From: Spirochaetaceae bacterium
GTDB taxonomy: Bacteria; Spirochaetota; Spirochaetia; DSM-27196; Alkalispirochaetaceae
Assembly (NCBI GenBank): GCA_007695175.1
Contig: REEH01000158.1
Coordinates: 1 to 41,677 of the forward strand
DNA length: 41,677 nt
Reading direction: 5' to 3'
In this document: piece by piece, positions 1-41,677 of the stretch
Position numbering within the stretch: position 1 is the stretch's first letter
How the letters are laid out: the number at the start of each line of letters is the position of its first letter
The notes under the pieces: model-generated
Database searches by the model: none
The model's input: only the letters and a program-made list of their open reading frames with translations
Told to the model about the DNA's origin: nothing
Made by a program: the position numbers and the translations under genes

Positions 1-112
1 CGGACGGGATGGCGGTGCGTGATACGGCAGCCGCTCACCTGATCGTCACACGCAGCGTTCGGGTACCCTGGAGACGTGCTCGGGATCGGCGCGAGTATTC
101 AGCGCACTCCCT

Positions 113-3100
113 TTAACGCCCTAGCAACGCCGTCAGTTCCGTGCGATTGGTAACGCCGTACTTGCGATAGAGTCTGGTCAGGGTGTTGGAGACGGTACGC
201 CCCGAGATACCGAGGGCGGTACCGATCTCCTTGTCCGTCATGCCCCGGACCAGGTGGGTGCATATCTGCTCTTCCCGCGCGGTGAGGGATGAGGTCAGGT
301 TGCTGTCGGGTATCTGTGCGCCGGCGATCCGTGCGCCCGACACCGGCGTTCCCGCAATCGCCGCCAGGGACTCCTCGGGCACGCGCGCGGTGAGCCCGAG
401 AAAGTCCGTGAGGCGCCGGGCGTACTCCGTTTCCGTGCGGATGCGGATGCCGGCCTGGAGGGCAACCAGGCTGCGCACCTTCAGCAGAAGCTCCTCCATG
501 TTGAAGGGTTTGCGGATATAGTCCACCGCGCCGGCGTGGCGCAGGCGATTCTCCAGTGTTCTGTCCGTCCGGGCGGTGAGGAAAAGAAAGGGGAGATCCG
601 GGAACTTTCCCGCCCGGCGCACTGTCTTGAAGAGCTCCTCCCCGTCGATGCCGGGCATCATTATGTCGGCTATGACCAGGTCGGGACGCCGTGGTCCGCG
701 GATCTGTTTCAGGGCCTCCTCCCCGTCCGCGGCGCCCAGCACGTCGTACTGTTCGGCCAGGGCGTCGGTGAGATATGCCCGTAGTTCCGTATTGTCTTCC
801 ACTACCAGGATCGTGCTCCGCCCATGCGGGTTTGGCGCTGCCGGTGCGGTGCTTAAGCCGATCGGGGTCCGCGCCGCCGGCGGGGTCGCCCCTGTTGCTG
901 CGTACTCGCGGGCGCTTGCTGCCCGCGTCGCAGTAATTCCGTCCGCCGCTTCCAACGCCCCCGTCCGTTCCATCAGGGGCAGGATCATCGTGAATGTTGA
1001 GCCCTCGCCGGGGGTGCTGCGGGCGTGCAGTTCTCCCCCGTGCACGTCCATGATCGCTTTGGTCAGGGGCAGTCCGATTCCCGATCCGGGTCGGCTTCCG
1101 TCCACTTCCGCGCATCCGCGGTAGAACTTCTCGAATATGTGGGGCTGATCCTCCTCCGCGATGCCGACGCCCGTGTCGGTCACCGCCACCTCCGCCGCCG
1201 CGCCGGATGAGCCCAACCCGAGTCGTACCTCCACGGATCCTCCCGCAGGCGTGAACTTCAGCGCGTTTGAGAGGAGATTGAAGAAGGCCAGTTCCAGCAG
1301 ACGGAGGTCCCCCTCCATCCAGGCCTCTCCCGACGCATCCGCGGAAAGGGTGCCGGTACAGTTCAGGGTCAGCCCTTTTTCCTCCGCCACCGGCACCAGC
1401 TCCGCCGTCAGTGCAGTGACCAGACCGTCCAGCTCCACCGGCGTCTTCTGCGGTACCAGCCGTCCCAGCTCAAAGCGGGAATAGTCCAGGAGGTTCTCTA
1501 TCAGCGTCTCAAGCCTGAGAGCGTTGCGGCGGATCGAACGTACCACCGTCCCGTCCACGGGGAGGGCGGGTCCATACTTTCCGCGTCCAGCCTGATCCAG
1601 AGGGGTGATTATCAGTGTCAGGGGCGTTCGCAGTTCATGGGAGATGGTGGCCACGAACTCCAGACGCGCTTCCTCCTGGCGCCGGAGCTTTCCGTTGGCC
1701 AGTTCCAGCGCCGTTGTCCGTTCCCGTACGCGATCGTCCAGGCTGTCCCGCTCCCGGGCGATCGTTGCCGCCAGCTCCCGGGTCCGCGCCTCCGCCCCGG
1801 CGTGCCGGCGCGTGAGTACCACAAAATGGGCCAGCACAAAGAAGAGCATCCCCATGGGCAGGAGATGAGCGGTACGAACGATGAGAGCCGCGTGGAGAAT
1901 GTCGTTCAGTATGACGAGAAAGAAGAAGGCGAACCCCGCCAGAAGCGCTGCTGCCCCCGGCTCGCGCTGCCGTGCACACCGGGCGAGACCGACAAGAATA
2001 TAGATGCCCGTGGCCACGGTAAGGACGTGGAAGGGCGTCAGGGTGTACCGGGTAAAATCCGGCACGGAGAGAAGCAATACCAGTACCGTTCCGACGACGG
2101 CGAACGCACCGGTCACCCGGCTCACGATGGCGATTCGCGGAATCGTAAAGAGGGTGCCCAGGAGCGTAACGTAGAGAGGCAGCGCGAGATACAGGCTGAT
2201 GAACTCCAGGCGAACCGATGTCTCAAACGCCCAGGGGTGTTCGATCAGCCGCTCCGGAAGGTGATTCACGGTGAGGACGCGCGCGAGAACGACGAGGCAG
2301 AACAGCGCGAAGTAGAGTGCCTCCCGTTCCTGCCGTGAACGGGCGCGCGGAAGCTTTGGCAGCGAGGTTCCCCCATGGCGCACCTCCTGGGTCTGCTGAA
2401 AAAAGAGCAGCAGGTAGTACAGGGCGATTACCAGCAACGCTCCCGCGAATAGTCCCGTGAAGAGTATCTCTCCGTCCCTGAGCACCGAGAGCAGCCGGTA
2501 ATCCCCCAGGCGCGGTGGATTGATCATACCCCCCACGTTGTAATGGTAGTTTGCCACGTGACAGAGCAGTTCGTACCGGCCGGCACCGGGATCAAGGGGT
2601 ATCAGAACCGCCTCGCGCATCACTCTGGTAGCGACGTAGCTCTCCCGGGGATCACCGTTCACCGCGACGAGATCACCGTTCAGGTGGCAACGGAATGCGA
2701 TCGCCTGATCGGGAAAGAGGATGCCCAGCGTCCCATCATAATCGTGAGTGTACACGGTGAGCCGATAGGTGCCGAAACCGTAGGGACCGGACCCGGACGG
2801 CCCGGGATACCATGATCCAGGCACCTTCAGGGGTACCCATCCCTCCTCCGCCGGGGCGCGCCGGGTTGTATCGCGTTGGGCCGTATCGCGCCGGGCCGGG
2901 ACAAAGTGGTCGGGTAAAAAGAGCCACTCCCCCCGAAGCGGGATGGGCAGCCACCGGGAGATACCATCCTCGGGAATAACCAGTACTCCCGGCGGGAGAT
3001 CCTGTCCGGCGACACCGCCGGCCGACAGCAACAGAAACGCCGTAACGATCAGAGACCTGCAAAGCTTTCCCGGAGCGGAGACGCGTAACCGTGAATCTCC

Positions 3101-3121
3101 ACGATGTTGCACATTATTCAT
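113..3121 (-). CDS. Hybrid sensor histidine kinase with 7TMR-DISM sensor, receiver domain and C-terminal LuxR-type HTH
   Basis: A 1002-residue membrane sensor that appears able to bind DNA itself. Order seen: signal peptide (about 1-39), periplasmic 7TMR-DISM extracellular-type domain (about 45-210), a hydrophobic block of about seven helices (218-440), a coiled-coil linker, and HisKA with phosphoacceptor His495 in SHELRTPLT. The ATPase domain follows, with N box NLLSNALKFTP, DTGVGI and GSGIGL. A receiver has phospho-acceptor Asp819 (VIADIMMPG) and a KPF lysine, and a GerE/LuxR helix-turn-helix occupies 944-1002 (LTAREEQI, GISGRTVSNTL). The family suggests a ligand- or carbohydrate-sensing role, but the ligand is unknown. 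Start: ATG at 3121, with a weak Shine-Dalgarno and a promoter about 20 bp upstream. Transcribed alone. No target gene can be named from sequence; autoregulation is plausible because of the inverted repeat in its promoter. Confidence 0.93.
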   Translation of the reverse strand: MNNVQHRGDSRLRVSAPGKLCRSLIVTAFLLLSAGGVAGQDLPPGVLVIPEDGISRWLPIPLRGEWLFLPDHFVPARRDTAQRDTTRRAPAEEGWVPLKVPGSWYPGPSGSGPYGFGTYRLTVYTHDYDGTLGILFPDQAIAFRCHLNGDLVAVNGDPRESYVATRVMREAVLIPLDPGAGRYELLCHVANYHYNVGGMINPPRLGDYRLLSVLRDGEILFTGLFAGALLVIALYYLLLFFQQTQEVRHGGTSLPKLPRARSRQEREALYFALFCLVVLARVLTVNHLPERLIEHPWAFETSVRLEFISLYLALPLYVTLLGTLFTIPRIAIVSRVTGAFAVVGTVLVLLLSVPDFTRYTLTPFHVLTVATGIYILVGLARCARQREPGAAALLAGFAFFFLVILNDILHAALIVRTAHLLPMGMLFFVLAHFVVLTRRHAGAEARTRELAATIARERDSLDDRVRERTTALELANGKLRRQEEARLEFVATISHELRTPLTLIITPLDQAGRGKYGPALPVDGTVVRSIRRNALRLETLIENLLDYSRFELGRLVPQKTPVELDGLVTALTAELVPVAEEKGLTLNCTGTLSADASGEAWMEGDLRLLELAFFNLLSNALKFTPAGGSVEVRLGLGSSGAAAEVAVTDTGVGIAEEDQPHIFEKFYRGCAEVDGSRPGSGIGLPLTKAIMDVHGGELHARSTPGEGSTFTMILPLMERTGALEAADGITATRAASAREYAATGATPPAARTPIGLSTAPAAPNPHGRSTILVVEDNTELRAYLTDALAEQYDVLGAADGEEALKQIRGPRRPDLVIADIMMPGIDGEELFKTVRRAGKFPDLPFLFLTARTDRTLENRLRHAGAVDYIRKPFNMEELLLKVRSLVALQAGIRIRTETEYARRLTDFLGLTARVPEESLAAIAGTPVSGARIAGAQIPDSNLTSSLTAREEQICTHLVRGMTDKEIGTALGISGRTVSNTLTRLYRKYGVTNRTELTALLGR

Positions 3122-3135
3122 TAAATCGACTCTAC

Positions 3136-3168
3136 AACTGTTATAGTCTAACAGTTTGCCGATAACAA
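3136..3168 (-). promoter_or_regulatory. Sigma70-type promoter with overlapping inverted repeat, upstream of the hybrid kinase
   Basis: Read on the minus strand, TTGTTA (3163-3168) and TATAAC (3140-3145) are separated by exactly 17 bp, a good housekeeping-type promoter about 20 bp from the kinase ATG. A perfect 8-bp inverted repeat, AACTGTTA/TAACAGTT with a 5-bp spacer (3136-3143 and 3149-3156), covers the -10 and part of the spacer. A protein bound there would block RNA polymerase. The repeat is seen directly; its use as an operator is inferred. Confidence 0.55.
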
Positions 3169-3292
3169 CTATTCCCTCATCGTTTCCGTCGGCTCGCCGC
3201 CAGTCCGTGGCCGGCCCGCCGGCCTGTGGTCAACCCGCCGCCCGCTCGTGGCCCGCCGGCCCGCCTGCCTGCCGCCCACCGGCCCGAGGAGC

Positions 3293-3343
3293 AAAAAAAA
3301 AGCACCGCCCCCCGGGCCTCATCGGCAACCGGGCTGCAGTGCT
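3293..3343 (-). terminator. Intrinsic terminator downstream of rubredoxin
   Basis: On the minus strand the 8-bp stem AGCACTGC/GCGGTGCT (3336-3343 with 3301-3308, one G-T pair) is followed directly by nine T residues (3301-3293). The loop can form an inner CCCGG/CCGGG stem. It is correctly placed to end the fumC-to-rubredoxin transcript. Confidence 0.75.
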
Positions 3344-3365
3344 TCTGGTGCGGAACAATTATTGC

Positions 3366-3412
3366 GGCCCCTCCGGTCACGCTCACCGGCTACGGTGACG
3401 ATGAGAGGGGCC
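3366..3412 (-). other. Stem-loop just after the rubredoxin stop codon
   Basis: GGCCCCTC (3366-3373) pairs with GAGGGGCC (3405-3412), with a nested GTCAC/GTGAC stem inside. There is no T-run next to it, so it is not a classical terminator. It may protect the mRNA 3' end or act together with the terminator further downstream. Confidence 0.45.
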
Positions 3413-3429
3413 TCGGGTCCGGTAGTGGC

Positions 3430-3597
3430 TCAGTCCTCCTCTACGCTGAACTCGTCCTTTTCCGCGCCGCAGACCGGGCAAACCCAATCTTCGGGAAGGT
3501 CTTCAAAAGCGGTTCCGGGCGCGATGTCGGTGTCGGGATCGCCTTCCGCCGGATCGTAGATGTAACCGCACATGTCACATACGTACTTCTTCATCAT
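3430..3597 (-). CDS. Rubredoxin
   Basis: A 54-55 residue soluble electron carrier with one Fe bound by four cysteines. The two pairs are visible as [12 protein letters not shown] and [13 protein letters not shown], with the usual spacing and length for the family. Two adjacent ATGs open the gene (3597 and 3594); GGGAG lies 4 nt before the first and 7 nt before the second, so either may serve. A longer reading frame continues upstream, but it lacks family similarity and the Shine-Dalgarno argues against it. It is the last gene of the fumC operon. Rubredoxins in anaerobes and facultative organisms commonly serve oxygen or superoxide reduction; the partner here is not in the window. Confidence 0.95.
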
Positions 3598-3614
3598 TTT
3601 CTCCCTCAGGGCCA

Positions 3615-3676
3615 CTGCTGGTCGGTCAGCAGCGTCGGTTTGGTTTTGTGTCTTGCGCAACACCAGATCGTGTTGC
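3615..3676 (-). other. Two perfect hairpins in the leader before rubredoxin
   Basis: CTGCTG/CAGCAG with a 6-nt loop (3615-3632) and GCAACAC/GTGTTGC with a 6-nt loop (3657-3676) lie in the 121-bp gap between the upstream small gene and rubredoxin. Neither has a T-run. The first sits about 10 nt upstream of the ribosome binding site. They may be processing or stability elements; no known riboswitch class is recognised. Confidence 0.4.
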
Positions 3677-3718
3677 CCCCCCAATGTATCAGCGCTTCCA
3701 CCGGATGACAAGTCGGAA

Positions 3719-4048
3719 TCATTCAGCATTTATCAGCAGTTTCGGTGGAGACTCGCCCGGTACGATGTGCAGCCTGACCCGCTTCGGAGTCCCCAGTTTC
3801 TCCACGGACTTCATACTCAGTTCCACTGTACCCAGGGCACACTCGTTCTTCTGTTCCACCGTGCCGGTTACCGCTTCCATCCGGGGGTTCTCCAGGGTGG
3901 CGGGGCTTTCTCCGTAAAAGAAAAGCGCCTGCGCCTCGGTCATCATCAGCCCCAGGTCGTACCCGTCGTTGGGATTGATTACAATCCGGTTCTCCGGGAA
4001 GGACAGATCCGCCAGCACTTTCAGGTATCCCGTTTCCTTAACTTCCAT
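3719..4048 (-). CDS. Conserved-looking small protein of unknown function
   Basis: A 109-residue soluble protein that I do not recognise. No signal peptide, membrane segment or known motif is visible. The N-terminal half has the phrase [14 protein letters not shown], and the C-terminal half is basic ([13 protein letters not shown]). The gene begins only 10 bp after the fumarase stop codon and is followed after 121 bp by rubredoxin, so it is probably cotranscribed with both. Codon use and GC match the neighbours and the frame is uninterrupted, which supports a real gene. The operon position hints at central metabolism or redox, but no function can be assigned. Confidence 0.75.
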
Positions 4049-4058
4049 GGAGCATATT

Positions 4059-5441
4059 TTAGATCATCCCTGCCGGGTCGAGCAAATCACGGACCCGCTC
4101 TTCCGGAAGCACACCACTTTCCAGTACTACTTCCCGGATCGTCCGTTTCTCCCGGTACGCCTGGTAGGCAAGCTTCGTCGCTTTGTCGTACCCGATCTCC
4201 GTGGCCAGGGGTGTAACCAGAGCCAGGGACCACTCGATCCAGTACTCCAGCCGCTCCCGGTCCGCCTCGAGGCCATCGATCGCTTTCTCCGCCAGGACGC
4301 GGCACGTCTTTTCCAGCAGCTCCATCGAACTGAGCGTCTCGTGGGAGATGAGGGGGTTCATCATGTTGAGTTCCAGCGGTCCGTTCTGGCCCGCGATGGT
4401 GACGCTCACGGCCTTGCCGTTCACGTGAGCCGCCACCTGGATCACCATCTCCGGGATGACCGGATTGACCTTGCCCGGCATTATCGAACTGCCCGGCTGG
4501 AGACTGGGCAGAACGATTTCCCCCAGAGCTCCCCGGGGTCCGCTGGCGAGGAGCCTCAGATCGTTGGCGATTTTCATGAGACTCGTAGCGAGCGTATTCA
4601 GCGCCCCCATGAGCTCCACCTGCGCGTCTCTGCTCGCGATAGCCTCAAACTTGTTGGGAGCGCTCCGGAAGGGCAGGCCCGTCTCCCGGGCGATCGCCTG
4701 CGCCGTCTGTTCCGCAAACCCGGGGGCGCAGTTGATTCCCGTTCCCAGAGCGGTGCCTCCCAGGGCGAGCTCTTCCAGGTTGGCGGCGGTACCGGCGATG
4801 CGCCCCACCGCTTTCTCGATCTGCACGGCAAAGCCGGAGAACTCCTGGCCCAGCGTCATGGGTACCGCGTCCTGCAGGTGCGTTCGGCCCAGCTTCACCA
4901 GGTGCGCGAATTCCTCTTCCTTGCGCCGGAGGCTTGCAGCCAGCTGCCGCACGGCCGCCAGGAGCGGCTCCAGCTGCATCCGGTTGGCGATATGAATCGC
5001 CGTGGGGATCACGTCGTTGCTGGACTGCCCGCGATTCACGTGGTCGTTAGGGTGGACGGGACTGCGCGTGCCCCGGGCCTGCCCGAGGAGCTCGTTGGCG
5101 CGGTTGGCGATCAGCTCGTTGGCGTTCATGTTCCAGCTGGTGCCGCTGCCTGTCTGGAAGACATCGATCGGAAAGTGCCCGTCCCACTTGCCCCGCACCA
5201 CCTCGTCGGCGGCCCGGCTGATCGCCGAGGCCAGGTTCTCATCCAGCGTCCCCAGGGAAGCGTTGACCTCGGCGGCGTTTTTCTTGATCAGCCCCAGGGC
5301 ACGGATCATCGCCGGGTGGATCCGGAGAGGGGATACCCCGAAATTCTCCACCGCCCGCTGCGTCTGCGCTCCCCAGTACGCCCATTCCGGGAGGGAAACA
5401 GGACCCATCGAATCGGATTCTTCTCTCGTTTTGCTGCTCAT
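4059..5441 (-). CDS. fumC: Fumarate hydratase, class II
   Basis: Catalyses the reversible hydration of fumarate to L-malate in the citric acid cycle. At 460 residues it has the normal class II length (tetrameric, iron-free). Diagnostic segments are TGSGTSWNMNANE (about 98-109), the HPNDHVNRGQSSND region, GRTHLQD with catalytic-region His188, and the superfamily signature GSSIMPGKVNP (317-327) with the mobile-loop Ser. It lies head to head with the malate dehydrogenase gene across a 110-bp shared promoter region, so fumarase and the rest of the cycle are probably controlled together. The start at 5441 (ATG) has AAGGA about 10 nt upstream. Sister superfamily members (aspartase, argininosuccinate lyase) are less likely given the close match to FumC segments. 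Confidence 0.96.
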   Translation of the reverse strand: MSSKTREESDSMGPVSLPEWAYWGAQTQRAVENFGVSPLRIHPAMIRALGLIKKNAAEVNASLGTLDENLASAISRAADEVVRGKWDGHFPIDVFQTGSGTSWNMNANELIANRANELLGQARGTRSPVHPNDHVNRGQSSNDVIPTAIHIANRMQLEPLLAAVRQLAASLRRKEEEFAHLVKLGRTHLQDAVPMTLGQEFSGFAVQIEKAVGRIAGTAANLEELALGGTALGTGINCAPGFAEQTAQAIARETGLPFRSAPNKFEAIASRDAQVELMGALNTLATSLMKIANDLRLLASGPRGALGEIVLPSLQPGSSIMPGKVNPVIPEMVIQVAAHVNGKAVSVTIAGQNGPLELNMMNPLISHETLSSMELLEKTCRVLAEKAIDGLEADRERLEYWIEWSLALVTPLATEIGYDKATKLAYQAYREKRTIREVVLESGVLPEERVRDLLDPAGMI

Positions 5442-5551
5442 ACCGGCCCATCCTTATAAAAATTCTGATTATTATTATAGTTTAATACTTCCGCTTCTTT
5501 CCGGCAGGAATAGGGCGGCGGTATACTATCAGATACTAACGGGAGAGCAGA
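5442..5551. promoter_or_regulatory. Divergent promoter region, fumC / malate dehydrogenase
   Basis: This AT-rich stretch is unusual for the window. On the minus strand TATAAT (5474-5479) is a consensus -10 for fumC. On the plus strand TATACT (5522-5527) is a -10 candidate for the malate dehydrogenase gene, 24 bp before its ATG. Neither has a good -35 at 16-18 bp, which may mean activator dependence. GGGAG (about 5541-5545) is the plus-strand ribosome binding site. Confidence 0.5.
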
Positions 5552-6526
5552 ATGGCAAATGTCGCAATTGTCGGTGCCGGGAACGTGGGAGCCAACACCG
5601 CGTTCTTCATAGCAGAGAGAAATATCGGAGACGTACTGCTTCACGACCTCCAGCACGGAGCTGCCGTGGGAAAGGCTCTGGATATGATGGAGGCCGCACC
5701 GATCCGCGGTTACCAGTTCGGGATCAATGCGGTGGAGTCGATCGAGGCTACCCGGGATTCCGCCATGATCATAATCGCCGCGGGGTCGGGGCGCGAACCG
5801 GGGATGCAGCGGGAGGATCTCTTTGCGCGGAATCTCCCGGTGGTGGACGCGCTGGCTCGGGACCTGCGCGGGTACGGGGGGGTGATTCTGATTGCTACCG
5901 AACCGGTGGATCTGATGGTGATGCGTTTCCGGGAGCAGTCGGGACTCAATGCGACGCGCGTTCTCGGGCTCGGGGGGGCGCTTAACTCCGCCCGGCTTGC
6001 CCATATTCTCAGCCGGCGGTTGCACATCACCACGGAGAATATCAGCGCTACCGTAATCGGTCGTCATGCGGGAGCGATGATACCGCTCCTGAACTATTCC
6101 CGGGTCAACGGGATCCCCGTGACGGTGCTTCTGGACGAGGAGGCGCAGGAACGGGTCGTTCAGGAAACGCGAAACGCCGGTGACCTCATCGTGGAGATGT
6201 CCCAGCGGGCCAGCAGCTACTACGGTCCCTCCGCGGTAGCGGCGGATATCGCCCAGGCTGTCCTCTGGGATACGAAGCGGATCATGCCCGTCTCATTTGT
6301 CTGGGAGGAACCGGGGCATTACGGTGTCTCCGGTGCGGCCATGAGCCTCCCGGCGGTACTGGGTGCGGCCGGGGTGGAACGGGTGCTGGAACCGGAGCTG
6401 AATCCGGAGCAGGTCCGGTCGCTGGACCAGTCCGCCGGGGATCTGCGGAAGATAATGGCCGGCGCGACCACGAACGGCGCGACTGCGAACGGCGCGACTG
6501 CGAACGGCAAGGAGCGGAAATCATGA
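5552..6526 (+). CDS. Malate dehydrogenase homologue with altered active site
   Basis: A 324-residue member of the LDH/MDH superfamily. The Rossmann motif GAGNVG (8-13) and the NAD-binding Asp32 are intact, as are the substrate arginines (Arg81 and Arg87 in GREPGMQRED; Arg148) and catalytic His172. However, the Asp that pairs with the His in active enzymes is Asn145 (LNSAR rather than LDSAR), the NP-motif Asn is Glu117 (TEPVD), and the GGHGD loop reads GRHAG. The C-terminus ends in a short repeat of ATANG units. The stop overlaps the ATG of the canonical malate dehydrogenase that follows. It could be a pseudoenzyme, a regulatory subunit of a mixed oligomer, or an oxidoreductase with another substrate. 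The family call is secure; activity is not. Confidence 0.88.
   Translation: MANVAIVGAGNVGANTAFFIAERNIGDVLLHDLQHGAAVGKALDMMEAAPIRGYQFGINAVESIEATRDSAMIIIAAGSGREPGMQREDLFARNLPVVDALARDLRGYGGVILIATEPVDLMVMRFREQSGLNATRVLGLGGALNSARLAHILSRRLHITTENISATVIGRHAGAMIPLLNYSRVNGIPVTVLLDEEAQERVVQETRNAGDLIVEMSQRASSYYGPSAVAADIAQAVLWDTKRIMPVSFVWEEPGHYGVSGAAMSLPAVLGAAGVERVLEPELNPEQVRSLDQSAGDLRKIMAGATTNGATANGATANGKERKS
6461..6508 (+). repeat. 15-bp tandem repeat encoding C-terminal ATANG units
   Basis: Three copies of a 15-bp unit (GGCGCGACTGCGAAC, the first with two changes) lie in frame at the end of the first malate dehydrogenase homologue. The period keeps the frame, so copy number can vary without breaking the overlap with the next gene. 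Confidence 0.85.
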
Positions 6527-7473
6527 GTGCCACACGGAGCAAGGTATCCGTCATCGGTGCCGGCAATGTCGGCGCCACGGCGGTCTACTATATCGCGGAG
6601 AAGAACATCGCCGATATCGTCATGGTGGACGTTGTCCCGGGGATGCCCCAGGGCAAGGCGGCGGATTTCATGCACGCCTCCCCCTCCCGGAACTACCACG
6701 TTTCGATTGCCGGTTCCAACGATTTTGAGGCGATCACCGACAGCGACGTGGTGGTGATGACCGCCGGGATGGCGCGCAAGCCCGGTATGGATCGCATGGA
6801 CCTGCTCAAGATCAACGTCAATATCGCCAAGCAGGCAGCGGACGCGATCCAGCGCTACGCTCCCAACGCGGTGGTGATTGCCGTGAGCAATCCCCTGGAC
6901 GTGATAGCCATGGTCTGCCTCCGGGAGTCGGGTTTTGCCCTGAAACGGGTCGTCGGGATGGCGGGAATCCTGGATTCCACGCGGTTCCAGTATTTTATCG
7001 CCCAGGCTCTGGGGGTCCTGCCCCGGGACGTGAGCGCCATGGTTCTGGGCGGACACGGGGACAGCATGGTCCCGCTGCCGCGATATACCTCGGTGGGCGG
7101 CTTTTCCCTGACGGAGCTGATGGCACCTGAAAAGATCGGAGAACTGGTGGATCGCACCCGTACGGGAGGGGCCGAGATCGTGGGCCACCTCAAGACGGGG
7201 AGCGCCTACTACGCACCCGCGGCGAGTACCGCCAAGATGGTGGAGGCGATTGTGAAGGACGAGAAGCGCCTCGTGGCGGCCAGCGCGTATCTCAGGGGTC
7301 AGTACGGATACCGGGATATCTTCCTGGGGGTTCCCGTGCTCCTGGGGCGTAACGGGGTGGAGGAGATATACGAGCTGGAACTCTCGGCGGAGGAGAAACT
7401 CGCTCTGGACGCCTCGGCGGAACAGGTGCGGCAGGGAGTGGTGACACTGGAGGAGATCTACGCCCCCGGTTGA
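6523..7473 (+). CDS. mdh: Malate dehydrogenase
   Basis: Oxidises L-malate to oxaloacetate with NAD. The 316 residues show the LDH-like MDH type: GAGNVG (12-17), NAD-selecting Asp36, MDH-type discriminating Arg85 and Arg91 in ARKPGMDRMD, Asn123 in VSNPLD, the catalytic pair Asp151/His178 (LDSTR and GGHGDSMVP), and Arg154. All key residues are present, in contrast to the gene just upstream, to which it is translationally coupled by an ATGA overlap (6523-6526). It is followed by a small hairpin before sdhA. The Arg at the discriminating position argues against lactate dehydrogenase. Confidence 0.95.
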   Translation: MSATRSKVSVIGAGNVGATAVYYIAEKNIADIVMVDVVPGMPQGKAADFMHASPSRNYHVSIAGSNDFEAITDSDVVVMTAGMARKPGMDRMDLLKINVNIAKQAADAIQRYAPNAVVIAVSNPLDVIAMVCLRESGFALKRVVGMAGILDSTRFQYFIAQALGVLPRDVSAMVLGGHGDSMVPLPRYTSVGGFSLTELMAPEKIGELVDRTRTGGAEIVGHLKTGSAYYAPAASTAKMVEAIVKDEKRLVAASAYLRGQYGYRDIFLGVPVLLGRNGVEEIYELELSAEEKLALDASAEQVRQGVVTLEEIYAPG

Positions 7474-7479
7474 GCATCG

Positions 7480-7505
7480 GTTCCGGGGAGGACCCCGTAA
7501 CTTTT
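7480..7505 (+). terminator. Weak terminator or attenuator between mdh and sdhA
   Basis: GTT-C-CGGGG pairs with CCCCG-T-AAC around an AGGA tetraloop (7480-7501), followed by only four T residues. The hairpin is good but the T-run is short, so partial read-through into sdhA is likely. It may set different levels for the malate dehydrogenases and the downstream operon. Confidence 0.45.
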
Positions 7506-7604
7506 GCTGGACGGGAGCGGGCGCAGGCACTACAGTAGAAAGAAAATCAGTCATATTCGGAACGGTTCAGAACGATCTGGTACGGCAATCGGGGAGGTAT
7601 GATC

Positions 7605-9335
7605 TTGGTACAGGAATTCGACGCAATTATCGTGGGCGCCGGCGGCGCCGGGCTGTATGCCGCTCTGGAGGCGAGCACGACAGCTCGCACCGCGGTGGTG
7701 AGCAAGCTCTACCCGCAGCGGAGTCATACCGGGGCCGCCCAGGGCGGGATCGGTGCGGCCCTGGGAAACGTGGAGGAGGACAGCCCGGAATGGCATGCTT
7801 TCGATACGGTCAAGGGCGGCGACTACCTGGTGGACCAGCAGGCCGCCAGGATTCTGGCGGAGGACGCCGTTCGTGCCGTGTATGATCTGGAGAACCGGGG
7901 CCTCCCTTTCAGCCGCCTGCCGGACGGCAAGATCGCGCAGCGCCGCTTCGGCGGGCATACGCACCACTTCGGCGAGGGTCCCGTTCACCGCAGCTGCTAC
8001 GCCGCGGACCGCACGGGCCACATGATTCTGCAGACGCTTTACCAGCAGTGCGTCAAGAACGACGTGCAGTTTTTTGACGAGTACCAGGTGGTGGATCTCC
8101 TCCTGGAGGGAACCACCGTGCGGGGCGTGGTTCTCTTCGAGCTGAAGACCGGCGAGCTTCACGTCTTCCGCGCCAAGGCGGTTCTCTTTGCCACCGGCGG
8201 TACGGGCCGGATGTTCAAGATTACTTCCAACGCCATATCCAACACCGGCGATGGCCCGGCAATCCTGGCGCGGGCGGGGATCCCCATGGAAGACATGGAG
8301 TTCTACCAGTTCCATCCCACGGGGATTCTCGGGATGGGTATCCTCATCACCGAGGGCGTCCGCGGTGAGGGGGGCATCCTCAAGAACAGCAAGGGCGAGC
8401 ACTTCATGGAAACCTACGCTCCCACGATGCTCGATCTGGCTCCCCGGGACATGGTGAGCCGGGCGATCATGACGGAGGTCCTGGCGGGGCGGGGGATCCG
8501 GGGTGACAGGAAGATCGATGACTACGTCTGGCTCGACGCGAGCCACCTGGGCCGGGACGTGGTGGAGCAGAAGATCCCCGATATCGCCGATTTCTGCCGA
8601 ACCTACCTGGGCGTCGACCCGGCGGAGAAGCCCATGCCCGTTCAGCCTACGGCTCACTACGCCATGGGCGGGATACCCACGGACGTGGACGGCCGCGTCG
8701 ATACGGGCAAGGTCGTCTACGAGGGGCTCTATGCCGCCGGTGAGGCGGCGTGCGTCTCCGTGCACGGCGCAAACCGGCTGGGCACCAACAGTCTCGTGGA
8801 CCTGATCGTGTACGGCCGTCGCGCGGGGCGGCATATCGCGGAGTACGTGAAAAACGCCTCCTCCCCCGCGGCGGGCGAGGCCGACGCCGATCGCGCCCGG
8901 GAGCAGCTCCAGAGGCTGCGCAACCGCAAGGGCGGGCGCCACGTGGGGCCGATCATGGAGCGCATGCAGGAAGTAATGATGGAGAAGGTCGGCGTCTACC
9001 GGGAGCAGAAGGAGATGGAAGCGGCCGCCGCGGACGTTCGGAAACTCCGGGAGGAGTTTCAGGAAGTGGCGGTGCAGGATCACGGCGCCGGGTTCAACTC
9101 GGAGGTACTCCAGATCATGGAGCTGGAAAACCTGCTGGATCTTTCCCTTATCACCGCCGAGAGCGCCGCCAACCGCACCGAGAGCCGGGGAGCGCACTCT
9201 CGCAAGGACTTCCCGGAACGGGACGACGAGACCTGGCTCAGACACACCATGGCCACGCTCAAGGGTGACCAGGTGGTGATCGACTACAAGCCGGTGGATG
9301 TGAGCATCTGGGAACCGAAACCGCGGACGTACTGA
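7605..9335 (+). CDS. sdhA: Succinate dehydrogenase flavoprotein subunit
   Basis: Oxidises succinate to fumarate on FAD and passes electrons to SdhB. Seen: FAD-binding [10 protein letters not shown] near the N-terminus, the SHTGAAQGG segment whose His is the covalent FAD attachment site in the family, FATGGTG, the active-site HPTG region, and the C-terminal [14 protein letters not shown] motif. Length about 576 residues is normal. Start choice: GGAGG (7593-7597) is only 1 nt from the ATG at 7599 but 7 nt from the TTG at 7605, so the TTG is favoured; the ATG would add two residues. No membrane-anchor gene lies upstream or downstream. It is followed after 16 bp by sdhB. Confidence 0.95.
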
Positions 9336-9351
9336 GGAGAGGACTGAACAA

Positions 9352-10122
9352 ATGAACGTTACCCTGGCGATCAAACGATTCAACCCCGAGACCGATTCGG
9401 AACCGCGGATCCAGAACTACACCGTGGAGGTACAGCCCACGGACCGGATTCTGGATGCGCTTATCAATATCACCCAGAACCAGGACGGAACGCTGGGCTA
9501 CCGCAGGAGCTGCGCCCACGGTGTGTGCGGCTCCGACGCGATGCGTATCAACGGCAAGGAGAAGCTGGCGTGCAAGACGCTCTTCCAGGACCTGGTGGAC
9601 CAGAACCCGGAAACCGGCAACGCCGCCGCCGCCCCCGCTACGATCGAGATAGAACCCCTGCGGCACATGGCGGTCCAGAAGGACCTGATGGTCGATCAGG
9701 GGCCCTTCTTCGCCAAGTTCCGCGCGGTGAAGCCCTACTTCGTACCCGCCGCGGCCACGCCGGAGCGGGGCGAGTACATCCAGTCCCCGGAGGAGCGGGA
9801 GCTCTTTGACGAGGCTACCAAGTGCATCAACTGCGCGGCGTGCTACTCCGCGTGCCCGATCCTGGACAAAAACCCCGACTTTATCGGCCCCCAGGCGATC
9901 GTTAATGCGGCGCGTTTCATTTTTGACAGCCGCGATGCCGGCCTGGAGCCGCGCCTGGACGTACTGGACACCAAAGATGGAGTGTGGCCCTGCGAGAGCC
10001 ACTTTGAGTGCACCCGGGTATGCCCACGGGATATCAAAATCACAAAACTGATCAACTTCACCAAGAGGGAGATCAAGAAGTACCGTGCAGCGCGCGGAGA
10101 GGAAACGGCGGAGCAGAAATGA
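9352..10122 (+). CDS. sdhB: Succinate dehydrogenase iron-sulfur subunit
   Basis: Carries electrons from the flavin to quinone through three clusters. The 256 residues show the N-terminal ferredoxin domain with Cys54, Cys59 and Cys74 and an Asp at position 62 (CGSDAM). Asp at this position occurs in E. coli SdhB, where FrdB has Cys, which favours a succinate dehydrogenase role. The C-terminal domain has CINCAACYSACP for the [4Fe-4S] cluster and CESHFECTRVCP for the [3Fe-4S]/[4Fe-4S] pair. Its TGA overlaps the ATG of sucC. The tail is lysine- and glutamate-rich. As a peripheral protein it needs an anchor, which is not encoded nearby. Confidence 0.95.
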   Translation: MNVTLAIKRFNPETDSEPRIQNYTVEVQPTDRILDALINITQNQDGTLGYRRSCAHGVCGSDAMRINGKEKLACKTLFQDLVDQNPETGNAAAAPATIEIEPLRHMAVQKDLMVDQGPFFAKFRAVKPYFVPAAATPERGEYIQSPEERELFDEATKCINCAACYSACPILDKNPDFIGPQAIVNAARFIFDSRDAGLEPRLDVLDTKDGVWPCESHFECTRVCPRDIKITKLINFTKREIKKYRAARGEETAEQK

Positions 10123-11258
10123 AAGTTCACGAATACCAGGCAAAAGAAATCTTCAAGGCCCGGGGTATCCCCGTGCAGGATCAGGCGGTGATCAGCGACG
10201 CCGGTGAAGCGGCCGCCGCGGCGAAGCGACTGGGCGGCAAGGTGGTGGTCAAGGCGCAGGTTCTCGTGGGAGGCCGTGGCAAGGCGGGGGGCGTCAAGTT
10301 GGCCGCAGACCCCGGAGAAGCGGAGCAGCATGCCCGGGCGATTCTCGGGATGGATATCAAGGGCGAGCGGGTGGAGAAGGTAATGATCGCCCCTACCGCG
10401 GATATCCTCAAGGAATACTACGTGGGTCTCATCATGGACCGGGCGAGCAAGAAGATCGTTCTCATGGTGACGAAGGAGGGGGGCGTCGACATCGAGGAGC
10501 TTGCCGTCTCGGACCCGGATAAGATCATCAAGTTTCCCATCGATATCGCGACGGGGCTGGATGCGCCGCCGGTGCGGAAGGACCTGGAAGGTATCCTTAC
10601 GGAGGTCTTCGGAAAGCCCGCGCTCGTGGCGCAGGCTCTGGAGACGGTAGGGAAGCTCTACGCCCTCTTCGTGGAGAAAGATGCCTCCCTGGTGGAGATC
10701 AACCCCTACGCCCTGGTGGACGAGAACACCCTGCTGGCGCTGGACGCCAAGATCAACTTCGATGACAACGCACTGTACAAGCACGATGATCTGGAGGCGA
10801 TGAAAAACCCCGAGGAGTACAGCCAGGACGAGATCGATGCCAAGGCGTACGGTCTCAGCTTCGTGAGCATGGACGGGGAGATCGGCTGCATCGTAAACGG
10901 CGCGGGACTCGCCATGGCCACGATGGATATCGTCAAGCTCTACGGCGGCGACCCGGCCAACTTTCTCGATGTGGGGGGCTCCAGCAACCCCGAGAAGGTG
11001 CTCCAGGCGATCCGGATTATTCTGCGCAACCCCAAAGTGAAGGCGATCCTGATAAACATATTCGGCGGGATTACCCGGTGTGACGACATCGCCCGGGGCA
11101 TCATCATGGCTACGGATCAGATAGAGATAAAGGTTCCCCTGGTGATCCGCCTGGTGGGTACAAACGAGGAAGAAGGGCGGAAACTTCTCGAGGCGAAGGG
11201 ATTCGTTGTGGGGAGCGACCTGAGCGAAGCGGTCCAGAACGTCGTGGCGCAACGGTAA
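10119..11258 (+). CDS. sucC: Succinyl-CoA synthetase, beta subunit (ADP/GDP-forming)
   Basis: Forms the nucleotide-binding half of the enzyme that converts succinyl-CoA to succinate with ATP or GTP synthesis. The 379-residue product begins MKVHEYQAKEIF, the family's typical N-terminus, and shows the ATP-grasp motif VVKAQVLVGGRGKAGGV, VEINPYALV (metal and nucleotide site) and the C-terminal CoA-ligase domain (GSSNPEKV, NIFGGITRCDDIA). The ATG overlaps the sdhB stop by 4 nt; a longer in-frame extension inside sdhB is not part of the protein. It pairs with sucD 23 bp downstream. Confidence 0.97.
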   Translation: MKVHEYQAKEIFKARGIPVQDQAVISDAGEAAAAAKRLGGKVVVKAQVLVGGRGKAGGVKLAADPGEAEQHARAILGMDIKGERVEKVMIAPTADILKEYYVGLIMDRASKKIVLMVTKEGGVDIEELAVSDPDKIIKFPIDIATGLDAPPVRKDLEGILTEVFGKPALVAQALETVGKLYALFVEKDASLVEINPYALVDENTLLALDAKINFDDNALYKHDDLEAMKNPEEYSQDEIDAKAYGLSFVSMDGEIGCIVNGAGLAMATMDIVKLYGGDPANFLDVGGSSNPEKVLQAIRIILRNPKVKAILINIFGGITRCDDIARGIIMATDQIEIKVPLVIRLVGTNEEEGRKLLEAKGFVVGSDLSEAVQNVVAQR

Positions 11259-11281
11259 GGGAGCGATAAGGGAGCAGCAGC

Positions 11282-12166
11282 ATGAGTATTCTTATAGATG
11301 AAAAAACCAACGTCCTTGTGCAGGGAGTGACCGGCCGGGACGGATCGTTCCACGCGCGCCAGATGGTGCAGGACGGCACCCGGGTGGTGGCGGGAGTCAC
11401 TCCCGGCAAGAGCGGGCAGAAACTGGACGAGATTCCCGTGTACGGCACGGTGTCGGAGGCGCGGAAGGACCACCGAATCGACGCGACGGTGATTTTTGTG
11501 CCCGCCCGCTTTGCCGCGGCGGCGGTGAGAGAGGCGGCCGATGCGGACATACCCCTGATCATTACGATCACCGAGGGGGTGCCCGTCCTGGAGATGCTCC
11601 AGGCGTACCACTACGTCAGGTCCCGGGGGCTGCGCATGATCGGCCCCAACTGTCCCGGTCTGGTGAGCCCCGGTAAATGCAAGATAGGGATCATGCCCTA
11701 CCATATCCACAAACCCGGCAATATCGGGGTGATCTCCCGTTCCGGCACGCTCACCTACGAGGTTGTCTACAATCTCACCAACACCGGTCTGGGTCAGTCC
11801 ACCTGCATCGGAATCGGCGGCGACCCCGTCATCGGCACCAGCTTCATCGATGCGCTGGAGCTCTTCCAGGCGGATCCGGACACTGCCGGAGTGGTGGTGA
11901 TCGGTGAGATAGGCGGTGATGAGGAGGAAAAGGCGGCGGAGTTTGTCCGGACACGTATGAACAAAGCGGTGGTGGGATTCATCTCCGGCAGGACCGCGCC
12001 CCCGGGCAAGCGGATGGGTCACGCCGGGGCGATCATCTCCGGCGGGACCGGCACGCCCGAGGCGAAGGTGCAGGCTTTTGAATCAGCCGGGATACCGGTG
12101 GCGCGCAAGCCTGATGAGATACCGGCGCTGATGAAAGCGAAGCTCCAGGCGGGAGAGCCGCGCTAA
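11282..12166 (+). CDS. sucD: Succinyl-CoA synthetase, alpha subunit
   Basis: Binds CoA and carries the phosphohistidine intermediate. The 294 residues contain the CoA-binding Rossmann segment [27 protein letters not shown], and the active-site region [14 protein letters not shown] with the phosphorylated His. Length and order are standard. GGGAG 8-9 nt before the ATG is a good ribosome binding site. Only 2 bp separate its stop from sucA, so the succinyl-CoA producer and consumer are cotranscribed. Confidence 0.97.
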
Positions 12167-12168
12167 CG

Positions 12169-15120
12169 ATGGAACTGGGCAATGCCGGGTACGCGGAGGA
12201 GCTGTACGAAATCTGGCTGGAGAATCCCCGGGATGTACCGCCGGAGTGGCGCGCCTGGTTTGAGTGGTTGAGTCGGGAGGATGAGGCGAACGCCGCGAAA
12301 ACCCCTGCCCTGAACGAGCTTCCCCCTGCGGTGGTGCCCTCCGCGTCGGGCTGTGACGACGCGGAGCACGTACGCAAGCAGGCGGCGGTGGACAATCTGC
12401 TCCGCTCCTACCGCGAGGCGGGGGCGATCTATGCCGACACCAACCCGCTCGGCACCTACGAGACGCCGGAGATGCGCTACATGCGGATCACCGTGGAGGG
12501 GGTTGTGGACCGCCTCTCGCCCGAGGCGTGGGGCCTGGGCGATTCGGACATGGAAACACCCTTCGAGACGCGCTACTTTGAACCGAGTCCCGCACCGCTG
12601 AGGGAAATCATCGCCCGTGCCCGGGAGACGTACCTTGCTCATCTCGGCACGGAGTTCATGCACATCTACAACTACTCCATGCGCAGCTGGCTCCTGAAAA
12701 GGATAGAGCGGGAGCAGCACCGCCGCGACTGGCTGCCGGAACAGAAGATCCGCTTCCAGAAGGACCTGATCAAGGCGGAGGAGTTTGAACACTTCGTACA
12801 CAGGAACTTCATAGGGCAGAAGCGCTTCAGTCTGGAGGGCGGCGAGGGACTGATCCCGGCACTGCACTACCTGATTTACAGCGCCGCCGATCACAATGTG
12901 AAGGAGATCGTGATCGGGATGGCTCACCGGGGGCGGCTCAACGTCTTCACCAACGCGATGCGAAAACCGGCGGTGGAGACCTTTGCCAAGTTCATCGACG
13001 CGGAGCAGCCGCACCAGTACGGCGGCACGGGGGATGTGAAGTACCACCTGGGCCACAGCTTTGATTACGTGGAAAAGGCCACGGGGCGACGTATCCACAT
13101 CTCCCTGGTGGCTAACCCCAGCCATCTGGAGGCGGTGGATCCCGTGGTGGAGGGCAAGGCCCGGGGCACGCAGCGGCGCTATGGGGACTTCAATCGCAAG
13201 AAGGTTGTGCCGGTGCTGGTGCACGGCGACGCCGCCTTCAGCGGCCAGGGAGTGGTAGCGGAGACGTTCAATCTGAGCCAGCTGAAGGGGTACCGTACGG
13301 GTGGAACGATCCATATCATCGTAAACAACCAGATCGGCTTCACCACCGCCTCCCGCGATTCGCGGAGCACCTTCTTTGCTACGGACGTGGCCAAGGGAAT
13401 CCAGGTCCCGATTTTCCACGCCAACGGGGACAACCCCGAGGCGATCGTGCGCGCCATCGACCTGGCCATGCGGTGGCGGCAGAAGTTCGGTTACGACGCG
13501 GTGGTGGATATCATCTGTTATCGACGCCTGGGACACAACGAGGCGGACGAGCCCTCCTTCACCCATCCCATAATGTACAAGATGATCAAGGACCACGAGA
13601 GTGCCCCCACGCTTTACGGCCGGAAGCTCGCCACGGACGGGGTCTGGACGCTTGAGGAGCAGGAGGCGTTTCGCGAGCAGTACCGGAGCGTGCTCAGGGA
13701 GCAGCTGGAGATGGCCCGCTCCGGTTCGTACAAATCGACCACGGAGGACTTCCTGGAAGCCGGCGAGTGGACCCGCTTCCAGCGTACCTACTCCTTTGAT
13801 CCCGTCGTTACCGGCGTGGATCGGGAGCGGCTGGCCCGGCTGGGGGAGGCTCTTACCACCGTGCCGGAGGCGTTCCATCTCAATTCCAAGGTGCAGCGTC
13901 TGGTGAAGGACCGGCGCGGGATGATCGAGAGCGGGGAGGGAATCGACTGGGGATTCGCGGAGACGCTATCCATGGCATCCCTCCTGGAGGAGAGGTACTC
14001 GATCCGGCTGAGCGGGGAGGATTCCGGCCGCGGGACCTTCAGCCATCGTCACGCCGAGTGGTGGGACGTGCACGCCGCCAGGCCCGTCTACTATACGCCG
14101 CTCAAGCACGTGGCCCCGGAGCAGGGCACCTTCTCCGTCTATGACAGCCCCCTCTCCGAGTTCAGTGTTCTCGGGTTTGAGTACGGCTACTCGATCGCGC
14201 AGCCTGATATCCTCGTGATATGGGAGGCGCAGTTCGGGGACTTCGTGAACGGCGCCCAGGTGATCATCGACCAGTTTATCTCCTCCAGCGAGAGTAAGTG
14301 GTTCCGGTACTCCGGACTGGTGATGCTTCTGCCCCACGGGTACGAGGGGCAGGGGCCGGAGCACTCCAGCGCGCACCTGGAGCGCTTCCTGCAGCTCTGC
14401 GCGGACAACAACATGCAGATTGTAAACCCCACGGAGCCGGCCCAGATCTTTCACCTTCTGCGGCGGCAGCTCCTGCAGCCCTTCCGGAAGCCCCTGATCG
14501 TGATGTCCCCCAAGAGCCTGCTCCGGCACAAGGAAGCCAGATCGTCGCTGGCGGAGCTGGAGAGCGGTTCCTTCCGCACGGTGATCGCGGACCCGCGCGT
14601 GGCCGCCCGGGACGATGCAGCCCCGGATGCCCCAAAAGCAAACGCCGCCGGCACGCCGGGTGCGGTGAGAACCCTCATCTTCTGTTCCGGCAAGGTATAC
14701 TATGATCTGGACGCGCGACGGGTGGAGCTTGGCGCGGGGGACACGGCCATCGTCCGGATCGAGCAACTCTATCCCTGGCCGGAGGAGGCGATACGCAGGG
14801 CGATCGCGGGCTACGGCAAACCGGAACGCGTCCTCTGGGTACAGGAGGAGAGCCGCAACCGCGGCGCCTGGCGGTTCGTCCAGAACCGGCTGGCGGAGAT
14901 CATGACGCTGGAGAACATCGAGTACGTGGGTCGCGCACCCAGCCCCTCTCCCGCCACCGGCTCCTACCGGGAGCACCTGGCGGAACTGGAAGCATTTCTC
15001 ACGGAAGCGATCCCGCTCCCGCGGAAGGCAGCACCCGCTGCCGCCGCCGGTGAGCGCTCCCCCGGGCGCGGAGGGAAACGCCCCCGGGGCAAACAGAAGA
15101 CAGGAGATACCCTGGTATGA
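12169..15120 (+). CDS. sucA: 2-Oxoglutarate dehydrogenase E1 component
   Basis: Thiamine-diphosphate-dependent decarboxylase of the 2-oxoglutarate dehydrogenase complex. The 983-residue protein has the short E1 N-terminal segment for E2 docking ([15 protein letters not shown], 6-20), the dehydrogenase domain with MAHRGRLN (about residue 250) and the ThDP motif [14 protein letters not shown] (about 352) extending to NNQIGFTT, then the transketolase pyrimidine domain ([15 protein letters not shown]) and C-terminal domain ([12 protein letters not shown]-like QEESRN). An Ala-rich linker precedes the last domain and the tail is basic, both slightly longer than usual. It overlaps sucB by ATGA. Confidence 0.97.
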
Positions 15121-16415
15121 AGCAGAATGTGGAAGTGCCGCAGGTGGGAGAATCAGTAACGAGCGGAATACTGGCCGCCTGGTTCAGGCAGAACGGCGAG
15201 CTGGTTCAGGAGGGAGAAGACCTTTTTGAACTGGAGACGGACAAGGCTACCATGCCCGTACCCGCACCGGCGAGTGGAGTGCTCACCATCAGGGTGGAAA
15301 CCGACACGGAGGTGGAGGTGGGCGCCGTGGTGGGCGAGATCGACACAGCGGCGGCGGCCCCCGCGACGGAAGCCGCCGGCGACGAAGCCCCCGGCGAAAA
15401 ACCAGCCGGGGCTGCAGCTCCGCCCCCGCTCCCTGTCTCTCCGGCGGTACGACGCATCCTTGAGGAACAGAGTCTCGATGCGGGTACCGTGACAGCCGCG
15501 GTCACGCCCAGTGGAAAGGATGGTCGTCTCACCAAGGGAGACGTGGAGGAGTACCTGCGGGGCGCCGCATCGGGAGGCCCCGGGGCGAGCGCTCCGGGCG
15601 CGGGTGCGACGCCAGGTGCGGCCGCCGCGCCATCCCCCGGCGCGGTCCGTCCGACCCCCGGCGCGGTCCGTCCGGCCGCCCCGGCTCCCGGCTCCCCTCC
15701 CGCGACCCCGGCCCCCGGTACGCAGGAGCGGAAGAAGATGACAACCCTGCGCCGCCGGATCGCGGAGAACCTGGTCCGGAGCAGGCAGGAATCGGCTCAC
15801 CTTTCCACCTTCAACGAGGTGGACATGAGTGCGGTGATGCAGATCCGTACCACCTACAGGGATCGCTTCGAGAAGCAGCACGGCGTTCGCCTCGGCTTCA
15901 TGAGCTTCTTCGTCAAGGCAGCGGAGCGTTCGCTCCGGGAGTACCCCGCGGTAAATGCATTCGTGGACGGTGAGGATATCGTCTACAACCATTTCCAGAA
16001 CATCGGGGTGGCGATCTCCACCGATCGGGGGCTCCTCGTTCCGGTGATCCGCGACGTGGAGAATCTGGGATTCGCCGCCATCGAGGGAACCATTCTCGAT
16101 TTCGCCACCCGGGCAAAGGAGAAGCGGATCATGCCGGACGAGTTTACCGGCGGCACCTTCACGATCACGAACGGCGGTGTCTTTGGAAGCATGCTCTCAA
16201 CCCCGATCCCGAGTCCGCCCCAGACGGCGGTACTGGGAATGCACTCCATCCAGAAACGGGCGGTGGTGGTGAACGATGAGATCGTGATCCGCCCCATGAT
16301 GTATCTGGCCCTCACCTACGATCACCGCGTGATCGACGGACGGGAGGCGATCGGCTTCCTGAACAGCATCAAGAATCGGATCGAGGATCCGACGCAGTTG
16401 CTCCTGGAGTTGTGA
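15117..16415 (+). CDS. sucB: Dihydrolipoamide succinyltransferase E2 component
   Basis: Core of the 2-oxoglutarate dehydrogenase complex; transfers succinyl from lipoate to CoA. One lipoyl domain (1-78) has the lipoylated Lys43 in ETDKATMP. A peripheral subunit-binding domain lies at about 107-147 ([22 protein letters not shown]), followed by an Ala/Pro/Gly linker of about 55 residues. The catalytic domain carries His403 and Asp407 in YDHRVIDG. At 432 residues with one lipoyl domain it is typical of SucB; the neighbours sucA and lpd settle the substrate. The linker contains an in-frame 21-bp tandem duplication. Confidence 0.96.
15634..15675 (+). repeat. 21-bp tandem repeat in the E2 linker
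   Basis: The unit starting CCCCCGGCGCGGTCCGTCCG occurs twice in succession (15634 and 15655) and encodes [14 protein letters not shown]. It is a recent in-frame duplication in a flexible linker where length change is tolerated. Confidence 0.85.
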
Positions 16416-17857
16416 TGGCCGGAAGTACAGCGACGAAACAGGATACAATGTACGACTTGATTGTCCTGGGCGGCGGGCCCGGCGGGTACGTTGCGGCGAT
16501 CAGGGCGAGCCAGCTGGGACTGAAAACGGCGCTGGTGGAGAAACGCGCCACCCTGGGCGGGACGTGCCTCAACGTGGGGTGCATCCCCTCCAAAGCGCTG
16601 CTCGACTCGAGCGAGCTCTTCGCTCGCATCCGGGAAGAGTCAGCGTCCCATGGAATCACCGTGAATGAGCCGGTGATCGATGTGAAGCGCATGCTCGCGC
16701 GCAAGGACGCGGTGGTGAAGAAGCTTACCGGCGGGGTGGCGATGCTGATGAAAGCCAACCGGGTCGAGGTTTTTCACGGGACCGGATCGGTGAGGGAACC
16801 AGGCGTGGTGGAGGTACAGGCGGCGGAGGTACAGGCGGCCGAGACGGCGCACCTTCTCAAGGCGAAGAACATCCTTCTCGCCACCGGATCCGTGCCGATA
16901 CAGCTGCCCTTCCTGCCCCTGGACGGCTCCAGGGTGGTGGATTCCACGGGCGCTCTTTCCTTTGATACCGTCCCGGAACACTTGATCGTAATCGGTGGGG
17001 GTGTGATCGGGCTGGAGCTGGGCAGCGTCTGGCGCCGCCTGGGATCGCGTGTCACCGTGGTGGAACTGCTGCCGCAGATCATGACCGGCTGGGACAGTAC
17101 CGTGGCCCGCACCATGAAGCGGGAGCTGGAGAAGCAGGGGATCGAGTTTCTCCTGGAAACGAAAGTCAGCGGGGTCACCGTTCATGGTGCCGGCGCCGGC
17201 GTCACCGCCACCGACAAGGCGGGAAAAGAGATTGTTCTTGAGGGTGATCGCGTTCTCGTGGCGGTGGGGCGCAAACCATACCTGGAGGGCATCGACACGG
17301 AGAAACTCGGCCTGGCGATGGATGGTCCACGGATCAGGATTGATCGACGCTACGAAACGTCCGTCCCGGGAATCCGGGCGATCGGAGATATCGTTCCGGG
17401 GCCAATGCTGGCGCACAAGGCGGAAGACGAGGGGATCGCCGCGGCGGAGTGCATCGCCGGCAAAGGGGGTCACGTAAACTACGAAACGATCCCCAACGTA
17501 ATCTATACGTGGCCTGAAGCGGCATCGGCGGGAAAGACGGAGGATCAGCTCAAGCAGGAGGGTGTGGCCTATCGGACAGGCTCCTTTCCCTTCGCGGCCA
17601 ACGGTCGTGCCCTGGCGATGGACGCTCTTTCCGGTTCGGTCCGGATCCTGGCCGATGCGGGGACGGACAGAGTGCTGGGAGCGCACATCGTGGGTCCCTG
17701 GGCGAGCGATCTCATCGGGGAGATAGTATCGGTGATGGAGTTTGGCGGATCAGCAGAGGATATCGCCCGTACCGTCCACGCTCACCCCACGCTGTCGGAA
17801 GCAGTCAAGGAAGCTGCCCTGGGTGTGGAGGGGCGCATGATTCACGGAAAAAACTGA
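16415..17857 (+). CDS. lpd: Dihydrolipoyl dehydrogenase (E3)
   Basis: Reoxidises dihydrolipoamide on E2 with FAD and NAD. Seen: N-terminal GGGPGGYVAAIRA FAD motif, redox disulfide Cys51/Cys56 in GGTCLNVGCIPSKALL, ATGSVP, second nucleotide motif GGGVIGLELGSVW, AIGDIVPGPMLAHKAEDEG, and the C-terminal HAHPTLSE with the catalytic His-Glu dyad. Start choice: GGAG at 16406-16409 is 5 nt before the ATG at 16415, which shares one base with the sucB stop. The GTG at 16412 is too close to it. An ATG at 16448 would start right at the FAD domain and remains possible. Confidence 0.96.
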   Translation: MAGSTATKQDTMYDLIVLGGGPGGYVAAIRASQLGLKTALVEKRATLGGTCLNVGCIPSKALLDSSELFARIREESASHGITVNEPVIDVKRMLARKDAVVKKLTGGVAMLMKANRVEVFHGTGSVREPGVVEVQAAEVQAAETAHLLKAKNILLATGSVPIQLPFLPLDGSRVVDSTGALSFDTVPEHLIVIGGGVIGLELGSVWRRLGSRVTVVELLPQIMTGWDSTVARTMKRELEKQGIEFLLETKVSGVTVHGAGAGVTATDKAGKEIVLEGDRVLVAVGRKPYLEGIDTEKLGLAMDGPRIRIDRRYETSVPGIRAIGDIVPGPMLAHKAEDEGIAAAECIAGKGGHVNYETIPNVIYTWPEAASAGKTEDQLKQEGVAYRTGSFPFAANGRALAMDALSGSVRILADAGTDRVLGAHIVGPWASDLIGEIVSVMEFGGSAEDIARTVHAHPTLSEAVKEAALGVEGRMIHGKN

Positions 17858-17883
17858 ACAGAAGAACTGAGGAGAAAAGGCAG

Positions 17884-19050
17884 ATGAGTACACAACAGGC
17901 GGGGCAGTACAACAAGGGGCTGGAGGGGGTGATTGCGGCGGAGAGCAGGATCTGCAAGATCGACGGTGAACAGGGAATGCTCTACTACCTGGGCTACCCG
18001 ATCGACAAGCTCGTGGAAACGGCGGACTTTGAGGAAGTGACCTATCTGCTTCTCAACGGGGAGCTCCCCACGGCGGAGCAGCTCGCCGGTTTCCGGCGGC
18101 GCATGCGTGCGGGCCGCCCCCTCAAGGATCCGATTCTGGATATGATCCGGAGTTTTCCCGCCGATTCCCATCCCATGGAGCTGCTCCAGTCCGTGGTGAG
18201 CTACCTCAGCGGGTACGTGGATCACAAGATCCACCACTCCATGTACTGCAACTGCCGGGACACGCTTCACCAGGTGAGCCAGATCGCGACGGTCATCGCC
18301 GCGCTCCATCGCTTCCGCAATGGGCTGGAGTACGTTGCACCCCGGGATGATCTCTCTCATGGGGCCAATTTCCTCTACATGCTTCGCGGCACGGAACCCG
18401 ACCAGGACGAGGGCGAGATCATGGACAAGTGCCTGGTTCTGCACGCGGAGCACAGCTTCAACGCCAGCACCTTTACCGCCCGGGTCGTGGCGAGCACGCA
18501 GAGCACCTGCTATTCCAGCATCTCCGCTGCCATGGGAGCGCTGTACGGGAGCCTGCACGGGGGCGCCAACGAGCGCGTAATCGAGATGGTGGACGAGATA
18601 GGGTCTCCGGAGGCAGTAGACGCCTATATCCGGGCCAAACTGGAGAAGAAGGAAAAGGTGATGGGTATGGGCCACCGCGTCTATCGGGCCAAGGATCCCC
18701 GCTCCGTCCTGATGGAGGAGTACCTGCTCCGGCTTTCGGAAAAACAGGGTGATGATCGGTACTACCGGATCCTCAAGGGCGTGGAGAAGAGCTTCCGGGA
18801 GGCGATGGAGGAGAAGGGCAAGCCGATCTATCCGAACGTGGATTTCTTCTCCGGAGCGGTGTACCGGCTTCTGGGAATCCCGGCAATTCTCTTTACTCCC
18901 ATTTTCGCGGCTGCTCGTGCCTCTGGGTGGCTGGCCCATATCCTGGAGCAGCGGGAGCTGGAGCAGCGGCTCTTCCGGCCGCGGGCTCTCTATGTGGGGG
19001 ATCTGGACCGGGAAATCGTACCGATCGGGGAGCGCCGCTCCGGGTCATAA
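17884..19050 (+). CDS. gltA: Citrate synthase
   Basis: Condenses oxaloacetate and acetyl-CoA to citrate, the entry step of the cycle. The catalytic triad is visible as His225 (GSLHGGANE), His264 (GMGHRVYRAKDPR) and Asp320 (YPNVDFF). At 388 residues it is of the short dimeric type, closer to Gram-positive and archaeal enzymes than to the longer NADH-regulated E. coli form. A strong AGGAGAA lies 9-10 nt before the ATG, 26 bp after lpd. The close relative methylcitrate synthase cannot be fully excluded from sequence, but the operon context supports citrate synthase. Last gene of the cluster; its end overlaps the convergent gene by 6 bp. Confidence 0.93.
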   Translation: MSTQQAGQYNKGLEGVIAAESRICKIDGEQGMLYYLGYPIDKLVETADFEEVTYLLLNGELPTAEQLAGFRRRMRAGRPLKDPILDMIRSFPADSHPMELLQSVVSYLSGYVDHKIHHSMYCNCRDTLHQVSQIATVIAALHRFRNGLEYVAPRDDLSHGANFLYMLRGTEPDQDEGEIMDKCLVLHAEHSFNASTFTARVVASTQSTCYSSISAAMGALYGSLHGGANERVIEMVDEIGSPEAVDAYIRAKLEKKEKVMGMGHRVYRAKDPRSVLMEEYLLRLSEKQGDDRYYRILKGVEKSFREAMEEKGKPIYPNVDFFSGAVYRLLGIPAILFTPIFAAARASGWLAHILEQRELEQRLFRPRALYVGDLDREIVPIGERRSGS

Positions 19051-19389
19051 CCCCGGCACATCCCCTCCTTCCAGTTCCGGGAGCTGGTACACACGGTACA
19101 CCTCGTAGGCGGGCTCCTCGTAGGGGTGAGCCGCCACGAGCGCCCGGACCGCTGGTACCACAAGGTCGTCCCGGAGCAGGATCTCCACGCGGTACTCCTC
19201 AACCCGTTCCACCTCTCCATGCCGGCCGATGAAAGGATTGCTGTCCTGGAGCGGCCGGAACTGTCCCGTTCCCATGGTTTGCCAGGAACAGAAATCGTAC
19301 TTCTCGTACCGGCCTCCACCGGCCTCGAAGAGGGCCAGTTTTACCTCATCCACGTACAGCGGGGGAACAAAAAAGACCAGCTTGAACAT
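19045..19389 (-). CDS. YqfO-type small protein (stand-alone NIF3 insertion-domain family)
   Basis: A 114-residue protein matching the family of short proteins that resemble the inserted domain of NIF3/YqfO and the CutA fold. The N-terminus MFKLVFFVPPLYVDEVKLALFEAG, the segment YEKYDFCSWQ, GTGQFRPL and SNPFIG, and the C-terminal AAHPYEEPAYEVY are characteristic. Function is not established; a regulatory or metal-related role has been proposed for the fold. The start at 19389 fits the family; a longer frame to 19467 would run to the htrA start and is not favoured. It converges with gltA, their ends overlapping by 6 bp, and diverges from htrA. Confidence 0.85.
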   Translation of the reverse strand: MFKLVFFVPPLYVDEVKLALFEAGGGRYEKYDFCSWQTMGTGQFRPLQDSNPFIGRHGEVERVEEYRVEILLRDDLVVPAVRALVAAHPYEEPAYEVYRVYQLPELEGGDVPGL

Positions 19390-19469
19390 GACAAAACTGT
19401 AATGCTCCTGAAAGAAAGTGGAAAGGGCCCTACTGCATCTTACATATCGGAAGGAGAGGACGAGCAAAG

Positions 19470-20897
19470 ATGAACGGAAGAGTCAAACTACGGAAGCTTT
19501 CCCTCGTGCCGGTACTATTTCTATTGCTGCCCCTCGTGAATATTCCCGCTCAGAGCGGCGGCGATGCGCTCTCGCTTATGGAGGCGTACCAGCAGACTCT
19601 TCGCGGCGTATCACGACAGGTTCTGCCCGTGGTGGTGGAGGTGGAAGTTGTGCAGCGCGTGACGCGACGGACGTCACGGCCTTCCCCGCTGGAGTTCTTC
19701 TTCGGCCGGCCCAGTCCGGACGATCCCGAGCAGCAGCGGGAATTTGAACAGCGCGGTCTTGGCTCGGGGATAATCGTGCGCCGTGACGGCGAGAAGGTGT
19801 ACGTTCTGAGCAACGAGCACGTTATCGGCAACGCCGACAGGATCAATCTGACGCTCTATGACGGGCGCACTTTCCGGGCCTCCCGGGTCGGTTCCGATCC
19901 CAATACCGATCTGGCTCTCCTGGTCTTCGAGACAACCGAGGATGTTCCGATCGCCACCCTGGGGGATTCTTCCCAGGTGGAAGTGGGTGATTTCGTCCTG
20001 GCCGTGGGCAACCCCCTCGGATTCGAATCCACCGTCACGAGCGGCATCGTGAGTGCCGTGGGCCGGAAGGGGCCACAGCGCAGCGGCAACCCGCTCCTGA
20101 CCGACTATATCCAGACCGATGCGGCCATAAATCGCGGTAACTCCGGGGGAGCCCTGGTAAACCTGCGCGGCGAGGTCATCGGTATCAATACATGGATAGC
20201 ATCCCAGACCGGAGGAAGCATCGGCCTGGGCTTCGCGATACCGGTGAACGTGGCGAGCCGTACCATCGATCAGTTTATCGCGACCGGAAGCGTCCAGTAC
20301 GGCTGGCTCGGCGTCAACATGGCGGATCCGCCGGCGAGCCCCTCGAACTCCCTGGGAGAATCGGACGGCGGCGCTCTGGTGTACAACGTGTACCGCGATT
20401 CTCCCGCCTCGGAAGCGGGCATACTCCCGGGGGACATCATAACCCACGTGGGTGGTCAGCGCGTTCGGAACAGCAACGAACTGCTTCGGGCCGTTACGGG
20501 CCTTGATCCGGGCGTGCGCACCCGATTCGACCTGAGACGCGGTGGAGCGAGCCGCACCGTTCACGTCCAGACCGGGGTGCGACCCTCCGGAGGCGATGCG
20601 GCTTCCTCGGCGGGCCTATGGCCGGGCATGTCCATCGTGGAGATTACCGACAATGTTCGGGAGAACCTGGACCTTTCCAGCCGTGATGGAGACCTGATTA
20701 TCGGTCAGGTCGCGACGGGTTCACCCGCGGCGACCGCGGGTCTGCGCAGCGGTGACATTATCCTGCGGGTGAATAACTCGGATGTGAAAACCCTGCGCGA
20801 TTTCTACGGTTCGCTCAACCAGGTTCAGGAGGACAACGAGGTTGTCTTCCGCGTGAAAAGGAATGATACAAACCTGATTATCGGTTTGGTCAGATAA
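19470..20897 (+). CDS. HtrA/DegP-family periplasmic serine protease
   Basis: Quality-control protease or chaperone of the periplasm. The 475 residues comprise a signal peptide (cleavage near IPAQS, about residue 28), a trypsin-like domain with His117 (NEHVIG), Asp147 (NTDLALL) and Ser225 (RGNSGGAL), and two PDZ domains at about 270-365 and 385-475. The Asp and Ser motifs are standard; SNEHV replaces the usual TNNHV but retains the His. Architecture is DegP/DegQ-like. GGAGAGGA about 9-12 nt upstream supports the start. It is transcribed divergently from the YqfO-type gene and ends in a tandem hairpin terminator. Stress control is likely but no sigmaE-like promoter is evident. Confidence 0.94.
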   Translation: MNGRVKLRKLSLVPVLFLLLPLVNIPAQSGGDALSLMEAYQQTLRGVSRQVLPVVVEVEVVQRVTRRTSRPSPLEFFFGRPSPDDPEQQREFEQRGLGSGIIVRRDGEKVYVLSNEHVIGNADRINLTLYDGRTFRASRVGSDPNTDLALLVFETTEDVPIATLGDSSQVEVGDFVLAVGNPLGFESTVTSGIVSAVGRKGPQRSGNPLLTDYIQTDAAINRGNSGGALVNLRGEVIGINTWIASQTGGSIGLGFAIPVNVASRTIDQFIATGSVQYGWLGVNMADPPASPSNSLGESDGGALVYNVYRDSPASEAGILPGDIITHVGGQRVRNSNELLRAVTGLDPGVRTRFDLRRGGASRTVHVQTGVRPSGGDAASSAGLWPGMSIVEITDNVRENLDLSSRDGDLIIGQVATGSPAATAGLRSGDIILRVNNSDVKTLRDFYGSLNQVQEDNEVVFRVKRNDTNLIIGLVR

Positions 20898-20938
20898 ACG
20901 TTTGGATCCTCCTCTTGTGTTGGGTCCGTCCGAAGGTT

Positions 20939-20990
20939 CATGGCCGCACCGCCCCCGCGGTCCATGGGCCTGAGGGCGGGCCCCTTTTTT
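20939..20990 (+). terminator. Tandem-hairpin intrinsic terminator after htrA
   Basis: Hairpin one: CATGGCCGC (20939-20947) with GCGG-T-CCATG (20957-20966, one bulge). Hairpin two: GGGCC/GGCCC (20966-20970 with 20979-20983) with an 8-nt loop followed by six T residues. The second is a classical terminator for htrA. Confidence 0.7.
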
Positions 20991-21029
20991 CGGGTGACAC
21001 GCAAGGGGTGACCCGGGTAATGTGGCCCC

Positions 21030-21395
21030 ATGGAAAACAGCACGATAATTGTGTTTGCCCTGGTATTGATTGCACTGGGGTTTGTTCGGCGTTACCTTTC
21101 GGCAGCGAAAGCGGCTCCGCCGGAGACGGTCCGGTCCCATCTGGACCGGGGAGCGCTCCTGGTGGACGTACGATCTCCCGAGGAGTTCGCGGCGGATCAT
21201 TATCCGGAGGCACGCAACATCCCCCTCACCCTTATAGCGCAGCGAACAGGGGAGCTCGGCGGCAGGGAGGACCCTCTGGTACTGTACTGCAATACCGGGA
21301 GGCGCAGCGCTCTTGCCCTGGGACAGCTGCGAAAGCTGGGTTTCAGAAACGCGGTGAATGCGGGCGGTCTCGAGCGGCTGCGCGCGATTCCCTAA
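21030..21395 (+). CDS. Membrane-anchored rhodanese-domain protein
   Basis: A 121-residue protein with one N-terminal transmembrane helix (about 5-24, IIVFALVLIALGFV) and a rhodanese domain (about 30-118). The active-site loop CNTGRRS has catalytic Cys87, and VDVRSPEEF is the typical CH2A-like motif. The family transfers sulfane sulfur or acts in sulfur, cyanide or metal responses; the substrate here is unknown. The Shine-Dalgarno is weak. Its stop overlaps the end of the convergent ankyrin gene by 4 bp. Confidence 0.9.
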   Translation: MENSTIIVFALVLIALGFVRRYLSAAKAAPPETVRSHLDRGALLVDVRSPEEFAADHYPEARNIPLTLIAQRTGELGGREDPLVLYCNTGRRSALALGQLRKLGFRNAVNAGGLERLRAIP

Positions 21396-21946
21396 CGATC
21401 CTGCATCAGAAGTGTCAGTTTCATCACGATATCGGTGTATCCCGCGTCGCTGGCTATGCGGGTCATGGTGCGGCCTTTGGCGGTGCGAGCGTTGATGTCC
21501 GCGCCCGCATCGAGGAGAATATCAATGATGTCGGTATACCCGTTGTTGACGGCGGTCATCAGGGGGGTCCATCCCTGATTGTTGGCCTTGTTTACGTCCG
21601 CTCCATGCTCGATAAGAAAGAGCACCATCTCGATATCGCCATTGGTGATGGCGTAGCGCAGGGGCGTCACCTCGCCGGTATTCTCCGGTGTTGTGGCATC
21701 CACCTCCGCACCCTGCAGAACAAGGTACCGCACGATTTCCATGCGTCCCTGTTCCGCCGCGAGCTGAAGAGGTGTACGCTTGCGGTAGTCCGTCGCTTCC
21801 AGGGAGACGCCCGATTCAACCTCCGCCCGGACACCGGGGAGGTCATCCCGGTCGACGGACCGGTGAATCATCGATATGCATGATGAGAGCAGAAGGGCCG
21901 CAAGAAGGGGAAAAAGAAACCGGGCATGTCGCAGGATGGAAGCCAT
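21392..21946 (-). CDS. Ankyrin-repeat lipoprotein
   Basis: A 184-residue putative lipoprotein: signal peptide with lipobox LLSSC, lipidated Cys23, then four to five ankyrin repeats from about residue 30 to the end (for example TPLQLAAEQGRMEIVRYLVLQGAEVDA and TPLMTAVNNGYTDIIDILLDAGADINA). Ankyrin repeats mediate protein binding; the partner is unknown. Such periplasmic or outer-membrane ankyrin lipoproteins occur in many Gram-negative bacteria. The ATG on this strand (21946-21944) overlaps the candidate ATG of the divergent hydrolase gene, so its promoter must lie inside that gene or the hydrolase starts later. Confidence 0.9.
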   Translation of the reverse strand: MASILRHARFLFPLLAALLLSSCISMIHRSVDRDDLPGVRAEVESGVSLEATDYRKRTPLQLAAEQGRMEIVRYLVLQGAEVDATTPENTGEVTPLRYAITNGDIEMVLFLIEHGADVNKANNQGWTPLMTAVNNGYTDIIDILLDAGADINARTAKGRTMTRIASDAGYTDIVMKLTLLMQDR

Positions 21947-22973
21947 GATGCGGTTATTATACCGTATGGTGCTTCGCTTCGTACAGCGCCGGGGAGGGTG
22001 GTCCGGTATGATTCTCGCCCTTGGCCTTGCGTCGGGTATCGCCCTCGGCGCCGATGCGGCACCGGTGGAGAGAGATTCCCTCTACCGGGAACTGCGCGGC
22101 GGGGGGGATACGCCCCTGATCCGGGCGTACTACCGGAGCGTCATGGGTCCGCTCCCGAGGGGCGCGCGCCACGAGGTGGTCTCCCTGTACTCGCTGGGAG
22201 AGATGATGGCGGTGCATCTGTTTCATCCCTCACCGGACCGTGTCGGGGAGTCTCCGCGAGGGACCGTCCTGGTTATGCACGGCTACCTGAGCTATCCCGC
22301 CGAGATGGGTTCCGTGATCCGGGAGATGGTGGCGCTGGGATACGTGGTGGTGGCGCCGGCCCTGCCCGGTCACGGCCTCTCAGGAGGAGAGCCGGGGGGA
22401 ATCGCGGATTTTTCCCTCTACGGGGTCTTTGTGGAGGACGTGCTTCGGGAGCTGGGCGCGGAGATGCCGCGGCCCTGGCACGCCGTGGGCCACAGCACCG
22501 GTGCTACGGCACTGTACGAGTATATCCGTATCCGTAAACCGGAGGATGATCCCTTCGAGAACGTGGTCTTTCTCGCGCCTCTTGTTCGTTCCGCCTGGTA
22601 CCGCCTCTCCCGGGTGGGCCGTTTTCTCGCCCGCCCTTTTGCCTCCACGATCCCCTCCGGTGCTGATGATCCCCTCATCCCCGAGGCAATCCCTCTCTCC
22701 TGGTTTGACGCTCAGGTGGAATGGAACCGGCGCTCCCGATCCTTCCAGGAGACGGAGCGACCCCTGCTGGTTGTGCAGGGTAATGCGGATACCGTCGTGG
22801 CCTGGCGATATAACCGACGCTTTCTGAAACGTCTCTTCCCCCGCCTCCGGTACGAGCTCATCCGGGGGGCGGGTCACGTTCTGCACGGCAGCGATGGGGA
22901 GGTACGGGAAAGGACTCTCTCTCTCATCAGGGAGCACCTGCGGACCGATTCCGCCGGTGATACGTACCCGTGA
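21945..22973 (+). CDS. Secreted or membrane-bound alpha/beta hydrolase
   Basis: Serine hydrolase of the alpha/beta fold. Seen: oxyanion-hole region VMHGYLSY, lid-type PALPGHGLSGGEPG, nucleophile elbow GHSTG, acid Asp in QGNADTV and catalytic His in GAGHVLHG. The N-terminal 30-40 residues contain a basic region and a hydrophobic stretch ending in ALGADAAP, suggesting export. Start is uncertain: ATG at 21945 or 21948 overlaps the divergent ankyrin start; ATG at 21966 or about 22008 (GGGAGGG upstream) would shorten the signal segment. Substrate unknown: monoacylglycerol or other ester is typical. GTGA overlap with the next gene. Confidence 0.87.
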   Translation: MMRLLYRMVLRFVQRRGGWSGMILALGLASGIALGADAAPVERDSLYRELRGGGDTPLIRAYYRSVMGPLPRGARHEVVSLYSLGEMMAVHLFHPSPDRVGESPRGTVLVMHGYLSYPAEMGSVIREMVALGYVVVAPALPGHGLSGGEPGGIADFSLYGVFVEDVLRELGAEMPRPWHAVGHSTGATALYEYIRIRKPEDDPFENVVFLAPLVRSAWYRLSRVGRFLARPFASTIPSGADDPLIPEAIPLSWFDAQVEWNRRSRSFQETERPLLVVQGNADTVVAWRYNRRFLKRLFPRLRYELIRGAGHVLHGSDGEVRERTLSLIREHLRTDSAGDTYP

Positions 22974-23857
22974 GCGGCGAGGGGCGGATCCTCTCGATCG
23001 TTATACCGGTGTACAACCGGGAGCGTCTCGTGTCCCGGGCAGTCCGATCCGTCCTGGACCAGCAGGTGCCCCCGGGGTGGTCCATGGAACTCCTGGTGGT
23101 GGACGATGGCTCCACCGACGGGACCGGGGCGGTACTGCGGGACCTGGAGCGGGAATACGGGCCGCCATGGGGGGGAAAGGTACTCCGGATCCTCTCCCGA
23201 CCACGGGGCGGCACGCCCGGCGGTGCCCGGAACTACGGCGTCGCCCACGCCCGTGGTGAGGTGCTCGCTTTTCTCGATTCCGACGATGAGTGGCTGCCGG
23301 AGAAGCTCCTGCGCCAGATTCCCCTGCACGAGGGAGGTGAAGTGCTCACCCACACGCGGGAGCGCTGGATCCGGGACGGACGGGAGATATCCCAGGGGGG
23401 ACGACGGTTCTCCCGGCATCGGCGCTCCGGCGATCTCCTGGAGGACGCTTTGGTCAAATGCATCATCGGCCCCTCCACCGTCATGATATCCCGCGATGTA
23501 TGGGAGCGGAGCGGCGGTTTCCGGGAAGATCTGGAGATAGCGGAGGATTACGAGTACTGGCTCCGCCTGACCGCGCTTACCGCCGTGGCGTATCTTGATC
23601 TGCCCCTGACGGTCAAATACGCGGGCCACGGCGACCAGCTCTCGGAGAAATACGGCCAGATCGAAACGTTCCGGATCCGCGCGCTTCGTCCACTCGTGGA
23701 GGAGCGGTGGTTTGCACGCCACCGCGACGGGACGGCCCAGGCCATGGCTGAGAGGGAGCTTCTGCGGAAAGCTCTGATCTACGCCGCCGGTGCGAGAAAG
23801 CGGGGGCGAATCGCGGAAGCGGAGGAGTATGAGAGGCTGGCTCGCCGGTATTCCTGA
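22970..23857 (+). CDS. Family 2 glycosyltransferase
   Basis: A 295-residue GT-A fold enzyme that transfers a sugar from a nucleotide donor. Motifs: SIVIPVYNRERLVSRAV at the N-terminus, VVDDGSTDGT, GGARNYGVAHARGE, the metal-binding LDSDDEW (DXD-like), and the acceptor-side EDYEYWLRL with the catalytic-base-type Asp. No membrane segment. It starts at GTG (22970) overlapping the hydrolase stop, so the two are coupled. Acceptor and donor are unknown; envelope glycan or glycolipid synthesis is typical. Confidence 0.92.
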   Translation: MSGEGRILSIVIPVYNRERLVSRAVRSVLDQQVPPGWSMELLVVDDGSTDGTGAVLRDLEREYGPPWGGKVLRILSRPRGGTPGGARNYGVAHARGEVLAFLDSDDEWLPEKLLRQIPLHEGGEVLTHTRERWIRDGREISQGGRRFSRHRRSGDLLEDALVKCIIGPSTVMISRDVWERSGGFREDLEIAEDYEYWLRLTALTAVAYLDLPLTVKYAGHGDQLSEKYGQIETFRIRALRPLVEERWFARHRDGTAQAMAERELLRKALIYAAGARKRGRIAEAEEYERLARRYS

Positions 23858-23895
23858 TTTTGACTTTCCATCGCCGGTGGTATAGGTTTGGTTCC

Positions 23896-24642
23896 ATGAG
23901 ATCCCCCACGCGCGCACTGCGGATCATCCCGGTCCTGCTCCCCGTTCTCCTGCTGGCCCTGGCGGGCTGTTCCGCCCAGCAGGCGATCATGATCCGGTCC
24001 GATGGTTCCGGTGAGGCGGATATACGGATCGAGCTTGACCCTGTCTTCTCCGCGTATCTTCTGGATCTTACCGCTTCCCTGGGGGCGGACGGGTCAGGGG
24101 AGGCCGCGTCGATCTTTGATCTGCCCCTTCTGCGTGAGTCCTTTGCGGCGGAACCGGGGCTCTCTCTCCAGCTTGCCAGTTCTCCCTCACCGGAAGAGCT
24201 GAATCTGGTGGTGGAATTTGAATCCCTGGCTACCCTTTTCGCTCTGCGTCGGAGCCGTCTGGCGGGAGCGTTCCGGTTTGAGCGTACCGACTCGCTGCGC
24301 CGCCTGGCGGTGCGGGTCGACCGGAGCACCATAGAGAACATGGTAGCCCTCGTGGGTATCGATCCCTTCGTTTCGGAGTCTCTCCTGCCGCCGGAGCGCG
24401 GGATGAGCGCGGCCGAGTACCGGGACTTTCTTGTCTGGGCCCTGGAGGAGTACGAGGACGGCCGGCCTGTCGCGACCGTGATCAATGACTCCGCCGTTCA
24501 GACGAGGATCACTCCCTCCGGCACGATAAACCAGGTCCGGGGAGGGCTGCGGGCCGGATCCACCGCCGTCTTCCGGACGCCTCTGGTGGAGGCGGTCACG
24601 ACGCCCGCCCCTCTTGAGTATTCCCTGATCTTTACGCCCTGA
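23896..24642 (+). CDS. Lipoprotein of unknown function
   Basis: A 248-residue putative lipoprotein. The signal segment MRSPTRALRIIPVLLPVLL ends in lipobox LALAGC, with the acylated Cys at about residue 25. The mature part opens with AIMIRSDGSGEADIRIELDP, a pattern of beta strands reminiscent of LppM/DUF3153-type proteins, but the resemblance is weak and I do not assign it. No enzymatic motif. The ATG at 23896 is chosen because it opens the signal peptide; upstream TTG candidates would add 12 non-signal residues. It follows the glycosyltransferase by 38 bp and probably shares its transcript. Confidence 0.78.
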   Translation: MRSPTRALRIIPVLLPVLLLALAGCSAQQAIMIRSDGSGEADIRIELDPVFSAYLLDLTASLGADGSGEAASIFDLPLLRESFAAEPGLSLQLASSPSPEELNLVVEFESLATLFALRRSRLAGAFRFERTDSLRRLAVRVDRSTIENMVALVGIDPFVSESLLPPERGMSAAEYRDFLVWALEEYEDGRPVATVINDSAVQTRITPSGTINQVRGGLRAGSTAVFRTPLVEAVTTPAPLEYSLIFTP

Positions 24643-24671
24643 CTCTCGCGCCCTGACTCTCGCACCCTGAG
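24635..24671 (+). repeat. 14-bp tandem repeat across the lipoprotein stop codon
   Basis: CGCCCTGACTCTCG occurs twice in tandem (24635-24648, 24649-24662) plus a partial third copy. The first copy contains the TGA stop. No terminator is visible between the convergent lipoprotein gene and argG. Confidence 0.8.
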
Positions 24672-24686
24672 CGTTCTCCTCCCGGG

Positions 24687-25970
24687 TCACTTCTCCGAGA
24701 AACTGGCCATTTCCCGCATCTGGTGTGCCGGGCCCTCATCCACGTCCAGCTGCTTGTGCACGATCGCCTGCACCCCCGTCGCGAGGCCGTAGAGGTTGAT
24801 GAATCCCGTTGCGTCGGAGTGGTCGTAGCTGCTCTCGCCGAAGCTGGCCAGATCCTCGATATAGAGGGAGTAGGGCGACTTGCGGCCCGCTACCAGCACG
24901 TTCCCCTTGTACAGCACGATCCGCACGGAGCCGGTCATGTAGCGCGCCGCCGTGGTCATATATGCATCCAGGGACTCCCGGAAGTGGGTAAACCACTTGC
25001 CCGCGTAGACAAGACTGGCGTAGCGGAGCGCGAGCTGGTTCTTGATCTCCAGGGTATCGAAGTCCAGGGTGATCATCTCCAGCTCCCGCAACGCCCGGAA
25101 GAGGATCGTTCCCGCCGGTGTCTCGTAAACACCGCGGCTTTTCATGCCCACCAGGCGGGTTTCCACCAGATCGGTCCGGCCGATACCGTTTTCCCCTCCC
25201 AGCCTGTTCAGGTGTTCCAGGATCTCCAGCGGCTTCATCGCCTTGCCGTCGATCCCCACGGGAGTTCCCTTCTCGAACTCCAGGGTCAGCTCCGTCTCCC
25301 GGTCCGGTGCTTCCGCGGGAGATTTCGTGAGCTGGAACATGCTCTCCTCCGGTCTGTTCCAGGGGTTCTCCAGGACGCCGCCCTCGTGGCTCATGTGCCA
25401 GATGTTCCAGTCCCGGGAGTATATGTTCTTTTCCGAAATGTCACCCAGGGGGATGTTGTTCCTGCGGGCGTAGGCTATCGCCTGTTCGCGGCTGTTGATC
25501 TCCCAGACGCGCCAGGGTGCGATCACTTCCAGGTGCGGTGCCAGCGCTTTGTAGGTCAGTTCAAAGCGAACCTGGTCGTTGCCCTTGCCGGTACAGCCGT
25601 GAGCCACCGCGTCGGCGTTCTCCGCCAGGGCCACGTCCACCTGGTGCTTGGCCTGCAGGGGTCTTGCGATGGAGGTGCCCAGCAGGTACTTGCCCTCGTA
25701 GATTGCGCCGGCCCGCAGCATGGGAAAGAGATAATCCCGGGCAAACTCTTCCCGCACGTCCCGGATGATCAGCCTGGAGGCTCCGGAAGCGAGCGCCTTG
25801 GCTTCCATTCCGTCCCAGTCCTCGGCTTGTCCCACATTCGTGCAGATTCCCACCACTTCCGCCCCGGGATACTGTTCCTTGAGCCACGGAATGATGATCG
25901 AGGTATCGAGTCCGCCGGAGTAGGCGAGCACGATCTTCTGTATTTCCCTTTTTTCCTTCTTTGCTTTCAT
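24687..25970 (-). CDS. argG: Argininosuccinate synthase
   Basis: Condenses citrulline and aspartate with ATP in arginine synthesis. The 427-residue product has the N-type ATP pyrophosphatase P-loop AYSGGLDTS (about 16-24), the GTSIARPL segment (citrulline and aspartate site), and the conserved HGCTGKGNDQVRFE. Length is slightly above the usual 400-410 because of a lysine-rich N-terminus. A strong GGAGG precedes the ATG. Its start overlaps the argD stop by 4 bp. It is the last gene of the arginine operon; argF and argH, which flank this step, are not in the window. Confidence 0.97.
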   Translation of the reverse strand: MKAKKEKREIQKIVLAYSGGLDTSIIIPWLKEQYPGAEVVGICTNVGQAEDWDGMEAKALASGASRLIIRDVREEFARDYLFPMLRAGAIYEGKYLLGTSIARPLQAKHQVDVALAENADAVAHGCTGKGNDQVRFELTYKALAPHLEVIAPWRVWEINSREQAIAYARRNNIPLGDISEKNIYSRDWNIWHMSHEGGVLENPWNRPEESMFQLTKSPAEAPDRETELTLEFEKGTPVGIDGKAMKPLEILEHLNRLGGENGIGRTDLVETRLVGMKSRGVYETPAGTILFRALRELEMITLDFDTLEIKNQLALRYASLVYAGKWFTHFRESLDAYMTTAARYMTGSVRIVLYKGNVLVAGRKSPYSLYIEDLASFGESSYDHSDATGFINLYGLATGVQAIVHKQLDVDEGPAHQMREMASFSEK

Positions 25971-27220
25971 GACTGCCTCCTGGCATTGATAGTCTGGTAT
26001 ACGGTATCAAGTATCCCCAGTCCCTGCGTGAGTTCCCGGGGAGAGATTACAAGTGGCGGGGCCAATCTGATCACGTTCGAGCCGGAACGGAGAATCAGAA
26101 GACCCTGATCGCGAGCGGCGGGAACAATTCCGGGGAGTATCGTTTCCTGGTCCGGGCCGAGATCGATCTCCATCCCCCGGAGCATCCCCGTCCCGGGAAG
26201 GCCCGTAATCCATTCGTAGCGCTCCCGCAGACGGCGCAACCCCGCATCCAGTTCCGCCGCACGCTCCCGCACATGCTCCAGAAAGCTCGGAGCGGTTATC
26301 CGGTCCAGCACGTAGAGAGCGGCCGCCGAGGTAACGGGTCCGCCTCCAAAGGTGGTGCCGTGGTCTCCCACCTCCAGGCGGTCGTTGATCGCGGCGGGGA
26401 TCAGGGTGGCGGAAAGGGGCAGACCGCCCGCCAGGGGCTTGGAAAGGGTGATGATATCGGGCTTCAGGCCACTCAGGGTGCTGCCGAAGAGCGTTCCCAG
26501 GCGGCCCAGACCGGTCTGCACCTCGTCGCAGATGATCAGGACCCGGCGCTCCCGGCAGATGCGGTTGAGAGTCTCCGCCATTTCCGGGGAGAGAACCTTG
26601 AGGCCACCCTCACCCTGCACGGGCTCAACCATGATCGCTGCCACGTCCTCCCCGACCGCCTCTTCCAGCGCCACCGGATCGTTCCAGGGAACGAAATCGA
26701 AGCCCGGCACCAGGGGTTCAAACTTGCGCCGGTACGCTTCCTTCGGTGTAGCCGAGAGGGCACCCATCGTCCGACCGTGAAAGGCGTTCTCAAAGCAGAT
26801 GATCCGGTGGTGCCCCGGGCCCTTTTCCATATAGGACCAGAGACGGGCGTACTTGATCGCGCTCTCGTTGGCTTCGGCTCCACTGTTGCCGAAGTGGACG
26901 GCCGCAAAGGGTTCCCGCCCGACCGATGAAGCCAGGTCGAGGAGACGCGCCCCCAGTTCAAGAGAGGGGGTGGTGGTGTGCAGGTTGGAAACGTGGACGA
27001 GTTTCCTCATCTGCCGGGCTACCACCCGGGCGAGCTCACGGTTGCCGTAGCCCAGGGCGTTTACGGCGATCCCCGCGCCCAGATCGAGATACTTCCTGCC
27101 GCTCCGGTCCTGCAGCCAGACGCCGCGGCCCCGGGAAAACTCGATCACCTCCCGGGCGTAGTTGTTCGGGAAGGGTGTCTTGCTGGTCAGAGTGGATGCA
27201 CTCCCGTCGGTTTCTCTCAT
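25967..27220 (-). CDS. argD: Acetylornithine aminotransferase
   Basis: PLP-dependent transamination of N-acetylglutamate semialdehyde to N-acetylornithine, using glutamate. The 417 residues show the class III aminotransferase features: GNSGAEANE (111-119), FHGRTMGALSAT, EPVQGEGG, Asp232 in ICDEVQTGLGR, which binds the PLP ring nitrogen, and Lys261 in ITLSKPLAGG, which forms the Schiff base. Close relatives (ornithine or 4-aminobutyrate aminotransferase) share this pattern; the position between argB and argG decides the call. Both ends overlap neighbouring genes by 4 bp. Confidence 0.95.
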   Translation of the reverse strand: MRETDGSASTLTSKTPFPNNYAREVIEFSRGRGVWLQDRSGRKYLDLGAGIAVNALGYGNRELARVVARQMRKLVHVSNLHTTTPSLELGARLLDLASSVGREPFAAVHFGNSGAEANESAIKYARLWSYMEKGPGHHRIICFENAFHGRTMGALSATPKEAYRRKFEPLVPGFDFVPWNDPVALEEAVGEDVAAIMVEPVQGEGGLKVLSPEMAETLNRICRERRVLIICDEVQTGLGRLGTLFGSTLSGLKPDIITLSKPLAGGLPLSATLIPAAINDRLEVGDHGTTFGGGPVTSAAALYVLDRITAPSFLEHVRERAAELDAGLRRLRERYEWITGLPGTGMLRGMEIDLGPDQETILPGIVPAARDQGLLILRSGSNVIRLAPPLVISPRELTQGLGILDTVYQTINARRQS

Positions 27221-28071
27221 TCTCTGGCTCCTTGCCTCGCTCCATGTTCTCCGGTGATCCGGACCACGCTCGTTCCCAGCGCACCCCGCAGGAGATCTTC
27301 CAGATCTCCCGGGTTCCGGTATCCCCCGATTACGATTCGTTCCACGCCCGCCTGTACCGCCGCCGCGCAGGATCGCAGCTTGGCCGCCATCCCGCCCTGG
27401 ACGACTCCTCGGGCGATCAGAGACTCCACCTCCTCCAGCGAAATCTCCCGTATCACGCTGCCGGCCGCGTCGAGGACACCGGCCGTATCGGAAACGTAGC
27501 AGAGCCGGACGGGTCCGGGATCGGCGGAGGTTGCCGCCCCCGGTGACGTACCCCGGGCAAGCGCCTGGGCGATTGCCTGCGCTGCCTCGTCGGCGTTGAT
27601 GTTCACCGCGCCGCCGTCCCGGCCGATTCCCACCGTGGCCAGGATGGGAAGAAAACCTGCCGCCTGGGCCACCCGGATCACGGCGGGATTGACCTCCGCC
27701 ACCTCGGCGGTGCGCCCTCCCTCCTCCGGATAGAGTATGCGACCGGTCAGAAGGGCGCCGTCCGCACCGGTGAGTCCGAGAGCCGGTATACCAAGACGCT
27801 GGGCCAGACGGACCAGTTCCGTGTTGTTGAGTCCCGCCAGCACCATGTCCACCAGGGCCATCTCGTCGCTCCCGGTAAGGCGAACGCCGTCCCGGAAGGT
27901 GGAAACGATTCCCAGTTTTCCTGCCAGTTCCGTTACCGCTTTACCGCCGCCATGGATGAGGAGGACCTGCTCATTCTCCCTTGTACGGCACGCCCAGATC
28001 TCCCGGACCAGGGATTCCATGATCTCCCGTTCCGCGGCGATTGTACCACCCGCCTTTACGATGATTGCCAT
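27217..28071 (-). CDS. argB: Acetylglutamate kinase
   Basis: Phosphorylates N-acetylglutamate. The 284-residue amino acid kinase has IIVKAGGTI at the N-terminus, the glycine loop LLIHGGGKAV, the substrate-binding GVRLTGS segment, INADEAAQAIAQAL and a C-terminal GGMAAKLRSC motif. No N-terminal extension of the arginine-sensitive hexameric type is seen, so feedback inhibition is less certain; repression by ArgR is the visible control. It overlaps argD by 4 bp and follows argC after a 49-bp gap that contains a tandem repeat. Confidence 0.96.
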   Translation of the reverse strand: MAIIVKAGGTIAAEREIMESLVREIWACRTRENEQVLLIHGGGKAVTELAGKLGIVSTFRDGVRLTGSDEMALVDMVLAGLNNTELVRLAQRLGIPALGLTGADGALLTGRILYPEEGGRTAEVAEVNPAVIRVAQAAGFLPILATVGIGRDGGAVNINADEAAQAIAQALARGTSPGAATSADPGPVRLCYVSDTAGVLDAAGSVIREISLEEVESLIARGVVQGGMAAKLRSCAAAVQAGVERIVIGGYRNPGDLEDLLRGALGTSVVRITGEHGARQGARE

Positions 28072-28087
28072 AGTGTGTTCTCTCCGG

Positions 28088-28128
28088 CCGCTTCACGGAT
28101 TCCGCTTCACGGATTCCGCTTCAGAGAT
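28088..28128. repeat. 14-bp tandem repeat between argC and argB
   Basis: CCGCTTCACGGATT occurs twice in tandem (28088-28101, 28102-28115), with a degenerate third copy (28116-28128) overlapping the argC stop codon region. The array fills most of the short argC-argB gap, the only gap of more than a few bases in the arginine operon apart from the 12 bp between argR and argC. Confidence 0.8.
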
Positions 28129-29155
28129 CCGCTTCCCGCAGGAGGCCTGCCGTCTCATCAAAGCCGAAGCGGATATTCATGTTCTGTACGGCCTGTCCCG
28201 CCGCACCCTTCCAGAGATTGTCGATCGCCGACATGAGGATAAGGATGTCTTCACCCCCGTATCCTCCTTTCGCCACCACCTCTCGGCCGATCCGCACCTG
28301 GTTCGTGCCCCGGACGTGCCGTGTCTCCGGAGGCGTCTCGCCGGTGAGCACCAGGAATGGCTCCCCGGAACAGGCGCTGTCCAGGGCATCCACGGCGGTG
28401 GACGCATCCCGCACGGTCACCGTGGTTGTCACCAGCATGCCCTGCTTGAGCGGCACCAGGTGAGGTGTGAAAAGAAGGGTCTCCCCTCCGAGCTGTTCCG
28501 CTATCTCCGCGGCGTGGCGATGTCGCCGGCCCGGGTTGTAGGCATTGGCGTTCTCCGTCCGTTCCGCGTAGAGCAGGTTGATGACTTCCTTCTTTCCCGC
28601 TCCCGTTATCCCGCTCAGGGCGTTCACCACGATGGGGGCGCCCGGCAGGAGGTGCGGAAGCAGGGGGAGCAGGGGGAGAAGCGTCGCGGTGGGGTAACAG
28701 CCCGGATTGGCAATCAACGAGGCGTGCCGGATACTCTCCCGGTATCGCTCGCACAGACCGTACACGGCCTTTTCCTGAAACCGGGCCTGGGGCGGGTCCG
28801 CGCCATAGGCGCTCCGGTATCGACCGGCATCGCGGAAACGGAAATCCGCGGAGAGATCGATCACCACCGTGCGGCCCAGAACCGGGGCGCACGTTTCGGC
28901 GGAGGCTCCGTGGGGAAGCGCGGAAAAGAGCACATCCCCCGGGTCCTCCAGCGCCTCCGCGGGGGAGAGTACGACCGGGCTCAGGCGACCGCTCGCGAGT
29001 GCCGCCGGGGAGAGACCAGGATCTGCTTCCGCCAGGGGGCGGCCCGCGGCGCCGCGGCTCGAGGCGACCAGGCATTTTACCTCGGGGTGGGAGGCCAGTA
29101 TGCGGAGGAGCATCATCCCGGTGTAACCGGTAGCACCGAGTATCGTTGCTTTCAT
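28121..29155 (-). CDS. argC: N-acetyl-gamma-glutamyl-phosphate reductase
   Basis: NADPH-dependent reduction of N-acetylglutamyl phosphate to the semialdehyde. The 344-residue protein is the long type 1 form with the Rossmann motif ILGATGYTGMMLLRIL, catalytic Cys153 in ANPGCYPTA, and SGITGAGK. The conserved HRHAAEI and HLVPLKQGM segments are present. Length is normal. It starts 12 bp after the argR stop, so repressor and enzymes are one transcript. Confidence 0.97.
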   Translation of the reverse strand: MKATILGATGYTGMMLLRILASHPEVKCLVASSRGAAGRPLAEADPGLSPAALASGRLSPVVLSPAEALEDPGDVLFSALPHGASAETCAPVLGRTVVIDLSADFRFRDAGRYRSAYGADPPQARFQEKAVYGLCERYRESIRHASLIANPGCYPTATLLPLLPLLPHLLPGAPIVVNALSGITGAGKKEVINLLYAERTENANAYNPGRRHRHAAEIAEQLGGETLLFTPHLVPLKQGMLVTTTVTVRDASTAVDALDSACSGEPFLVLTGETPPETRHVRGTNQVRIGREVVAKGGYGGEDILILMSAIDNLWKGAAGQAVQNMNIRFGFDETAGLLREADL

Positions 29156-29167
29156 CGGGTTGTTCTC

Positions 29168-29638
29168 CTATTCCTCAAATTCGGGAATCCGTTCCCGCAG
29201 GGCGGAAAGAAAGGACTCCTCCGTCGTATCGGCGCGGAGCGCCACGAAGACGGTGTCATCCCCCGCGACGGTACCGAGAACGGCATCAATATTCAGGTTG
29301 TCGATGGCGATCGCCACGCTGCCGGCGTGGCCCGTGAGGGTCCGCACTACCGCCAGGGGAGCTGAGTAGGTGATGGAAACGTAACCCCGGGCAAAATCCT
29401 CCACGTAGCTCTGCTCTCTTTCCCGTCTCATTTCTTCCGTGGGGAGGGTGTAGAAGTACCCCCCGGTATCCTTGGCCTGCTTTCCAACGCGGAGAAGCTT
29501 CAGGTCCCGGGAAAGAGTTGCCTGCGTGACGTGATACCCCGCCTCGTCCAGGTGATGCAGCAACTGCTCCTGGCTCTCGATCATGTGATTGCGGATCACT
29601 TTCTTGACAACCTTAAGCCGCCGCTGCCGCTCCCGCAC
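29168..29638 (-). CDS. argR: Arginine repressor
   Basis: Arginine-responsive hexameric repressor of arginine genes. The 156 residues have an N-terminal winged helix (about 1-75) with the recognition segment VTQATLSRDLKLL and a C-terminal arginine-binding, oligomerising domain with GTVAGDDTVFVA, in which the paired Asp residues contact arginine. The start is GTG at 29638 with GGGGG 4-5 nt upstream. It is the first gene of the operon it presumably controls, with tandem ARG boxes 16-50 bp upstream of its start. Confidence 0.96.
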   Translation of the reverse strand: MRERQRRLKVVKKVIRNHMIESQEQLLHHLDEAGYHVTQATLSRDLKLLRVGKQAKDTGGYFYTLPTEEMRREREQSYVEDFARGYVSITYSAPLAVVRTLTGHAGSVAIAIDNLNIDAVLGTVAGDDTVFVALRADTTEESFLSALRERIPEFEE

Positions 29639-29653
29639 CGTTCCCCCTTTTTC

Positions 29654-29688
29654 TGCATAAATATACCTGCCGAGAGCATAAATGTACG
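29654..29688 (-). promoter_or_regulatory. Tandem ARG boxes (ArgR operator) upstream of argR
   Basis: TGCATAAATATACC (29654-29667) matches the ARG core TGNATWWWWATNCA at 13 of 14 positions. AGCATAAATGTACG (29675-29688) is a weaker copy with three mismatches. They are 21 bp centre to centre, the spacing of paired ARG boxes in E. coli, so one ArgR hexamer could bind both. The weak box overlaps the proposed argR -10 (29681-29686). Confidence 0.7.
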
Positions 29689-29729
29689 GTAACAGCGCGG
29701 TTGTTGCAACAACTCTTCAGGGGTACAAT
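29681..29729. promoter_or_regulatory. Divergent argR / fapA promoters sharing a perfect 14-bp palindrome
   Basis: GTTGTTGCAACAAC (29700-29713) is exactly self-complementary. On the minus strand TTGCAA (29704-29709) lies 17 bp from TACATT (29681-29686), facing argR. On the plus strand TTGTTG (29701-29706) lies 17 bp from TACAAT (29724-29729), facing the fapA-like gene. Both -35 regions therefore fall inside the palindrome. The palindrome and spacings are seen; binding by a second regulator is inferred. Confidence 0.5.
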
Positions 29730-29749
29730 AGGGACGCAACGGAGAAGCT

Positions 29750-31105
29750 ATGGATCGTGACGGATACGTGGAAATTGCCGTTTCCACCGATGCGATGAGC
29801 GTTTTCGGACACTTCTATCCTCCCCAGGGAGAGGGACGGCATCTCACACCGGATTATCTCGAGTCCCAGCTTGAGGCGTGGGGCATAACCTTCGGCGTCA
29901 TGACGGAGGAAGTGGCGGAGATCATGTTCGAGGTCAACACCTCCCATCGCGGCCGGGAGGGTGTTCTCCTGGCGCAGGGAGCCGCACCCGTGGCGGCGCG
30001 CCCGGCCTTCTACCGCGTGACGCGGGAGACGCGTCCCCGGGAGGATACCTCCGGCGATCGGGCCGATCGTGTCGATCATCGCAGCGTGACCCGTCTTCCC
30101 GTTGTCCGCAGGGACGAGGTGGTCGCACGCCTCGTGCCGGCCGTGGAAGGGCGTCCGGGAAGCACCGTCCGGGGCGAGGAGATTCCCTTTCCCACGCTAC
30201 CGGTGGAGGCACTGCAGCCCGGCAACAATACCCGCGTGGAGGGCGATGTGGTGCTGGCCGCCATCGGCGGGCAGTTGCAGTTTCGGGACGGTTTTTTCCA
30301 CGTGGAGAACTCCCTCGAGATAAGCGGAGACGTGGGATATGAAACGGGAAGCGTGGAGTTTCCCGGGGACGTGTCTCTGAAAGGGGAAGTGCGGGACGGG
30401 TTTCATATCTGGGCCGGTGGGTCCATAACCGCGGCCGGTACTGTCGACGTCTCGGAGATCTACTGCCGCGGGGATTTTTCCACCAGCGGCGGCGTCGTCG
30501 GACGCGGCAAGGCTCTCCTGCGCAGCGGCGGACGGATCACGTGCCGTTTTATCGGAAATTGCAACGTGGAGACCAAATCCTCCCTCTTCGTCAAGCAGTA
30601 CATCTACCATTCCAGCCTGGGGATTCTCGACCGACTGGCCATGGGGAACCGGGGCCGGATTATCGGCGGGACGATAACCGCTACCGAGGGAATCCGCTGC
30701 TACGTCGCCGGGAACCCGGCAAACGTACCCACGGTGATCCGGGTGGGTATCAATTTTATCGTGGAAAGGAAACTGCGGCACTGCTTCGAGAAGCAGCAGG
30801 CCACGACGACCAAACTGAACAAACTGAGCGCGGCGCTCCCCGGTGATCCTTCGGACCGTCAGCTGGATATTCTCCACCGCCTCGAAAAGACGCGCAATGG
30901 ACTCATGTCCGAAATGAGCGATCTGGCGGGGGAGCTTGATCGGCACGAGGATGCGGAGGTAATCGTGGAGGGGGACGTATTCCCGGGAGTGCAGATACAG
31001 ATCTGTCGTGCCACATTCCTGGTGGAGGAGAAGATGGGCAAGGTGCGCTTCTTCCTGGACAAGACCACCGGCCGCGTTATCGCCCAGTCTCTGGTTGCCA
31101 GGTGA
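29750..31105 (+). CDS. FapA/DUF342 family protein
   Basis: A 451-residue polymer-like protein of the FapA family, common in spirochaetes, Firmicutes and deltaproteobacteria. An N-terminal alpha/beta region (1-130) leads into glycine-spaced strands (about 155-330: GDVGYETGSVEFPGDVSLKG, GGSITAAGTVDV, GGVVGRGKALLRSGG, GRIIGGTITATEG) that form a right-handed beta-helix. A helical segment (340-400) and a small end domain follow. The biochemical role is not established; family members have been linked to cell surface, signalling or polysaccharide phenotypes. GGAG 5-6 nt before the ATG supports the start. It overlaps birA by GTGA. Confidence 0.9.
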   Translation: MDRDGYVEIAVSTDAMSVFGHFYPPQGEGRHLTPDYLESQLEAWGITFGVMTEEVAEIMFEVNTSHRGREGVLLAQGAAPVAARPAFYRVTRETRPREDTSGDRADRVDHRSVTRLPVVRRDEVVARLVPAVEGRPGSTVRGEEIPFPTLPVEALQPGNNTRVEGDVVLAAIGGQLQFRDGFFHVENSLEISGDVGYETGSVEFPGDVSLKGEVRDGFHIWAGGSITAAGTVDVSEIYCRGDFSTSGGVVGRGKALLRSGGRITCRFIGNCNVETKSSLFVKQYIYHSSLGILDRLAMGNRGRIIGGTITATEGIRCYVAGNPANVPTVIRVGINFIVERKLRHCFEKQQATTTKLNKLSAALPGDPSDRQLDILHRLEKTRNGLMSEMSDLAGELDRHEDAEVIVEGDVFPGVQIQICRATFLVEEKMGKVRFFLDKTTGRVIAQSLVAR

Positions 31106-31866
31106 ACACCTTTCCCGTATATCCCTTCTCCTCCCTGGACTCCACCATGAACAGGGCGCGGCTCTTGATCGAAAAGTCCGGGCAGGAAGCGGTCGCCGAC
31201 AATGACGCCTTCTGGGTACGGGCCGACCACCAGACCGCCGGTCGCGGACGCAGTGAACGGCAGTGGCAGGATCGCCCCGGGGAGGCGCTACTCACGACGC
31301 TGGCGATTCGTCGCGGAGGGGCGGCCGACCCCGGGGACCACGTTCCGGCGGTGCTGGCCCTTCGCATCGCAGCGGCGGTTTATCACACGCTTGTCCCGTA
31401 TCTCCTCCCCGGGCTCTCTCGGGAATCGATCTCCATCAAATGGCCCAACGATATTCTCCTGGAGGGGAGGAAGATCTGCGGGATACTGGTGGAGGCCGAT
31501 CCGCGATGGTTTCTTGTGGGGGTTGGAATCAACGTACGCGGTAATCCGGTGATATCGGCGGGCCACCCCCAACCCACCTGCCTTGCCCGGTACCATTCAG
31601 GCGCCGGTGATCGTGGGTGTCCCGCCCCGGAGGAGCTCTTTCACCATCTGTCCCGGGAGGTCCTCCGTTTTCTCCACGGCCCGGAGTGGTTTGCGGTGGT
31701 GGATGCGCACCTGGCCTGGCGCGACCGGGAGGTGGTCGTGGAGATCCTCGGCGAGGTACGCCGGGAGGGAGAGATACGGGGAATATCGCGGGACGGGGCA
31801 CTGCTGCTCGGGCGGGATGCGGAACCGCTCTATTCCGGGACGGTCCGACTGAAGGATCTCAAATAG
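31102..31866 (+). CDS. birA: Biotin--[acetyl-CoA carboxylase] ligase
   Basis: Activates biotin with ATP and attaches it to carboxyl carrier proteins. The 254 residues contain the biotin/AMP loop GRGRSERQW (47-55), KWPNDILL, KICGILVE, VGVGINV and a C-terminal SH3-like domain (about 210-254). No DNA-binding N-terminal domain is present, so this is a class I ligase that cannot act as a biotin repressor. It starts with GTG at 31102 inside the fapA stop. Its 3' end overlaps the convergent gene by 37 bp, an unusually long overlap here. Confidence 0.94.
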   Translation: MNTFPVYPFSSLDSTMNRARLLIEKSGQEAVADNDAFWVRADHQTAGRGRSERQWQDRPGEALLTTLAIRRGGAADPGDHVPAVLALRIAAAVYHTLVPYLLPGLSRESISIKWPNDILLEGRKICGILVEADPRWFLVGVGINVRGNPVISAGHPQPTCLARYHSGAGDRGCPAPEELFHHLSREVLRFLHGPEWFAVVDAHLAWRDREVVVEILGEVRREGEIRGISRDGALLLGRDAEPLYSGTVRLKDLK

Positions 31867-33581
31867 CCTTCCACGTCCGCCGGTACCTGCAGCGTCTCCG
31901 GCGCGGTGGAGCCCGGGGCGATGATCAGGGTTCCCGTGATCAGGGTCCCCGCCGTCTCTCCGGGCAGTACACCGTCGTACCGGAAGAGGGGATCCAGGGA
32001 AAGCAGAAAACCCTTCTCCCCCCGGGCGAGCTCGACTTGCATGGCGATCACCGTGGGTTGCGCGGGATCGGCGGAACCGATCCACAGGCTCCCGCCGCCG
32101 TTCAGGGGGAACCTTGCCAGGCGGGCGGCGATGGTCCAGCTGCCCGGTTCCGGCGGGAGGGGAAAGGTGGAAAGCGTTCCCTCACTGTCCAGGATCTCGA
32201 TCGTCGCTTCCCGGGGTGCTTCCGTTTCCATCAGGGGAATCTGCATGAGCGCAATGGAGAAGTCCTCCTCCGGAGTTACCCGGGGGAACCGCAGCGCGTA
32301 TGAGAGGAGGACACCCGGCAGGCGTTCGCTCAGGAGCGCTGTGGTGTGCAGATCAAAGCGGTGATCCCCGTTTCCGCCGGGAGGCACGAGAAAAGCCTTC
32401 TCCTCCACACCCCGGAAGCGGGGCCCACTGAACCAGGCAGCGTTTTCCGTCTGCAGGTATGATGTCCGGGGGATGCGTTTGCCCCGTTCGCGAAGGTACC
32501 CCGCGGCACGCCGCGCCGGGGTGGATCCGTCCCGTTCGCCGGTGATTCCCGCGATGCGACCCGAGGCGAAGCGCACCGTGAGCGGGCCTTCATTCATCAT
32601 GAGGTGCCCCTCGGTGCTGCCCTGGAACTCCTCCGGAGTGCGGTATTCCCGGGACGCTCCGGGTCTTCCCGCGAGGGCGCCGGCAACCGGGCGCGTCCCG
32701 GCAACCGGGCGCGCTCCGTTCCGCTGGGGGGAGAGCGTGGCAAGCACCTCCCGGGTCCGGTCGCGATTGAGTCGCGCCGCTTTCCGCAGCGGTGATGCGG
32801 TCGCGGGTCCGGTGTTGAGCAGGACCGGCGAACCGAGCGATGCGGGGGCGGAGAAAATCGGCGGCGGCGGACGATCCTCACGCTCCGGTACAAACCCGAG
32901 GGGAGGAGGTAAGGAGAGGAGCTGGTCCACAAGGCGTGCCGGATCCTGTATCTCCTCCTGAAAGTGGACGAGATGGAAGAGTCCGGCCTCTCCGGAGGCG
33001 TCGGAAGGAACAGCGACGGGACGCGATGCATCCAACACTCGGGCCGGGATGCTTGCCCAGTGGCCGGTGTGGTGAATCCACAGGGATCGAATCGAGCCGA
33101 AGAGGGGCGGAGAGGCATATCCTCCGCAGACCGGCCGACCCGTGACGTGCGCCAGATGCGCCGCCTGGGCGGGGGTCGCCCGGTAGGGAAAGCTCGATTC
33201 CGGGGTGCGGCGAAGCAGCTGTTCCAGCCCCGTCCCCTCCTCGTTGGTCTCGCTCCACCGGTACTCCCACTCCAGCTCCTCCCGGGTGAGCAGCGCCGCC
33301 GGCGCCCCGCTCCAGCCGCCGGACCAGAGACGGAGCGATTCCCCGTCGGCCGATTTCCGGAGCAGTTCGAAGGCTTCCCGTGTTTCCCCGGAGAGCAGAA
33401 TCGGATCGGGGCAACTCATGTGCACTGTCAGGACGGCCCGGGGAATCCGACGGATTTCTCCGTGGAATTCCCTCAGCCACGGCACCATTCCGGGCCAAAA
33501 CCGGTACACCGAGAGCAGGATTGCCGCTTCCGGGGCGCAATCCGTTAAATTTGATGCGGAATTCAGTTGATGATTCGGCAA
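31830..33581 (-). CDS. Large protein of unknown function
   Basis: A 583-residue protein that I cannot assign. The N-terminal 200 residues (for example LTREELEWEYRWSETN, GTGLEQLL, SSFPYRAT) vaguely recall TIM-barrel polysaccharide hydrolases or deacetylases of the GH57 type, but no catalytic motif is convincing. The middle (about 220-320) is Pro/Arg/Ala-rich with a small duplication (RPVAGTRPVAG). The C-terminal 250 residues look beta-rich (LPGVLLSYALRFPRVTPEEDF, WTIAARLARFPL). No signal peptide with the TTG start at 33581; GTG or ATG codons at about 33510 and 33486 are alternatives. Codon use is typical of the window. Transcribed divergently from groEL. Confidence 0.7.
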   Translation of the reverse strand: MPNHQLNSASNLTDCAPEAAILLSVYRFWPGMVPWLREFHGEIRRIPRAVLTVHMSCPDPILLSGETREAFELLRKSADGESLRLWSGGWSGAPAALLTREELEWEYRWSETNEEGTGLEQLLRRTPESSFPYRATPAQAAHLAHVTGRPVCGGYASPPLFGSIRSLWIHHTGHWASIPARVLDASRPVAVPSDASGEAGLFHLVHFQEEIQDPARLVDQLLSLPPPLGFVPEREDRPPPPIFSAPASLGSPVLLNTGPATASPLRKAARLNRDRTREVLATLSPQRNGARPVAGTRPVAGALAGRPGASREYRTPEEFQGSTEGHLMMNEGPLTVRFASGRIAGITGERDGSTPARRAAGYLRERGKRIPRTSYLQTENAAWFSGPRFRGVEEKAFLVPPGGNGDHRFDLHTTALLSERLPGVLLSYALRFPRVTPEEDFSIALMQIPLMETEAPREATIEILDSEGTLSTFPLPPEPGSWTIAARLARFPLNGGGSLWIGSADPAQPTVIAMQVELARGEKGFLLSLDPLFRYDGVLPGETAGTLITGTLIIAPGSTAPETLQVPADVEGYLRSFSRTVPE

Positions 33582-33610
33582 AACGTTTGTATCTTTCCAC
33601 CGCTAGTTAA

Positions 33611-35329
<1,719 letters not shown>

Positions 35330-35378
35330 GCCGTCCCCTTCCGGGATGTGAACCCAGTTTTCCGTACAAATCAGAAAT

Positions 35379-35406
35379 GGGGCGGGGTGTTCCCGCCCCT
35401 TTTTTC
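35379..35406 (+). terminator. Strong intrinsic terminator after groEL
   Basis: GGGGCGGG (35379-35386) pairs perfectly with CCCGCCCC (35392-35399) around a 5-nt loop, followed by six T residues. It separates groEL from the downstream small gene and sec operon. Confidence 0.9.
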
Positions 35407-35447
35407 CGTGAGTGCACCCGGCAGGGCGCACCGATCTGGGGGTGTAT

Positions 35448-35735
35448 ATGAAGCGGGAAGATTTCGTCTGGACGATAGGCTACCAGGACGACGTGGCGAT
35501 CGTGGACGGCCCCGCCAGAAAGCGGTACCGCAACAAGTCCGCTGAGGAGCTTCTTCAGGAAGGTCTGTACCGCGCCGCCTTCTGTGCCGCGGTGTACGAC
35601 GATCAGACCGAGGATTTCCTGCCCCGTTTTGTCGAACAAACCGGTATCAAGGCGGGGACGACGGAATACCTGCAGCGCCTGTACGGCGTTTTCGGCATCC
35701 CCCGGGGGGTGCGCAAAGTGTCCGTTATCGGATAA
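35448..35735 (+). CDS. Small conserved-looking protein of unknown function
   Basis: A 95-residue soluble protein with no motif I recognise. It is rich in aromatic and charged residues (VWTIGYQDDVAIVD, GLYRAAFCAAVYDDQ, FGIPRGVRKVSVIG). GGGGGT 5-6 nt before the ATG at 35448 supports the start; an in-frame GTG two codons earlier is possible. It lies between the groEL terminator and yajC, 67 bp upstream of the latter, and probably opens the transcript for the secretion genes. The intact frame and good ribosome binding site argue that it is real. Confidence 0.72.
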   Translation: MKREDFVWTIGYQDDVAIVDGPARKRYRNKSAEELLQEGLYRAAFCAAVYDDQTEDFLPRFVEQTGIKAGTTEYLQRLYGVFGIPRGVRKVSVIG

Positions 35736-35802
35736 CCTTGACCGTGAAACCCCTGCGTGATACCGTAGCCGGAAATTTCTCGAACACGAAGGACGTGATT
35801 AC

Positions 35803-36195
35803 ATGAATATGTTGAGTAACCTGCCGCTTCTCATGGGAGCTCCGGGAGGTGCCGGGGCATCAGGTGGTGCCACCTCGATCGCGCCGACCCTGGTCACATT
35901 CGGCCTGGTTTTTGCGATCTTCTACTTTCTGATCATCCGGCCCCAGAATAAACGGCAGAAACAGACGCAGCAGATGCTGCAGGCTCTCAAGAAGGGTGAC
36001 CGGGTCGTTACGATCGGTGGTATCCGGGGGACGATCTTCTCCCTGAAAGAGGATACGGCGGTACTGAAAGTTGACGACAATACCAAGATCCAGTTTTCCC
36101 GCAGCGCAATTTCCCAGGTGATCGACAAGAAAGCGGCCGCAGCCGAGGCTGCCACCGACTCTGCCGGGAGCGATGCCGAGACGGACGCCAAGTAA
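35803..36195 (+). CDS. yajC: Preprotein translocase subunit YajC
   Basis: Small membrane partner of the SecDF complex. The 130 residues contain one transmembrane helix (about 29-48, LVTFGLVFAIFYFLII) followed by the hallmark RPQNKRQKQTQQML and the cytoplasmic domain KKGDRVVTIGGIRGTI. The N-terminal Gly/Ala/Ser-rich stretch and acidic Ala-rich tail are variable in the family. Two ATGs (35803, 35809) could start it; AGGA is about 9 nt before the first. secD follows after 5 bp. Confidence 0.95.
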   Translation: MNMLSNLPLLMGAPGGAGASGGATSIAPTLVTFGLVFAIFYFLIIRPQNKRQKQTQQMLQALKKGDRVVTIGGIRGTIFSLKEDTAVLKVDDNTKIQFSRSAISQVIDKKAAAAEAATDSAGSDAETDAK

Positions 36196-36200
36196 TACCG

Positions 36201-37925
36201 ATGAGCAAGCGACTACGTCTACTAATAATACTGGCGCTCGTGGCCTTTGGCGCCGCGGCGATCTATCCCACGGTCCGCTGGTACTTCTTTGTATCCGAGG
36301 CGGACAAGCTGCTCGCCCAGAGTTCGCGGATCGAGATCCGCGACTGGGCCCAGGCTGAGGCCCGGTCCGCTCTGGACGAGCTCCGCCGGGCCGCTGCCGC
36401 CGGCGATGCGCTGCCGGAAGAGTACCGGTTTCTCATACCGGCGGCGCGGGAGTACCTCACCGCGCTGGGTGAGCCCGTACCGGACCAGTGGAGCGCTACC
36501 GATGCCTTGCGGGGATTCCGCGACGAGGCGGAAGCATTCACGGTGCTGGAGCAGCATTATCGGAGCCAGATTCTTGAACTCAAGGATCTCAAGGAACGGA
36601 TCGTGCAGCTCGGACTGGACCTGTCCGGCGGCATAAGCGTCACCCTTGAGGCGGACGAGGCCAATCTGGCGGAGCGACTCGGACAGCAGCCGACGCAGGC
36701 GCAGCTCGCCGAGGCGATCGAACTGGCCATGGAGATAATCCGCAACAGAATCGACCGTTTCGGTGTGACGGAGCCCCAGATCCGGCAGGCTGAGAACAAC
36801 CGTATCGTCATCGAGATTCCCGGGGACGACGACCGGGAGCGGGTCAACGCCTTCCTTCTCGGTCGGGGCAGCCTCAACTTCCACATCGTACATGACGAGG
36901 CGACGGCGCAGCTGATCCAGTTGCAGAACCGTCAGCCCGGCTGGTCTCCCGATATCGACGGCGTGCCGGAGTTTATTCCGGCCGGCGCGGTGGTGAGGGA
37001 GTACGTCACCCGGGACGAGTACGGTATCGACGAGCGCGTCCGCTGGATAGTGATCTACGAGGACATCACTGAAAACGGCCTTGACGGCCAGTACATCACC
37101 GATGCCCAGGTGGCACGGGATCCGCTCACGAACAGGCCCACGGTAAACTTCGTGCTCAACACCCAGGGGGCGGATGAGTTCGCGCTCCTTACGCGGGACA
37201 ACGTGGGTAACTCCATGGCGATCGTCATGGACGACAAGGTCCGCGCCTACGCGCGAATCCAGGAGGAGATACCCACCGGGCAGGTGCGCATCACCGGCTT
37301 TGACCAGGAGCAGGCGGCCAATATCGCGCTGGTCCTTCGTACTGCGGCTCTGCCGGTGACGCTGGAAGTGGTAAACCAGCAGGTGGTGGGTGCCACCCTG
37401 GGCGAGACGGCGATTCGGGTGGGACTCCAGTCGATCGCCCTCGGTTTCGGTCTGGTGATTCTCTTCATGCTGCTCTACTACAAGGGAGCGGGTTTTGTCG
37501 CGGATGTGGCGCTTATACTGAATCTCTTTTTCATTCTGGCGGTTCTTTCCGCGTTCAACCTGACGCTCACGCTCACGAGTGTGGCCGGAATCATCCTCAC
37601 GGTCGGTTTGGCGGTGGATGCCAACGTTATCATTTTTGAACGCGTCAAGGAGGAGTATCGTCTGGGCAAGGGCGCCCGCGCTTCCGTTCGGGCCGGGTTC
37701 GACAAGGCCTTCTGGACCGTCCTGGACGCGAATATCACTACCTTCATCGCGGCGCTCTTCCTTTCGCAGCTCGGCTCCGGGCCGGTGCAGGGATTCGCCA
37801 TCACCCTGGCGGTGGGGGTCATGTCCTCCATGTTTACCGCTCTGGTGGTGACACGCCTCTTCTTCGACTTCACCACGGAGACCCTGCGCCGTGAGAAACT
37901 GAGCATCGCCTGGAGGCTTTCATGA
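36201..37925 (+). CDS. secD: Protein translocase subunit SecD
   Basis: Membrane component that uses the proton or ion gradient to complete export through SecYEG. The 574-residue protein has an N-terminal helix (about 6-28), a large periplasmic region starting with GLDLSGGISVTLEA and containing IIRNRIDRFGVTEPQI and the P1 head, and five C-terminal helices with VGLAVDANVIIFERVKEE. An extra helical insert of about 100 residues (30-130) before the GLDLSGG motif resembles spirochaetal SecD proteins. ATGA overlap with secF. Confidence 0.97.
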   Translation: MSKRLRLLIILALVAFGAAAIYPTVRWYFFVSEADKLLAQSSRIEIRDWAQAEARSALDELRRAAAAGDALPEEYRFLIPAAREYLTALGEPVPDQWSATDALRGFRDEAEAFTVLEQHYRSQILELKDLKERIVQLGLDLSGGISVTLEADEANLAERLGQQPTQAQLAEAIELAMEIIRNRIDRFGVTEPQIRQAENNRIVIEIPGDDDRERVNAFLLGRGSLNFHIVHDEATAQLIQLQNRQPGWSPDIDGVPEFIPAGAVVREYVTRDEYGIDERVRWIVIYEDITENGLDGQYITDAQVARDPLTNRPTVNFVLNTQGADEFALLTRDNVGNSMAIVMDDKVRAYARIQEEIPTGQVRITGFDQEQAANIALVLRTAALPVTLEVVNQQVVGATLGETAIRVGLQSIALGFGLVILFMLLYYKGAGFVADVALILNLFFILAVLSAFNLTLTLTSVAGIILTVGLAVDANVIIFERVKEEYRLGKGARASVRAGFDKAFWTVLDANITTFIAALFLSQLGSGPVQGFAITLAVGVMSSMFTALVVTRLFFDFTTETLRREKLSIAWRLS

Positions 37926-39019
37926 AACGCGTGTTCGACTTTATGAAAACCCGGGCGATCATGCTGGTGATATCCGCCGTGGTAATGGTGGGGGGTATCG
38001 CCGGTACGGTGACCCAGGGGGGATTCAACCTGGGCATCGATTTCCAGGCCGGCCTCAGCCTGACCGTCGGTGTCACCGGCAACGTCACGGAGGAGAATGT
38101 ACGAGCCGCTCTCGCCGGTACGGAAGGCGTGCAGGTGCAGCGGCTGGGCGCGGTGGGATCAGGTCAGTACGTAGTCCGCGTCAGAGACGACGGCAGGATC
38201 AGCGAGTTTGAGTCGGTGATGACCAACCGTCTGCTCCAGGACCTGAGGGAAGCCTTTCCCGCCTCACGGGTGGAAGAGCTGGAGACCAGTTACGTCGGTC
38301 CACGCTTCTCCCGGGACATGACGCAGCAGGCGCTCTTTCTGACCCTCTTCGCCCTGGTGCTGATCCTTGGATACCTCTGGTTCCGTTTCCGCATGGCCTA
38401 CGCCTTCTCCTCCCTGGCGGCGCTGCTGCACGATGTGATCGTGATCCTCGGTATTATCGGCACGCTTCAGATGGAGGTGTCCACCGCGACAATCGCGGCG
38501 GTCCTCACGATCATCGGGTACTCCCTGAACGATACGATCGTCATTTTTGACCGTATCCGGGAAAACGAGACGCTTCTGAGGGACAGCGATTTCCGGACGA
38601 TCATCAACACCAGTATCACCCAGAGTCTGAGCAGGACGATCATAACGTCGCTCACCACGCTTCTCGCAGTGGGAGCGATTTACGTTTTCAGCACCGGCTC
38701 CATCCAGCTCTTTGCGCTCACCCTGATCATCGGAGTGCTGGTGGGTACCTATTCCTCCGTTTTTGTCGCCTCTCCGGCGCTGATGGCATGGAATACGCGG
38801 GCGATCGCGTACCGACGCAAGCGCGAAACGGAACGGTATCATCGTGGCGCGGTAGCGCGTGAGAGCGCCGGTCAGGCCGCATCGCACGCAACGGCTGCGG
38901 GGGAGAGTCCCGCTCCGGCTCCGGCTCAGACGGCGGCCACGCGGCAGGCCGTGGACGCCGAGGCGGCCAAGATCGAGATAGCCCGGCAGCGCAGCCGGAA
39001 AAAGAAAACGCGCCGGTAG
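37922..39019 (+). CDS. secF: Protein translocase subunit SecF
   Basis: Partner of SecD in the export motor. The 365 residues have an N-terminal helix (about 11-31), the periplasmic domain starting FNLGIDFQAG, and five helices with IGYSLNDTIVIFDRIRENE, the SecF signature. The last 70 residues form an Ala/Arg-rich extension ending in RSRKKKTRR, longer than usual and probably cytoplasmic. Translationally coupled to secD. Confidence 0.96.
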   Translation: MKRVFDFMKTRAIMLVISAVVMVGGIAGTVTQGGFNLGIDFQAGLSLTVGVTGNVTEENVRAALAGTEGVQVQRLGAVGSGQYVVRVRDDGRISEFESVMTNRLLQDLREAFPASRVEELETSYVGPRFSRDMTQQALFLTLFALVLILGYLWFRFRMAYAFSSLAALLHDVIVILGIIGTLQMEVSTATIAAVLTIIGYSLNDTIVIFDRIRENETLLRDSDFRTIINTSITQSLSRTIITSLTTLLAVGAIYVFSTGSIQLFALTLIIGVLVGTYSSVFVASPALMAWNTRAIAYRRKRETERYHRGAVARESAGQAASHATAAGESPAPAPAQTAATRQAVDAEAAKIEIARQRSRKKKTRR

Positions 39020-39033
39020 GACCCGGACGGGTC
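39018..39033 (+). other. Short perfect hairpin between secF and the esterase gene
   Basis: GGACCC-GGAC-GGGTCC forms a 6-bp stem with a 4-nt loop right after the secF stop. There is no T-run, so read-through into the next gene is expected. It may be a stability or processing element. Confidence 0.35.
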
Positions 39034-39052
39034 CAGGACGGGTTCTGGCCGG

Positions 39053-39898
39053 ATGACGGGGTGGGAAAGGGTGCACGCCGGAGGTATTCTCTGGCGTTGC
39101 TACGCCGGCGGGGCGAGCGAATCGCCACCGCTGGTCATCCTGCACGGCCTCTTCGGCGCCGGTGACAACTGGCAGAGCCAGGCCCGGGCGCTCGCGACCG
39201 GGGACGGAGACGAGGGGGGCAGCGTCGCCCGGACCGTTCTCGTACCGGATCTGCCCGATCACGGTGACTCCCTTCACACTGATTCCTTTACCTATCCCGC
39301 GATAGCACAGCTTCTCTGGGACGTTCTTCCGAGGGTGCCGGCGAGCTTCCCCGTGGAGCTTCTGGGCCACTCCATGGGCGGCAAGATAGGGATGGCCATG
39401 GCCCTGCAGCGGCCCGACCGGGTAAGCCGACTCGTGGTGGTGGACATAGCACCCGTGCGATACCCGTCCCGACACCGGGAGATCCTGGAGGGGATGCAGG
39501 CGGTTGCCGAGGCGGCTCCGGCGAGCCGGAGCAGGGCGGAGCAAATACTCGCTCCGTACGTTCCGGAAAAGGCGGTGCGCCTCTTTCTGCTCAAGAGCCT
39601 CGTGCCACGGGATGACTCTCGCGACGCGTACGGCTGGAAACTCAATCTGGAGGGAATCCGGCGCTGCTATGACTCGATCAGCGACTGGCCCTTCGATCCA
39701 GCCACGACAACTGCCTTTCAGGGTCCCACCTTGTTTATCAGGGGAGGCCGCTCGCCCTACATCGAGGAGAGCGGGGAGGAGAAAATCAGAGCCTTCTTTC
39801 CCCGGGCGGTGATCCGCACTATCCAGGGGGCGGGACACTGGGTTCACGCGGAGGCGCGGGAAACGTTTCTTTCCGTGGTACGCGGGGCCGATTCGTAG
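39053..39898 (+). CDS. Alpha/beta hydrolase, YbfF/ABHD11-like esterase
   Basis: A 281-residue soluble esterase-type hydrolase. Seen: VILHGLFGAGDNWQSQ, typical of the YbfF/ABHD11 group, LPDHGDSLHT, nucleophile elbow GHSMGGK, and C-terminal GAGHWVHAE with the catalytic His. The acid residue is probably in the VVDIAPVRY region used by this group. Natural substrate unknown; E. coli YbfF has esterase activity on acyl-CoA-like and short acyl esters. It follows secF by 33 bp. The Shine-Dalgarno is weak, and a GTG at 39071 is an alternative start. Confidence 0.9.
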   Translation: MTGWERVHAGGILWRCYAGGASESPPLVILHGLFGAGDNWQSQARALATGDGDEGGSVARTVLVPDLPDHGDSLHTDSFTYPAIAQLLWDVLPRVPASFPVELLGHSMGGKIGMAMALQRPDRVSRLVVVDIAPVRYPSRHREILEGMQAVAEAAPASRSRAEQILAPYVPEKAVRLFLLKSLVPRDDSRDAYGWKLNLEGIRRCYDSISDWPFDPATTTAFQGPTLFIRGGRSPYIEESGEEKIRAFFPRAVIRTIQGAGHWVHAEARETFLSVVRGADS

Positions 39899-39904
39899 TA
39901 TACT
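39899..39904 (+). promoter_or_regulatory. Possible -10 element directly upstream of the debranching enzyme
   Basis: TATACT ends 8 nt before the GTG start at 39913, so transcription would begin at or next to the start codon. No Shine-Dalgarno is present. The -35 position is poor (TGGTAC at 17 bp). Confidence 0.35.
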
Positions 39905-39912
39905 CCTTCTTC

Positions 39913-41677
39913 GTGGAACGTCCGCCGATCAACGTAAAGCCCGGAAAACCCTATCCTCTCGGAGCCACGGCGGTTCCCGGCGGGGTTCACTTCGGACTGG
40001 TGAGCCATACGGCGACACGGGTATGGCTGCAGCTGTACGATGATCCCCAGGCGCGGTACCCGGAGCATGAGTTCGAGCTGGTCCCGGAACGGCATCGTAC
40101 CGGCGGTGTGTGGCATATCGAGGTAGCGGGAATCGGCCCGGGAGCGCTCTACATGTACCGCGTGGACGGGCCCTTCGCGCCGGAGAAAGGGTTGCGGTTC
40201 AACCCCAACCTGCCCCTGCTTGACCCATATGCGCGTGCTCTCACGGGGAACTTCCGCTGGGATCTGCGGGAGGCTCTGCCCTACGATCCGGAATCACCCC
40301 TGCTCGATCTCGGTTACCGCACGAGATTCGACGTGGGTCGCCTGCCCAAATGCATCGTGGTGAATGACGATTTCGACTGGCGGGGAGACCGGCCGCTCAA
40401 CTATCCCCTGCAGAAGTGCATAATCTACGAGGCCCACGTACGGGGGCTTTCCCGTCACGGCAGCGCCGGAGTGGAGCACCCCGGTACGTACCGGGGTGTC
40501 ATCGAGATGATTCCCTACCTCAAGGAACTGGGCATCACCAGCCTTGAGGTGCTGCCGATCCAGGAATTCGACGAGTTTGAGAACTACCGCACGAATCCCA
40601 TGACCGGAGACCAGCTCACCAACTACTGGGGGTACAACACGATCGCCTTCTTCGCTCCCAAGGGCAGCTACGCCGCCGACGGTGCTCTGGGTGAGCAGGT
40701 GAATGAGTTCAAGGAAATGGTGAGAGCCCTGCACGCCGCCGGTATCGAGGTAATCCTGGACGTGGTGTTCAACCACAGCGGCGAGGGAAATGAGCTCGGT
40801 CCCACCCTGAGCTTCAGAGGCATCGACAACGGCACCTACTACATGCTGGAGGAGGCGCCGCGCTATTACCGGAATTTTTCCGGTACGGGCAACACCATGA
40901 ACTGCAACAACCCGGTGATGCGGACTCTCATTACGGAATGTCTGCACTACTGGGTTGTGGACATGCACGTGGACGGGTTCCGTTTTGATCTGGGGAGTAT
41001 TCTGGGCCGGGATGAACAGGGCCGGCTCCTGGAGAATGCGCCGATTCTGGACCGCATAGCCCACGATCCCGTCCTCACCAATACCAAGATAATCGCCGAG
41101 GCATGGGATGCGGGAGGTGCGTACCAGGTGGGGGCGTTCCGCGGGCGCTGGGCGGAATGGAACGACCGGTACCGGGACGACGTACGCAGATACTGGCGGG
41201 GGGACCGCAACACCACCGCCGCCGTGGCGACACGCTTCGCCGGAAGTTCTGATCTCTACCACGCGGGAGGGCGCAAGCCCTTCCACAGCATCAACTTCGT
41301 CACCTCCCACGACGGGTTTACCCTGCGCGACATGGTCAGCTTCAACCGCAAGCACAACCTGGCCAACGCGGAGGACAACCGGGACGGCCATGATCACAAC
41401 TACAGCTACAACTACGGCGAGGAGGGGGAGACGCGGGATCCCGCCGTTCGGGCCGTTCGCCTGCGACAGATGAAGAACCTCATGGCGACGCTCATGCTTT
41501 CCCTGGGGACTCCCATGATGCTTTCCGGTGACGAGTTCGGCCGGACACAGAAGGGCAACAACAACGCTTACTGCCAGGACAACGGGATCAGCTGGAACGA
41601 TTACACGCTGCTGCGCGAGTACGACGGCCTGTACCGCTTCACGCGCATGCTGATTGCCCTGAGGAAAGCGCACCCGG
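39913..41677 (+). CDS. glgX: Glycogen debranching enzyme / isoamylase-type, 3' end cut by window
   Basis: GH13 enzyme that hydrolyses alpha-1,6 branches of glycogen. The visible 588 codons start at GTG (39913), the first possible start in frame, and run off the window edge; about 100-130 residues are probably missing. Seen: N-terminal CBM48-like domain (about 10-120; PLGATAVPGGVHF, YMYRVDGPFAPEKG), then the catalytic barrel with YEAHVRGLS, NYWGYNTIAFFAP, DVVFNHSGEGNE, nucleophile Asp359 in DGFRFDLGS, acid/base Glu396 in AEAWDAGG and Asp467 in SHDGFTLRD. GlgX/TreX is the best match; plant-type isoamylase is close. Glycogen use fits an organism that stores carbon. Confidence 0.93.
   Translation, partial: MERPPINVKPGKPYPLGATAVPGGVHFGLVSHTATRVWLQLYDDPQARYPEHEFELVPERHRTGGVWHIEVAGIGPGALYMYRVDGPFAPEKGLRFNPNLPLLDPYARALTGNFRWDLREALPYDPESPLLDLGYRTRFDVGRLPKCIVVNDDFDWRGDRPLNYPLQKCIIYEAHVRGLSRHGSAGVEHPGTYRGVIEMIPYLKELGITSLEVLPIQEFDEFENYRTNPMTGDQLTNYWGYNTIAFFAPKGSYAADGALGEQVNEFKEMVRALHAAGIEVILDVVFNHSGEGNELGPTLSFRGIDNGTYYMLEEAPRYYRNFSGTGNTMNCNNPVMRTLITECLHYWVVDMHVDGFRFDLGSILGRDEQGRLLENAPILDRIAHDPVLTNTKIIAEAWDAGGAYQVGAFRGRWAEWNDRYRDDVRRYWRGDRNTTAAVATRFAGSSDLYHAGGRKPFHSINFVTSHDGFTLRDMVSFNRKHNLANAEDNRDGHDHNYSYNYGEEGETRDPAVRAVRLRQMKNLMATLMLSLGTPMMLSGDEFGRTQKGNNNAYCQDNGISWNDYTLLREYDGLYRFTRMLIALRKAHP

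Follow-up and report, generated by a model that had tools for sequence, protein, structure and literature searches.

Descriptions of bacterial malate dehydrogenase (MDH) present the enzyme as a simple homo-oligomer. The locus considered here encodes two MDH-family proteins in succession, the first of which is altered at several active-site positions, and it raises the question of what such a protein does beside a canonical enzyme. The locus lies in a 41,677-nucleotide stretch of contig REEH01000158.1 from a Spirochaetaceae bacterium, the whole of which is termed the window below. The product of the first gene, mdhA, is probably a subunit dedicated to partnering a canonical MDH in a heteromeric enzyme, and the finding extends beyond window positions 5552-6526 to a widespread gene pair.

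Two MDH genes among TCA cycle genes

The genes of the locus are arranged as follows:

4059..5441, minus strand: fumC/aspA-type lyase, divergent neighbour upstream of mdhA
5552..6526, plus strand: mdhA (subunit A, P0001), MDH-fold paralogue of 324 aa with Glu117, Asn145, and GRHAG
6523..7473, plus strand: mdhB (subunit B, P0002), canonical LDH-like MDH of 316 aa
7599..10122, plus strand: sdhA and sdhB, TCA operon, downstream of mdhB
10116..16415, plus strand: sucC, sucD, sucA, and sucB, TCA operon

The mdhA stop and the mdhB start share the letters ATGA, a 4 nt overlap that bears out the overlapping MDH genes of the original prediction. Both products score above the cut-offs for Ldh_1_N and Ldh_1_C (Pfam) and for the NCBIfam malate dehydrogenase model PRK06223, to which A belongs with 289.8 bits against a cut-off of 283. 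The two proteins are 35% identical. AF2 models have a mean pLDDT of 92.2 for A and 93.2 for B, and the model of A aligns best with the tetrameric LDH-like MDH of Chloroflexus aurantiacus (Z 41.7). No A-type protein was recognised among solved structures; the PDB entries closest in sequence are canonical MDHs and LDHs, and the top alignments contain the NP motif. The window belongs to a Spirochaetota MAG, and among named records that contain mdhA the closest, a Spirochaeta sp. MAG, shows 78% identity.

The fumC/aspA-type neighbour is retained at most Spirochaetota loci. Beyond the suc genes of the window come lpd-like and citrate-synthase-like genes, as judged by inspection of the sequence. Between mdhB and sucC (window 7473-10122), no sdhC or sdhD gene for a membrane anchor was noticed. 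The C-terminal tail of A (window 6458-6523) carries a short repeat, TTNGATANGATANG, and relatives of A are without it.

The active site of A and its history

In LDH numbering, the residues of interest are Asn140, Asp168, His195, and arginines 102, 109, and 171 (PMC4109310). In mdhA, the first three correspond to the following codons:

5900..5902, plus strand: codon GAA, Glu117 of A, replaces the NP-motif Asn (Asn140)
5984..5986, plus strand: codon AAC, Asn145 of A, replaces the catalytic Asp (Asp168)
6065..6067, plus strand: codon CAT, His172 of A, the retained catalytic His (His195), in GRHAG

The original prediction described the first protein as keeping the NAD site, the three substrate arginines, and His172 while carrying Asn145, Glu117, and GRHAG, and the second as canonical at the catalytic positions. 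All of this is borne out by the sequence. Window A retains GxGxxG, D32, R81, R87, R148, and H172, and window B reads SNP, DSTR, and GGHGD. Window A accordingly lacks the Asn140 and the complete Asp168/His195 pair that mark a canonical MDH, and keeps only the His.

Across clade A, the NAD site is preserved, with G8, G10, G13, and D32 invariant, and so are the substrate arginines R81, R87, and R148 (equivalent to 102, 109, and 171; 94%, 87%, and 100%). Position 117 is Glu in 97% of 73 A proteins and Asn in 100% of B proteins and lone MDHs. The pattern TEPVD was among those searched for, which could have made this conservation an artefact; protein and profile searches that use no pattern give the same result. 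Asn140 and Gly236 are both first-shell residues (PMC4109310), and in clade A the second of these, which by our own mapping is A209, is replaced by Ala in 93%. R219 is a candidate salt-bridge partner of E117, and is found in only 87% of A proteins.

Position 145 is far less uniform. It is Asp in 76% of A proteins, including 39 of 52 diverse relatives, Ser or Thr in Opitutia, Acidobacteria, and Myxococcales, and His in one family of the window's order, where position 172 is Asp or Asn. Within the A proteins, the dyad is swapped in L021 and L028, which carry His where the Asp is expected and Asp where the His is expected, and L049 has His/Asn. His172 is present in 94% of A proteins (48 of the 52 relatives keep it and 4 have lost it). 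On the A tree, position 117 changed once, R148 never, position 145 five times, and position 172 three times. These counts indicate that the Asn-to-Glu change at 117 is the signature of the A family and that the Asp was lost later, more than once. Besides Glu117, the altered His motif is the other change that runs through the whole family. The claim that the lost catalytic Asp defines this protein is therefore not upheld, since position 145 takes the states D, N, H, S, and T. Similarly, of the two residues whose conservation in tandem pairs was to be checked, Glu117 is conserved and Asn145 is not, being confined to three genomes of the window's genus. Close homologues with the canonical residues had been named as a point against the proposal, and these exist for the Asp, which the two other clear congeners (L008 and L009) keep, but not for the Asn.

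It had also been considered that Asn145 might be a sequencing slip or a strain-specific change. This is rejected, because N145 also occurs in independent genomes of the genus, at 77–78% and 66–67% identity. Between the three N145 genomes, dN/dS is 0.15–0.19 for A and about 0.05 for B, values obtained by the Nei-Gojobori method that are approximate because dS is above or near 1. A is under purifying selection after loss of the Asp, as had been proposed, and it combines lost catalytic residues with selection on the rest of the protein in the manner of a pseudoenzyme or non-canonical subunit.

A redundant duplicate, decaying locally in the window's genus after the Asp was lost, would account for the restriction of N145 to three genomes and for the faster evolution of A, whose distances are about 2-fold those of B. 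The open frame and the dN/dS values contradict decay and rule out a decaying gene; together with retention of the pair across phyla and residues that are invariant specifically in A, they make this explanation highly improbable.

A free-standing dehydrogenase for another substrate deserves more weight. In this case, A would act on a different compound, for instance another dicarboxylic 2-hydroxy acid or an imino acid, its specificity being set by Glu117 and the altered pocket. The carboxylate-binding arginines and His172 are mostly retained, most A proteins keep Asp and His, which would fit a catalytic role, and the genes stand in a TCA context. A second, strongly diverged tandem MDH-like pair, A'/B', is found in the same genome (L035:12032-13923, equal to G000:C82:20031-21922, with the tandem itself also given as G000:C82:20112-21856) and in seven genomes of two genera overall, with molybdenum-hydroxylase genes adjoining it in two of the seven. 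A' retains Glu117, Asp145, Arg148, and His172 in 7/7 sequences at identities down to 47%, while B' has lost the Asn, Asp, Arg, and His, which become Q, Y/H, W, and L/P/S. GxGxxG is still present in B', as is an aromatic residue at the position of Phe18/Tyr22 discussed below. Because A' keeps the dyad where B' has lost its residues, the A-type site may still do chemistry in some lineages. However, the Asp is gone from the window protein and several other lineages, and His172 from 4/52, yet purifying selection persists. In addition, a free-standing enzyme would have no need to sit always beside one MDH clade, and conservation in A concentrates in the dimer interface rather than in the active-site loops (see the next section). 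The enzyme for a different 2-hydroxyacid that was originally offered as one possibility is thus unlikely, although it draws on the Asp and His that most relatives keep.

Pairing of A with B and the dimer interface

A total of 75 distinct pairs were found in at least six phyla, and in all of them A precedes B, with both genes on the same strand. The gap from A to B is −8 to 145 nt in 74 pairs and 1148 nt in one. In that one, from a Spirochaetota genome, a 314-aa ORF (L214:7688-8629) separates mdhA and mdhB; this is the sole pair interrupted by a gene. Five further A genes are without a complete B, either at the end of a contig or locus or next to a frameshifted B. No A was found on a complete contig without B, so that among these 75 pairs the two are obligately co-encoded.

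In a protein search of 60 relatives, most genomes from the window's order proved to have the A-B tandem. A scan of named genomes yielded A relatives in records of Spirochaetota, Desulfobacteraceae, Opitutia, Acidobacteria, Krumholzibacteriota, and Myxococcales. Whole-genome samples were drawn without motif bias from a Desulfobacterota class, Acidobacteriota, and Opitutia, in addition to the window's order. A occurs in 3/117, 3/119, and 1/94 genomes of the first three, respectively, with B adjacent each time, as is also the case for every A in the window's order, and the MDH matches of the remaining matched genomes are unpaired with any A. One pair (L216; G406:C1) is in a single-contig genome of 5,197,905 bases.

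The pair lies near citrate synthase in Acidobacteria and Myxococcales. In Desulfobacteraceae, it adjoins genes that by sequence inspection resemble 2-oxoglutarate:ferredoxin oxidoreductase or isocitrate dehydrogenase. In Opitutia, its neighbours are gat genes. The TCA link of the pair is common, though not apparent at every locus.

In a 135-protein tree, which was a quick build with moderate support in places, all 53 paired B proteins form one clade, 17 lone MDHs form another, and A is a separate large group. The early-branching A proteins L143 and L148, which keep GGHH and the Asp, are placed near the base of the B side. The distances among A proteins mirror those among B proteins (r 0.81 over 52 pairs; 0/2000 permutations as high). 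Because the Desulfobacteraceae pairs sit inside the Spirochaetota pairs in both the A and the B trees, these trees suggest that the two genes moved between groups as one unit. Homodimers of A and homodimers of B, linked only transcriptionally, would also yield conserved tandem genes.

The minimal catalytic unit of LDH-like MDHs is the AB dimer (PMC4250060). In the Plasmodium falciparum enzyme (PfMDH), helices 1, 2, 5, and 8 build the AB interface, which has a pair of Glu18 residues at its core, and inactive PfMDH subunits join the wild-type assembly (PMC5919072). By profile and structural alignments, PfMDH numbering applies 1:1 from the start for A and with an offset of 4 for B, so that Glu18 corresponds to Phe18 of A and Tyr22 of B. 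The relevant positions in the window are:

5603..5608, plus strand: Phe18-Phe19 of A, helix alpha1, dimer-interface core; F18 in 100% of clade A
5690..5692, plus strand: Glu47 of A, helix alpha2; E in 98% of A
6586..6588, plus strand: Tyr22 of B, in helix alpha1, corresponding to Phe18 of A; Tyr in 73/75 paired B proteins
6673..6675, plus strand: codon CAC, His51 of B, in helix alpha2, corresponding to Glu47 of A; His in 72/75 paired B proteins

Columns of A that are at least 95% conserved occupy 15 of 30 positions in helices alpha1 and alpha2 compared to 22 of 269 elsewhere (OR 11.2, p 6e-8). Circular shifts of the helix segments equal this value in 2/298 cases, and removal of redundancy changes the enrichment little. 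Adding helix 141-157 together with one or the other candidate for helix 8 gives an OR of 5.4 or 3.9. The same test gives an OR of only 0.79 in B of the same genomes and 0.76 in lone MDHs. In all three sets, alpha1 and alpha2 contribute to the NAD site, so NAD binding fails to explain the excess in A.

Across the 75 pairs, Phe18 is present in 73 A proteins and Glu47 in 74. F18 of A occurs together with Y22 of B in 72 pairs, and E47 of A with H51 of B in 71. Among lone MDHs, Y22 is found in 2/83 and H51 in 0/83; the set of 20 lone Spirochaetota MDHs rules out that these residues are simply a Spirochaetota trait. Beside the mobile-loop arginine, B has D90 and M92 in place of the S and D of most lone MDHs. 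The full set of differences between B and lone MDHs shows no clear enrichment in the interface helices, which by hand count hold about 8 of 25, and for this reason the argument is confined to specific positions. The residues are fixed in both A and B and give no covariation signal, and because they hardly vary within pairs, the B differences may in part be clade inheritance. Residues Y22, H51, D90, and M92 of B are nevertheless what would be expected if B had adapted to A, and interface specialisation at matching positions is seen, at the level of sequence, in both partners.

A purely structural or chaperone-like partner, which stabilises B or tethers it to, for instance, TCA enzymes and has no regulatory ligand, would fit both the interface conservation and the lost catalytic residues. 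MDH heterocomplexes that serve localisation are known in yeast, in which Mdh2 travels on Mdh3 (PMC7758625). The nucleotide motif, D32, R148 (100%), and R81 (94%) are kept beyond what a scaffold needs, however, and this alternative is quite improbable.

The reading preferred here remains that of a dedicated partner subunit. A and B would form an A:B dimer across the alpha1/alpha2 interface, with Phe18 of A packed against Tyr22 of B and Glu47 of A near His51 of B. Because LDH-like MDHs are built as dimers of dimers, the assembly would probably be A2B2. Such a complex is plausible on physical grounds, because the AB dimer is the minimal unit and mixed MDH assemblies occur with PfMDH and in yeast. 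Malate/oxaloacetate chemistry would be done by B. Given its retained NAD site, R148, and R81, A would most likely bind NAD(H) and a dicarboxylate but not turn them over normally, and would tune the activity of B. The conservation pattern and the strict pairing fit the earlier proposal of a pseudoenzyme or subunit that assembles with the active MDH, while assembly and regulation by A are what we infer from sequence.

Significance and comparison with known systems

No description of such an A/B MDH pair was found in open-access literature text, and as far as that text shows, this widespread MDH gene pair is previously undescribed. Since both genes match MDH family models, annotation likely hides the pair, and copy counts are likely to mislead metabolic models. 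A fuller reading, to which we give somewhat less than even confidence, is an obligate two-subunit bacterial MDH, spread over at least six phyla, in which the A site, remade by the replacement of Asn with Glu, is a sensor of NAD(H) and a dicarboxylate that sets TCA flux. If true, a two-gene MDH with a non-canonical subunit would give the TCA cycle an extra control point and bacteria a counterpart of the regulatory subunits found in NAD-isocitrate dehydrogenase. It would also be a clear case of an enzyme that became a partner subunit, with intermediates on one tree: Asp kept; Asp changed to N, S, T, or H; and the His/Asp swap.

The tetrameric LDH-like MDHs of C. aurantiacus (1UXI/4CL3) and P. 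falciparum (5NFR) resemble A in length, in fold (Z 41.7 and 39.5), and in having the nucleotide-binding motif and the three substrate arginines. They are homo-oligomers with Asn140 and Asp168, in contrast to the Glu140 of A and, here, its Asn168, and A differs from them in always being accompanied by a second MDH gene. UEVLD, an E2 variant with an LDH domain, is similar to A in that an LDH-fold domain is found in a protein considered a non-enzyme; unlike A, it is a eukaryotic fusion protein with no obligate LDH partner gene.

The HicDH clade, like A, is a diverged member of the LDH/MDH superfamily, and its specificity has changed. HicDHs keep Arg109, Asp168, Arg171, and His195 (PMC4109310), whereas A alters Asn140 and often Asp168, the equivalent of which is Asn in window A. 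The yeast Mdh2/Mdh3 heterocomplex shares with A/B the assembly of two MDH paralogues (PMC7758625), but both of its members are active enzymes and its purpose is peroxisomal import. Finally, eukaryotic IDH3, as described in PMC7752914 and PMC5282582, is a TCA dehydrogenase in which alpha is joined by the paralogous beta and gamma; one subunit is catalytic and the others serve regulation, as would be the case for B and A. It has a different fold and catalyses a different reaction, and regulation is proven in IDH3, while for A/B it is a putative role.
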